A stretch of DNA of 39,185 nucleotides from positions 1 through 39,185 of IMG/VR virus record IMGVR_UViG_3300046533_000691. One strand, written 5' to 3'. The DNA is from a virus. The notes beneath the pieces were generated by a model. The model did not search any database. It was not told the origin of the DNA and worked only from the letters and a program-made list of their open reading frames with translations. How positions within the stretch are numbered: the first letter of the stretch is position 1; each line of letters starts with the position of its first letter. Positions 1-39,185 of this stretch are shown here, piece after piece. The position numbers and the translations under genes were made by a program.

Positions 1-40
1 GTCGAAGTTTATGGACGCGATTATCGCTCGCTCGTGAGCT

Positions 41-466
41 TCACAGCTTTGCCGCCGCGATATAGAACGCGTCTATCTGTTCCTCGGTGACGCCCATGGC
101 CTCAAAGCCTGAGGCCATCATCGGTTCCGTCCGCAGGAACGATCCGGAATATTCATAGGAAATCTGCACGTCTTTGCCCTGCGTAGCGACCCATTCGTCC
201 ACTTGATCGAGGAGGCCTGCCGCAAGAAGTTGGAGCTTGAACTGTCGCGCCGAAACGCTCGTCGGTACAACAACGGGATCAGGAGCGGTAAGCGCGGTCG
301 CGATGTCCTCAGCCGTTGGCTCTGTAACATTCAGGCTTTCATCCCAATAGGTGACAGAGATCTTGCCTTCTTCGTCCTGTTCAAGCGCCACAAGCGGCGG
401 CGCCGAGAAAAAGAGTTCGCCCACGGTCTTACCCGTAAGCGCGGAAATATAGTCAGCAGCTTGCAT
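41..466 (-). CDS. Tail-fibre-associated hypothetical protein
   Basis: A 141-residue acidic protein with no motif I can assign. It is the last gene of the late operon inside the window, 13 bases after the fibre gene, with an AAGGAAA ribosome-binding sequence in that gap. The C-terminal half (around SARQFKLQLL and VTEEQIDAFY) resembles small proteins that often follow tail fibre genes, including fibre-assembly or bypass-of-function proteins. A role in fibre attachment or folding is inferred from position only. Confidence 0.6.
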   Translation of the reverse strand: MQAADYISALTGKTVGELFFSAPPLVALEQDEEGKISVTYWDESLNVTEPTAEDIATALTAPDPVVVPTSVSARQFKLQLLAAGLLDQVDEWVATQGKDVQISYEYSGSFLRTEPMMASGFEAMGVTEEQIDAFYIAAAKL

Positions 467-479
467 TGTCCGATTTCCT

Positions 480-1382
480 TTAGGAGATGGCGGTGACGTT
501 GAAAGTCACACTGGTGATGGCGCTACTGGTGTAGCCGGCGGAGGATCCGCCAAAACCCCACGCCGTCATGATATCGCCCGCAGCGACATCGACGATCGCG
601 ATCGAACTCAATGTGAAGCCTGTGGAAGTGCTGCCATAGTTGCTGTCGGTGTTTGCTGACCCGATGACTACCGTGCCGTTTCTCTTGATCTCGACGCCAG
701 CGGCGACATTCGTTGGCCCTGTATAGACGACGTTAATGTTCATCTGAACTGCGATGGCATACTTACCGGCACGACTGAACGTGAAGCTAGAGCCGGAACT
801 TGACCCGAAACTGGCAGATCCCGTTCCCAAACCCGACAGGGCGAAGACACTGTTCGCAAGGCCCTGTGAGACGGCATAGGTAATAGAAAACGGCGAAAGG
901 ACGGCCGCGCTATACCCTCCGACCATGCGGAAGTTCGTACCGTCATAGATCAAGGCCAGCATGTTGCCAGCCTGGAAGGAATTTGCCACCAAGGCACCGC
1001 CATTGGCATCGACGATGCTCTTCGCTCCCAGCCCATTGACATTAATCGTGCATGCGCCGCCGCAAGCACTCGCGGTCTTGACCTCAATCACCATGCCAGC
1101 GACATAGGCCGATGGAACTTGAGGTAGTGTAACAATAAGCGCCGTCGATGTGCCGGTCGCAACAGCATAATTCAGCTTCCCGGACTGAATAGCCTTAGCG
1201 ATCTGAGTAAGGTCAGCATTGTCGGGCGTCAGGCCGGCTGCGGAGATCAGCGCAACAAGCTCGCGTTGCACAGTTTCGATTGCCGCTGCCGGAACCTTTG
1301 ACCCCGATATGGCGGCCGGCGTGTCGCGATCGACATACGAGGCGTTCGGGTCAACGGAACCGTAGGGTGCATTATATTTCAT
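480..1382 (-). CDS. Tail fibre protein with C1q-like tip
   Basis: A 300-residue protein whose first 50 residues (PNASYVDRDTP, GSKVPAAAIETVQREL) match the N-terminal baseplate-attachment region of many short phage tail fibres. The middle (about 75-155) is a glycine- and valine-rich beta repeat. The C-terminal 130 residues (TFSRAGKYAIAVQMNINV and following) look like a C1q/TNF-type jelly roll, a fold common in trimeric receptor-binding tips. It probably makes the primary contact with the host surface. It follows the gp48-like gene, as the fibre gene follows gp48 in phage Mu. The C-terminal fold is inferred from pattern only. Confidence 0.75.
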   Translation of the reverse strand: MKYNAPYGSVDPNASYVDRDTPAAISGSKVPAAAIETVQRELVALISAAGLTPDNADLTQIAKAIQSGKLNYAVATGTSTALIVTLPQVPSAYVAGMVIEVKTASACGGACTINVNGLGAKSIVDANGGALVANSFQAGNMLALIYDGTNFRMVGGYSAAVLSPFSITYAVSQGLANSVFALSGLGTGSASFGSSSGSSFTFSRAGKYAIAVQMNINVVYTGPTNVAAGVEIKRNGTVVIGSANTDSNYGSTSTGFTLSSIAIVDVAAGDIMTAWGFGGSSAGYTSSAITSVTFNVTAIS

Positions 1383-1397
1383 GGTGCCCTCGTGAGG

Positions 1398-2108
1398 TCA
1401 GGTGTCGTCGGAAAGGATCGGGATGGTCCAAGCCGGCGCCAGTCGCCGGAGGATGCAAAGCAGGCGTTCGGCATCGCCGAGATCGAAGAGCGGATCGAGG
1501 CCGCACTCCGAAATGCCGCAGATGAAATAGTCGACCGCCAGATCGGTCACGTGAACAATCCAGTACACTTCCTGCCTGGCGTCGCCGACTGTGTGCTCAC
1601 CTCCGCACTCGGAAAATCCGCACTCAAAGATCGCAGGTTCCTCAATCGTGATCGAAAAGCCGTAGGACGCGGCGACCCGAATAAAGTCACCGGGTATCAG
1701 AACTGCCTGGCTGTTGACCTTGGCGGCAAGTGCGCGAATCCGTTCAGCAACGCTCGTCGGGCCGGTGACGCAGTTGTCCGGAAGGCCGTAATCTGCCTCC
1801 CATTCCGGTAGGAGCTCGTCGACCCCTTGGATGCTTGCCTCTCTCGCCAACTTGAAGGCGCGGCCATAAAGCCAGACAAAGGGATCGAGCAGAGCGCGCG
1901 TCAGTTTCGCTAGGTTGGACTCCAGTGAAACTGCTGTTCCGTCAGGCGATCCCCACGCCGGACCTTGCGGCCACATCGACAGTCCTGCGCTGATCAGGTC
2001 GTCATTGCTTGGATTGGCAAGGGCGTCATATGGCGCCGGAACCGCAACGAGATCCGCGAGAACTGTCGCTGCCGTCGTGACCGTATTGAGGCCAGGATCA
2101 CGCGCCAT
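1398..2108 (-). CDS. Baseplate protein, Mu gp48 / YmfQ family (DUF2313)
   Basis: A 236-residue protein. The diagnostic part is the C-terminal half, with the repeated Cys-Gly hairpins FECGFSECGGE and YFICGISECGLDPL on either side of a YWIVHV strand, as in YmfQ/DUF2313 proteins of Mu-like tails. The N-terminal part has the usual LWPQGPAW-type motif (here MWPQGPAWG). In Mu this protein joins the baseplate wedge to the fibres. It starts 11 bases inside the gp47-like gene, so the two are translationally coupled. Confidence 0.85.
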   Translation of the reverse strand: MARDPGLNTVTTAATVLADLVAVPAPYDALANPSNDDLISAGLSMWPQGPAWGSPDGTAVSLESNLAKLTRALLDPFVWLYGRAFKLAREASIQGVDELLPEWEADYGLPDNCVTGPTSVAERIRALAAKVNSQAVLIPGDFIRVAASYGFSITIEEPAIFECGFSECGGEHTVGDARQEVYWIVHVTDLAVDYFICGISECGLDPLFDLGDAERLLCILRRLAPAWTIPILSDDT

Positions 2109-3177
2109 AGGTGATGACCCCGAGCGTCGGAAACTGACCGCCCGTCAGGACGATATCCGCAGTTGGCACAGCGAGCACGTGACGATCCTCGCCAACGACG
2201 CCGGAGATCGCCTCGTCGATCCACGAGACGGAAACAGTGAAAGTGTTACCTGCGATACCGGGTCTGCAGCGGGCAACGAACATGGCTGAGATCGCGGCTG
2301 AGATCGCGGCGCGAATGTCCGGCGTGTCCGACGACAGGCCATTGATGGTGATGGCGATCGGCAACGCAACCGGCGCCACCGCGACGCTATCGTCGACGCG
2401 TATCAGCCGCTGCACATCGATCGCCGCCTGCACGACTGTCACGTCGGACGACTGCGGGATGAGGTTCGCGCGGCCGGAAAACAGAAAATAGACAAAGACA
2501 GCGCCCGGGCTTGCACCGCGAAAGGCCCATGCCGCCACCACGCCAGGGACATCGCGCGTAAAGCGCTCGTAGTCCGTCAGCGTACCGCCGCCAGGCGGAT
2601 TGCGTTTGCGTTGCAGACCGCGTGCTCGCAGCGAATCCTGATCCTCGACATCAGCGCCTCCGCCGATCCCACCAGATGCGACAGTCCACACAGTGCCAAG
2701 ATCCGGCCAAAGCACCGGATCGGCCAGTGCCAGCGAACCACCCTCGTCGCGATTGGCGGCCGCGCCTTTGACCTCCGATGTCACAAGGAGAGACAATGTG
2801 CCGTCGCCCGCTGCAGTCGCAGGAGCAGTGGAGACATATGTGATGTTGCCCGAAATCAACCTGATGCCCGCCGCATAGGTTGTTCCGGCGACGCCCGTGC
2901 CGACCGCTCCGCCTGAGGCGCTGGATGCCTGCTTCAGATAGACACCAATCTCTGAACACAGAACGAGGAGAAACTGTCCCGTGGCCGATGTCAGGAACAG
3001 TTGCTTGGCCAGATAGGCCATGCGTAGTTCGAATTCATGCGCCAAGGCCGCCATGACCTTGGCGATAATCGTCACGAAATTATTCTTCAATGCAGTGTCA
3101 GTACCCGGCATATACTGCCGAAAGGCACCACGCGCCCGTGCGGACGATTCAGCCAGAGAGCGGATTGACCACGCCAT
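2098..3177 (-). CDS. Baseplate wedge protein, Mu gp47 / J-like
   Basis: A 359-residue protein of the baseplate J family, the wedge component that ties the hub to the outer baseplate. The conserved core VEDQDSLRARGLQRKRNPPG, then TDYERFTRDVPGVVAAW, is typical. I start at the ATG at 3177 (MAWSIRSLAESSARARGAF) because that matches the usual N-terminus. The open frame runs further upstream to 3312, but that stretch is basic and serine-rich and overlaps the gp46-like gene out of frame. From 3177 the overlap with gp46 is 29 bases. Confidence 0.88.
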   Translation of the reverse strand: MAWSIRSLAESSARARGAFRQYMPGTDTALKNNFVTIIAKVMAALAHEFELRMAYLAKQLFLTSATGQFLLVLCSEIGVYLKQASSASGGAVGTGVAGTTYAAGIRLISGNITYVSTAPATAAGDGTLSLLVTSEVKGAAANRDEGGSLALADPVLWPDLGTVWTVASGGIGGGADVEDQDSLRARGLQRKRNPPGGGTLTDYERFTRDVPGVVAAWAFRGASPGAVFVYFLFSGRANLIPQSSDVTVVQAAIDVQRLIRVDDSVAVAPVALPIAITINGLSSDTPDIRAAISAAISAMFVARCRPGIAGNTFTVSVSWIDEAISGVVGEDRHVLAVPTADIVLTGGQFPTLGVITYGA

Positions 3178-3685
3178 CGATCTGTCTCCAGAGTAATTCG
3201 AAGTTTCGGTTGTAGATTTTCGTGCCGTCGCGACCGTAAAGCGCGACGGAAAAACTGAGGCTGTTCGCAGGACGGTCGGTAGTAACCGTGACATCGGCAC
3301 GAACCGCCGCACCCTGCTTGATCAGAGGCTGCAGGGCTTCACGGACATAGGCCTCCACAACAGTCTCAATGCCGTCGTAAATGGCCGAACGACGCAATAG
3401 CCAGAGCCTTGAACCGAGTTCGTCTTCTCCGTCCATGCGGTCGAAGCTGTCGCCGATCCAGCCCTTATTCTCGTCGCCGTCGCGCAGCTCGCTGGGGTCA
3501 ACCCGACGATCAGTCATCAGGCAGATGAGGACTTGGGTCGCAAGGCCTTGCTCTGCCCTCAGATCGCCAGGCGCCTCTGGATGCGCGAGGCTGTTGACAA
3601 TCAAATCGCCAACAACACCGTCCCATCCGAGGTCCGGTGCGCGATATGGATCTTCGCCGTCATCGAGTGGGATGATTTTCAGCAT
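3149..3685 (-). CDS. Baseplate protein, Mu gp46-like
   Basis: A 178-residue protein of the Mu gp46 family, equivalent to the gpW/gp25-type wedge component. Evidence is its length, its place between gp45-like and gp47-like genes, and the conserved segments LATQVLICLMTDRR, KGWIGDSF and GSRLWLLRRS. The last region (RADVTVTTDRPANSLSFSV) is the beta-strand domain that ends this family. It overlaps the next gene by 29 bases. Confidence 0.88.
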   Translation of the reverse strand: MLKIIPLDDGEDPYRAPDLGWDGVVGDLIVNSLAHPEAPGDLRAEQGLATQVLICLMTDRRVDPSELRDGDENKGWIGDSFDRMDGEDELGSRLWLLRRSAIYDGIETVVEAYVREALQPLIKQGAAVRADVTVTTDRPANSLSFSVALYGRDGTKIYNRNFELLWRQIDGVVNPLSG

Positions 3686-3712
3686 GGGTTCGCCCAGTTG
3701 GTGTTTCGCGGA

Positions 3713-4165
3713 CTATGCCCCGCCATCGCCGTCACCATCGGTGATCGATCCGGACGCATTGATATTTCCGTTAACCTGCATATTGCCGTTGAAGACAGTC
3801 GGACCGTTGATCGTCCACCCGCCCCCGGCAGTCAGCGTAGCCGTGCGGCCTTGGACGTCGATGACCATGCCCGTCATGATCAACTTGATGATGCCGCCGT
3901 TGTGATCGTAGATCGCCGTTGCTCCGGACGGGATATTCGGGCGGTGTCCCGGATGTTCGCCGCCAAGGACATAGGCCTGGTCCGCATCGCCATTTGGGGC
4001 GAAGAGCAGGCCATTAGCGCCTTTGATCGGATACGATGCGAAACCTGCCGGCTCCAAACGATGAATGCGGCTATAGCCACTGTTGAACAAGCCGCGACCA
4101 TTGACAAACTGCTGTCCGCCCTTGTGCGTGACCTTCCCGTCGAGTTCGATGCGTTCGCCGCTCAT
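3713..4165 (-). CDS. Tail spike / baseplate hub protein, Mu gp45-like (gpV)
   Basis: A 150-residue protein fitting the Mu gp45 / P2 gpV membrane-piercing spike. It has an N-terminal OB-like region and a C-terminal triple-helix-forming repeat of short beta segments (TINGPTVFNGNMQVNGNINA). It is shorter than Mu gp45 (about 197 residues), mainly at the N-terminus. It lies directly after the gpP-like gene with an ATGA overlap. A metal-binding HxH tip was not seen; the protein ends in GDGDGGA. Confidence 0.78.
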   Translation of the reverse strand: MSGERIELDGKVTHKGGQQFVNGRGLFNSGYSRIHRLEPAGFASYPIKGANGLLFAPNGDADQAYVLGGEHPGHRPNIPSGATAIYDHNGGIIKLIMTGMVIDVQGRTATLTAGGGWTINGPTVFNGNMQVNGNINASGSITDGDGDGGA

Positions 4166-5208
4166 TGCTCCTCATAGTCCTCGGTAATCGCACCCGGAGC
4201 GCTGTAGGCTTTCGAGGTCTTGCCGCGTGGGTTTTCGCCGCCAAGAGCGCGCGGATCGCCAAGCTCCAACGTGGCGGTCGTGCCCTCGCTGTCGCCGCTC
4301 TGGGACAACGTTACGCTTTTGATGATCATCATGCCGTTGATGCCAATCCAGTCGTCGTCGACATTGACCAGCCAGTTGCGTGACCAGATTCGACCGGCGG
4401 CGTCGCGCCAACCCGAGACCGTGATCGATGCGGTGACGCTGTTGCCGGCGCCGCGCTTCACGTGCCAGCTCGCCCGCTTCTTCATGCGGCCGACTGTCGT
4501 CTCGCCTTCGTGACGGACAATCAGCACACGAGATCGAGCGACGCTCCTGTCGCTTGCCGATGCCTCTGCCCGCAGCTGTTGTTTGGCCGTGCCTTCGCTC
4601 GCCTGTCCGCGAACCTTGACCTTGGAATAGCGGCCTTGCTCGGACAGCGCCGATGAGGCCACTTGAATGTTGATCCCCTTTACAAGGCTTCCGGCGTGCG
4701 TACCCTCGGGCTTTGTAGCTAGCTTCAGCCTTCCCTGCGGCGTGTCGTGGATCAGGATGCCACGTCCCCGCGCGCGCAGCTCGATCGAATGAAACAGGGA
4801 GTCGCCGGTGTGCAGTTTGTGGCGAGGCTCGACGGGCAAGTCGCCGTCATCCTCGACGCCGATCCCATAGGTGTCGAGTTCGCGCGCGATGTCCGTGAGG
4901 TTCTTGTTGAGAATTTCACCGGTCGGATGATCGGCTGAACATTCGACCGCATCTATGGTCTTGGAAACGATGGTAACGGACAGCGATCGCGTTTCGGCCT
5001 CATGACTTGGTCGGACATCGCGAACGTAGCCGGTGAGCAGAAGGTCGCCACCCGCCTTGATGGTGACAGGCTGACCGAACGAGACGGGCACGCCGGACCC
5101 TACGGGCACCAGGCTTAGAGCTGCCGTCCTGACAGCCTCTTCGGCGGACATGCTGATGCTCACTGTCTTGTGCGGCGGCAAGCCATCGATCACTATTGTC
5201 TCGAACAT
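4162..5208 (-). CDS. Baseplate hub protein, Mu gpP / late control D family
   Basis: A 348-residue protein of the Mu gp44 (gpP) / P2 gpD hub family, which forms the trimeric base of the spike. The N-terminal 100 residues form the first barrel-like domain (SFGQPVTIKAGGDLLLTGYV). The middle has the DSLFHSIELRARGRGILIHD segment typical of this family. The charged C-terminus (LELGDPRALGG) is a common ending. It starts 6 bases after the preceding stop and ends in an ATGA overlap with the gp45-like gene. Confidence 0.85.
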   Translation of the reverse strand: MFETIVIDGLPPHKTVSISMSAEEAVRTAALSLVPVGSGVPVSFGQPVTIKAGGDLLLTGYVRDVRPSHEAETRSLSVTIVSKTIDAVECSADHPTGEILNKNLTDIARELDTYGIGVEDDGDLPVEPRHKLHTGDSLFHSIELRARGRGILIHDTPQGRLKLATKPEGTHAGSLVKGINIQVASSALSEQGRYSKVKVRGQASEGTAKQQLRAEASASDRSVARSRVLIVRHEGETTVGRMKKRASWHVKRGAGNSVTASITVSGWRDAAGRIWSRNWLVNVDDDWIGINGMMIIKSVTLSQSGDSEGTTATLELGDPRALGGENPRGKTSKAYSAPGAITEDYEEQ

Positions 5209-5214
5209 GGGGCC

Positions 5215-5841
5215 TCAGGACGCCAGAGCGTCAAACAGTGCAGGCATTACGAGCGGTGTCGCCGACGAGGAAATATCGACGAGGGCTCCGGCGCGATTGG
5301 CGTCGCCATAGAGCTGGTAGGCGAGAACCGTCGAAGGCATTGAAAGACCGGTCGCGACCTTGACGATCGGAACGGCATTGGCCGCGAGATCGGATATCAA
5401 GCGACTGGCGACTTCGGTGAGGCTGGACAGCCAACCGTAGAGGTCGGCGCCATCGCCGCCCATGCTTGAAGCCACAACGAGTGCCGCGTCACCCGCATCT
5501 ACGATCCTTGAACGGGCCTTGCCGGCTTGCGGCCGCGACGGCCAATCGACCCGGCCACCAGAAATGGAAAGCGCCGCCGCAAGCAGGACGGACATCGCAT
5601 CCCGCGTATCGCCGGCAGCAATCGTCTGAGCGATCGACCAGCGATCAAAGCCTGCGCTGTCATTCACGCTCTCGGCGATAATCCGCGTCAGCGACAACGC
5701 CTCCGTTGCGAATGTTGCGGCATCAAGACTGACTGCAACGGCGATGCGGCTCGATACGTCCGCCAGGTCTTCAGGATCCACTACGATGGCAGCGGACAGA
5801 TCCGCCAGCCACGACAGGATTGTGGTCTTGTCCGCCGCCAT
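5215..5841 (-). CDS. Tail protein, probable C-terminal partner of gpN-like protein
   Basis: A 208-residue, alanine- and serine-rich helical protein without a motif I recognise. It lies between the DNA-circularisation N-domain protein and the gpP hub gene, the place occupied in Mu by the C-terminal two-thirds of gpN. I infer that it is the separated C-terminal part of that protein. It starts 11 bases after the upstream stop in a different frame. A start at 5841 gives MAADKTTILSWLADLSA. Confidence 0.6.
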   Translation of the reverse strand: MAADKTTILSWLADLSAAIVVDPEDLADVSSRIAVAVSLDAATFATEALSLTRIIAESVNDSAGFDRWSIAQTIAAGDTRDAMSVLLAAALSISGGRVDWPSRPQAGKARSRIVDAGDAALVVASSMGGDGADLYGWLSSLTEVASRLISDLAANAVPIVKVATGLSMPSTVLAYQLYGDANRAGALVDISSSATPLVMPALFDALAS

Positions 5842-5852
5842 ACCAAAATCCT

Positions 5853-6311
5853 CTAAAAGAGACGCGCGAATGCGGCGGCTGCTGCTGTTAAGCCGGTCGA
5901 TGCGGCGGAGGTGACATCGCCGATCGACAGGATGGCGCCGGCCGCTTGCGCCTTGGGGACAAAGGTAATGTCGAAGGCGATGTATCCAGCCTTGTCTTTC
6001 TGCCGCGTGCGGCGAAATCCCTGCACATGGGCAAGAAATCCTCCGTCCATAGGCAGGACAAGAAGGCCTGGCCCGGCAATCGCGACTGCTGACTGCAGCG
6101 TAAGTGCCTTGAGATCGGCGGTCTCGCCAAGCGTATAGGCTGTTACGTCATAGGTTCGAGTCGACGCACCGAGATCTTCGACATCAGTCTGTTCGCTGCC
6201 GGCATATTCATGCATGGCCAGGCGGCGACCGCCCGATAGGTCCTCATACTCGACGAAGAAAGGCACGCCGCGAAAGCTCGCGGGCAAAAGTGTCTTTTTC
6301 CAATCCCGCAT
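5853..6311 (-). CDS. DNA circularisation protein N-domain (Mu gpN-like)
   Basis: A 152-residue protein that begins RDWKKTLLPASFRGVPFFVE and continues with GGRRLAMHEYAG, the hallmark of the DNA-circularisation/gpN N-terminal domain in Mu-like tails. In Mu, gpN (about 490 residues) is a tail/DNA-circularisation protein. Here the domain stands alone and is followed by a 208-residue gene in another frame. It is transcribed with the tail genes after the tape measure, but a plus-strand gene lies between the two. Confidence 0.82.
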   Translation of the reverse strand: MRDWKKTLLPASFRGVPFFVEYEDLSGGRRLAMHEYAGSEQTDVEDLGASTRTYDVTAYTLGETADLKALTLQSAVAIAGPGLLVLPMDGGFLAHVQGFRRTRQKDKAGYIAFDITFVPKAQAAGAILSIGDVTSAASTGLTAAAAAFARLF

Positions 6312-6392
6312 AATCCGCCTCTGTAGGTCTCGACTCAGTAATTAATTTTCAATAGCGTGCGGGTGATTGAGACAACCTAAGGGAGTAGCAAA

Positions 6393-6770
6393 ATGCGAAA
6401 CGGATATCGAGTGATCACGCTCTGCATTTCCACGCTGGCTTCCGCACCTTGGTTTCCAACTCAGGCTGAAGAGCTTCTTCCGAAAGACTACTCCCCAACG
6501 GACAGAGCCGCGATTAGAACGGTGAGGCTTAAGAATGAAGGCGGAGACAACTATTCGATCGTAGTTGCTATCGCTAACCGGTCTAATGACCCATTCAACG
6601 CCAACTTTGCCTGCACGGTATTCGACAAATCAGGCGCGGCGTTTGGTTCTGCTGCCGGTGCGGCAAGCGGTGTACCGCCAAAGCAAGAGGTCGCAGCAGA
6701 AACAGCGACCTTCTCTGGCGGCGCGAGTAAAGCCGTTTGCCGTATAGAGTTTACCGTCCCTACGGAATAA
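6393..6770 (+). CDS. Secreted FxLYD-like protein, moron inserted in the tail operon
   Basis: A 125-residue protein with a likely Sec signal peptide (residues 1-25: MRNGYRVITLCISTLASAPW, then TQAEE). The mature part is a small beta sandwich (VRLKNEGGDNYSIVVAIANR...FACTVFDKSG...VCRIEF) resembling FxLYD or immunoglobulin-like periplasmic domains, with two cysteines that could form a disulfide. It has its own ribosome-binding site (AAGGGAGT, 7 bases before ATG). It runs opposite to the tail genes around it and ends 5 bases from the tape measure stop. This fits a moron expressed from the prophage. Function unknown; an effect on the host envelope is a guess. Confidence 0.75.
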   Translation: MRNGYRVITLCISTLASAPWFPTQAEELLPKDYSPTDRAAIRTVRLKNEGGDNYSIVVAIANRSNDPFNANFACTVFDKSGAAFGSAAGAASGVPPKQEVAAETATFSGGASKAVCRIEFTVPTE

Positions 6771-6775
6771 TTTGC

Positions 6776-8608
6776 CTACCATCCACCGCCACCCTGTGGC
6801 GAACCAGTGACTGAGGGAGACATCGATCGGCCCCGATCGGCATTGACTCTCGGTCCCGCAGCGCCGCCGGTCGCAGCGATCGCTGCGCTGGCTCCGAAGG
6901 CCTTCGCAGCTTCAGCCAGCTTGGCGGCTGCCTCGGCAATCGCCGCGCCGATATCTACGCCGGCGACCTTCATCAGGGCAGCGCTCTCCTTGATAGAGTC
7001 CCCCGCCTGCTTTCCGCCGTCGGCAATGCTCCGGCTGGCCTCGTCGGCACTCGGCTTCAGATCGATCTTTAGAGCATCCTGAAACTCGCTCTTCGACGGG
7101 ACACGGAAGAAGCTTTTCACCGCGCTCTCTCCCGGTAAGGGACCAGGCATGCCGGCCGCCATGGCTTGCGAGAGGCCGCCAACATCCCTGCCTCGATTGG
7201 ATATGTTCTGAGGCGACCGACTGCGATCAGCGGCAAGCATAGGGCCGCTGGATTCCGTCGAGTTGGCCGCCCAATAAGACTTTAGCCACTCGGGGTCGCG
7301 ATACCCGCCACGGTAGGCTCGCTGATCCTGCGATTGGCGGGCGCTCTGGATGCCCATCGATGCAGCGTATTCCCGAAAGGGTTCACCCCACTGTTCCATC
7401 GACCAAAAGCCTTTGCCCGACTTCTCGGATCCATTCTGGACAGCGGTATTGTAATCAATCGACTTGGAGACCGCGTCCATCGCGGGAACGGCAAATTTCG
7501 AAATAGCGCCGCCTGCGGTAACCTTCAGCTTCTCATAAGAATTAGACAGGCGGTCGACGCTGGCCTGCGTATCGTTCAACACGCGGATGTTGTTGCGCGC
7601 AACAGTGCCATCGATGCCGGTGTCACTCAGAACAGTATAATAATGCGTCAGCCGATCGGTGCTGGTGATCAGCGAGGTCATGCCTTCCAGCACCTGCTTG
7701 TCGGAAAACAACAGCGGCAGCTTGGTCAGATCGCCCTTGACGGCCTTATTGGAGAGCCTAATGAAGGCGTCGATAGTGTCCTCACCCTTTTTCTTGGCCT
7801 TATCCATTTCCTGACTGAGGTTGATGCCGAACTTTTTGAAGTTCGAAATCGTCTCGCGCGACCCCATCTTCTGAAACACGTTGGCGATGTCGTTTGCCGC
7901 TTCTTCGGCCGTGCCTGTGTCTTCGCGGACGGTTTGCAGTGCCGCCATAAGCCGCTTCAAACCATCCTCGCCCTTGTAGCCGATACGGGCGAACGAGTTG
8001 GCGAGCGACGGGATATAGACCGCCATATCCTTCAATTCGAACTGCCCGGACTGACCGCTCGCAACCATGAGATCGAAGGCGTGCTGCATCTGCCCCGCCG
8101 AGATCTTCAGGGCTGAGGATGCTTTCAAGCCGGTATTAGCGATGTCCTCGACGGCGGCACCAGACGCCTGCGTGGTTGCCAGCACAGACGGCAGAAAGTC
8201 CATCGCCTCCTTCAGGCTCATGCCGGAGGACACCAGTGTATCGAGCGCGGTAACGGCCTCGTTGAGCGGCATGGCGAGCTGCTTGCTCTCTTGCTGCATG
8301 GTTACGAATGCGGCCTTGGTTTCTTCCGACGTCGAACCGGCGGTATTGCCGATCCGGGTCATCTGTCGATCGAGTGCGGCAAAATCGACAAGCGCCGCCT
8401 TAGCTCCATAAGCGAGCGCTGCAGGTGCGGCAAAGCGGAGTAATGTGCCAAAGGCAGCCTGAGAACCACGGGCCATCATGCCTTGCTGCCTGTTCAAGGC
8501 CTCGGCGCGGCGATTGACCTGGTCCATTTTCCCGGCGAGAGCCTGAAAGACCTGGCCGGTCTTGTCGACGGCAGAGACTTTCAGTCGCGCTTCGATCTCT
8601 TTGGTCAT
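6776..8608 (-). CDS. Tail tape measure protein
   Basis: A 610-residue protein of the TP901 tape measure family. It sets tail length and exits ahead of the DNA. Residues 1-60 begin with the usual coiled-coil region (VSAVDKTGQVFQALAGKMD). Residues 85-330 carry the conserved core (MTRIGNTAGSTSEETKAAF, MSLKEAMDFLPSVLATTQAS). The C-terminal third is low-complexity, with glycine- and alanine-rich segments. No lytic transglycosylase or peptidase domain is seen. It starts 3 bases after the stop of the frameshifted chaperone product. Confidence 0.9.
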   Translation of the reverse strand: MTKEIEARLKVSAVDKTGQVFQALAGKMDQVNRRAEALNRQQGMMARGSQAAFGTLLRFAAPAALAYGAKAALVDFAALDRQMTRIGNTAGSTSEETKAAFVTMQQESKQLAMPLNEAVTALDTLVSSGMSLKEAMDFLPSVLATTQASGAAVEDIANTGLKASSALKISAGQMQHAFDLMVASGQSGQFELKDMAVYIPSLANSFARIGYKGEDGLKRLMAALQTVREDTGTAEEAANDIANVFQKMGSRETISNFKKFGINLSQEMDKAKKKGEDTIDAFIRLSNKAVKGDLTKLPLLFSDKQVLEGMTSLITSTDRLTHYYTVLSDTGIDGTVARNNIRVLNDTQASVDRLSNSYEKLKVTAGGAISKFAVPAMDAVSKSIDYNTAVQNGSEKSGKGFWSMEQWGEPFREYAASMGIQSARQSQDQRAYRGGYRDPEWLKSYWAANSTESSGPMLAADRSRSPQNISNRGRDVGGLSQAMAAGMPGPLPGESAVKSFFRVPSKSEFQDALKIDLKPSADEASRSIADGGKQAGDSIKESAALMKVAGVDIGAAIAEAAAKLAEAAKAFGASAAIAATGGAAGPRVNADRGRSMSPSVTGSPQGGGGW

Positions 8609-8611
8609 GAC

Positions 8612-9030
8612 CTACGGCTTTCTAAACTCGATGAACCGCCGCGCCCAATAGGCGATGGCAGAGGGCGTCATCGCCTCGATGTCAGCTGCGCGCCAACCCA
8701 GACGAAAGACCATGACATCGACGGCGTCTAGGACGCCGTCGTATCCAGAAAAAAATCGCAGACCGCCCTTTCGAGCTTGAGCGAGTCCACCGCGCTCAAT
8801 GCGCCGAGGCATTCGTACCCCGGCGAAATGAGGATCTTTTGCAGATAGGCGTCGACCACGACCGGATAGGTCACCTGCATCGGTCCGTTTGGCGTTGGTT
8901 GCCACTCCTGCGGCCGACCGAGTCCGTCGCGATAGATCTCCTTATAGGTCGGCTCGCGAAGCTCCACCGTGGAGAATTTCGTATCGTGGACCTCATAGGG
9001 TTTGGCGAGCTTGACTACGATCGGCGCCAT
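8612..9030 (-). CDS. Tail assembly chaperone, -1 frameshift product (gpGT-like)
   Basis: If the ribosome slips back one base on the T TTT TTT run (8749-8755), translation leaves the 100-residue frame after F94. It then adds 45 residues from SGYDGVLDAVDV to FIEFRKP and ends at 8612, giving about 139 residues. The extension (FRLGWRAADIEAMTPSAIAYW) reads like the conserved GpE-type second half of this family, whereas the in-frame tail LDTTAS stops at once. Phage tail chaperones are known to be made by this mechanism. The -1 frame has no start codon of its own that makes sense. Confidence 0.82.
8728..9030 (-). CDS. Tail assembly chaperone, unshifted form (Mu gp41 / GpE type)
   Basis: A 100-residue protein in the position of Mu gp41, P2 gpE and lambda gpG: after the tube gene and before the tape measure. 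The protein (VELREPTYKEIYRDG, PVVVDAYLQKI, LGALSAVDSLKLERAVCDFF) fits the 'phage tail assembly chaperone, E or 41 or 14' family. It keeps the tape measure soluble while the tube polymerises. The start at 9030 overlaps the tube stop by one base (TGATG). Near its 3' end is a seven-T slippery run on the minus strand, see the next entry. Confidence 0.85.
   Translation of the reverse strand: MAPIVVKLAKPYEVHDTKFSTVELREPTYKEIYRDGLGRPQEWQPTPNGPMQVTYPVVVDAYLQKILISPGYECLGALSAVDSLKLERAVCDFFLDTTAS
8749..8755 (-). promoter_or_regulatory. Programmed -1 frameshift slippery heptamer
   Basis: On the minus strand the codons read GAT TTT TTT CTG, so seven consecutive Ts form a perfect X XXY YYZ heptamer (T TTT TTT) in the zero frame, six codons before the zero-frame stop. 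GC-rich sequence with self-complementary GACGGCGTC and GACGCCGTC follows directly. It could form a downstream stem (ACGGCGTC with GACGCCGT) that stimulates slippage. Confidence 0.8.
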
Positions 9031-9401
9031 CAGCCACCCGTCTTGCTGTATTTTTCAGACGCGCCGGAGATGCCGGTCACTTCGCCGGTCTGCCGGTTGA
9101 TCACCGGATCGCCGACGAGGAAGGCGTTGGTGTAGTAGTGGGTGACACTCGAAAATTCCTCTTCGAATGTTACGTTAAACCGATCCGCCTTCATCAAGGC
9201 ATCAAGATCGACGCCCCGGTCGGCGAAATTAAGCTCGAATCTGTAGCCTGTGTTGGTGGCGGTCCGGTCTAGCGATCCGTCCTGATTGGCCACCGCTGCT
9301 ATGGAAATGCTGGACGGGTTTACGTTCAACGTTCCGCGTAGCGTGAACGTGTCCCCCTTCGAGGTGCGCGCAATGATGCGGCCGCCGAAATCTTTGCCCA
9401 T
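9030..9401 (-). CDS. Tail tube protein, Mu gpM-like
   Basis: A 123-residue protein of the Mu gpM tail tube family, which forms the hexameric rings of the inner tube. It begins MGKDFGGRIIARTSKGDTFT and contains the expected TLNVNPSSIS...NTGYRFELNFADRGVDLDALM strand pattern. Length matches the family (about 118). It sits directly after the sheath gene and shares TGATG with the chaperone gene. Confidence 0.88.
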   Translation of the reverse strand: MGKDFGGRIIARTSKGDTFTLRGTLNVNPSSISIAAVANQDGSLDRTATNTGYRFELNFADRGVDLDALMKADRFNVTFEEEFSSVTHYYTNAFLVGDPVINRQTGEVTGISGASEKYSKTGG

Positions 9402-9428
9402 GGTCTAAATCCTCTCTCTGTGCGGCGC

Positions 9429-10916
9429 TTAAGCGGCGCTGAACTGACTGTAGGCGCGGGCAAGGCCGGCCAGGATGTCGAGTGCGTTGACGAAATCGAG
9501 CGGCAGCGAAATGTTGACGCGATCCGGGTTGTCGGCGTCACGCGTTACCACCATTGCCGCGAGCGCCGCCTCGGCGTTCTCAAGAACGCCGGACATCTGT
9601 TGATAGGAATGGAACAGCGTCGCCTTGATGTCCTTCACCGTCGAGATGGCATCGAGATTGTCGGGATTGCTGTCGGCGACCGCCTTGTTGGAATGTTCTG
9701 CGGCAAGGTCGGCGCGGAATTTCTTCAGCGCATAGGTGACCTGGTAGATGCGCTGGATATCGCGGAAGGTCGTATCCGGCGCGCCGTTGGCGGTCTGTTG
9801 CTGCGTGATGATCTTGTCGATCGTCACGTCGCCGTTGCGATTGATCGACCAGGTCGAAACGCCGTTCTTCAGGAAGGCATCGCGCGTCGCATAGTCCATC
9901 CAGTAGGCGCGCAATCGCGGTGCCGACAGACCCTGAACGACGAGGCCCGTCTGGTTTCGCGAGACGTCGCCGTTCGCGCCGCCTGCGGACCATGCGGCGA
10001 TGCGCGCGACGAAAGCCGCGACCCAGAGATAATCCGGTTCAGCAAAGCCGCCGGCAGAGAAGCGCGGGATCATGGTCAAGTGCCAGCTGTCTTTGGCCAA
10101 CGCCTTTGTGACCAAGTTAGAAGAGGTGTCGGTGGCTGGGTAGAATGCGTGGCCATAGAGCTGCTGCGCGTAGGACCAGCGACCCGACACATTGTTGAGG
10201 AAACTGTCCAGCAATGCGACGTTCGCTGTATCTCCGAAGGCGCTGACGATCATCTCGTAGGGATCGTCGTTCATAGCGGCGAGAATGGCGGAAAGATCCG
10301 GCACTCCGGCACCAGCCGTACCAACCGCAAAAGTCAGGAGGCCCGCAAAGGCGTTCACGGTGTCCAAGACTGGGACGAAGGCATCGATGCCGGTGGAGAA
10401 GGCGCCCTTGTGGCGGGCGGTCATCGTGACAACATTGGTGGCGACCGTCGCCGTGAACGGCAGCGAAACGCTGGTCAGTGGGTTGTAGTAGGCATTGATA
10501 GCCGCCGCTAGCGCTGTGGCAACCGCATTGGCTGTGTCGCCGGCATTGATCTGCACCGAAATTCTTTCGCCGGCGATCTGCAGAACACCCTGTCCGCCAG
10601 CCGCCGGGACTGCGCCAACCGTCACCGTGCGAATTTCTGCAGTGCCGACTTCAGCGACGCGGCCGATCCAGATTTCCTGCGCCGGCGCGTTCTTGCGGGA
10701 GATCAGGAACATTGCTTCCAGCATCGATCCGGCGCCGGCCAGACGGCGGGCATCATTGCGGGTATTGCATAGGGCGAGATTGCTTTCAGCCAGGGCGCCA
10801 GCCGCCAGCCCCAAGCCGAGTAGGATCAGCCGGTTTTCGTTTTCGAAGTTGCCACCCGACGTCACGTCGAAGGTGAAAATCGGCGCCGTCAGGTTCGCCG
10901 GGATATTACTCGCCAT
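9429..10916 (-). CDS. Tail sheath protein, Mu gpL-like
   Basis: A 495-residue protein, the contractile sheath subunit. The length is close to Mu gpL (495). Recognisable segments include FENENRLILLGLGLAAGAL, the central FYPATDTSSNL region and the C-terminal conserved TTFRDIQRIYQVTYALKKFR. I choose the ATG at 10916 because GGAGG lies 8 bases upstream; the ATG at 10922 is only 3 bases from the same site. The gene overlaps the upstream DUF2635 gene by 11 bases. Confidence 0.92.
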   Translation of the reverse strand: MASNIPANLTAPIFTFDVTSGGNFENENRLILLGLGLAAGALAESNLALCNTRNDARRLAGAGSMLEAMFLISRKNAPAQEIWIGRVAEVGTAEIRTVTVGAVPAAGGQGVLQIAGERISVQINAGDTANAVATALAAAINAYYNPLTSVSLPFTATVATNVVTMTARHKGAFSTGIDAFVPVLDTVNAFAGLLTFAVGTAGAGVPDLSAILAAMNDDPYEMIVSAFGDTANVALLDSFLNNVSGRWSYAQQLYGHAFYPATDTSSNLVTKALAKDSWHLTMIPRFSAGGFAEPDYLWVAAFVARIAAWSAGGANGDVSRNQTGLVVQGLSAPRLRAYWMDYATRDAFLKNGVSTWSINRNGDVTIDKIITQQQTANGAPDTTFRDIQRIYQVTYALKKFRADLAAEHSNKAVADSNPDNLDAISTVKDIKATLFHSYQQMSGVLENAEAALAAMVVTRDADNPDRVNISLPLDFVNALDILAGLARAYSQFSAA

Positions 10917-11121
10917 CGTCATTCACCTCCGGTTTCGCATCGGGCTCCATGTCAGCCGATCGCGTCGTTTCTTCATCGACCTGAACGAGATCGCCGTCTG
11001 CAACGAGGCGAAGCTCATAGGCACTAAGTGGATTGATGCGGCGCCCATCCTCCGGCCAATCCGGCTGAAGGCCGGGCATGGGAATGCGCTTTCCCGGCGC
11101 GGGCTTGTAGAATTCATCCAT
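10906..11121 (-). CDS. Small tail protein, DUF2635 (Mu gp38-like)
   Basis: A 71-residue protein with the DUF2635 pattern: PGKRIPMPGLQPDWPEDGRR, then a hydrophobic segment LSAYELRLVADGDLV and an acidic tail. In Mu-like phages this small protein always precedes the sheath gene; its function is unknown. It overlaps the start of the sheath gene, so both are likely translated together. Confidence 0.8.
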   Translation of the reverse strand: MDEFYKPAPGKRIPMPGLQPDWPEDGRRINPLSAYELRLVADGDLVQVDEETTRSADMEPDAKPEVNDDGE

Positions 11122-11136
11122 GATGGATCTCCGATG

Positions 11137-11850
11137 TCAGGGCGATAGGTCGTCGGGACCGGACGTGGTGGGACCGGTCGTGATGTGAATTTGCCTCAAT
11201 GGCTGCAGCGGCTCGGGCACAAAATAGGCCGCGAGTGCCGCAAGCTTCCCCTTGGCATAGGATGCGTCCGGAAGCTGGTCATAGAGCGATCTGATCGGCT
11301 GAGGCAGTCCACCATCCGTCATGTCGAAATCGTCGTCGCGGATCTCGCAGTGCATCCGGATGGTCACGCGCTGCCAGCGCATGCCAATCTCGGGAACAGC
11401 GAAGGGCTCGTACTCGGTCTCGGTGATCTGACGTACAAGCCTGCGCCATAGCCCGCCTTGTTGACTGCGTTCCAACAGCCATCGGACTTGCGCACAAAGA
11501 GCCGCCAAAATGAGGCGAGCTTCCGGATCGTCGGTTGCCATCGCATCGGCAAATTCGCCGCCCTCGTCGCCGGATACAACGGCAAGCTCGGCGATGATCT
11601 CCAGCACGGCATCGGCGCTGGTATCGCTTGCTGCCGCATGTGGCCCACGCAGCTTCACGCCGCTCTTGTTGGTGTAGAGTGAAAGGACCGGTGTGAATGC
11701 AGCGGACGGATCGATGTCCTGCAGCGCTACGGCACGGCTATCAAAGACGCGCTTGCCCGCGCGCGTCGGATAGCCACTACCAGCCTCGATCGCCGCCGTT
11801 GGGCAGAGGATCTCGATGGCGGCAAGGCGCAGGGCTTCAGCAGCGAGCAT
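11137..11850 (-). CDS. Probable tail terminator protein
   Basis: A 237-residue protein. The start MLAAEALRLAAIEILCP at 11850, one base after the preceding stop, is preferred to the longer open frame reaching 11952, which overlaps the upstream gene. The N-terminal pattern (AALEIL..T, then RVFDSRAVAL and PVLSLYT) is like tail terminator proteins that cap the tube and sheath and bind the head. The C-terminal 130 residues are longer than in gpU and carry no motif I know. Its place between head-joining and sheath genes supports the call. Confidence 0.6.
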   Translation of the reverse strand: MLAAEALRLAAIEILCPTAAIEAGSGYPTRAGKRVFDSRAVALQDIDPSAAFTPVLSLYTNKSGVKLRGPHAAASDTSADAVLEIIAELAVVSGDEGGEFADAMATDDPEARLILAALCAQVRWLLERSQQGGLWRRLVRQITETEYEPFAVPEIGMRWQRVTIRMHCEIRDDDFDMTDGGLPQPIRSLYDQLPDASYAKGKLAALAAYFVPEPLQPLRQIHITTGPTTSGPDDLSP

Positions 11851-11851
11851 G

Positions 11852-12259
11852 TCAGCTTTCCGGTAGGGATTTTGCGATCCCGAGCGTGGCCACGACATTG
11901 CCGAGACCATCGGGATCAAATTGCGTGACGGTGAACAGCGCGCCATCGGCATCGCGGCGCACGACGAAATCGGTTGCGAACAGTTGGCCAGGAATTAGCC
12001 GGATCGATGCCGTGCGAATGAGACTTCGATGCAGCAGTCGACCGGTCCCTGTCTCCGGCTGCATTTTGATCTCTCGCTCGATCATCGTGTTTTCGTAGAA
12101 GCAGGCCGACGTCGCATAGGGCTCCGATGTCGGCGAACGCTTCAGAGCGCCATTGACGCCACCGCCGCGCGCGACCGGGAAGATCGTAACAGCGGTGCCG
12201 TGGACGCTTTCGACGATGGAGCGGCTGGATTTCGCCAGCCGCTCGAAGATGTTGAGCAT
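11852..12259 (-). CDS. Probable head-tail joining protein
   Basis: A 135-residue, beta-rich protein (GTAVTIFPVARGGGVNG, then the segment around 100-125 ending FTVTQFDPDGLGNVVATLGI). Size, composition and position between the capsid block and the tail genes match head-tail stoppers such as lambda FII or Mu gp36/gp37 analogues. No diagnostic motif is present, so the function is inferred mainly from order. Confidence 0.55.
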   Translation of the reverse strand: MLNIFERLAKSSRSIVESVHGTAVTIFPVARGGGVNGALKRSPTSEPYATSACFYENTMIEREIKMQPETGTGRLLHRSLIRTASIRLIPGQLFATDFVVRRDADGALFTVTQFDPDGLGNVVATLGIAKSLPES

Positions 12260-12264
12260 CGCCG

Positions 12265-12600
12265 TCAGACCGTTGTCGGACCGAGACGGATGCTGCCGGT
12301 CGTATCGGCAGAGAGCGCATCAGCGATCACGGTACCGATCAAAGTGTTGCCGGCCGATGTCGTCGTCGCCAGCTTGTTCGTGGCATCCCAATAGATCTTG
12401 GCGCCAGTTGCCCAAGCCTGCCCGGTCGTTTTCGGCAGGCTGTAGCAACCACTCAGCTGCATGGAGATCAACACGCCGGCAACGGCGGTAACCGCGGATA
12501 TCCCGATCAGGGAGCCGATGATGACCGGGAGACCCGAAACGACGCCGCCGGTAGGAGCCACGACGTCGAGAGACTGTCCCGGCTGTAGGAAGTTTTTCAT
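12265..12600 (-). CDS. DUF2190 capsid-associated protein
   Basis: A 111-residue protein of the DUF2190 family (MKNFLQPGQSLDVVAPTGGV, GLPVIIGSLIGISAVTA, KIYWDATNKLATTTSAGN), often annotated as capsid decoration or head fibre protein. It lies directly after the major capsid gene, as lambda gpD-type proteins do. I start at 12600 because GAGG is 8 bases upstream; the ATG at 12606 is too close to it. Confidence 0.85.
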   Translation of the reverse strand: MKNFLQPGQSLDVVAPTGGVVSGLPVIIGSLIGISAVTAVAGVLISMQLSGCYSLPKTTGQAWATGAKIYWDATNKLATTTSAGNTLIGTVIADALSADTTGSIRLGPTTV

Positions 12601-12663
12601 GTCCATATCCTCGCGAGGTTGAATTCTGAGAAGGAAGCGAGCGGCCAGAACGGCCGCGCGCGA

Positions 12664-14283
12664 TCAGACGCCGGCGTTCTTGAAGCCGAAGCGGAAGTCT
12701 GTGGGGCCGCAACCGAAATCGTGCTCGACGGTCATGGCCATACCCTGACGACCGAAGGGGTTTTCGATGCGGACGCGCGGGGCTTCGTAGCCTTCAAGAT
12801 AGCCCCATCGATAGTTGGAGCCGGCAGCGAGATCGGGGAACAGGTACCAGGACTTGTCAGAGATCTGGGCTGTATCGACGGGCGTCATCTTGCCAGAGAA
12901 TATATTGACGTTGGCGACCTGCGCCGGGGTAATGCCGGTCAGGAGCTTCTCCGCAGCCGTTATCGTGTCGGGGCCGGTCAACATAACCTGAGGGCGGTTG
13001 GCAAGGAGCGGGTTGCCGTCGAGGCTTTTCTGCTTTGCCATTGCCGCCCTGCCTAGCGAGACAGGATCCACGTCAATCGCCGCAGCTACTGCAGCGAGGT
13101 TCTTGTGCGTGGCATGGAAGACGGTCAGACCATCGGAAAGGACCCCGTTGAACGCGGTTGCGTAGAACGTGATCTCCTCGAACAGCGCCACCATGCTGCC
13201 GTAGTCGGCAAGAACCTCGGCGATCGCACCAAGATCGTCGTTGATCATCAGCTGTCGGGAGACCGAAATCGCACGGGCGTAGGACAGGACCTGCAGGGTC
13301 TCGGCGCCCTCGCTGAACGATCCGTACTTGATCTCGCCATCTTCCAGAACGCGCGTCAGCATCGGGAAGTCGCCGATCTTCAGTGACGTATGCGGGCGGA
13401 AATCCCGGAAATTCCGTTGGCGGGCGATGCTCCGATAGGTTGGTTGCGCCAAAGCATATCGAGCTTCGAGGGTGCGGTTGATTGCGCCGCTCATCGTCAG
13501 CGGGAAGTCGGAGGTCGTGTGAGCCGCACGGGTGAAAATGTCTTCGACCTGGCGGACATTGCGCGGAGCACCGCGCTGCTCGATGGCGGCGGATGCGATG
13601 TCGATCAGGCCATCTTCCATGTAGCCGCGCGCTGCAGCGCTTGGGCCGGCAGCGGGAAGCGGGGTACCGAGGCGGTAGGCAAGCGCCTCGATCCGCGCAT
13701 TGCGACGGGTCTCAGCCTCATCCGTGATGACCCGGATCGGTGAGGTGCGTGTGGTCGAGCCGGCAAGATGGTCGAAGGCCTGAGAGCGGAAGGCTTCGAT
13801 CGTGACGTTGGCACGGATTGCGTCCTGAATGGTCTGGATGGGCATCCCGGCACGCGTCCCCATATCAAGGATATCGGCGGCACGCGATGCGCCTACTTCC
13901 GGCGTCGGAAGATTGGTCGGCTGGTTGCGGGAGGCTTCGGCAGCTTCCTCCGTAGCGATGTCCGCCTGCAACTTGCGAACTTCTTCCAGCAGAGACGTGT
14001 GCTCGGCTTGGATCGCACGCGCAGCGTCAGGAGCCGTGTCATCCTTGATCTCGGCAAGCTTCGCGGTGGCGCGAGCCGTCAGATCGAGCAAATTGGCTCG
14101 CATCGCTGCAAGTGAAATCGCAAAGTGGTGGGCGTGACCGGAAACCCAATCCGCAAGGCCAGACGTTGCCAGGTGAGCGGGATGCTGCGCTGCAAAGACT
14201 TCGGTACTGGCACCGAAGAAGATCATGGAAGCGACAGCCAACGCGAGTGCTACCGCTACGAAACCGTAGGTTCTCTTCATCAT
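12664..14283 (-). CDS. Major capsid protein with signal-peptide-like N-terminus
   Basis: A 539-residue protein. Residues 250-539 look like the HK97-fold capsid body of the phage U35/gpT-like group (FRPHTSLKIGDFPMLTRVLE, SYARAISVSRQLMIND, FHATHKNLA). Residues 60-130 are a charged helical delta domain (RANLLDLTARATAKLAEIKD) expected to be removed by the upstream protease. Residues 1-32 are odd: MMKRTYGFVAVALALAVA...TEVFAAQ reads as a Sec signal peptide with an A-x-A-like site. The first ATG has a good AGAGGA site 4 bases upstream, so this start seems real; the internal Met61 (14103) lacks one. Confidence 0.85.
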   Translation of the reverse strand: MMKRTYGFVAVALALAVASMIFFGASTEVFAAQHPAHLATSGLADWVSGHAHHFAISLAAMRANLLDLTARATAKLAEIKDDTAPDAARAIQAEHTSLLEEVRKLQADIATEEAAEASRNQPTNLPTPEVGASRAADILDMGTRAGMPIQTIQDAIRANVTIEAFRSQAFDHLAGSTTRTSPIRVITDEAETRRNARIEALAYRLGTPLPAAGPSAAARGYMEDGLIDIASAAIEQRGAPRNVRQVEDIFTRAAHTTSDFPLTMSGAINRTLEARYALAQPTYRSIARQRNFRDFRPHTSLKIGDFPMLTRVLEDGEIKYGSFSEGAETLQVLSYARAISVSRQLMINDDLGAIAEVLADYGSMVALFEEITFYATAFNGVLSDGLTVFHATHKNLAAVAAAIDVDPVSLGRAAMAKQKSLDGNPLLANRPQVMLTGPDTITAAEKLLTGITPAQVANVNIFSGKMTPVDTAQISDKSWYLFPDLAAGSNYRWGYLEGYEAPRVRIENPFGRQGMAMTVEHDFGCGPTDFRFGFKNAGV

Positions 14284-14360
14284 ATTTTCCTCTGAGAAAG
14301 CCTAGCCCACAGGCATAAAGGGCATCCGCCGAAGGGCGGTCGATGGCAGAGCGGTAGCCG

Positions 14361-14987
14361 CTATCGTGCCGATGCAAATTGTCGCTGCGTCATTTCCATG
14401 CGCATGCGAAGTACGATGTTCCGGTCGGCCGCCGATGGCATGACACGGCAATTGAAAAGCGCGTCTTCGGCCGCCGCGCGAACCTGCGCGCCGGGATCGG
14501 CCGGGATCGGGACAGCAGAGATTTCCCACGGCTCCCAATCGATCACCCGACGCAGCGGCGTCTGGCCTTCGCGATCGGTGGTCTCGACCGCATGGATGCG
14601 GTATCCAACAGAGATGTTGGATACCGTCCCCTCCTTGATTCGAGCGACACGGTCAGCGGCATCAGCCGCATTGGAAAGCAGGATCGTCGCGTAGCCCTTG
14701 CCGCCTTTGATGTTTGCGGAGCCGCGAACAACGGAACCGATGACATCTTCAAGGCTCCACTGGCCATGCGTGTCGAGGAACGGCGCACCGGAGTTCAGCC
14801 GATCGAGGCGAACGCTTGTGCTGTTGACGACCAGCTCTTCATCAAACTCGCCATCCATCCACGAAACGCGACGCACGGTCGCACCGGTGGTGAAGATGAC
14901 ATCAATGGTGTTGCTGTTCTGATCGAATGAGCCTGCACGCACCTCGGCATCACGAAGAAGCTGCGGCATGCGGATAATCTCAGCCAT
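14361..14987 (-). CDS. Prohead protease, HK97/S78-type
   Basis: A 208-residue protein. The motif APFLDTHGQWSLEDVIGSV carries the catalytic His of phage prohead proteases, and EGTVSNISVGYRIH the catalytic Ser region. WEPWEISAVPIPADPGAQVR is the usual conserved end of the domain. It cleaves scaffold and the capsid delta domain during maturation. The start at 14987 (MAEIIRMPQLLRD) overlaps the portal stop by 8 bases. The capsid gene follows after 77 bases. Confidence 0.9.
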   Translation of the reverse strand: MAEIIRMPQLLRDAEVRAGSFDQNSNTIDVIFTTGATVRRVSWMDGEFDEELVVNSTSVRLDRLNSGAPFLDTHGQWSLEDVIGSVVRGSANIKGGKGYATILLSNAADAADRVARIKEGTVSNISVGYRIHAVETTDREGQTPLRRVIDWEPWEISAVPIPADPGAQVRAAAEDALFNCRVMPSAADRNIVLRMRMEMTQRQFASAR

Positions 14988-16440
14988 TGGGATTGTCCTT
15001 CGTTTGGTTGGGTGGCCCATCTTCCAGAAGCGATGGCGCGACGCCGTTGGCCGGGCGGCGCGGATCTATATCGAGGGGCACGTTGTTGGCATCGGCGAAC
15101 TTGAAGAAGGCGTCGAAGTCTTTGACGACCTTTCGCCAGTCCCTGCCCCACGCAGACACAAATTCCTGCGGCGAAAGCCGGCCGGAACGCACCGCCAGGA
15201 CATCGGCTTGCAGATCCTTGAGCGGATCAATAGGCTCGATTGCCGGCATGATGTGATCGACGTGATAGCCGTCCTTACGGGCTGGAAGCTTTCCGGCAAG
15301 GATGGCCAGGTCGACGAAGCGGCGATCCACTTTCCGGCAAACCATCGGTATCATGACGGACCATTGGATCTGCTCGACTAGTCGCCGGAACTCGATCTTG
15401 CCGGCGCGAAGCGATGAATAATTGGCCTGCGTCAGGTCGCCGGTCAGTTGGTCGTAGGTAATACCAGCGCCGGCCGCCATGGCACGAAGACCCGCTTTGT
15501 AGGAATCTGCGAAGACCGATTGCGACGACGGGTTTGGAAAGACGATCTCCGCGTCGCCAATATCCTGAATGCTGCCGGGCTCGACGCGTGTGACCTTGTC
15601 GCCCTTGTCATCCTTCTTGCTCACCAGGACATTGTTGGTGCCGGGCGGTCTCTTGATGAAACCGGCATAGCTGGCCTGCGTTCTTTGCTGGAGGATTGCC
15701 GCCTCCATCAGATCCTGCAGTTCGCGGGATGTCAGAAGGATTGGAGCGAACCACGGAACGCCGCGCAACTGACCTAGACGCAATGGGCGATAGAGATGGC
15801 AAAGATCGCCCCAGTCGACGAGAGTAGACGGCTCGATATTGCCGACGACCATTTCGCCAGGATGAACCTTCCAGAGATACATTCCCTGACGGACGCCCCA
15901 ATCTCCGATCTTGATGCCCATGCGGACATGCGACGTATCGCCAGGCGAGGCGATAATGCCATCGCGCCAGCCGTCGATCTGGTCGCCCTCAAGCCCTTGC
16001 AGCCGAAACGGAAGGGCATCAGGTGAATCTGCCAGCCTCATCGGGATCATCCGAAGAACGCTGTCGCCACCTTCGACCATAGATCGGAACAGCAACGATT
16101 GCTGCGCTCCGAAATCGAGAACGCCCTCGACATCGCTCGAAGCTTCCCACTCCTCGCGCAGAAGGCGATATTTGTTGTCGATCTTGTCGTTACCGGTGTT
16201 GGGAACCGTCATGATGCCGGTTCCAATCACATGCGACGTCAGGACATCGAGAATGCGCTGTCCCGCCCAGCTGTCGCGAACGAATGCGCGGGATCGATCG
16301 CGCAATGTGCCCAACGCGCGATGGATTTCGGCGTTCGCCGATGTATGCGGCGCGATCCGCGTGCGGTTGCGACGACCAAAACCGGCAGAAGCATATTCGC
16401 GCTTGGTCAGCCAGCCACGCACTGTGCTAAAAATGCTCAT
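14980..16440 (-). CDS. Portal protein, lambda family
   Basis: A 486-residue portal of the lambda gpB type, forming the dodecameric DNA gate at the head vertex. Conserved parts include the N-terminal NAEIHRALGTLRDRSRAFVR, the central RLQGLEGDQIDG, and AGITYDQLTGDLTQANYSSL with RAGKIEFRRLVE, the usual lambda portal signature. It starts one base into the gpW stop and overlaps the protease gene at its end. Confidence 0.93.
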   Translation of the reverse strand: MSIFSTVRGWLTKREYASAGFGRRNRTRIAPHTSANAEIHRALGTLRDRSRAFVRDSWAGQRILDVLTSHVIGTGIMTVPNTGNDKIDNKYRLLREEWEASSDVEGVLDFGAQQSLLFRSMVEGGDSVLRMIPMRLADSPDALPFRLQGLEGDQIDGWRDGIIASPGDTSHVRMGIKIGDWGVRQGMYLWKVHPGEMVVGNIEPSTLVDWGDLCHLYRPLRLGQLRGVPWFAPILLTSRELQDLMEAAILQQRTQASYAGFIKRPPGTNNVLVSKKDDKGDKVTRVEPGSIQDIGDAEIVFPNPSSQSVFADSYKAGLRAMAAGAGITYDQLTGDLTQANYSSLRAGKIEFRRLVEQIQWSVMIPMVCRKVDRRFVDLAILAGKLPARKDGYHVDHIMPAIEPIDPLKDLQADVLAVRSGRLSPQEFVSAWGRDWRKVVKDFDAFFKFADANNVPLDIDPRRPANGVAPSLLEDGPPNQTKDNPNG

Positions 16441-16640
16441 CAGTAGCCGCCATGATATTCGGTAAGGATCGCACCGCCGACGTCGACCGGCGCTTCAACC
16501 TCAGCTTTGATCAGATCCCGAGCGCGCAGAAGGTCGTTCATCGTCTGATATTCGACTTCGTGGGTCTGGTAGCGAACACGCTTGGCGCCGTTGGCGATCG
16601 CCATGTTGATTGCATCGAGATCCGATTGAGACCATGCCAT
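16440..16640 (-). CDS. Head-tail joining protein gpW
   Basis: A 66-residue protein of the gpW family: SQSDLDAINMAIANGAKRVR, then QTMNDLLRARDLIKAEV. In lambda, gpW completes the head after DNA packaging. Its length (lambda gpW is 68) and its place between large terminase and portal genes are canonical. It shares single-base overlaps with both neighbours. Confidence 0.88.
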   Translation of the reverse strand: MAWSQSDLDAINMAIANGAKRVRYQTHEVEYQTMNDLLRARDLIKAEVEAPVDVGGAILTEYHGGY

Positions 16641-18664
16641 TAGAAATCATCCTCATAGTCGTCATCGCGATCGTGATGGCTGCTGAGCAGGGGTTGAGGG
16701 CGGAACTCTTCGTCTTCTTCGACCGCCGCGTCATCAGCCTGCCCACGCTTGGCGGCGACCTGGCTTGCGGCGATGAGCGGCGCCGGTGCGAACATGTCGG
16801 GGTTAACGACGCCTTCGGGAACGCCGCGCATACCTGCCAACACGCTCCACTCTTCCGGTGTCATGCGCGAGATGCCGAGATAGTCCCCAAGGGCGTCGCC
16901 GTAGACCTCGCAGTCAAGAAAGTGGTTCGCCTGACCGGCTCGCGGCATCCAGACGCGTCGATCGCGCGCCTTACCCTTCTTGACCTTCTCGGTACCGAGA
17001 TATTCCGAGGTAATCTGCTTGAAATAGACCTCGTCCATCCAGCCACCGAAATGACAGTAGCCAGGAGGATTGGCCTCTTTGCCGGCGGCAATCCCTTCCT
17101 TGTGCAAGTTTGCGTAGAACGCGCCTTTAAGCGACCAGGTGCCCACACCCCAAACCATCGCACCATCCCTGATGCGCTGACCGTTGAAGTTGATTTCGAC
17201 CGGAGACGGCTGGCCAAGTGCTGGTCGGGACCATCCGTCGAGGCCCTTTAAGGCAAACGTTGCTGGCTTGCTCCGCACCCACGTGTAGACGACGTGTGAG
17301 CGATAGCCAGAGTCGATCCCGAAGGCGTCGACAGCCCGCGTCGATCCGAATGCATCGGGCCACTGCTTTGAACGCAACTCTTCGAGCTTCACGAACGCGC
17401 CGCCATGCGGGTCGTCGGTCGCCCCTTCTATATATCCTGCGTCGACGCGCCAGGACTGCCGATCCGGCCCAAACGCCTTGAACAGATAGTATATGCCGAG
17501 CTGTTGAACGTCTGCGGAGCCCACGAGGACGAGGCCCTGAGCAGGAATGTGGCCTCGCTTCAGGTCGAGTTCGCGTCGTTCCAGCAGCCTGACATGATCG
17601 GGTGCATCGCCCTTAATCTCGTAGGAAAGGCCAAGCGTCAGGTTGTGAAACGTCTTGAGCTTTTGCGGGTCTTGCTCTGCCGCAACAAAACGAGAGGCAA
17701 TCTTTTCCCAAGGCACGAAAGGCGAGGTCAGTGCATCGAAGTGATACGACGGATAGGCGCCTGGCCGAGGCGCTTCGGCGATCCATTCGCCCTTCTTCAT
17801 CAGTGAAACTTTTTCGTAAGGCTCGATGATGCTGCCGCAGCAGGGCGTCGCGTAGTGAGGCTCGTGCGGAAATTCGTCGTTGAACCGGAAGTATTTCCGA
17901 TCGAAGACGAACTTGAATTTTGCGCCGCAGCCGGGGCACGGCATGTGCCAATAGCGCTGGTCGCCGGCCTCGAAATACCCATCGATACGAGAGCCGCCCT
18001 TTATGGTCGGGGTCGAATTGTAAAGGCGCAGCCATTCACCGGACATCAGGAACGATTCCTGACGGGCCTCGACCATGCCGATTGGATCACCTTGGCCGTC
18101 GAGATCGTCCGGATACTCGTCGACTTCGTCGCAAAACGCTTTCTTGATGGTCGACGAACGAAGATCCGCCGCAGAATTGGCGATAGCCAGCTTGAGCGAG
18201 CCGCCACGGAACCGCTTGAATACCGCCGTCGAACCGTCGCCAGAGCGGGACGACTGCTCGCGGACCAGGTCGCGAAGAGCCGGTGTACCTTGGATCGCGA
18301 TCGTCAGTTTTTCGGTGTTGAATTCCTTCAGTGCGCCAGTGGTTGGCTGAACGATCATGGCGCGGCATGGGTCAGTCGCAATAAGGTGACCGCAGGCCGC
18401 GAGGATCAGCGTTGTGAAGCCGGTCTGAGCCGACTTGCGGATAGCGATTTCGTTGACGCCGCTGTCCGTTCCGCACATTTCGAGCGGTTCGGCGATGTAG
18501 GGCGTGAGACTGTCATCCCAAACCTCGCCAGCGCGTGGACCGTCAGGAACGACAAGGTTCTGTCGTGCCCATTGGGCTGCGGACAGCTGCTCAGGCGGAA
18601 CGATGGCGGCAGCCAGGATGCGTGCGACGATCGCAAGAGCAGAGCGTTTCAAGGCAACCTTCAT
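16640..18664 (-). CDS. Terminase large subunit, GpA family
   Basis: A 674-residue GpA-type large terminase, the packaging ATPase and cos-cutting nuclease. Walker A-like EIAIRKSAQTGFTT lies near residue 80, Walker B-like IKKAFCDEVDEYP near 170, and a Cys4 zinc-binding pair (CPGCGAKF and CCGSI) near 245-280. SADVQ and DAFGIDSGYRSHVV carry the acidic nuclease residues. The C-terminus is highly acidic (DDRDDDYEDDF). It starts in an ATGA overlap with the small subunit. Confidence 0.95.
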   Translation of the reverse strand: MKVALKRSALAIVARILAAAIVPPEQLSAAQWARQNLVVPDGPRAGEVWDDSLTPYIAEPLEMCGTDSGVNEIAIRKSAQTGFTTLILAACGHLIATDPCRAMIVQPTTGALKEFNTEKLTIAIQGTPALRDLVREQSSRSGDGSTAVFKRFRGGSLKLAIANSAADLRSSTIKKAFCDEVDEYPDDLDGQGDPIGMVEARQESFLMSGEWLRLYNSTPTIKGGSRIDGYFEAGDQRYWHMPCPGCGAKFKFVFDRKYFRFNDEFPHEPHYATPCCGSIIEPYEKVSLMKKGEWIAEAPRPGAYPSYHFDALTSPFVPWEKIASRFVAAEQDPQKLKTFHNLTLGLSYEIKGDAPDHVRLLERRELDLKRGHIPAQGLVLVGSADVQQLGIYYLFKAFGPDRQSWRVDAGYIEGATDDPHGGAFVKLEELRSKQWPDAFGSTRAVDAFGIDSGYRSHVVYTWVRSKPATFALKGLDGWSRPALGQPSPVEINFNGQRIRDGAMVWGVGTWSLKGAFYANLHKEGIAAGKEANPPGYCHFGGWMDEVYFKQITSEYLGTEKVKKGKARDRRVWMPRAGQANHFLDCEVYGDALGDYLGISRMTPEEWSVLAGMRGVPEGVVNPDMFAPAPLIAASQVAAKRGQADDAAVEEDEEFRPQPLLSSHHDRDDDYEDDF

Positions 18665-19308
18665 TCGTTGCCTCCGAAATCGATATCGACCTGCACGCCG
18701 CCCTTTTCAGCCTCGGCCGCATCGCCGGCGATAGCAGTAAGACGGTTCGCGATTGTCTCGCGTTGCTGGTGGATCTTCCTTCTAAGCAGCCTGCGAAGGG
18801 CGGGCTCGCCTTCGCGTGCGGTTTCGAGGATCTCGTTGATCCAATTCATCGGGGCGCCGAGATCTCTGACGATCGCTTCCGTCACCTTCACCAGCGCGGT
18901 CTCCATGCCATGCTCACCGCGAATCGGCACGAGTTGCCCCGTCCGTTCAGCAAGGTCCAACGCCTTGAGCTTGGCCTCGTACTGCGCCCGCTCTGATTGA
19001 GCGTCACGCAACGCGGCATTTGGCGCAGACTGGTTTCCGGGCTGTTCCGAAGCCTCGCGCTTGGTATCCTGACCTTGCTCGCGGTAGGCATTGCCGGTCT
19101 GACCGACGACGCGGTCAAATGTTGCCAGCTCGACCATCCGGGACCGGCCGACAACTCTGGTTGCGATCAGGCCATCGCGCTCAAGGCGTGCGACGCGCTC
19201 CGAGGCCGACTGCCTGGTGATGTTCTTGCGCTTGGCAAGTTCGGAGACGGTAAGCCAGACGCCATCTGCCGCCGGCATGCTTGCCGCCTGATCTAGAAGG
19301 TCAGTCAT
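18661..19308 (-). CDS. Terminase small subunit with winged-helix domain
   Basis: A 215-residue protein with an N-terminal winged helix (WLTVSELAKRKNITRQSASERVARLERDGLI) and a C-terminal helical region (EAKLKALDLAERTGQLVPIR) like Nu1-type small terminases. It recognises the packaging site and recruits the GpA subunit. I take the ATG at 19308; a GTG at 19323 is also possible and neither has a clear ribosome site. The direct overlap with the large subunit supports the call. Confidence 0.82.
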   Translation of the reverse strand: MTDLLDQAASMPAADGVWLTVSELAKRKNITRQSASERVARLERDGLIATRVVGRSRMVELATFDRVVGQTGNAYREQGQDTKREASEQPGNQSAPNAALRDAQSERAQYEAKLKALDLAERTGQLVPIRGEHGMETALVKVTEAIVRDLGAPMNWINEILETAREGEPALRRLLRRKIHQQRETIANRLTAIAGDAAEAEKGGVQVDIDFGGNE

Positions 19309-19504
19309 GGTTAGGAAGTCCACCGTGTAAGGGTTTGTCAGGCATCGTCAGGGCTGTCAGGTCAGTTTTTAGACCTGCCTAACTAGCGAAAGTTGGGGGT
19401 CGTCCCGCCCCGTAAAGGGTCGGTACCGGGGGAAGGACCCGCGAGGGGGGGGGTGCAACCGGGCCGCGCTAGAGGCGCGGCAGTGGTTGTGCTGGTGGGT
19501 TGCA
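19309..19504. other. Candidate packaging (cos) region upstream of terminase
   Basis: A 196-base gene-free stretch just upstream of the terminase genes. It contains GTCAGG at 19337, 19347 and 19356 plus GTCAG at 19361, an inverted repeat CAGGTC/GACCTG (19358-19377), a run of nine Gs (19445-19453) and a GC hairpin with 7-bp arms (GCCGCGC at 19463, GCGCGGC at 19475). GpA-type terminases bind and cut cos, which in lambda lies immediately upstream of the small-subunit gene. The assignment is inferred from position. Confidence 0.35.
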
Positions 19505-20041
19505 TCAACGCGGCAATAGGTTCTCGATCTCGTGCAGCACGCGGGGAGCAAGCCTCGTCTCGATCAGTTCGGACAAGACCTTGAGGAACTCATCAGGGTG
19601 CTTGACGATATCGTGCGCAGGGTTCGGCCCAAACAGTTCGTAGATCGGAAGTCGATCCTTCCCGCCTCTGATCATCACGCCGCGATGGCCACTCTTCATC
19701 GTGGCAATGAAGGCAGACTTGTACGAACCTCGTAGCCTGGTGGTAACGCCGGCCTTTGTCTGACGCGGGTTCAGTTGGGCGATACCGATCCAGCCGGACC
19801 GCATCTTGATGTCGATCGAGGCGGCGGCATCATCGTACGTGGCCTTGGTCGCACGCTGGACAATGCGCGGCGGTGAGCTGGTTCGCTTCACACTCTCGCG
19901 AACGACCTGCGTCCGAGCCATTTCGCTCATCCGGCGCATCGCTCGTGAAAAGGCTTTCGCCTTTATCGCCTGAGGCAGATGTACAATCTCGGAAGCGAGC
20001 CGATGGAAGTCGCTGGCATCGAAACGTAGTTCAGTGGTCAT
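19505..20041 (-). CDS. Minor tail protein Z-like
   Basis: A 178-residue protein resembling lambda gpZ (SRAMRRMSEMARTQVVRES, IGIAQLNPRQTKAGVTTRL, LPIYELFGPN), a tail completion protein. It is the first gene of the late block, upstream of terminase, whereas gpZ normally lies between head-joining and tail-tube genes. The initiation region has only a weak GGA-containing ribosome site. Confidence 0.75.
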   Translation of the reverse strand: MTTELRFDASDFHRLASEIVHLPQAIKAKAFSRAMRRMSEMARTQVVRESVKRTSSPPRIVQRATKATYDDAAASIDIKMRSGWIGIAQLNPRQTKAGVTTRLRGSYKSAFIATMKSGHRGVMIRGGKDRLPIYELFGPNPAHDIVKHPDEFLKVLSELIETRLAPRVLHEIENLLPR

Positions 20042-20108
20042 CGTCCAGAGCGGCTACATGACCGCCTCCATAGTGCTGAGAGTTCGAAAGCCTCTATCTA
20101 ATTGATGC

Positions 20109-20132
20109 AAAAAGGCGACCTTTCGGCCGCCT
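20109..20132 (-). terminator. Intrinsic terminator between early right and late operons
   Basis: On the minus strand the sequence folds as GGCGGCC-GAAA-GGTCGCC (seven pairs, one G-U, GNRA tetraloop), followed by five Ts. It would stop transcripts coming from the replication and NusG-like genes before they reach the late genes. Confidence 0.8.
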
Positions 20133-20137
20133 GTCGT

Positions 20138-20259
20138 TCAGTCTCTCGTGATGTCATAGCAGTAGCACTTGCCCTGAATCTGCGCCTCCGAGAGGCTGTT
20201 AGGGCGGGGTCCTACCGGTAAGCAGCTCCGCAGCTTTCGCCGCGCTTGCTGATGGTCAC
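20138..20259 (-). pseudogene. Possible small frameshifted cysteine-containing gene
   Basis: From a GTG at 20259 one frame reads VTISKRGESCGAAYR and stops at 20212. Another frame picks up with PVGPRPNSLSEAQIQ and GKCYCYDITRD and ends at 20138, six bases before the terminator hairpin. The two pieces look protein-like and would make about 38 residues if joined. There is no good ribosome site. It could be a decayed gene or chance. Confidence 0.25.
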
Positions 20260-20315
20260 AACGCCATCAACTCAAAGCCCACCAGGGTTCTAGGTTGTCC
20301 CGGTGAGATTGATGC

Positions 20316-20990
20316 TCACAATTTTTCGATCTGCGCAATAGCCAATTCGACAGGCGTTGAGCGCCAAAAAATGTTGACCTCGACCGTGACGCGGCATCTG
20401 TCGTCGTCGATAGCGATGATGATCGCACCGAAGGAAGCGAACGGTCCATCAGCCACCCGCACGATCTCTTCGACCATGAAGCCATGATCCATTTTTCCAC
20501 GATGATCGTATTTCCCCTCAAGAGCCATCGCCTTGAATCTATCAATGGATTTATCGTCTGCGCGATAAGGGCGATCAGCGCCGCCGACGATGCCAATAAC
20601 GTGCTTTACTGACAGCAAACCCATCATCGCCTGAGGCATTGGAAGGCACCTGATCAGGATATAGCCCGAGATCACGGCGCGCCCTGACACGGTGCGAACG
20701 CGGCCTCGATTGACTATTTTCTCTTCTCCAGAGCGAACAACCAACGTCTCAACGTCAGCGTCATCGAGCACTTTTTCCACAGTCCCTTCGCTGCCTACCC
20801 GCACCTGAAGGCAATACCAGGCAGGTTTCATGTCCGGTTCGTCTCGAACGATTCGGGCAACTACCCCCTTCGAAGCCATCGACAGGTGGCCGATTCGCAT
20901 CCTCGTGAGACCAGACGCGTTGTCGCTGCGCCTCCATCCCTCTGGGCTTACGCGCTCGTCGAGATGGAAATCGCCCCGCTTATGCTGCAT
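20316..20990 (-). CDS. NusG-family transcription factor, candidate late antiterminator
   Basis: A 224-residue protein. KPAWYCLQVRVGSEGTVEKVL (about 60-80) is the opening strand and helix of a NusG N-terminal (NGN) domain. SGYILIRCLPMPQAMMGLLS fits the middle of that domain, and GFMVEEIVRVADGPFASFGA near 170 is a KOW motif. The first 55 residues are an extra charged region. The start at 20990 is favoured because GAGG lies 8 bases upstream; it overlaps the replication gene by 11 bases. As last gene of the early operon, directly before a terminator and the late block, it may act like lambda Q or RfaH. That role is inferred. Confidence 0.82.
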   Translation of the reverse strand: MQHKRGDFHLDERVSPEGWRRSDNASGLTRMRIGHLSMASKGVVARIVRDEPDMKPAWYCLQVRVGSEGTVEKVLDDADVETLVVRSGEEKIVNRGRVRTVSGRAVISGYILIRCLPMPQAMMGLLSVKHVIGIVGGADRPYRADDKSIDRFKAMALEGKYDHRGKMDHGFMVEEIVRVADGPFASFGAIIIAIDDDRCRVTVEVNIFWRSTPVELAIAQIEKL

Positions 20991-22152
20991 CGTCATTTCC
21001 TCGACCCTCGCTGATTGCCCGCTCGAATTCAGATATCGCTTCCTCCGGCTCACCAGCCGGGAAGAATAGCCACTCGACACCCTTCGGAATGGGTAGCCAT
21101 GGCCAGCCTTTGCGCTCGTGTAATGCCTTCCAGCGAAGCGCTTGAGCGCTGTCGCTGCGGACTTGCACGAAGCTTTCAGAGATGACTGCAAGAGGAGCTG
21201 GCACCGTCACGCCCTGCGCGTTCAGCGCCCGCTGGTGCATCGTGTTGACCTTCGGCCACCCGTAATTCCGTAGCCTGTCCAGCATCAGCGCTTCCGCCTT
21301 GGCGCCGCCCGCCTGCAGCTCCCCCTGCTGGAACTTCGACATAACGGGCATTACCGTGGACACGTCCTTCAGCAGCTCAGCAAGCCGGCATGCGCTCCAC
21401 GCCTTCGAAAATGGATTTGGTACCGATGGTGACGCTACCTCGGACTTGGGATCTGCCAGCTTCTCCCAAGCCTTGCCCTTGAGATAAACGCTGGCGTAGG
21501 TGAACTTGCCCTTGGTCGCTCTAACCGCCGCGATGAAGGCCGGCGTACGCTCGGTGCATCTGGACCGATCGTCTGGCGTGAGACGATGCCACTCCTTTCG
21601 GGCTGCGTCCTCGCTGTCTCCGACGTAGGTTGGCCAGGTCGGATACCAAATCTTGAACTCTCGTTCGATCTTCTTCCCGTCAACCTCGCTCGCACGCTCT
21701 CTCTCGATTACAGGTTCTTTTACAGGTTCCCTTACAGGTTCTATTGAGGACTCAGGAGTCCGGTTCAAACCGTCTGAAATGTCCGGTTCAAACTGCTCAG
21801 AATGTCCGGTTGAATCCGCGTTTGAGGCGGACAAATTGTCCGGTTCATTTTCGGCAATTTCGGGCTTTTCGGAGCGGCGAAAACCGCCCTCAAACGCAAG
21901 GCTGTAGCGGTTCGGGCGACGGTTTTTGCCTTCCCGCTGCTCGACCCAGTTGATGTGACCCTTGTCGCGCAGTGCATCGAGCGAGCGCCGGACAGAGCGC
22001 ACATCAAGCTCGCAGGCCTCGGCAAGGTAGTCCTGCTTCGGGTAGCAGCCGTAAACGGGGTTGTGGCAATCCGCCAGGTGCCAAAGCACCCGCGCCTCGG
22101 CGCAGGAGATCCCACGCACCTTCACTGCCCACATGGTGGCTTCGTGGCTCAT
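20980..22152 (-). CDS. Phage replication initiation protein with N-terminal HTH
   Basis: A 390-residue protein. Residues 10-90 form a winged helix (ISCAEARVLWHLADCH, EACELDVRSVRRSLDALRDK) like phage O-type and HTH_36 replication proteins. Residues 100-150 are a flexible linker with EPVREPVKEPV repeats. Residues 150-240 (FKIWYPTWPTYVGDSEDAAR, FTYASVYLKGKAWEK) resemble the C-terminal region of rhizobial phage replication proteins. The linker DNA carries two arrays of repeats like an iteron origin, as in lambda O. The start at 22152 lies in an ATGA overlap. Confidence 0.72.
   Translation of the reverse strand: MSHEATMWAVKVRGISCAEARVLWHLADCHNPVYGCYPKQDYLAEACELDVRSVRRSLDALRDKGHINWVEQREGKNRRPNRYSLAFEGGFRRSEKPEIAENEPDNLSASNADSTGHSEQFEPDISDGLNRTPESSIEPVREPVKEPVIERERASEVDGKKIEREFKIWYPTWPTYVGDSEDAARKEWHRLTPDDRSRCTERTPAFIAAVRATKGKFTYASVYLKGKAWEKLADPKSEVASPSVPNPFSKAWSACRLAELLKDVSTVMPVMSKFQQGELQAGGAKAEALMLDRLRNYGWPKVNTMHQRALNAQGVTVPAPLAVISESFVQVRSDSAQALRWKALHERKGWPWLPIPKGVEWLFFPAGEPEEAISEFERAISEGRGNDDAA
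21708..21847. repeat. Iteron-like arrays within the replication gene (candidate origin)
   Basis: Array A: three exact TTACAGGTTC copies at 21708, 21720 and 21732, spaced 12 bp. Array B: GTCCGGTTCA at 21758, 21781 and 21838 and GTCCGGTTGA at 21804, spaced 23, 23 and 34 bp, close to whole helical turns. The last copy is half of an inverted repeat CGGACAA-A-TTGTCCG (21828-21842). Lambda-type origins lie inside the initiator gene in the same way. Confidence 0.65.
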
Positions 22153-22388
22153 GCGTCACCGCCGATCTGCACGAGCTGCGCCGCGTCCAGAAACGCGCGG
22201 AACCGACGCTCAACCTGCGACTTGGCGTCACCGCATGACGACGCACGACCGGCATGAACGTGGCCTCTGCGATTGATCCAGATCCGCCAATGCCAGATTA
22301 CTGCGCTGCTGCCCGGTTGGTAGACGGCGCCGACAGCAACGTCGCCGCTGAAGAGGGCGGTGCGATATCCTTCGTCGTGCCAGATCAT
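22149..22388 (-). CDS. Small hypothetical protein between methyltransferase and replication genes
   Basis: A 79-residue protein (MIWHDEGYRTALFSGDVAVG, then VIWHWRIWINRRGHVHAGRA) rich in Trp, His and Arg. Comparable proteins occur in rhizobial phage early operons, but I know no function. ATGA overlaps with both the upstream methyltransferase and the downstream replication gene show that it is a real part of the operon. The longer frame starting at 22403 is less likely. Confidence 0.65.
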   Translation of the reverse strand: MIWHDEGYRTALFSGDVAVGAVYQPGSSAVIWHWRIWINRRGHVHAGRASSCGDAKSQVERRFRAFLDAAQLVQIGGDA

Positions 22389-24511
22389 GCCGCCACCTGC
22401 CAAAGTGCCAGATGGCCACAGTTGGCGCCGACGATCGCCGCAGCGACAGGGGGTGAGACAGAGTTACCGACGCAGGAGACTTGGACAGATTTCGAGAATG
22501 TCCGCCATTGCGGCTCACTGCCGTCCCTAGGCTGCGACCATGCGCCATCGATTACATAGTCAAGCGGGAAGCCTTGCGCGTTGTACAACTCGCGAGGAGT
22601 GAGCATTCGCATGCCTATGTCGACGATAACGAATTCACGTTCGCCGATCGTCAACGTGACGAATTCTCGGTCGTCCCAAAAGCCATGCGAGCGGAGGAAG
22701 TCCGCCACCTGTCGTGCCCGCGCGTGCTGATCGTCCGTGAAGGGCGGCGCTGCAACGCCGGCCTCGACGTGAGCGAATCTCGGCTTTGTCGTCACCGTAT
22801 GGAACGGTTCATCCTCAGGCGTATCCTGATCGGAGCCGTAGTAGGCATGTAGGTGCGGAGCGACCAGAACGGACTTGCCGCCGCCGGCCGCCGTAATCGT
22901 AGCGGACGGTTCGTCGATTGCGTGGCCAGTCGACGTTCCGAACTGTCGAGAGATGAAGGCGGAGACAACGCCCTGTTGCGCGCCAGACGCTGTCACCGTC
23001 GAGATAGGCTCATCAGCGGCTCGTCCGGGGTTCCCAAGCCCGCTATGACCGTCAATGTTGTGCTGGGCAACGAAGGCGACTGCCGTTGCATGCTTCACAC
23101 CGCCGGCAACCACCGTTCCGAGCGGCTTCGCTAGATCCAGCGAGCGCGGCTCTTGGCCGGCCCGCTCACCATATCCGGTTTGGATCAGCGTCGGTACGAT
23201 CACCGAATTCTGATCCTTCTGGCTTGCCGTGATAGTGTGGTGAGGTTCGTCGACCGGCCGGTTCGCGCCGCCTTGTTGGGCGTATGTCAAAACCGGGGCG
23301 ACGATGGAGAGGCCCGCGCCGCCGGCGGTGATGGTGTGCGTCGGCTCGTCAGCGCCATTGAACGGTTTGCCAGCGTTGCGCATGGTCATGAGATGCGGAG
23401 AAATCACGCCGATCGGCGCCGCGCCGCCGGGCCGCTTGATGTAACCGTTGGCAGTGATAGTCGACAGAGGCTCGCGAGCATCCTGTCCCGTTGCACCGGA
23501 GTTGAAGCGGATGACCGATGGCGAGATGACAGCCTTCTCGCCACGATTGGCGCCGGTGATGGTGTTGAAGGGTTCGGCGACGTCTTCGGTTCGCGCTCCA
23601 TGCGTCAGGTTGACGATGAACGGTCGTTCCGCGTCGAGAACGTAGCGCTTCATGCCGCGTGCTACGCGAGCCATCGTGTTGTTGGCGAGAGGACGAACTG
23701 CCCTCAGACCGTGCTTTACCATGACATCCGCGCCCGTATCGAAGATCGATGGGCAAGGCAATGACCAGTCGATGACTTCAGCCGCGGTACGCCATCGCAG
23801 CTTGCGACCGGCAATGACATCGCGATCTGCCGGAGCACCATGCGTAGGCTTTGGCCAAACAATCTTCTGGCCATCGAAGCGGATTATAACGAACAGACGC
23901 TTGCGGATCGTCGGAGCGCCATAGTCGCAAGCGCGGAGCTCGCGCCACTCTATCTTGCCGCCAAGCTTGCGAAGCGCCCTGCACCATTGCTGGAAGGTTT
24001 CGCCCTTGCGCTCGGGATCTGGCATCAGCCCGCGATCGGTCTGCACAAGAGGACCCCAGAACTTGAATTCCTCGACGTTCTCCATGAAGACGACGTCGAC
24101 CTTGCCGCCGCTCTTCTGGATACGGTCGACCCAATGGACGATTACCCACGCGAGATCACGAATGTTGCGCTCGACTGGCTTGCCGCCTTTCGCTTTCGAG
24201 AAATGCTTGCAGTCCGGTGAAAACCACGCGGCGCCAACATGACGGCCAACTAGGTGGTCGAGAGGATCGACTTTGTAGATGTTTTCCGACAGGTGCAGGG
24301 TGTTCGGATGATTGGCGGCATGCAGCGCCAATGCATCGGCGTTGTGATTGATGGCGAGATCGGGCGAACGACCAATCGCCATCTCGATACCCTTAGATGC
24401 TCCGCCGCCGCCGGCGAAGCCGTCAAAGATCACCGGTGGCAGGCGACCGGTCGACGTCCATGTCTGCGGAAAAATTGGCTCCACCCCGAAAAGATCCCCA
24501 GCGTACATCAT
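22385..24511 (-). CDS. Large C5-cytosine DNA methyltransferase with repeated target region
   Basis: A 708-residue cytosine-5 methyltransferase. Motif I is FDGFAGGGGASKG (29-41) and motif IV is FSPDCKHFSKAKGG near residue 97, with the catalytic Cys in PDC rather than the common PPCQ. Motif VI is FMENVEEF, VIII is the RKRLFVIIRF region, IX/X end with GFPLDYVIDG and VSCVGNSVSPPVA. Between VIII and IX are about eight copies of a unit of the type DEPxxTITAxG followed by a VVAPxL strand, making the protein almost twice the usual 330-400 residues. It likely protects phage DNA from restriction. The start at 24511 overlaps the upstream stop (ATGA); 24508 is an alternative. Confidence 0.9.
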   Translation of the reverse strand: MMYAGDLFGVEPIFPQTWTSTGRLPPVIFDGFAGGGGASKGIEMAIGRSPDLAINHNADALALHAANHPNTLHLSENIYKVDPLDHLVGRHVGAAWFSPDCKHFSKAKGGKPVERNIRDLAWVIVHWVDRIQKSGGKVDVVFMENVEEFKFWGPLVQTDRGLMPDPERKGETFQQWCRALRKLGGKIEWRELRACDYGAPTIRKRLFVIIRFDGQKIVWPKPTHGAPADRDVIAGRKLRWRTAAEVIDWSLPCPSIFDTGADVMVKHGLRAVRPLANNTMARVARGMKRYVLDAERPFIVNLTHGARTEDVAEPFNTITGANRGEKAVISPSVIRFNSGATGQDAREPLSTITANGYIKRPGGAAPIGVISPHLMTMRNAGKPFNGADEPTHTITAGGAGLSIVAPVLTYAQQGGANRPVDEPHHTITASQKDQNSVIVPTLIQTGYGERAGQEPRSLDLAKPLGTVVAGGVKHATAVAFVAQHNIDGHSGLGNPGRAADEPISTVTASGAQQGVVSAFISRQFGTSTGHAIDEPSATITAAGGGKSVLVAPHLHAYYGSDQDTPEDEPFHTVTTKPRFAHVEAGVAAPPFTDDQHARARQVADFLRSHGFWDDREFVTLTIGEREFVIVDIGMRMLTPRELYNAQGFPLDYVIDGAWSQPRDGSEPQWRTFSKSVQVSCVGNSVSPPVAAAIVGANCGHLALWQVAA

Positions 24512-24792
24512 TCCCCCAATCTGTTCGGCGGCAGGCCGCAAGCAATTCGGTTCGCCCGCCCACGAGCCACCGCAAGTTTCAATCCGTCCAAAGGCGTGCC
24601 GTCGTCTCGACGTGGCTCGCGCATGCTGGTGAGTTCGGCGTCGAGATAGGCGACGCCAGCCTGAAAATGTGCCTGTCGCAACGCAGCGCGGATCGCACTT
24701 TCGTCCCGCGCGAGCACAGACAATGGTGATTGCAGCAGCCAGAGAATCCGTTGCTGCTCGGTCGTGCAGTCGGAAAGATCGGCCTCCATCAT
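24508..24792 (-). CDS. Small hypothetical early protein
   Basis: A 94-residue helical protein (TEQQRILWLLQSPLSVLARD, then ALRQAHFQAGVAYLDAEL) with no motif I recognise. ATGA overlaps with both flanking methyltransferase genes show tight coupling. It may assist one of the enzymes or be an unrelated phage protein. Confidence 0.6.
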   Translation of the reverse strand: MMEADLSDCTTEQQRILWLLQSPLSVLARDESAIRAALRQAHFQAGVAYLDAELTSMREPRRDDGTPLDGLKLAVARGRANRIACGLPPNRLGE

Positions 24793-26432
24793 GCCGCCTC
24801 GCTTTCCGAGATTAGGACCAGATAGCGCCCGTCTGCATCCGCCTGACCGACGATCCCGGCGCCGATGAACTCGGAAATCAGCGCCTCGGCGACGCTTTCA
24901 CGCATGCCAATCGCCCTGCGCAATTCCGGTCTGTCGAAGTCCGTTCGACCGCGCAGCCAAGTGAGCGAGCGCTCCCGCTCTTCGTCGAGGCGCTCGTCGA
25001 GCGTTTTGCGCGGCGTCTCGCGTGTAAAATCCTCGACGAAATATGCGCCGACGACATGACCGCCGGCGCCTGGCGACCGTGCGTCAGCGTCGACGTAGTC
25101 CGTCCAGTCGACACGCCGCATCAGCGTCTCGTCGCCATAGCCTCCGTCGTCCCGCCGTTCCCACACGAACCACGCCGTGTTCATCCGGCTCGACGCCTTC
25201 GGGCCGTCCCATCCTTCCCGGTGCATCATCGGTAGGCGGCGCTTGAAGATGTAGACCCGCGCCGGCGGATTTTCGTCCATGACGAAGCTTCGCGCCTCGT
25301 CCGCAAAGCCACAGAGGAAATTGAGATTCAACAGGAGGGCCATCTTGCGCGGGCGATGCTCGCGCAGCGCATGTGCCACGAAATCGTTCAGAACCTCGCC
25401 GTAAGGGGGGTTGGTGACGATGTCCGCGCCGATGCCTCTCTCGTCGCGTCGACTGGCAAGGAAATCGCCGGTCGCCTGCAGCTCGCCATCCTTGTCCGCC
25501 GCGCCTCGATCGACGAGATCAGAAAGAATGACCTCATATCCTCGGTCTTCGAGAACGTGCGAGATGGCCCCTAGGCCGCAGGCTGGTTCCCATATCGTAG
25601 GAGTGAAACTTTCGAAGGCTAACAGCGTCCGGGTGGCAACGTCCGGCGTCTGATAGAAATTGTCACCGCGATCCGCCTTTGGCGCAGAAGCCGTGCCTAC
25701 CGCCGCGCGTAGATTTGCCCGGCTTGGCTCAAGCCCCGATTCGAGACGAGCCGCGATCGCCCGCTCGACCAATCCCGGCGCGATCCGCTCTGCTTCTGCG
25801 AGCTTTCGCGCCTCGTGGATATCCTTACGGCTGAGCCCCGCTTCTTCCGCTGTAAAAGCGTTCTCGTCTGGAACGCTTTTCGGGCGGCCCTTCAAGGTTC
25901 TGCCTTCGCTATCAGCTTGATCCCAAGCGGCGGCGATCTGCATTTTCGCGCGCGCCTCGATCAGCAGTGCATCGCCTTGCAACTGCCGAGCCTTGGCGAT
26001 CAGCCGCTTGCCGTCCTCTCCGAAGGTCGCTGCATATTGCGCTGCCGCCTTTGCTTCGAGATAGGCGCCGCCCGCCAGGCGCTTGGCCGCGAGCACGTCG
26101 CCGTCGTCAAGCAATGCTCGCGCCCGCTCCACGGTCTGCGTCAGGCCCGATGCGTCCGAGCGCGGACCAACGATGTCTGTTGGCGCATCCTCGACGACGG
26201 ACGGCGCGACAATCTCTGTTTTTTGGGTTGCGACCGGATATAGCGACCTTGCTTTTTCGGTCGGATACCACGTTGTCGCTTTCACCTTATCACGCGAAAG
26301 CAGTCCCCTGCCGTTGAGGCCTAAGCAACGCTGGCGATCCTTCTGCGTGCTGTCGACGTAGACGCCCGTTTCCAGCGCCGATTGCATGACGAGGGCCGCC
26401 TGAGTTCCCAACTTTGAGATCTCTGTGATCAT
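24789..26432 (-). CDS. N6-adenine DNA methyltransferase fused to N-terminal regulator-like region
   Basis: A 547-residue protein. The C-terminal half has the S-adenosylmethionine site IWEPACGLGAISHVL and the catalytic DIVTNPPYGEVLNDF (NPPY), identifying an N6-adenine methyltransferase. After it come a region that may read the target and a winged-helix-like end (LRRAIGMRESVAEALISEF). The N-terminal 230 residues include a winged-helix-like segment and a helical array ending GLSRKDIHEARKLAEAERIA, as in some phage ParB/antirepressor-like proteins. The ATG at 26432 is in an ATGA overlap. With the cytosine enzyme downstream it gives the phage two modifications. Confidence 0.82.
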   Translation of the reverse strand: MITEISKLGTQAALVMQSALETGVYVDSTQKDRQRCLGLNGRGLLSRDKVKATTWYPTEKARSLYPVATQKTEIVAPSVVEDAPTDIVGPRSDASGLTQTVERARALLDDGDVLAAKRLAGGAYLEAKAAAQYAATFGEDGKRLIAKARQLQGDALLIEARAKMQIAAAWDQADSEGRTLKGRPKSVPDENAFTAEEAGLSRKDIHEARKLAEAERIAPGLVERAIAARLESGLEPSRANLRAAVGTASAPKADRGDNFYQTPDVATRTLLAFESFTPTIWEPACGLGAISHVLEDRGYEVILSDLVDRGAADKDGELQATGDFLASRRDERGIGADIVTNPPYGEVLNDFVAHALREHRPRKMALLLNLNFLCGFADEARSFVMDENPPARVYIFKRRLPMMHREGWDGPKASSRMNTAWFVWERRDDGGYGDETLMRRVDWTDYVDADARSPGAGGHVVGAYFVEDFTRETPRKTLDERLDEERERSLTWLRGRTDFDRPELRRAIGMRESVAEALISEFIGAGIVGQADADGRYLVLISESEAA

Positions 26433-26758
26433 GCCATCGCCCTCCGGTAGGTCTTCCAACCGTCGAGGATGCGAACGATCGTCGGTTCGGAGACGCCGAG
26501 ACCCTTGGCGATCGTCGCCGTATCCCACTTCTCGCGTGCCCGGAGGAGCAGGGTCGCACCGACGATGGCATCCAGATCGAGATCCGTGATCGGCATGCTC
26601 TTCTCGCGCGCGCAGATCGCCGCGAAACCGATGTCGAAGACCTGACCCATCCAGAGCGATGAAGCGACACCGCGCTCTCGCGCCTGTCGCTCCAATGTCT
26701 GCTTTGCCTTTTCGGGAACGGAAAGTGTTATGCCGACCATCTTGGAAGCCGCCATCAT
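26429..26758 (-). CDS. Small DNA-binding protein (RHH-like plus HTH)
   Basis: A 109-residue protein. Residues 5-40 (MVGITLSVPEKAKQTLERQA) resemble a ribbon-helix-helix, and residues 80-105 (WDTATIAKGLGVSEPTIVRI) are a helix-turn-helix. It probably regulates the early operon. GAGG lies upstream of the start at 26758, and an ATGA overlap links it to the preceding small gene; another ATGA links it to the adenine methyltransferase. Confidence 0.65.
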   Translation of the reverse strand: MMAASKMVGITLSVPEKAKQTLERQARERGVASSLWMGQVFDIGFAAICAREKSMPITDLDLDAIVGATLLLRAREKWDTATIAKGLGVSEPTIVRILDGWKTYRRAMA

Positions 26759-26957
26759 TCGCACCTCATGAGTTTGTCGAGATAGGCGGCGCCCTTCGGC
26801 GTGAGTTCCACCATCCAATGATCATCGGGATCGCGCGCGGCGCCTGCTCCTGGTCGACGTTGAGCGAGAGGGGGTAGGGTGCCTTGAACAGTTGCACCCG
26901 TCGAAGGAAGGCTGTGCCGCGAGGTCCAATGGGAGGATCGATTGCGTATGCGGTCAT
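26755..26957 (-). CDS. Small early protein apparently interrupted by a frameshift
   Basis: The start (ATG at 26957, MTAYAIDPPIGPRGTAFLRR) is in an ATGA overlap with the CII-like gene. The best end is in another frame (DPDDHWMVELTPKGAAYLDK, stop at 26755) and overlaps the next gene by ATGA. The first frame instead ends in a poor sequence at 26766. The two parts together look like one 67-residue protein with a VELTPKG C-terminus. The span is 203 bases, one short of a whole number of codons, so a single base is missing or a -1 shift occurs, probably in the GC-repeat around 26830-26845. Confidence 0.55.
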
Positions 26958-27427
26958 GGCGCTTCGCTTTCATCGAGCTTCGCGAGCACCATTTCCGAGG
27001 CGCGGATCAATTCGCGCAATTCACGGCGCAGGATCTTCCTTTCCAGCGCATCGATGCGGCCGTCCTTGAAAGCCTCAAGCAGCGCCTTCGACACATCCAT
27101 CGCCTCGGAGAGGATGGTATGAGCATCGTTCTCGGAGAGCTTTTCAGCCGCAGCGAGGGTTTCCAGTAGCGGCTCAAGGCGGTAACCCAGCATCTTCGCC
27201 ATGGTGCCGGTGATGATCGGCGACTGCGCCGCACGGTCGAGATCGACCGCGACATCGATCGGCATGAAGGACTTTTCGTCCTCCTCCTTGAACGAGGCGT
27301 ATTTGGAGAGCTGCGAGACAACGACGCGAGTGGAGTGCGCGAACAGCGTGTTTCCGCCTACGAGACCGTAAGCGACGCCGCAAACAGCCTTCAGGCCGCG
27401 ATAGGATGTCTCAGAAAATGCGCGCAC
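26954..27427 (-). CDS. CII-like (CP76 family) phage regulatory protein
   Basis: A 157-residue protein with a GTG start preceded by GAGGGG seven bases upstream. Residues 8-60 (LKAVCGVAYGLVGGNTLFAH, VVVSQLSKYASFKEEDEKSF, MPIDVAVDLDRAA) follow the phage regulatory CII/CP76 pattern. The C-terminal half is helical (LETLAAAEKLSENDAHTILS). It follows the Cro-like gene and an intervening terminator, the same order as cro-tR1-cII in lambda. A role in the lysis-lysogeny choice or in setting up replication is inferred. Confidence 0.75.
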   Translation of the reverse strand: MRAFSETSYRGLKAVCGVAYGLVGGNTLFAHSTRVVVSQLSKYASFKEEDEKSFMPIDVAVDLDRAAQSPIITGTMAKMLGYRLEPLLETLAAAEKLSENDAHTILSEAMDVSKALLEAFKDGRIDALERKILRRELRELIRASEMVLAKLDESEAP

Positions 27428-27544
27428 GACAAAACCCCTCGAAAATCAAGGAAACAAAACACGGAAAGGATTCGGTGATCGACGCGCGAACGCGCCTTAC
27501 AGCTTACTCATCAGATCACGGGGGACCGCATGAGCAAGGAACGC

Positions 27545-27591
27545 GAAAACGAAAAAGACCACCGGGGCTATGTGGTCCGCCGCCCCGGTGG
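27545..27591 (-). terminator. Terminator between cro-like and cII-like genes, with competing hairpin
   Basis: On the minus strand CCACCGGGGC (27582-27591) pairs perfectly with GCCCCGGTGG (27559-27568) across a 13-base loop, followed by TCTTTTTCGTTTT. This is a strong intrinsic terminator in the position of lambda tR1. A second stem (GACCAC/GTGGTC, 27557-27562 with 27573-27578) uses part of the same arm and would prevent it, so the site could act as an attenuator. Confidence 0.75.
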
Positions 27592-27646
27592 CAAGCGGCG
27601 CGGGAAACAGTTGGGAACCCGCGCGGGGGAAAGAGTTGAGGCCCGC

Positions 27647-27904
27647 TCATTCGGCAGCCCTCTCGAAAAGATCGGAAACCACATCTGGCCTATTTGCCCT
27701 CAGCCAATCCAATCGCTGTTGATGCAAATCGGAGAGAGAGACAGATCCACAGGTGACCAGGCGAATGCGCTCCACGACCGGAGCATCTGGCCTGTTCTCG
27801 CCAGTCTCGTAGCGTTGATAGGTCCGCGCGCTATCGACGCAGATGCGCACAGCAGCTTCGGCCATCGTTAGTTGTTGCGTCTGTCGCCACGCTCTCAGGT
27901 TCAT
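27647..27904 (-). CDS. Cro-like HTH regulator
   Basis: An 85-residue HTH protein: RAWRQTQQLTMAEAAVRICV, then SARTYQRYETGENRPDAPVV is a Cro/CI-type helix-turn-helix, and the rest is a short helical tail. It is the first gene of the early right operon, divergent from the CI-type repressor, with the operators between. I start at the ATG at 27904 (MNLRAW); the longer frame to 27973 runs through the operators. The predicted PR start point lies about one base upstream, so the mRNA may have almost no leader. Confidence 0.82.
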   Translation of the reverse strand: MNLRAWRQTQQLTMAEAAVRICVDSARTYQRYETGENRPDAPVVERIRLVTCGSVSLSDLHQQRLDWLRANRPDVVSDLFERAAE

Positions 27905-27911
27905 GGCGCGT

Positions 27912-27942
27912 AATATAGCGCAAATCGCCAAGTTTTTGTCAA
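27912..27942 (-). promoter_or_regulatory. Promoter PR for the early right operon
   Basis: On the minus strand TTGACA (27937-27942) is followed by TATATT (27912-27917) after 19 bases, or CTATAT after 18. Operator O1 (27916-27930) lies in the spacer and overlaps the -10, so repressor binding would block the polymerase. Transcription would begin around 27905. Confidence 0.7.
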
Positions 27943-27989
27943 CCGTTATATGGCGTATTTCGCGATGCGGCATATGGCGAGATCCGCTA
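27916..27989. promoter_or_regulatory. Right operator cluster: three 15-bp sites
   Basis: Three imperfect palindromes share the consensus TGGCGA-N3-TCGCCA: TAGCGCAAATCGCCA (27916-27930), TGGCGTATTTCGCGA (27951-27965) and TGGCGAGATCCGCTA (27975-27989). Centres are 35 and 24 bp apart. The consensus comes from a perfect copy at 28724. The third site sits next to the repressor start codon and would control the repressor gene. Confidence 0.72.
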
Positions 27990-28000
27990 ATATGGGTAAC

Positions 28001-28630
28001 ATGATGAGATTAAAAGAAATTCGGAAATCTCGCGGGTTGAAGCAGGTAGAAGTCGCTGCCGCGCTTGGTATTGATTTGACTAACTATAACAAGCTTGAAA
28101 ACGGCCACACGGAACTCACTCTGAGTCGGATGCAGGACCTTTCCGAGATCCTGCACTGCGCACCCGCCGATTTTATTAGCGACAGAACAGGCTTTCGGTT
28201 CGTCGAGGTGCGCCAGTTCGTCCAGGCCGGAAACTGGGCCGAGTCTCTTCTATGGGATCAAGAGGACTGGTACGAAGTCGCGATACCCGATCACGCCAGC
28301 TATCGAAATCTTACGCTTCACGCGGCAAAAACCCGTGGTCCCTCAATGAATAAGCGCTATCCAGAAGGATCCGCGCTGATCTACACCAGTATTATTGAGA
28401 CGCGAGAGAAAGTCGAAGCCGGTAGGCGCTACATCATCGAGATTGAGCGTTCTGACGGAATGCGAGAGGCAACCGTGAAGACATTGTGGCAGGATGAGAC
28501 CGGTAAAAGCTGGCTCCTGCCCGAATCAACTGACCCTCGCCATCAGCAGCCGATAGACCCTGCCGCCAATGACGAAGAGACGGTTCGTATCGTCGGGCGC
28601 ATCATCTATTCGATCCAGCCAGAAGAATAA
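28001..28630 (+). CDS. CI-type prophage repressor with LexA (S24) self-cleavage domain
   Basis: A 209-residue repressor. Residues 3-50 are a Cro/CI HTH (LKEIRKSRGLKQVEVAAALG, NYNKLENGHTELTLSRMQDL). VRQFVQAGNWAE holds the Ala76-Gly77 cleavage bond, GPSMN the catalytic Ser115, and ATVKTLW the Lys160 of the S24 dyad, at LexA-like spacing. The prophage should thus be inducible by DNA damage through RecA. ATG codons at 27992, 28001 and 28004 are possible starts; TAATAT at 27988 would place the transcript start at about 28000. It ends before a strong terminator. Confidence 0.92.
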   Translation: MMRLKEIRKSRGLKQVEVAAALGIDLTNYNKLENGHTELTLSRMQDLSEILHCAPADFISDRTGFRFVEVRQFVQAGNWAESLLWDQEDWYEVAIPDHASYRNLTLHAAKTRGPSMNKRYPEGSALIYTSIIETREKVEAGRRYIIEIERSDGMREATVKTLWQDETGKSWLLPESTDPRHQQPIDPAANDEETVRIVGRIIYSIQPEE

Positions 28631-28653
28631 TCGCGATTGAAGTTCACGATACC

Positions 28654-28678
28654 AAGCCGCCTTTCTGGCGGCTTTTTT
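28654..28678 (+). terminator. Intrinsic terminator after the repressor gene
   Basis: AAGCCGCC (28654-28661), loop TTTCT, GGCGGCTT (28667-28674), followed directly by Ts. A perfect eight-base stem 23 bases after the repressor stop, separating repressor transcription from PL. Confidence 0.9.
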
Positions 28679-28723
28679 ATTGGCGACTTGCAACATATTG
28701 ATTTGCCTCACACTTTCTATGTA

Positions 28724-28775
28724 TGGCGATTATCGCCAAGTTTTGCTTGACATTATATAGCGTCTTTCGTCATAT
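28724..28775 (+). promoter_or_regulatory. Left promoter PL with two operators
   Basis: TTGACA (28747-28752), 17 bases, TCATAT (28770-28775): a good sigma-70 type promoter pointing into the left operon, with transcription expected near 28782. One operator is the perfect palindrome TGGCGA-TTA-TCGCCA (28724-28738), nine bases before the -35. A second, TAGCGTCTTTCGTCA (28758-28772), lies between -35 and -10. The same motif controls PR, so one repressor governs both. Confidence 0.8.
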
Positions 28776-28781
28776 TTCGCT

Positions 28782-28887
28782 TGTCCGGTGATCTCCTCCT
28801 CCCGTCGCCGGATATCGCGAACCGCCGCTGCTTCATCTCCTCCAAGCAGCGGCGGAGCGGCGCGGGAGGCTTCCGCAGGAGAAAGAC
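28782..28887 (+). ncRNA. Structured leader RNA with two anti-Shine-Dalgarno hairpin loops
   Basis: Hairpin 1 (28784-28812): stem TCCGGTGAT with GTCGCCGGA, nine pairs counting two G-U, loop CTCCTCCTCCC. Hairpin 2 (28822-28855): perfect 12-bp stem (CCGCCGCTGCTT / AAGCAGCGGCGG), loop CATCTCCTCC. Both loops are complementary to Shine-Dalgarno sequences. The expected PL start is within about two bases of hairpin 1. The loop segment TCTCCT exactly complements AGGAGA, the ribosome site of the first gene (ATG 28888). Alphaproteobacteria have sRNAs with paired CCUCCUCCC-loop hairpins ('cuckoo' or alpha-r14 type); resemblance is by pattern only. No U-rich terminator follows, so it could be a leader, a processed sRNA, or both. 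Confidence 0.6.
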
Positions 28888-29100
28888 ATGCAAACCGCAA
28901 CCCAGTCCGTCGCCCCGTTCCCGTCTGCGATCGGTCGCGATATCGCCCTCGAAATGGCCCACGCCCTGCTCGATCTCGGCGAAGGCGCCACGCGCGATGA
29001 CCTGAAGAAGCACAAGCGCTTCACCGATTCGCAGATCGACCGTCATGGCGAAGACGCTCGCGTCATCGCTGACAAGCTTTTCACGCGTCGCATTCGATAG
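28888..29100 (+). CDS. Small hypothetical protein, first gene of left operon
   Basis: A 70-residue protein (QSVAPFPSAIGRDIALEMAH, ATRDDLKKHKRFTDSQIDRH) with two helical regions and a basic end. The ribosome site AGGAGA is 6 bases before ATG and is complementary to the loops of the leader hairpins, which could control its translation. I recognise no family. A strong site and position behind PL make it a real gene. Confidence 0.7.
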   Translation: MQTATQSVAPFPSAIGRDIALEMAHALLDLGEGATRDDLKKHKRFTDSQIDRHGEDARVIADKLFTRRIR

Positions 29101-29111
29101 GCGGTGACACG

Positions 29112-29294
29112 ATGAACCATTTCACACCCTTCATGGACGTGCCGCGTCGCCGGAAATCCGGTCTCGAAGAACTCGTCGAGCTTCTGATCGAGCGCAACGC
29201 GCTGCATTCCCGCTTGTGCTCATTCGCCTTGGCCGCGCCGATCTTCTTCGCGCTCGGCTTCGGCATTGCTGCGAGGATCATCGGTCATGGCTGA
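29112..29294 (+). CDS. Small single-span membrane protein
   Basis: A 60-residue protein with a charged N-terminal half (DVPRRRKSGLEELVELLIER) and one hydrophobic segment (LCSFALAAPIFFALGFGIAA) near the C-terminus. Its function is unknown. It overlaps the next gene by 8 bases (ATGGCTGA), a coupling pattern repeated along this operon. Confidence 0.6.
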   Translation: MNHFTPFMDVPRRRKSGLEELVELLIERNALHSRLCSFALAAPIFFALGFGIAARIIGHG

Positions 29295-29637
29295 ACTTTT
29301 CACGTTTCCAAGCCAGAGCCGACCGCGCCTCGTCGAGCCCGCCGGCGGACCGGCGCGGGACGAAGGCGCAATCTTCTGCCAGCGCCAGCTTTCCGCCGCT
29401 GGCAAGGAAATCGCCACGGCGCTGCTCGACATCAACGACAGCATAGATTTCGTCCTGCAGGGTCAAACGTTCTTCGCTGATCGCGACGCCGTCAGCTCTG
29501 AAACGCTGATCAGCCTATGCCGCGCAACCATCAACGTCCTCAATCTTCGCGGTGGCCTGGACGCCGATCGCGATCTGCGCCGTGCGGTTCTCGCGTTGCT
29601 GCAGCAACATGGAGGCTACGGCGATGGACGTGACTGA
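29287..29637 (+). CDS. Hypothetical left-operon protein
   Basis: A 116-residue protein (MAELFTFPSQSRPRLVEPAG, then helical LSAAGKEIATALLDINDSID and LCRATINVLNLRGGLDADRD). No motif known. The start at 29287 overlaps the preceding stop by 8 bases, favoured over the frame opening at 29266. Confidence 0.65.
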   Translation: MAELFTFPSQSRPRLVEPAGGPARDEGAIFCQRQLSAAGKEIATALLDINDSIDFVLQGQTFFADRDAVSSETLISLCRATINVLNLRGGLDADRDLRRAVLALLQQHGGYGDGRD

Positions 29638-29809
29638 CGCACAAGAGATCGAACGCCTTTACCGCGCCGTCGCCGATGGCGAGCCCCAGCGCGAGATCCT
29701 GCAGCTGATCTACGATCTGTTCGGCGAACACTTCGACCTTCGCCCACCAGTCGCTGAACTGCGTCTGGCTTCCCTCTGTGGGACAGGGGGGGGTGTCAAG
29801 CGTGGCTGA
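29624..29809 (+). CDS. Small hypothetical protein upstream of clamp gene
   Basis: A 61-residue acidic helical protein (MDVTDAQEIERLYRAVADGE, LQLIYDLFGEHFDLRPPVAE). GGAGG lies 8 bases before the ATG at 29624, which is inside the preceding gene by 14 bases. A run of eight Gs (29786-29793) lies near its 3' end, just before the clamp start. Function unknown. Confidence 0.62.
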   Translation: MDVTDAQEIERLYRAVADGEPQREILQLIYDLFGEHFDLRPPVAELRLASLCGTGGGVKRG

Positions 29810-30929
29810 AGCTCCATTCTTCCGCGTCCATCGTGGCGCTCTCTTGGCAGCACTCGACGCTGTCATCGAGGCAGTCGACGCGAAGGCAACAATCCCGATC
29901 CTCGGCAATGTTTTGCTGCGTCCCGCCGGCGACATCCTCCGCATCAGCGGCACGAACCTCAATATCGAGATCGATACCTCCTGCGAGCTGCTGGATGAAG
30001 GCCAGGGTACGGCCTTGACCTTGTCCGGGACAGATCTTCGCGATATCGCCCGAAAGCTCCCGGAAACAGCAGAGCTGGTGTTTTCCGCCGGCGCATTTCC
30101 GGGCCAGGTCGTCGTTAAGGCCGGCCGCAGTCGCTTCGCATTACTCTCTCTTCCGGAAAGCGATTTCCCATCGATTGCCGAGAAGGCGACGGGCGAAAGT
30201 TTCGAGATCGATTCCAGCGTCCTTATGGGTGCGTTCAACAAAGTCCTTTATGCCGTCCGCGAGGATGAGCCGCGATACTATCTAGCGGGCGTCTGTCTTC
30301 ACCCGTTTGCCGATGGCGACAAGATTTCCGTCACTGGCACCGATGGCCACAACCTTGCTGTTGTTCGCATAGCGGTCGATACCAAGGTTTCGTTCTCGCC
30401 GATCATCGTGCCGCTAAAGACGATCAAGGCTCTAAAAAAGCTGACTGCCGATGGAAAGACGCGCGCGCGCCTCACGATCTCGGCTGCGATGATGAAGATC
30501 GAATGCGCGGGAACCACCCTGATCTCCAAGTTGATTGACGGGACCTATCCCGACTACATGCGAGCGGTCCCCGGAAAGAGCGACAAGGAAGCCTTGGTCG
30601 TCGTCGACGCGCTCCGCTCCGCTCTGGGTCGCGTCTGCCTCGTTTCTGATGACCTGTCCGAAGACACCGTACAGATGCGCATCGGAGCCGGCGGAATCAA
30701 TCTGCTCCTGTCAACGAGGCAGGGCGAGGAAGGCTCCGAGGAGCTTGGTGCGGAGTACGACGGCGACGCCGTCGAGATCGGCTTCAACGGCAAGTACTTC
30801 ATCAACATGCTCGGTAGCATCGCGACGCAGGATGTTCGGATGTTCTTTTCGGACGCCGGAACTGCTGGCCTCTTCAAGCCGACGATCGATAGCGACGAAC
30901 TTTACGTCCTAATGCCGAAGAGGTTCTGA
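29802..30929 (+). CDS. dnaN: DNA polymerase III beta subunit (sliding clamp), phage copy
   Basis: A 375-residue, full-length beta clamp, near the bacterial size (about 370). The three-domain pattern is clear: first domain HRGALLAALDAVIEAVDAKA and TIPILGNVLLR; second around FPSIAEKA and GVCLHPFADGDKISVTGTDG; third through KLIDGTYPDYMRAVPG to the C-terminal YVLMPKRF, which matches the family end (MPM/MPKR). The start is GTG at 29802 (VAEAPFF), overlapping the previous stop by 8 bases (GTGGCTGA). It would hold a polymerase on phage DNA or divert the host replisome, and it is expressed from PL rather than with the replication gene. Confidence 0.93.
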   Translation: MAEAPFFRVHRGALLAALDAVIEAVDAKATIPILGNVLLRPAGDILRISGTNLNIEIDTSCELLDEGQGTALTLSGTDLRDIARKLPETAELVFSAGAFPGQVVVKAGRSRFALLSLPESDFPSIAEKATGESFEIDSSVLMGAFNKVLYAVREDEPRYYLAGVCLHPFADGDKISVTGTDGHNLAVVRIAVDTKVSFSPIIVPLKTIKALKKLTADGKTRARLTISAAMMKIECAGTTLISKLIDGTYPDYMRAVPGKSDKEALVVVDALRSALGRVCLVSDDLSEDTVQMRIGAGGINLLLSTRQGEEGSEELGAEYDGDAVEIGFNGKYFINMLGSIATQDVRMFFSDAGTAGLFKPTIDSDELYVLMPKRF

Positions 30930-31456
30930 TGGCGACGCTTGAAGATAAACGCAAGCTTGAGATCCTTCGCGCCCGGCACGGCGGAGCTAGCGGGGAATGG
31001 TCGCTCAGCCGCACTGGCGAAGAGTTGCTCGCGCAGCTCGCCCCACGCACGCAACCAGTGGCGATCGCCACGCTGTCGGCTGACTGCGCTTGGTACGATA
31101 GGGACTTTCTTCTGAATGCCCACCGCGACATGGCCTTCCTGCTGCGGCTGCTTGCCGACGCTTTCGCGGTGATCCGAGAAATGCGCGATCAGCATAACCA
31201 GCGGACCGTCCGCGAGGACGTTGTGGAAAGCCCGAACTACGCGGCCGAGTGCGCGATGAAGTGTGCCGAACAGCTCTTCCGCCGATATCTGATCGAGCGC
31301 CACGGTATGCAGGATGCTGCCGATAGCGTGCGCATCGCGACGCACGTCCGAAAGATCCTCGCCGTCACCTCCAGAAACGAACTCAACGTCAATCCCGAAG
31401 CCGCTGAGCGCTGGAAAGAAATGCGTGCAGACTTCAATTTTTGGAGCCGGACATGA
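30929..31456 (+). CDS. Hypothetical protein downstream of clamp
   Basis: A 175-residue, mainly helical protein (EDKRKLEILRARHGGASGEW, DMAFLLRLLADAFAVIREMR, CAMKCAEQLFRRYLIERHGM). Shares TGATG with the clamp stop. I know no family. The middle cysteine- and histidine-containing helices have no recognisable catalytic pattern. Confidence 0.65.
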   Translation: MATLEDKRKLEILRARHGGASGEWSLSRTGEELLAQLAPRTQPVAIATLSADCAWYDRDFLLNAHRDMAFLLRLLADAFAVIREMRDQHNQRTVREDVVESPNYAAECAMKCAEQLFRRYLIERHGMQDAADSVRIATHVRKILAVTSRNELNVNPEAAERWKEMRADFNFWSRT

Positions 31457-31563
31457 CCAGGCTGCAATTTCTACTCGCCGCCACCGCACTTTCCGCCTTC
31501 GTTTGGGCGGGCCTTATCGCGAGCGCCTTGGCGCTACATACACATATGGGGACAGGGCAATGA
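31453..31563 (+). CDS. 36-residue membrane microprotein
   Basis: MTRLQFLLAATALSAFVWAG then LIASALALHTHMGTGQ: one transmembrane helix with a short polar C-terminus. It is easily missed because of its length, but ATGA overlaps with both the upstream and downstream genes strongly support translation. Function unknown. Confidence 0.65.
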   Translation: MTRLQFLLAATALSAFVWAGLIASALALHTHMGTGQ

Positions 31564-32231
31564 CGAACACTGCTTCGCAGGGATCGCTATCTAACGCGTT
31601 GGTCATGACCGGTCTGAAAACCGAAGAAGAATTGATCGACATGGCAAACGTCGGTCTGTCGCTAATGAACGCGATCGACACCTTCACCACTGGAGATGAC
31701 AGCCTTATCAATGGCTGGTCGCCCGCAGATGATCCTGCCGAGATCGTCGGCGATCTTTACAACATGTTCGAGGAATCGCTGGCTTGCCATCGCCAGGCAA
31801 TGGACGAAGTGAAGGCGCTCCAGAAGGTGACGCGGGACGAGAAATCCAGAGCGCTGTCGTACGGCTGGCGTCATGCGCTACATGCTGCGGCCACAACGGC
31901 GCATGGCCTGATCGCTATGGATCACGTCGCCGACCACGTCCGCGCCAAGATCCTTTCGCTGTCGAGCTCGTCGCTGTGGCGGCCGATCGCCGAAGCGGAC
32001 AAGGGCGTCGCCTACATCGTCGAGGCAGGCAGTATCCGCATAGGCAACTCCTATCCGATATGGGCGCGTGACAATGATGGCCGTGTGTTCGAATGCCTTT
32101 GGGCTGACGATGGTAAGCGATCTTACTGGTGGGACATCGAGGGCGAGAGCCCTGTCGATCCCGTCGAGTTCATGCCACATCCTTTTGCCGCTCTTGCCTC
32201 AACCGCGACGGAGGGCGGCGCCGATGTCTGA
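31560..32231 (+). CDS. Hypothetical protein with DUF551-like C-terminus
   Basis: A 223-residue protein. The first 130 residues are helical (TGLKTEEELIDMANVGLSLM, FEESLACHRQAMDEVKALQK). Residues 135-205 (SLWRPIAEADKGVAYIVEAG, IWARDNDGRVFECLWADDGK) resemble the small beta domain of DUF551, common in phage early regions. It starts in an ATGA overlap at 31560 and ends in an 8-base overlap. Confidence 0.62.
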   Translation: MTNTASQGSLSNALVMTGLKTEEELIDMANVGLSLMNAIDTFTTGDDSLINGWSPADDPAEIVGDLYNMFEESLACHRQAMDEVKALQKVTRDEKSRALSYGWRHALHAAATTAHGLIAMDHVADHVRAKILSLSSSSLWRPIAEADKGVAYIVEAGSIRIGNSYPIWARDNDGRVFECLWADDGKRSYWWDIEGESPVDPVEFMPHPFAALASTATEGGADV

Positions 32232-32808
32232 GCGCTTCTTCGGCCGAGACACGATCGATGGCGTCGATGGCGAGCATTCTACGCCCTACATGATGCGCCT
32301 TTGGATCGGTCGTCTTCGGCTTCACATCTTCCATCGCGGCGACGTCGATCCAGACTGCCATGATCATCCATGGGATTTCTGGACCTTTCCGCTGACGTCT
32401 TATGTTGAGGAAGTGGTTAAGGCCAGCAATACAGGTGCGTGCCTCCATCGCCAGATCGTGCCGGCGTGGCACCTGACTTTCCGCCCCGCAACGCATACGC
32501 ATCGCGTCCTCGGGCGCTACGCCGGCGAGTGGCCGACAGGTCTAGCATTTGGCAGGCCCGTTCGGCTATCCACCACAAGCCTACAAACCGACAGCCGCAG
32601 GATCATCACGATCGTCTGGCTCGGACGCGGCGGACGGGCATGGGGATTCCTCAAACATCGAGACGGCCGCTGGTGTTGGACGCCTTGGAAGGAATATGTC
32701 TTCGGCGGCGGAAAACACGCGCCGTGCGAACCTGCCGCCACGCCATCCGAAAGGCAGGAAAAGCCGAAGCCACCAGCCAAACAGGAGGCTTCGAGCGATG
32801 AGAAATGA
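32224..32808 (+). CDS. Cupin-like hypothetical protein
   Basis: A 194-residue protein. The segment LRLHIFHRGDVDPDCHDHPW, then a later HRVLGRYAG part, fits a small cupin-like barrel with a His-x-His-x-x-Trp metal-site arrangement (CHDHPWDFW). The last 35 residues are a lysine/proline-rich tail. Such proteins occur in phages with unknown substrate. It overlaps the genes on both sides (8 and 11 bases). Confidence 0.55.
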   Translation: MSERFFGRDTIDGVDGEHSTPYMMRLWIGRLRLHIFHRGDVDPDCHDHPWDFWTFPLTSYVEEVVKASNTGACLHRQIVPAWHLTFRPATHTHRVLGRYAGEWPTGLAFGRPVRLSTTSLQTDSRRIITIVWLGRGGRAWGFLKHRDGRWCWTPWKEYVFGGGKHAPCEPAATPSERQEKPKPPAKQEASSDEK

Positions 32809-33523
32809 TTTGCACGCCGAAGCTCGACTGGCCCGCGCGCTCTTCCGGGATCAGTTCGTTGAAAGCAGGCTGGGCGCCATGGAGTTTTTTGACACCTTGA
32901 ATTTCAGTCAAAAAATGCTCGCTGCCGTAGTGGTCAATGACATTCTCATCTGTGTTGCCAACCTTGGCGGCCGAGCTGAGATGTCCCAAGACGAATGGAA
33001 TAATCGGGGTGATCGTCGCACCGCCATCGCACCTACACCCGCACCGATTTCGATGGGATATCAAGACCGCGTTGCAGCCGTGCACCGCCCTCTGTTCGAC
33101 GGCGATCCGACCGACATAGCAGAGCGCCGCGACCGCAATTTTGAAGAAGGTATCGAGACCGCGCAAGCCTTCGGTATGACACGCGAGGAAGCAATCGCGC
33201 TGGTCGAATATACGTTCAGCCGGCCAGTTGGCGACCCGATGAAAGAACTTGGATCGCAGATTCTCACAGCGTTCTCGCTCGCTGTCGAGGCGGGCATTGA
33301 TGCGATGGCGGCGGCAGAAGCCGATCTTGAGAAGCTGCAGCGTCCAGAGACGATCGCCCGCATCCGGGCCAAGCGCGCCACTCGCCATGGTCGCGGACCG
33401 CTTCCTGGCCTCGATCCTACCGCTCCGCCTTCAAAAGTGGGCATCGTTCCCCGCGATGCCCGGCACCATGCCGAACTGGATGCGACCCATCGCATGCATC
33501 CAGACGGCAGCTATTTCAAATAG
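32798..33523 (+). CDS. Hypothetical left-operon protein
   Basis: A 241-residue protein with a strong AGGAGG site nine bases before the ATG at 32798. Residues 1-60 are helical (LHAEARLARALFRDQFVESR), the centre is helical (MTREEAIALVEYTFSRPVGD) and residues 175-200 are basic (RIRAKRATRHGRG). No motif recognised. The earlier frame from 32549 is antisense-like noise. Confidence 0.62.
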   Translation: MRNDLHAEARLARALFRDQFVESRLGAMEFFDTLNFSQKMLAAVVVNDILICVANLGGRAEMSQDEWNNRGDRRTAIAPTPAPISMGYQDRVAAVHRPLFDGDPTDIAERRDRNFEEGIETAQAFGMTREEAIALVEYTFSRPVGDPMKELGSQILTAFSLAVEAGIDAMAAAEADLEKLQRPETIARIRAKRATRHGRGPLPGLDPTAPPSKVGIVPRDARHHAELDATHRMHPDGSYFK

Positions 33524-33535
33524 GAGGGCGAGCAG

Positions 33536-33781
33536 ATGGCATATCCGAAAATGAAGCCATGCCCGGATTGCAACGACACGGACGGCCTAAATGTGTTCAC
33601 CTATGACAATGGGTGCCGGCATGTCGAATGCGTGAAGTGCAATTACCTTGGACCGGGCTGCACTAGCATCCTTTGGGCAATTCGCCACCACAATACAGAG
33701 CGCGACGACAGGGCCGAAGGCATCGAAGCCGCTCGCGCTGTCTCGCCCATGCCCGCACCGAGGGCGGAGGGTGGCGTTTGA
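33536..33781 (+). CDS. Zinc-ribbon protein, Lar-like
   Basis: An 81-residue protein with CPDC (residues 9-12) and CVKC (32-35) around a short hairpin, as in the small Lar/restriction-alleviation-like zinc ribbons of phages, followed by WAIRHHNTERDD. A role in relieving host restriction would suit a phage with two methyltransferases but is inferred. It shares TGATG with the HNH gene. Confidence 0.62.
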   Translation: MAYPKMKPCPDCNDTDGLNVFTYDNGCRHVECVKCNYLGPGCTSILWAIRHHNTERDDRAEGIEAARAVSPMPAPRAEGGV

Positions 33782-34146
33782 TGTCGCGCCGTGACCGCAT
33801 TCGAGCCAAAGTCATGGCACGGGTCTTTATCGATCCGGTAACTGGCTGCTGGATCTGGACGGGTCCGACGTCGGGAGATGAAGGTCGCGGCGCTGGATAT
33901 CCGCGCATGTCGCTCGATGGTCAGACGGTAGCGGTCCACATCGTCATGTTCACGATCGAGCACGGCTATGTGCCAGGCAAAAAAGAAATCGATCACGTTT
34001 GCCGCACGCGGCTCTGCGTCAATCCAGATCCGGAACATCTCGAAATGGTGACCCGAAAGGAGAACGCACGCCGCCGCGAAGAGGCAAAGCGCGCGATGAT
34101 CGGTCACAATGGCGGGCCGCGTCTTAAGTGTGAGGAAATCGCATGA
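33781..34146 (+). CDS. HNH endonuclease
   Basis: A 121-residue HNH protein. GCWIWTGPTSGDEGRGAGYP and IDHVCRTRLCVNPDPEHLEM are the first His-containing strand and the finger with the later Asn and His of the HNH_3 type (RLCVNPDPEHLE). It may be a homing-type nuclease or a phage function in processing DNA. In many HNH-containing phages the gene adjoins cos; here it lies in the integration operon. Confidence 0.78.
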   Translation: MSRRDRIRAKVMARVFIDPVTGCWIWTGPTSGDEGRGAGYPRMSLDGQTVAVHIVMFTIEHGYVPGKKEIDHVCRTRLCVNPDPEHLEMVTRKENARRREEAKRAMIGHNGGPRLKCEEIA

Positions 34147-34412
34147 GGGCGCAACGCAACGATATTCTTCCCCTGTCTCTGCCGCCGCTTGGTATCGGCC
34201 GCGAGCAGGCCGCCGCACTGATAGGCATCAGCGCGACTATGTTCGATCGATGCGTCGAGGCGGGCTCTATGCCGTCCCCACGCGCGCTCGGCGGTAGGCT
34301 GCTTTGGGATGTATCCGAATTGACCGCCGCCTTCCGCATGATCCCTCACAGACTGCGGGTGGACGACGACCCGCTTGACGAACCGCACGCTGCGGGCAAT
34401 CCTTGGGATTGA
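34143..34412 (+). CDS. Excisionase-like / AlpA-type HTH protein
   Basis: An 89-residue protein with a MerR/AlpA-like winged helix (GIGREQAAALIGISATMFDR, MPSPRALGGRLLWDVSELTA). It lies one base ahead of the integrase gene (TGATG), the usual place of a recombination directionality factor. ATGA coupling to the HNH gene. The Xis role is inferred from position and fold. Confidence 0.72.
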   Translation: MRAQRNDILPLSLPPLGIGREQAAALIGISATMFDRCVEAGSMPSPRALGGRLLWDVSELTAAFRMIPHRLRVDDDPLDEPHAAGNPWD

Positions 34413-35632
34413 TGAGCAAAATGTATCCAAAACTACCGAAGGGCGTATCGCTCGATCGCGAATTCCGCACCAAGGAAGCGCGGTTTTATTTCCGCGCGCC
34501 TGGTCGACCCAAGGTCAGACTGCATGAGGAGCCTGGCACCGACGAGTTTGACAAAGAGGTCGCCTGCGCCCGCCTGAATATCCCTTACGTCAAACCATGT
34601 GACGTACCGAAGATAGATCCGCTCAACCGCAAGGCCGCTGAAGGTTCGTTCCAATGGCTGGTGCAGCAATACAAAAAGCGCGCCGTTGGCACGATGGCGC
34701 TCGACCAACTGGCTAGGCGCGTTCGGTTGATGGAAGAGATCTGCGAGAGCAAGACACCGAAGAGCAAGACAAGACGCGGCGACATTCCATTCAAGCTGCT
34801 CGAAAAGAAACACGTCATCGAGATCCGTGACGAGTTGCGCCAGACGGCCGGTGCCCGGAATAATCTCGTGAAATATCTATCGGCCATGTTCGGGTGGGCG
34901 ATGGAGAGCGACCTTGCCGACCGCAATCCCGCTCTACGCATCAAGAAAATGGACAGTGGCGACGGCTTCCACGCGTGGACGATTGCCGAGGTTGAACAGT
35001 TCGAAGCCAGGCACCCGCCAGGCACAAAGGCGAACTTGTATATGAGCATGGCGCTGTATACTGGATTGCGCCTGCAGGAGTTGGCGATCATGGGCCGCCA
35101 GCATGTCCGGGACGGATGGCTCACAATCCGGCCCGGTAAGACGAAGAAGTCGAGCGGGGTGGTTGTTCAGATTCCGGTCCTGTCGGCACTGCAACAGCGC
35201 CTGGACAGCCAGCCATTAAAGCAGATGACCTACATGGTCACAGAATATGGCAAGCCGTTCAGTGTGAACGGTCTTGGCAACAAGATGCGGGATTGGTGCG
35301 ACGAGGCGGAGCTGTTCCATTGTTCGTCGCACGGCTTGCGCAAGGCAGGCGCCACGATGGCGGCTGAGAACGGTGCGACCGACGATGAGCTGATGGCCAT
35401 CTTCGGATGGACGACGAAGCAGCAGACGACGCTCTATACCAAGTCAGCGAACCGCAAGAAGCTTGCCGGCGGCGCGATGCATAAGCTGTCGCGGGAACAA
35501 ACGAGCACAGATTTTGTCCCACACCCCGAGGGGGTTGAAAAAAGTGGGACAAAATCTGTTGAAAAGATCAACGAAAACAACGTTGAAAAAATGGAATGGT
35601 GCCCAGAAGAGGTGTCAAGCAAGCGTGAATAA
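34412..35632 (+). CDS. int: Tyrosine integrase
   Basis: A 406-residue tyrosine recombinase. An SAM-like core-binding region lies around residues 85-165 (QWLVQQYKKRAVGTMALDQL, NNLVKYLSAMFGWAMESDLA). The catalytic part has TGLRLQEL (Arg), KTKKSSGVVVQIP (Lys), HGLRKAGAT (His-x-x-Arg), FGWTTKQQTT (Trp) and TLYTKSA (Tyr nucleophile). The remaining 50 residues (PEGVEKSGTKSVEKINENNV, then WCPEEVSSKRE) come from DNA that is also attP: the core matches a tRNA-Leu end. After integration the last residues would be different. Confidence 0.93.
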   Translation: MSKMYPKLPKGVSLDREFRTKEARFYFRAPGRPKVRLHEEPGTDEFDKEVACARLNIPYVKPCDVPKIDPLNRKAAEGSFQWLVQQYKKRAVGTMALDQLARRVRLMEEICESKTPKSKTRRGDIPFKLLEKKHVIEIRDELRQTAGARNNLVKYLSAMFGWAMESDLADRNPALRIKKMDSGDGFHAWTIAEVEQFEARHPPGTKANLYMSMALYTGLRLQELAIMGRQHVRDGWLTIRPGKTKKSSGVVVQIPVLSALQQRLDSQPLKQMTYMVTEYGKPFSVNGLGNKMRDWCDEAELFHCSSHGLRKAGATMAAENGATDDELMAIFGWTTKQQTTLYTKSANRKKLAGGAMHKLSREQTSTDFVPHPEGVEKSGTKSVEKINENNVEKMEWCPEEVSSKRE

Positions 35633-35706
35633 TCAATAGCTTGGCCGGGTGTGGGACAAAAACCGCTTACACAGGATCATTATGTTTTTCGGTCAGCCTG
35701 TCCCAC
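35507..35706. other. Attachment site attP: tRNA-Leu core between inverted arm repeats
   Basis: Core: TGGTGCCCAGAAGAGG at 35597-35612; its complement CCTCTTCTGGGCACCA reads as the last part of a rhizobial tRNA-Leu including the CCA. Right of it the match ends, so no tRNA body follows. Arm 1: a perfect 16-bp inverted repeat, ACAGATTTTGTCCCAC (35507) and GTGGGACAAAATCTGT (35544). Arm 2: GTGGGACAAAAA at 35651 and TGTCCCAC at 35699. The four GTGGGACA copies flank the core as integrase arm sites do. Confidence 0.68.
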
Positions 35707-35768
35707 AATTTCCAGCTCTCAGCACCGAATGACGCCGGGAAGATGTATTGAGTATCTTGGGGAAGACT

Positions 35769-36647
35769 ATGAACGATCACACATTCCAGCCGTGGGGCGG
35801 CGCGGCGCCCGTCGTCATCGATGGCGGCAGGCTCAGTCGCACTTTTCAAGAAGCTGCCGAGAGCTATGTCCGCCAAGGCGGCTCGTCGCGATACCTCGAT
35901 AAGGCCGTTGAGTATTTCAGGGGCAGGGCCGTCCAATCGATCGCTCCAGCCGAGATCAAGCAGATGGCCCTCGACCTTTACCCTCACCACATGGCGTCAA
36001 CCCGCAACCGGCAAGGCATCACGCCAGCCAGGGCGGTGATCTACCATGCGCACGAGCTCGGATGGTGTCATCACATGCGCGTCCGCAGCTTTCGCACTCC
36101 TCGGTCGACGAAGCACTCTCCGGTCGACGGTGCGTGGCTATCGGCTTTCATCAACCAGGCTGACCGCGATCATCTTTTTCACCTGTCGGCACTGGCCATC
36201 TTCATGAACCATACCGCAGCCAGAGTTTCCGAGGCTATCAACCTTCTTGGCGAGCACATCGATTTTCGTCATCGCACCGCGCTGCTGGTCAAGACAAAGA
36301 CCGATGTCATGGCAACCGCCTATCTCACTGACGAGCTGATGTATCGGCTGTACAATTTGGGTGTGAAAGAGGGCGAGCGGGTCTTTCGCTATAAGTGTCG
36401 ATGGGCGGTCAATGAGAGGATCGAGGCCGTCTGCAAAAGAGCCGGCATCAAGTACCGATCGTCACACTCGGTTGGGCGATATTCGTTCGCGACGAACGCG
36501 ATGAACCTAGGGATCGGCGTCAAGACGGCGATGGACGCCGGTCGTTGGAAGTCGTCAAAGATTTTCTTGGAAACCTACGTTCATACCGAGAACGCCGGCC
36601 GCATGGTCGCAGACCGCTTCAACACACAGCGCTACGCAAACCTGTAG
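35769..36647 (+). CDS. Second tyrosine recombinase
   Basis: A 292-residue tyrosine recombinase of a group often found in rhizobial elements. The active-site set is visible: HTAARVSEAINL (Arg), LLVKTKTDVMATA (Lys), SHSVGRYSFATNA (His, Arg), DAGRWKSS (Trp/His position) and LETYVHTENAG (Tyr). The N-terminal domain is short (about 110 residues). It follows attP but is separated from int by 136 bases and has its own GGGGA ribosome site at ATG 35769. It may resolve dimers, assist excision, or belong to a separate element. Confidence 0.85.
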   Translation: MNDHTFQPWGGAAPVVIDGGRLSRTFQEAAESYVRQGGSSRYLDKAVEYFRGRAVQSIAPAEIKQMALDLYPHHMASTRNRQGITPARAVIYHAHELGWCHHMRVRSFRTPRSTKHSPVDGAWLSAFINQADRDHLFHLSALAIFMNHTAARVSEAINLLGEHIDFRHRTALLVKTKTDVMATAYLTDELMYRLYNLGVKEGERVFRYKCRWAVNERIEAVCKRAGIKYRSSHSVGRYSFATNAMNLGIGVKTAMDAGRWKSSKIFLETYVHTENAGRMVADRFNTQRYANL

Positions 36648-36681
36648 CAGGCAGATGGTCTTCGCGAGGTGAAAATCTTGG

Positions 36682-36708
36682 GACGGGCAGGCTTCAGCTA
36701 TGCCCGTC
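36682..36708. terminator. Inverted repeat between convergent genes, possible terminator
   Basis: GACGGGCA (36682-36689) and TGCCCGTC (36701-36708), eight perfect pairs with an 11-base loop, between the convergent recombinase and Tat-protein genes. No long U-run follows on either side, so termination is only likely, not certain. Confidence 0.5.
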
Positions 36709-36728
36709 ACCCATCTTGCGCCCGTCAG

Positions 36729-37145
36729 TTACATGTCTCGGTCAGCTGATGCCGTCAAATCTTTCACGAGTTGAAAAGGCAAACTCATCTTGAACGGACC
36801 ATCACAAAAGACCCATTTCGACGCAGCTCTCTTTGTCTCGATCGCTTGCTCTGTATGCGCCGGAATGAGAACCATCGCGTTGGCGTAGGCGGTCATCTGT
36901 TTAAAGCTGCGGATCTGTTCCTCGCCAGAATTGGCGGCGGTTTCTTTCGCAGCCAATTCAAAACGTCGATAGAGATAGAACACCGCCGCATCAGAAGGAC
37001 AGCGACATGCTGCCTTTGCTCCGGCTGGCGACGTTGCCGTCGCCGCGAGTGCCATCATTCCCCCAAGCACCCTTCGTCGACTAACGTCGACATGCCCCTC
37101 CGCCCGGTCAAACACCGAGGCGGCCTCGTCTACTTCGCGCTGCAT
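36729..37145 (-). CDS. Tat-exported hypothetical protein
   Basis: A 138-residue protein whose segment DVSRRRVLGGMMALAATATS is a twin-arginine signal (SRRRVL) with a hydrophobic core and a PAGAKA cleavage region. The mature part (about 90 residues) has Cys-x-Cys and CDGPFKMSLPF and is otherwise helical. The ATG at 37145 has GGGGA upstream; an upstream GTG at 37160 is possible. Its opposite orientation and isolated place suggest a lysogenic-conversion gene. Function unknown. Confidence 0.65.
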   Translation of the reverse strand: MQREVDEAASVFDRAEGHVDVSRRRVLGGMMALAATATSPAGAKAACRCPSDAAVFYLYRRFELAAKETAANSGEEQIRSFKQMTAYANAMVLIPAHTEQAIETKRAASKWVFCDGPFKMSLPFQLVKDLTASADRDM

Positions 37146-37352
37146 GTTGAATTTCCCCACGGGATTTCATAGCCGGGAAACACCACATAAGGTCCAGATC
37201 GGTATCCCAGCACTTGCCCCACAGCGCCCTGGACGCACTGGCAAAGCCGAAACTATTCAGCGTTTTAAGCCCCATATCTTAGCCGACTTCACTGCCTCTG
37301 TGTGGCATCCGTGAGGCATATCGGTCAATTCGCTTTTATGCGATCTGACTGT

Positions 37353-37613
37353 ATGGCCAGGGACGATTTACATTTTAGATTACGAATATCTGAAGATCTC
37401 AAGAAGAAGATCGGGGCGGCCGCAGCTGCTAACGATCGATCGATGACGGCTGAAATTACCGCCAGGCTCGAAATGTCTTTTCTGCTTGGCGACGCCGATG
37501 ACCAGCTTGCTCCGGACGAACTCGATCTTGCCGACGTATTCGCCGATTTCGAGCGCATGAAGCAAAAGCTAGTGCGGCTGCTGCGAACATCCAGCCGACA
37601 AATCGAGGAATAG
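37353..37613 (+). CDS. Arc-like ribbon-helix-helix repressor
   Basis: An 86-residue protein whose first 45 residues (DLHFRLRISEDLKKKIGAAA, SMTAEITARLEMSF) are the Arc/Mnt-type ribbon-helix-helix: a short strand and two helices with the RSMTAEI motif. The rest is an acidic and helical tail. It probably regulates nearby accessory genes. Starts at 37338 and 37302 are also open, none with a clear ribosome site. Confidence 0.75.
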   Translation: MARDDLHFRLRISEDLKKKIGAAAAANDRSMTAEITARLEMSFLLGDADDQLAPDELDLADVFADFERMKQKLVRLLRTSSRQIEE

Positions 37614-37733
37614 TGCCAACGGACGAACAATCGGCCTTGACCAAGTCCGTCTTCGCGACATTTAGCAAGCGCGCTTGGGCGAGGATTGTTTCACCAACAT
37701 GCGGCATGAAATCTCCACCGAGGAGGAGGAAGC

Positions 37734-37970
37734 GTGTCCCGAAAATATACCAGCCCCTATCTATCCGATTACTGGGGCAAAAAGCTCTCTGTGACCTGCG
37801 AAAAATGCGGGATCAAAAAGCGATACGACATAAATGCGCTGCTCGAAAAAGCTGGTGATCACTGCATGCCCGACCTTAGGCATGTCATGGCCCGCGCCCT
37901 GAATTGCCCGAACGTCGAGAATGTCTACTCGGATATCTGTCAGATCAGATTGAATGAGGCAGATGGTTAA
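37734..37970 (+). CDS. Zinc-ribbon hypothetical protein
   Basis: A 78-residue protein starting at GTG (37734) after a strong GAGGAGG site. LSVTCEKCGIKKRYDINALL and GDHCMPDLRHVMARALNCPN give two Cys pairs (TCEKC, then HC and NC) that may bind zinc. Similar small proteins are frequent in rhizobial phage genomes, function unknown. Confidence 0.6.
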   Translation: MSRKYTSPYLSDYWGKKLSVTCEKCGIKKRYDINALLEKAGDHCMPDLRHVMARALNCPNVENVYSDICQIRLNEADG

Positions 37971-38010
37971 TTCACCGCCAAAATGATCGCGTTGAAGGGC
38001 TCGTCAGCGA

Positions 38011-38361
38011 TCATCTCCCAACTACGACAAGCCCGACCCTTCGAATAGCATCGGCGAATGTTACCCCCATGGCCATGCCACCGATACCGATCACCCCAAG
38101 CGCGCCGACTCCTATGAGCTTCCACCGCCGCACGTCCTCGGTCACCGGCTTCATCTCGGTGACATCATCCTGAACGCCGGAGACGCTGCGCTCGACCTGC
38201 TCGACACGGTCGACCATTTCGTCCATGCGCCGATGCATCGTGGCACGGCTTTGATCTGATTTGTCCTCGGACCGTCGAAAGCTTTCCTGAAGGTTCTTCA
38301 CCCCGGCAACGAGTTCGCCAAGCTGCCTGTGCACGTTCGCATCATATTCCGGAGGCGTCAT
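38011..38361 (-). CDS. DUF1515 phage protein, coiled coil plus membrane anchor
   Basis: A 116-residue protein of the DUF1515 type found in rhizobial phages: PPEYDANVHRQLGELVAGVK, then a coiled coil (MHRRMDEMVDRVEQVERSVS) and a C-terminal transmembrane helix (LIGVGALGVIGIGGMAMGVT). Its layout recalls proteins sitting in the membrane with a coiled coil on one side, and it often lies near the lysis end of late operons. ATG at 38361 is chosen for its match to the family; the frame is open to 38400. Role in lysis is a guess. Confidence 0.75.
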   Translation of the reverse strand: MTPPEYDANVHRQLGELVAGVKNLQESFRRSEDKSDQSRATMHRRMDEMVDRVEQVERSVSGVQDDVTEMKPVTEDVRRWKLIGVGALGVIGIGGMAMGVTFADAIRRVGLVVVGR

Positions 38362-38371
38362 ATCTGCTCTT

Positions 38372-38467
38372 TCAATGGGTAGGGACTGAATTCCACGCAA
38401 GCAAGATCAGGCCTCCCAGCGCCGCCCACATCAGCAGGAAGGAAATCACGCCGGCGGGGATGGGCAT
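38372..38467 (-). CDS. 31-residue membrane microprotein
   Basis: MPIPAGVISFLLMWAALGGL then ILLAWNSVPTH: a single hydrophobic helix, immediately upstream of the DUF1515 gene in the same direction, 10 bases apart. Such tiny membrane proteins beside DUF1515 could belong to the lysis system, but there is no direct evidence. Confidence 0.5.
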   Translation of the reverse strand: MPIPAGVISFLLMWAALGGLILLAWNSVPTH

Positions 38468-38552
38468 TGAAGGCCTGAAGATTGGAGACGTCCTCTACGG
38501 GAACGAGTGGGACGTGATGGGCGAGCGAATCGAGGTTAAAGGGTATCGGTGA
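38460..38552 (+). CDS. Possible 30-residue protein
   Basis: MGIEGLKIGDVLYGNEWDVM then GERIEVKGYR: a hydrophilic frame on the plus strand overlapping the start of the minus-strand microprotein by eight bases. It reads like a folded small beta protein but has only a weak GGGG ribosome site and no neighbour to support it. Confidence 0.25.
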   Translation: MGIEGLKIGDVLYGNEWDVMGERIEVKGYR

Positions 38553-38587
38553 TCAGGGCGGTGACCAGCGGTGATAGGATCGCCTCT

Positions 38588-38896
38588 TTAGCAAGACTTC
38601 CATACACCATCCTGAAGCCAACCATGCCAGTGCCCAACATGGTGGACGCTTGGATGAAGTGTCGGTCGGTCCAACGATCCATTCCAACTCCAGGATGGGC
38701 CGTCGCTCGGCTTAAAGCCGTTCCCGACCGTCAACAGGCCGAAGCGGCCGCAGCCGCACGGACAGCAATACCAAAAGGAGGTCTCGCCATCGCTATCGAC
38801 CTCGCCGATCGTGAAGCTTCCGGTCAAACGCTGATCGTGAAACGCATCCTTTTCCAGATGCGTTGCCGCGATCGGCGAAGTGATCACTTCGCTCAT
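38588..38896 (-). CDS. DUF6527-like small protein
   Basis: A 102-residue protein with WYCCPCGCGRFGLLTV (a tight set of cysteines that may bind metal) and the C-terminal GPSWSWNGSLDRPTLHPSVH, followed by Trp/His-rich HWHGWLQDG, matching small DUF6527-type proteins in phage late regions. Function unknown. It lies upstream of the microprotein and DUF1515 in the same direction. Confidence 0.6.
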   Translation of the reverse strand: MSEVITSPIAATHLEKDAFHDQRLTGSFTIGEVDSDGETSFWYCCPCGCGRFGLLTVGNGFKPSDGPSWSWNGSLDRPTLHPSVHHVGHWHGWLQDGVWKSC

Positions 38897-38998
38897 GTGC
38901 AGATCCTTTGATGTGGATGAAGGGTTTGCTTAGCTCACCCCCTTTTTGAGTTGGGGCGGGGTAGTTAGGCATTCCCAAGGGGCATCGATCGCCCGCGA

Positions 38999-39184
38999 TT
39001 AGGGTGATGGGTCTCGGATAAGTGGTGCGTAAGTGTGCTCGGGCCGGTCCCGCATCTTTCCGAAATTTGCTTTTGCCGGATAGATAAAGATCGGTTGGAT
39101 GGTAGGGGCGTCTTCGTACCGACTATTCGCGTTGATACGGTACATCAGCGCGCCCTTCCGGTATCCCTCGCTGGCAAAGATGAT
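38999..39184 (-). CDS. Partial gene at the window edge
   Basis: A 61-residue C-terminal end (IIFASEGYRKGALMYRINAN, then PTIQPIFIYPAKANFGKMRD), open to the window edge with no start seen upstream. An internal ATG at 39145 with GGAAGGG seven bases upstream could start a 48-residue form. No family recognised. If the window is circular this gene would follow the tail fibre accessory gene, but the junction brings a stop codon in frame three codons upstream of its first codon here, so a simple joining does not supply a start. Confidence 0.45.
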   Translation of the reverse strand: MIFASEGYRKGALMYRINANSRYEDAPTIQPIFIYPAKANFGKMRDRPEHTYAPLIRDPSP

Positions 39185-39185
39185 G

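Follow-up and report, generated by a model that had tools for sequence, protein, structure and literature searches.

Direct repeats inside the replication initiator gene of the virus analysed here very probably constitute an iteron origin of the type found within lambda gene O, carried in this case by the gene of an HTH_36 initiator. The window, a virus record of 39,185 bases, encodes on its minus strand (positions 20980–22152) a 390-residue protein with an HTH_36 winged helix at its N-terminus (Pfam, E = 1.8e-13), which also matches the PHROG profiles phrog_270, replication initiation protein (E = 3.7e-35), and phrog_391, O-like (E = 4.8e-16). HTH_36 is the sole Pfam match of the protein, and no Pfam family of lambda O is matched. 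Its predicted structure (mean pLDDT 70.9, from a 10-sequence alignment) comprises a winged helix (residues 3–85), a low-confidence linker predicted to be disordered (residues 97–156) and a helical C-terminal part. A Foldseek search with this model found nothing better than weak matches to winged-helix folds (best E = 0.023), MarR-like ones among them, and a sequence search found no relatives of solved structure. According to Pfam the phage encodes an integrase, and it appears to be temperate with Rhizobiales-type hosts (soil bacteria). A NusG-like gene (Pfam) lies next downstream of the initiator gene, and no helicase loader gene was identified downstream; a full DNA polymerase III beta clamp with three Pfam domains is encoded at window positions 29778–30929. 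The proposal of a probable origin in the repeats of the linker, made in the initial annotation, is supported by sequence and conservation evidence.

The direct repeats sit between the DNA-binding and C-terminal domains, and all of them fall within the predicted linker at residues 97–156, as had been claimed. Four copies of GTCCGGTTSA (hereinafter designated B iterons) recur at the spacings of 23, 23 and 34 bp given for them earlier. On the minus strand, iteron 1 (TGAACCGGACA, 21837–21847) and iteron 3 (TGAACCGGACA, 21780–21790) are read as EPD, iteron 2 (TCAACCGGACA, 21803–21813) as STG and iteron 4 (TGAACCGGACT, 21757–21767) as NRT, the same DNA thus occupying three frames. The second repeat set, array A (21708–21741, minus strand), holds three GAACCTGTAA units, and the three TTACAGGTTC copies described at exact 12-bp steps are indeed present at 21708, 21720 and 21732; directly downstream on the same strand lies a GAGAGAGAG tract (21697–21705). 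The pattern AACCGGACA matches four times in the 39 kb against 0.23 expected, with four or more matches in none of 100 shuffles, and GAACCNGTAA matches three times against 0.04 expected window-wide, with none of 100 shuffles reaching three. Synonymous recoding of the window gene reached four B sites or three A sites in 0 of 5000 trials. The B signal is one of exact clustering: when one mismatch is allowed in the 11-base motif, the window holds 8 matches against 4.5 expected, a count reached by 5 of 100 shuffles and not significant. A fifth exact copy, CGAACCGGACA, lies outside the linker at 20831–20841, inside the downstream NusG-like gene; it is absent from ten relatives and probably due to chance. 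No Rfam match was found, and folding of the strand is within the ordinary range (z = -1.26).

Comparison with related genes indicates that the repeats are constrained as DNA, not as protein. From 60 genes with a type-1 HTH we kept 23 with less than 97% HTH nucleotide identity, and each of these carries 2 to 4 copies of the B core AACCGGAC, which occupy three frames in 21 genes and two frames in the other 2. The alignment of related replication genes that had been set beforehand as a check thus shows that all 23 genes retain the repeats, against a background of changing residues elsewhere in the linker and in the C-terminal part. Among pairs of type-1 genes, the frequency of the same codon given the same residue is 0.906 in the B iterons, 0.967 in the inverted half-site (see below) and 0.792 in array A; the corresponding values are 0.577 for the HTH and 0.538 for the C-terminal part. 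By column, codon conservation is higher than in the HTH for B (p = 4.8e-7, Mann-Whitney) and for A (p = 0.005), these and the later p-values serving as guides only because the genes are related and do not count as independent observations. Linker codons outside the repeats reach 0.796 as well, and the codon constraint thus extends beyond the repeats. The earlier suggestion that the protein may be shaped by the DNA repeats is borne out by array A, which encodes EPVxEPVxEPV, TSNRTSKGTGN or NQSYNQSYNQSFNQ depending on the frame. Across initiators the EPV frame is used in most, the second, TSNRTSKGTGN-like frame in L047, L048, L050, L299, L310 and L333, and the third in L108. In host genome G345 (L063 and L209) a stop lies within the type-1 initiator frame and the iteron array is still present.

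The iteron sequence covaries with the initiator's DNA-binding domain, to which it appears to be matched. The iteron core was found in its own HTH type in 23 of 23 type-1 genes, 36 of 40 type-2 genes and, with expressions picked after viewing the sequences, 45 of 54 type-4 genes, and every other combination gave 0; the type-2 and type-4 sets were restricted to less than 90% identity and proteins of at least 180 residues, L266 was excluded, and the type-4 viral relatives are the best 80 of 177. Some type-1 genes encode proteins that, over their whole length, share just 43–46% identity with that of the window, and these carry the same iterons. Conversely, L005–L007 are 61–63% identical to the window protein over residues 139–389 but differ from it in their HTH, and the repeats found in them are CCGGCACCCCCTGCCGGT; since relatives sharing the C-terminal half but having another HTH carry other repeats, the iterons would seem to travel with the DNA-binding domain. 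Where the HTH is more distant (46–50% identity; L025 and L026), a changed core, AACCGGCAA, occupies the corresponding places. Of 394 genomes from a single host family, 3 contain the exact three-copy, 23-bp-spaced B pattern (reversed control, 0), and these are the same three genomes that encode the type-1 HTH (E = 1.8e-50 or better). In viral contigs, 19 of 21 stretches with the B pattern lie within an initiator gene, and the ~7-kb loci of 10 relatives hold a single B copy outside the gene (L015, position 944). In the other two of the 21 stretches, from viral contigs L199 and L204, no initiator gene surrounds the 23-bp B pattern, which in L204 resembles a tandem repeat.

The inverted half-site reported previously does exist, on the plus strand at 21823–21834, adjoining and facing the iteron copy at 21837. 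It is degenerate in the window and perfect in several relatives, being intact in 12 of 23. At least one half of this site is intact in all 23 type-1 genes, and in the 6 that have lost the direct half the inverted half is intact every time (p = 0.014, by codon columns); scored by regular expression, which could also match another copy, the same compensation gives p = 0.068. A terminator-like hairpin on the plus strand at this site (21828–21842) is probably a chance occurrence, with 1 found against 0.9 expected in shuffles.

Array A behaves differently from the B iterons. Under a relaxed test that gave 0 in three controls, the iterons are followed by 12-bp-spaced units resembling AACCnGTAA in 23 of 23 type-1 genes and in 32 of 54 type-4 genes (viral relatives being the best 80 of 177). 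The count for type 2 is 0 of 40 genes, which have other sequence at this place, with TAACGA-like units in the copies inspected. These type-2 and type-4 counts rule out that array A is universal. In other initiators (L094, L096, L145, L148, L151 and L153) it stands directly downstream of their own distinct repeats. The initial annotation had described two iteron arrays; both repeat sets are real, and A probably does not consist of further iterons of the B kind, as B varies together with the HTH and A is common to several HTH types. A single motif underlying both arrays through a shared GGTTC core was considered and rejected on the same grounds, the two looking unrelated in L108. A GAGAGAG tract is present within nucleotides 380–570 in 20 of 23 type-1, 36 of 40 type-2 and 12 of 54 type-4 genes (type-4 viral relatives, best 80 of 177). 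Within the gene, GC content is lowest at array A (40-nt mean 0.40; 0.375 in the window, the 0.3rd percentile; the lambda bin, at 0.32, is more extreme), which adjoins a purine peak of 0.72. One review describes the AT-rich region of lambda as having nearly all purines on one strand, and initiators as binding single-stranded unwinding elements (PMC5043065); taking this together with the GC minimum and the purine peak, we read array A and the GAGAGAG tract as a candidate unwinding region. In the enteric phage SfV (L057, 2001–2819), the replication gene contains direct repeats of its own and, directly after them, A-like GAACCAGTCAA units, and a dam gene lies downstream.

Other explanations of the repeats have to be weighed against an origin. 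They might be a by-product of a repetitive EPV protein linker and have no function as DNA, and EPV-like repeats do occur at the same DNA pattern in unrelated proteins: a scan of viral contigs for the A pattern gave at least 119 stretches (37 with an antisense longest ORF, 5 short or lacking an ORF), and among the matches listed, 73 unique sense crops include 33 that match HTH_36 and 36 that match phrog_391, so that about half of those listed are not initiators. This explanation is nevertheless already contradicted, and we regard it as scarcely credible: within the window the B copies occupy three frames, as does array A across initiators, and the EPV units use GAA for all 55 Glu and GTA for all 55 Val residues, compared with 239 of 658 Glu and 29 of 481 Val codons elsewhere in these genes.

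A function as DNA other than replication is also conceivable. The repeats could be operators only, at which the HTH protein blocks transcription of its own gene from within, as the winged helix with its weak MarR-like fold matches and the annotation of the PPF1 homologue as a putative transcriptional regulator would allow. Against this, the matching profiles are those of replication initiators, the site is located over 300 nt into the gene, beside an AT-richer array, as in lambda ori, and a scan of 21400–22400 for promoter-like sites of the sigma-70 consensus found 0 with 0.1 expected; we consider a purely regulatory role unlikely, and the two functions are not exclusive because an origin may also autoregulate. 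Iteron arrays in plasmids also act in partition and incompatibility, and the array might be such a site or another protein-DNA site. That the iteron sequence tracks the initiator HTH speaks against this, as does the integrase, since a phage that encodes one need not partition as a plasmid does, and a site of this kind seems very unlikely.

The candidate origin also contains GANTC sites, the sequence recognised by the cell-cycle methyltransferase CcrM; like the GAGAGAG tract, this cluster had gone unremarked in the initial annotation. A pair lies between iteron 4 and array A (21749–21760, starting at 21749 and 21756), and a third starts at 21812. The window as a whole has 44 GANTC sites against 143 expected from base composition or 226 from a first-order model, and three of them are in the 140-bp array. 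GAGTC is found between the last iteron and array A in 23 of 23 type-1 genes, with a GACTC partner in 16 of 23, and GANTC beyond nucleotide 600 is found in 0 of 23. In types 1, 2 and 4, respectively (type-4 viral relatives, best 80 of 177), GANTC density per kb is 12.59, 4.61 and 7.70 in the linker and 0.00, 0.94 and 0.44 in the C-terminal part, and no other motif of the same make-up has this contrast in all three types. GANTC thus appears concentrated and conserved in the candidate origin, a pattern to be read with the composition of the linker in mind. The window further encodes, at 24789–26528 on the minus strand, a DNA methyltransferase (phrog_799) that is 48% identical over a 562-column alignment to phi2LM21_p21, an enzyme which PMC5537653 reports to be experimentally GANTC-specific; the same paper places such methyltransferase genes upstream of replication genes and speculates on regulation. 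A C5 cytosine methyltransferase gene lies upstream of the initiator gene (22385–24541), as it does in PPF1 and phi2LM21.

There is an even chance that the GANTC cluster is incidental, arising from linker composition while avoidance acts on the rest of the gene only. Synonymous resampling of the linker without avoidance yields 35.7 sites for type 1, 40.8 for type 2 and 52.1 for type 4 (viral relatives, best 80 of 177), where the genes themselves have 55, 35 and 79; types 1 and 4 thus show a moderate excess and type 2 none, and part of the type-4 count is GAGTC within the iterons. On the other side, the C-terminal parts of the same genes hold 0, 30 and 13 sites against 31.7, 79.1 and 56.7 after resampling (again the best 80 of 177 type-4 viral relatives), and because these counts fall so far below expectation, the linker escapes the avoidance of GANTC. 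The retention of GAGTC in every type-1 gene and the GANTC-methyltransferase homologue encoded by the phage also argue against coincidence.

The comparison with lambda O drawn in the initial annotation holds in position and in frame usage: the lambda iterons start at nucleotides 348, 368, 392 and 415 of the O gene (annotated span, 348–432), the B cores of the window start at nucleotides 307–387, and each set occupies three frames. Lambda ori and the origins of Stx phages share with the window four iterons in mid-initiator gene, in several frames, beside an AT-richer, purine-asymmetric tract (PMC7466680; PMC5043065). The window differs from them in an HTH_36 initiator that lacks a Pfam O-family match, in a regular array of 12-mers in place of a simple AT-rich tract, in a partly inverted first site and GANTC sites, and in having no loader gene identified downstream. 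Within the lambda kind, the candidate origin is set apart by its extra layers, namely the shared 12-mer array, the GAGAGAG tract and the GANTC sites. According to PMC11514494, repABC ori2 of the alphaproteobacterium Agrobacterium likewise has a putative origin with GANTC in an initiator gene, repC; GANTC is over-represented at repABC loci, including putative origins within repC, and CcrM promotes repABC expression and ori2 function. RepC is another initiator, encoded in a plasmid-type operon with partition genes, and the likeness considered here is one of layout. The RK2 repeats and the oriC 13-mers are likewise short and adjacent to initiator sites; they open and, as single strands, bind the initiator (PMC5043065), a role that array A may share; the window units differ in being 12-mers that are less AT-rich, coding and common to initiators of differing iteron specificity.

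These features are consistent with a mechanism in which the winged-helix N-terminal domain would bind the four B iterons and the partly inverted site, the initiator–iteron complex would open the adjacent AT-richer, purine-asymmetric array A and GAGAGAG tract and hold them single-stranded, and the C-terminal part would bring in the host helicase. The linker would be a tolerant, predicted-disordered stretch because the DNA must be kept, and the conservation pattern fits its tolerating residues encoded by the repeats in any frame. GANTC, kept in the array and avoided elsewhere, may render initiation sensitive to CcrM-type methylation by the host or the phage enzyme, which makes a methylation-sensitive phage origin a testable prediction. 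The initial annotation had named GC skew as a check, and it gives no clean switch at the array. More tentatively, and as a possibility that we think somewhat less likely than its negation, the coding sequence may hold a two-layer origin, with swappable iterons that go with the HTH followed by an AACCnGTAA 12-mer array and GAGAGAG tract shared across initiator specificities, in which retained GANTC sites would let the phage CcrM-like methyltransferase or host CcrM gate initiation. We found no description of this array, or of GANTC at a phage origin, in titles and abstract openings that mostly leave subscription journals outside, a coverage that does not establish absence in print.

For a large and poorly explored group of phages, in which the initiator often carries no annotation beyond that of an HTH protein, the analysis would pinpoint where replication starts and provide sites to test. 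It also suggests a possible target of CcrM-like methyltransferases in alphaproteobacterial phages, a matter left as speculation in PMC5537653. The same DNA kept in three frames would make this initiator gene a clear example of a protein sequence moulded by the function of its DNA.

Follow-up and report, generated by a model that had tools for sequence, protein, structure and literature searches.

The put RNA of phage HK022 consists of two hairpins near the 5′ end of an early transcript and acts on RNA polymerase; we know of no anti-Shine–Dalgarno (anti-SD) loops in it. In the Rhizobiales, the ar14/NfeR1 RNA has three hairpins, and its CCUCCUCCC loops act redundantly in silencing mRNAs at their ribosome sites (PMC10746234; PMC7143759), and the same motif appears in PMC3927594. 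The CcsR1–4 ('cuckoo') RNAs of Rhodobacter and relatives also carry hairpins with CCUCCUCCC loops; they follow a DUF1127 gene and, in the described case, derive from an mRNA. A further system, the metastable, SD-sequestering leader of the aapA3 toxin mRNA of Helicobacter pylori, forms competing anti-SD hairpins in turn, which gate the ribosome site of a small gene (PMC6733600). No description of such an element in phages was found in the part of the literature that was covered.

The locus described here lies in the window, the whole stretch of viral DNA that was analysed (39,185 nucleotides, IMG/VR record IMGVR_UViG_3300046533_000691), and its genes and RNA features are on the + strand. Upstream of the leader is a gene for a CI/LexA-like repressor (27950–28630; Pfam HTH_3, E 1.6e-13, and Peptidase_S24, E 1.9e-7), which has its own intrinsic terminator (28654–28674; an 8-bp stem, then TTTT, in the terminator scan). 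An operator-like palindrome, TGGCGATTATCGCCA (28724–28738, without strand; an inverted repeat in the scan), adjoins a predicted early promoter (28747–28776) comprising a −35 box TTGACA (28747–28752), an 18-nt spacer and a −10 box CATATT (28771–28776), with 10 of 12 matches. The promoter position predicts a +1 at about 28782.

Hairpin 1 (hp1; 28782–28814, 11 bp) starts at this predicted +1 and presents the loop CUCCUCCUCCC (28793–28803); hairpin 2 (hp2; 28822–28855, 12 bp) presents the loop CAUCUCCUCC (28834–28843). The linker UCGCGAA between them (28815–28821) is predicted, from folds of the window and its relatives, to pair weakly with bases just 3′ of hp2; across the leaders, this third small helix lies either around hp2 or as a mini-hairpin within the linker. 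Two purine-rich motifs follow. The first, an extra SD-like GGGAGG (28864–28869), is exactly complementary to CCUCCC of the hp1 loop, and the second, the ribosome site AGGAGA of the first gene (28877–28882), complements UCUCCU in the hp2 loop and is paired in the lowest-energy fold. The first gene of the early operon (28888–29100, ATG at 28888) encodes 70 amino acids and belongs to phrog_22869, a family without known function; of the 395 genomes covered from a single bacterial family, 60 contain a member (E ≤ 0.001). The 70-residue protein has no Pfam match, and the predicted model, of three helices (pLDDT 76), has no significant fold match (best E 8). Farther along the window, the gene for the phage sliding clamp (29778–30929) has a G run (GGGGGGGG) at 29785–29795, close to its start, which could affect that start, or slip in phase.

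Both hairpins are unusually stable, hp1 folding at −15.1 kcal/mol (z −4.3) and hp2 at −23.5 kcal/mol (z −5.4), with 0 of 200 shuffles equally stable in either case. A first-pass annotation, made from the letters of the window, had reported two stable hairpins with CU-rich loops from the predicted early start and a downstream ribosome site complementary to them; its sequences and coordinates were right. CTCCTCC occurs six times in the window against 5.75 expected, so the loop strings by themselves are not rare. What goes beyond chance is that the loops sit in stable hairpins at the predicted +1 and are conserved in 27 other phage leaders, whose stems show compensatory changes.

These relatives were collected by several routes. 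Searches with the window leader (blastn) and the first protein (tblastn) gave no match in annotated phages, nor did blastn with a second leader, L066, in phages and plasmids. It was through the first protein that a viral contig, L010, came to light; it has the same two hairpins with a different repressor and operator. A covariance model of these two leaders (R1), run over 397 genomes of one order, recovered anti-SD arrays of the hosts and a single leader in a prophage (L044), and a search for the first-gene family in the 395 genomes of one bacterial family recovered leaders with hairpins (L066, L072, L079) and leaders without. The second covariance model, R2, yielded 15 phage leaders in 14 genomes out of 148 of one genus, and leaders in 5 of the 395 genomes. 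A pattern of hp1 matched 1 of the 397 genomes, the match being the prophage itself, and 14 viral contigs, 12 of them with leaders. The linker pattern TCCGGATAYCGCGAAC and the string CTCCTCCTCCCGTCGCCGG were discarded as search keys, with 15 of 16 and 2 of 2 viral matches, respectively, in unrelated sequence. The resulting set comprises 28 non-identical leaders, the window and 27 others from prophages and viral contigs, and includes close kin (for example, L099/L100 and L065/L098/L159).

In an alignment of 20 leaders, 93% of cells are paired and two-sided changes are seen at 14 of 22 pairs (hp1, 6 of 10; hp2, 8 of 12). None of 500 shuffles was as good, and the covariation score is 0.402, whereas slid partners do not exceed 0.098. 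Fitting to the covariance model biases the alignment towards structure, and both helices still give such changes. CUCC or CCUC is present in the hp1 loops of all 28 leaders and in all 28 hp2 loops, where UUCCUCC of L010, whose hp2 stem has one mismatch, was read by hand. The full 9-mer CCUCCUCCC occupies 21 of the 28 hp1 loops, including that of the window. A −35 TTGAC lies 34–36 nt upstream of hp1 in 15 of the 20 leaders, and by eye the other five have TTG-type boxes at roughly the same position; from the 34–36-nt spacing, hp1 is predicted to start at about +1. The comparison with related phages that the first-pass annotation had called for thus gives conserved loops and covarying stems, not stems that vary at random around changing loops.

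That a conserved leader RNA exists is nearly certain. Comparison of the leaders shows it to be a structured element at the predicted 5′ end of a CI-controlled early transcript, in temperate phages whose hosts are probably of Rhizobiaceae type, as judged from L030 (a Rhizobiales bacterium), from ar14 in the same genomes and from the published range of ar14. The proposal of an mRNA leader of anti-SD hairpins, in the style of cuckoo and ar14, at the head of this transcript is supported.

Membership of the cuckoo/alpha-r14 group itself, which had also been proposed, did not survive the covariance-model search. With the Rfam ar14 model (RF02344), whose gathering threshold is 58.8, the window leader falls short: it scores 33.5 bits (E 2e-4, 801 bases searched), and 18 other phage leaders reach at best 38.4 bits (those listed, 34.6–38.4; the rest below the reporting limit), whereas host controls of the same genus score 114 bits. 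The CcsR1 model (RF02791; threshold 65.3) gives 22.4 bits in the window and at most 32.3 in other phage leaders, and none of the 4227 Rfam families covers the phage leader above threshold. The phage leaders share with ar14/NfeR1 GC-rich hairpins with variable stems, anti-SD CCUCCUCCC loops in which the motif is unpaired (as in hp1 of the window), a sigma70-type promoter and alphaproteobacterial hosts. Host RNAs, however, have three hairpins, the last usually a terminator, and the phage leaders have two, in 28 of 28 cases, with GGAG motifs and a gene start behind. A U-tract follows hp2 in 0 of 28 leaders, and thus no terminator, against 23 of 30 host arrays, which does not fit a free-standing, terminator-ended transcript of the ar14 type. 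The CcsR1 context is likewise absent, the gene ahead in the window being the HTH/S24 repressor with its own terminator rather than a DUF1127 gene of the same operon; unlike the CcsRs, the phage leaders begin at the predicted +1 before another gene. The aapA3 leader offers a parallel in its gating of a small gene; it differs in belonging to a toxin–antitoxin mRNA, in lacking twin GC-rich hairpins with CCUCCUCCC loops, and in organism and gene. Compared by description, HK022 put is alike in its two 5′-proximal hairpins and unlike in acting on RNA polymerase and in having, as far as is known, no anti-SD loops. By these sequence comparisons, the phage leader resembles the host sRNAs and is a distinct phage element. 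Among the host loci, L129, L132, L143 and L147 go beyond the usual ar14 plan: they are long chromosomal tandem arrays of CCUCCUCCC hairpins, with more than three consecutive units.

The leader behaves as a cassette, in that it is retained with different repressors, operators and first genes. The repressors encoded upstream, with HTH and/or S24 domains, belong to several unrelated types (two of the proteins were classified with hand-edited N-termini, and one was left aside), the operators differ between phages, and so do the first genes. Three phages, L010, L095 and L123, have a convergent gene of about 345 nt between the leader and the first gene. In L010 it occupies 3581–3925 (− strand) and encodes about 114 residues with a signal-peptide-like start (MKRLL...) and no Pfam match; it lies at the same place in the other two. 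The three proteins are 43–69% identical to each other, indicating an old insertion, and the gene shows coding-type substitution, the third codon position being the most variable. A reading frame on the leader strand through this gene was rejected, as it has no coding signature. Hairpins, loops and purine motifs are all retained in the three phages despite the insertion, and start-like NTG codons lie at ribosome-site distance directly 3′ of the leaders on the leader strand.

Two separated GGAG or GAGG motifs are present between hp2 and the start codon in 22 of the 28 twin-hairpin leaders (three motifs in L010), compared with 1 of 25 hairpin-less leaders of the same gene family (Fisher 2.3e-8, a value that ignores the shared ancestry of leaders). 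The sole control with two motifs, L082, also has CUCCUCC near its 5′ end. This difference speaks for pairing of the loops with the motifs, among them the ribosome site, inside one RNA molecule. For either loop, the best duplex with the downstream sequence is stronger than the median with shuffled downstream sequence (p below 0.5) in 27 of 28 leaders; combined over the 28 leaders, which share ancestry, the Fisher values are 9e-11 and 5e-12. In the window, the lowest-energy, closed fold (−55.7 kcal/mol) pairs the loop and 3′ arm of hp1 with GGGAGG and AGGAG; an open fold with hp1 and hp2 both formed and the ribosome site free lies 1.7 kcal/mol higher, at −54.0 kcal/mol.

On this basis, an intramolecular brake on translation of the first gene, with the loops pairing to the GGAG motifs, is about an even prospect. 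Each hairpin presents a CU-rich anti-SD loop, and normally two GGAG-type motifs follow, the second of which serves the first early gene as ribosome site; loops and motifs would pair within the same RNA. The leader would then switch between the open form, with hp1, hp2 and a free ribosome site, and the closed form, in which the loop and 3′ arm of hp1 cover both GGGAGG and that site. Whether the first gene is translated would then depend on folding kinetics, on competition by the 30S subunit or on a trans factor, and its expression would be delayed just after derepression and restrained in stray transcripts. Pairing of the loops with other mRNAs could add an effect in trans.

As a general rule, a lowest-energy fold that simply covers the ribosome site was rejected. 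Accessibility of the site in the window is 0.02, against 0.35 in shuffles (rank 0.01); over 17 leaders it is not significantly low (Fisher p 0.09), and L103, L105, L106 and L140 look open. Repression of the phage's own first gene, as suggested in the first-pass annotation, is plausible from the paired GGAG motifs, but a plain lid lacks significance over the leaders taken together. In related phages with short leaders, a 5′ hairpin hiding the ribosome site gave good-looking folds, but the accessibility p was 0.13 and the candidate was dropped; in L002, L003, L006 and L030, part of the left arm of the hairpin lies upstream of the predicted +1. Also counting against the intramolecular brake, the loops carry longer CCUCCUCC(C) runs than one ribosome site requires, and the three phages with the convergent gene keep the element at a distance from the first gene.

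The accessibility over 17 leaders and the persistence of the element in those three phages leave room for action in trans or on the whole transcript. As a trans-acting phage sRNA, the leader would be cut or terminated early, and its anti-SD loops would block ribosome sites of host or phage mRNAs at induction, as NfeR1 (ar14) does. The 9-mer of the 21 hp1 loops is the motif that NfeR1 uses redundantly in silencing mRNAs (PMC10746234), host CcsR RNAs are excised from an mRNA by RNase E (PMC10253847), and the hairpins persist across different repressors and first genes and ahead of a convergent gene; yet no leader has the U-tract, a sense gene with a ribosome site follows 25 of the 28, and in cis the loops would be taken up by the GGAG motifs behind them, and we regard this reading as unlikely, if well worth weighing. 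The two modes might also be combined: the loops of a self-gated leader would be held by the two GGAG motifs until ribosomes engage the motifs or cleavage removes them, after which the RNA would, at induction, regulate host mRNAs in trans in the manner of a cuckoo RNA, in a cassette swapped among phages with different repressors. Such a dual role seems to us rather improbable.

Antitermination, acting on RNA polymerase, or protection of the 5′ end from decay would serve the whole operon, and would fit both the location of the hairpins, where the early transcript is predicted to start, and the retention of the structure when the first gene differs or a convergent gene intervenes; since it leaves the conserved CUCC of all loops and the paired GGAG motifs unexplained, it is decidedly doubtful. 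That the hairpins are due to chance, or are a DNA operator with no function as RNA, is in effect refuted, the doubling of the stems as DNA palindromes and the commonness of CTCCTCC in the window being outweighed by compensatory changes in both stems, loops conserved in 28 leaders and a leader kept while operators differ.

Anti-SD hairpin RNAs, described in the papers covered as bacterial sRNAs, are hereby extended to a conserved class of leaders that open phage early transcripts, and the proposed brake on the first gene suggests control at the level of translation in the lysis–lysogeny switch of Rhizobium-type phages. Host and phage would use the same loops matching ribosome sites, so it can be tested directly whether the host's anti-SD RNA network is copied by phages or meets competition from them.

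Three leaders of the first-gene family (L081, L082 and L090) have a single hairpin or another arrangement and retain a CCUCC-type stretch; they are possible intermediates of the twin-hairpin form. A further variant is found in an isolated phage, Agrobacterium phage Rivra (PV764937.1; L124), between the repressor (35195–35926) and RIVRA_51 (34450–34632). This leader folds into one large hairpin with a CCCCUAUCCCCCUCGCC loop, and a 5′-proximal CCAUCCG complements CGGAUGG at the ribosome site, making phage Rivra a possible laboratory model.

Follow-up and report, generated by a model that had tools for sequence, protein, structure and literature searches.

Sequence comparisons point to an attP with a tRNA-Leu(CAG) core within the 3' end of the integrase gene of a Rhizobiaceae contractile-tail phage

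The window analyzed here is the whole 39,185-bp stretch of IMGVR_UViG_3300046533_000691, a virus record containing contractile-tail phage genes (Table 1). The int gene encodes a tyrosine recombinase harboring the Pfam domain Phage_integrase, with catalytic residues R220, K243, H307, R310, W333, and Y342 (numbered from the ATG at position 34412), which match the lambda-type signature R-K-H-R-(H/W)-Y. In an alignment of 23 sequences, R220, K243, H307, R310, and Y342 were invariant and W333 was nearly so. An N-terminal domain of the arm-binding type, comprising a three-stranded sheet and a helix (E12-16, E23-27, E35-37, H44-54), was predicted, and the top PDB matches of the Int model were full-length lambda integrase on DNA (best match, 1z1b). 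As modeled, Int is a lambda-type integrase with an arm-binding N-terminal domain.

Table 1. Features of the window relevant to the attachment site. Offsets take the start of the 16-mer core as reference.
Feature	Position	Strand	Description
Contractile-tail phage genes			Sheath, baseplate, tape measure, portal, head protease
int	34403..35632	+	Tyrosine recombinase of the lambda type; the attP form has 409 residues
Arm-type site P1 (putative)	35515..35522	+	TGTCCCAC, offset -82, within int
Arm-type site P2 (putative)	35544..35551	-	GTGGGACA on the + strand, offset -53, within int
att core	35589..35612	.	AAATGGAATGGTGCCCAGAAGAGG, 24 bp; read on the minus strand, it is identical to the tRNA-Leu(CAG) 3' end and the 8 bp that follow
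Phage-specific int codons (VSSKRE) and stop	35613..35632	+	In most hosts, DSNLHTLS(S/G)TST takes their place after integration
Arm-type site P'1 (putative)	35651..35658	-	GTGGGACA on the + strand, offset +54; remains at attR in prophages
Arm-type site P'2 (putative)	35699..35706	+	TGTCCCAC, offset +102; remains at attR in prophages

Just past the P' arms, a second open reading frame (positions 35748-36647) encodes a tyrosine recombinase of 299 residues with a Phage_integrase domain, which is related to the integrases of Caulobacter phage Cr30 and Rhizobium phage phiU. Among the loci of integrase relatives compared, only contig L024 has this open reading frame. A phiU-like second att site or tRNA-like core was sought after it, and none was found. 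An Arc-like ribbon-helix-helix protein encoded near the attP region (positions 37302-37613) is a candidate regulator.

The first-pass annotation of the window had recognized a 16-base core equal to the end of a tRNA-Leu. This sequence, TGGTGCCCAGAAGAGG, is present in a single copy in the 39,185-bp record, at positions 35597-35612 of the plus strand, the number of chance matches calculated for a 16-mer being about 2 × 10–5. Its identity with the tRNA end was upheld, and its length was revised, since integrated relatives extend the shared core to 24 bp. The core is located in the final codons of int, the stop codon lying about 20 bp beyond it, and the translation of the int open reading frame, which crosses the core and reads ...EKMEWCPEEVSSKRE*, agrees with the proposal that the frame runs through the core (WCPEE). 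The associated statement that no tRNA body continues the core was also correct, as ARAGORN detected zero tRNAs across the window.

Relatives of int were gathered from genome and viral collections. The integrase of L024 is 96% identical to that of the window, and the contig and the window are collinear from position 33787 to 38484, through the core (93.5% identity); L024 then runs into sequence that matches the start of the window at 82%. Thus, phage DNA is present on both sides of the core. To the right of the core, genes of phage families are located in the window at positions 38011-38400 and 38588-38896. Two additional relatives (L025 and L027) display the same core, with phage DNA on either side and no tRNA body. 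In L003 (Rhizobium lusitanum) and L048 (a metagenome contig), the core runs on into an intact tRNA-Leu(CAG) gene. The attL matches of both loci stop at window position 35612, and the attR matches, carried by L003 itself and by L132 for L048, start at position 35589; the shared core is 24 bp in length because the matches break at these two positions. Exact copies of the core were also found at both bounds (positions 8-23 and 45695-45710) of an isolate prophage record, that of L026. Since two integrated copies lead from the core into tRNA-Leu(CAG), whereas the window and three relatives lead into phage DNA, the region is, as judged from these alignments, the unintegrated attP of a temperate phage inserting into a rhizobial tRNA-Leu gene, in line with its initial description as attP rather than attL or attR.

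An exact 32-bp attB was present in 21 of 394 Rhizobiaceae genomes, and the ten extracted attB sites that were checked all corresponded to tRNA-Leu(CAG). Together with the junctions of L003 and L048, these sites corroborate the predicted tRNA-Leu target: the 3' terminal sequence of the tRNA gene is present in attP as the core, and integration restores the gene. The two close relatives located in the same tRNA, L003 and L048, are both imperfect examples. More distant relatives occupy different tRNA genes, among them Leu-CAA, Met, and Phe, each with its own matching core.

The four putative arm-type sites are copies of the motif GTGGGACA/TGTCCCAC, which occurs six times in the window for 0.76 occurrences expected, a number reached in none of 100 shuffles. 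The two further copies, at positions 29778 and 32129, are unrelated. P1 and P2 belong to a perfect 16-bp inverted repeat (35507-35522/35544-35559). In attP relatives, the four motifs are retained at the same offsets and in the same orientations (-82 forward, -53 reverse, +54 reverse, and +102 forward); of the two pairs, attL copies hold P1 and P2, and attR copies hold P'1 and P'2. The layout is kept across the targets tRNA-Leu(CAG), tRNA-Leu(CAA), tRNA-Met, and tRNA-Phe, and is found with integrases displaying as little as about 35% identity with that of the window. Exceptions exist, as some loci in the broader family have no recognizable motif at these positions. Searching 2.9 million viral contigs for the three-arm layout alone returned nine loci, eight of which have a member of the integrase family where one would be expected; the ninth is a repeat-rich stretch. 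The pair GTGGGACA N39-41 TGTCCCAC alone was less specific (34 matches, most with no int in view). The arms lie next to the core even in L048 and L006, where the end of int is 2.1 and 0.9 kb distant, respectively. The intervening DNA of L048 (positions 11108-13150) consists of about 2 kb of cargo open reading frames without Pfam match, and int stops at residue 368 in this locus. The fixed offsets across the family, on either side of the core as in lambda-type systems, argue for the proposal that the four motifs, arranged in inverted pairs, are integrase arm sites. Conservation of the motifs as protein sequence (VP..SGT in the tail) was disfavored, and a DNA site favored, because the P' pair is non-coding, Sinorhizobium phage phi2LM21 harbors a variant of the motif, and the arms of L048 and L006 are separated from int by cargo.

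Two other explanations of the locus were considered. The window might be a misassembly, or a decayed attL or attR having lost its tRNA, and the virus record indeed offers no evidence of complete ends. However, L024 is an independent contig, and its collinearity across the site led us to reject this explanation; the core also lies between phage DNA in L025 and L027, with the offsets of the P' arms kept. An artifact or a decayed junction is therefore extremely improbable. The inverted motifs might alternatively form an RNA hairpin or a terminator at the 3' end of int, or be the site of another regulator such as an excisionase. The inverted repeat containing P1 and P2 could fold in RNA, and weak terminator-like matches were detected on the minus strand, but the int strand is devoid of any terminator-like site, on which ground the hairpin or terminator reading was rejected. 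Furthermore, the second pair is differently spaced, non-coding, and located beyond the core, all four offsets are tied to the core and not to int, even with cargo in between, and phi2LM21 carries the motif variant at all four positions. We consider a role of the motifs in RNA folding or as the site of another regulator very unlikely. Some of the arm sites may nevertheless be bound by an excisionase.

The coding consequence of integration was deduced by joining the window int to attB in silico. The free-phage protein ends in ...KMEWCPEEVSSKRE (409 aa, tail ...WCPEEVSSKRE), and joining converts ...WCPEEVSSKRE into ...WCPEEDSNLHTLS(S/G)TST. The joined protein, ...KMEWCPEEDSNLHTLS(S/G)TST, comprises 415 residues in eight of ten hosts (tail DSNLHTLSGTST) and 430 or 443 residues in the other two. 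These joins to real attB sites bear out, for the predicted proteins, the anticipated difference between the phage and prophage C-termini and the DSNLH-like reading, which the attL of the R. lusitanum locus also carries. However, this locus, L003, is a remnant of 2.9 kb in which the int N-terminus is frameshifted, and the tail DNA of L048 lies about 2 kb from the catalytic part of int, so that neither is an intact example. Among the relatives compared, no intact prophage with an intact integrase of the window clade reading into tRNA-Leu(CAG) was found. In L003 (positions 8249-11127), attR and attL of the window type are only 2.9 kb apart, and the frameshifted int is accompanied by a single 384-codon open reading frame without Pfam match, as in a remnant or a mini-element.

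Intact-looking read-through was observed in other lineages, tails being read from the catalytic region of int onward rather than from the last tblastn segment. Nine tRNA-Met loci end in GGPGGTRTPNQ(A/S)VMS(R/G)RL (attL of L073, L077, L018, L086, L092, L141, L142, L144, and others). This tail is an antisense reading of tRNA-Met, and where databases list tails of this kind, the phage does not encode them. Antisense reading of tRNAs likewise explains C-termini such as GGPGGTRTPNQAVMSRRL of integrases encoded in prophages.

In Myxococcus phage Mx8, int extends across attP and integration generates a new 3' end that alters the enzyme (PMC6070905). The Islander database treats the Mx8 and SSV integrases, which extend across attP, as explicit exceptions (PMC4383910). 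Both sources cite work on Mx8 int and attP (Tojo 1996; Magrini 1999). As in Mx8, the tyrosine integrase gene of the window spans attP, acquires a new 3' end on integration, and keeps its reading frame open, as indicated by the in-silico joins and the L003 attL tail. In Mx8 the change affects the properties of the integrase, whereas here only about six codons are exchanged for antisense tRNA codons in a tail predicted to be disordered. By architecture, the window belongs to the Mx8 kind, but the comparative data argue against the functional effect described for Mx8.

Residues of Int after about position 363 are predicted to be disordered (pLDDT below 50 for residues 363-406), and several relatives stop at about residue 366. 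Counting identical core regions once, int ends before the core in 34 of 52 loci, 16 of them stopping 2-9 bases short of it; the loci are related, and these stops do not amount to 16 independent events. The frame in which int enters the tRNA differs among loci, and the tail varies with the host tRNA variant. Because the tail is predicted to be disordered, missing in several relatives, often preceded by a stop codon, and read in varied frames, its exchange is most likely a harmless by-product of an arrangement in which the 3' end of int accommodates both the arm sites and the core. The absence of conservation indicates that the tail is probably neutral, and a lineage-specific role is possible. 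Alternatively, the tail exchange could act as a regulatory switch, along the lines proposed for Mx8, with the attP form favoring integration and the attL form having an altered specificity or activity that would stabilize the lysogen or tune excision. Apart from the Mx8 precedent, this explanation draws on the certainty of the exchange at the sequence level, on the identity of the tRNA-encoded tail in the nine tRNA-Met prophages, and on the V-S-(S/G)-K sequence common to the phage-form tails of four related att sites, attR copies implying the tails VSGKPA and VSGKQV. The codons following the core display three synonymous changes and one non-synonymous change between the window and L024, which hints that the short phage-form tail is translated and mildly constrained, the numbers being too small to decide. 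Against a switch, the tail is predicted to be disordered and is missing from several relatives, most family members end before the core, and the new tail is set by the frame of entry and by the host tRNA variant, its length varying over the ten attB sites. Furthermore, the altered C-terminal region is larger in Mx8 than here. A switch is therefore very unlikely. The related idea that the tRNA-encoded tail marks the integrated state, with free-phage and prophage integrases differing in activity or stability, appears slightly less likely still; if it were true, the host tRNA sequence would set the rate of excision.

The following model is highly probable for this Rhizobiaceae phage. The integrase would bind the four putative GTGGGACA sites P1, P2, P'1, and P'2 and carry out recombination between the 24-bp core and its identical counterpart at the 3' end of the host tRNA-Leu(CAG) gene. 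The tRNA would be rebuilt at the int end of the prophage, and P'1 and P'2 would move to the opposite end. Because the int stop codon lies so close beyond the core, the last six codons (VSSKRE) would be exchanged for codons read antisense from the tRNA. The phage and prophage forms of the enzyme would both work because the swapped residues are located in a dispensable disordered tail. The family provides evidence that tRNA-derived integrase tails are usually by-products.

The genes of SSV-type suicidal archaeal integrases are split on integration (PMC8371274). The window similarly carries the recombination site within the integrase gene, but only the codons after about position 403 change and the catalytic part remains whole, and an SSV-like split integrase was therefore rejected. 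The enzyme shares with lambda integrase its arm-binding, core-binding, and catalytic domains and the arm sites flanking the core. Lambda differs in the motif, number, and spacing of its arm sites, in having its core outside int, and in its target, which is not a tRNA gene. In phages of the BPs type, a protein whose gene spans attP likewise receives a different C-terminus on integration; that protein is the repressor and the change has a demonstrated function, whereas the gene of the window is int. Integration-dependent immunity is described for mycobacteriophages such as BPs (PMC4557955).

We know of no experimentally mapped attP in this family of rhizobial phage integrases. The window provides the family with a complete, testable attP map, comprising the core, the tRNA that it targets, and, at constant distances from the core, four putative arm sites. 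The offsets hold across different tRNA targets, and the layout alone locates attP in unannotated contigs. Phage phi2LM21 (MF614627), for which a tRNA-Phe attachment site was annotated by its authors, encodes an integrase 38% identical to that of the window and displays the same four-arm geometry around its core, with the motif TGTCCAG in place of TGTCCCAC. Its int gene ends 106 bp before the core, so that no tail swap takes place, unlike in the window. In the attP of L106 and L108, the cores resemble tRNA 3' ends in the orientation opposite to int, and the arm geometry is unchanged.
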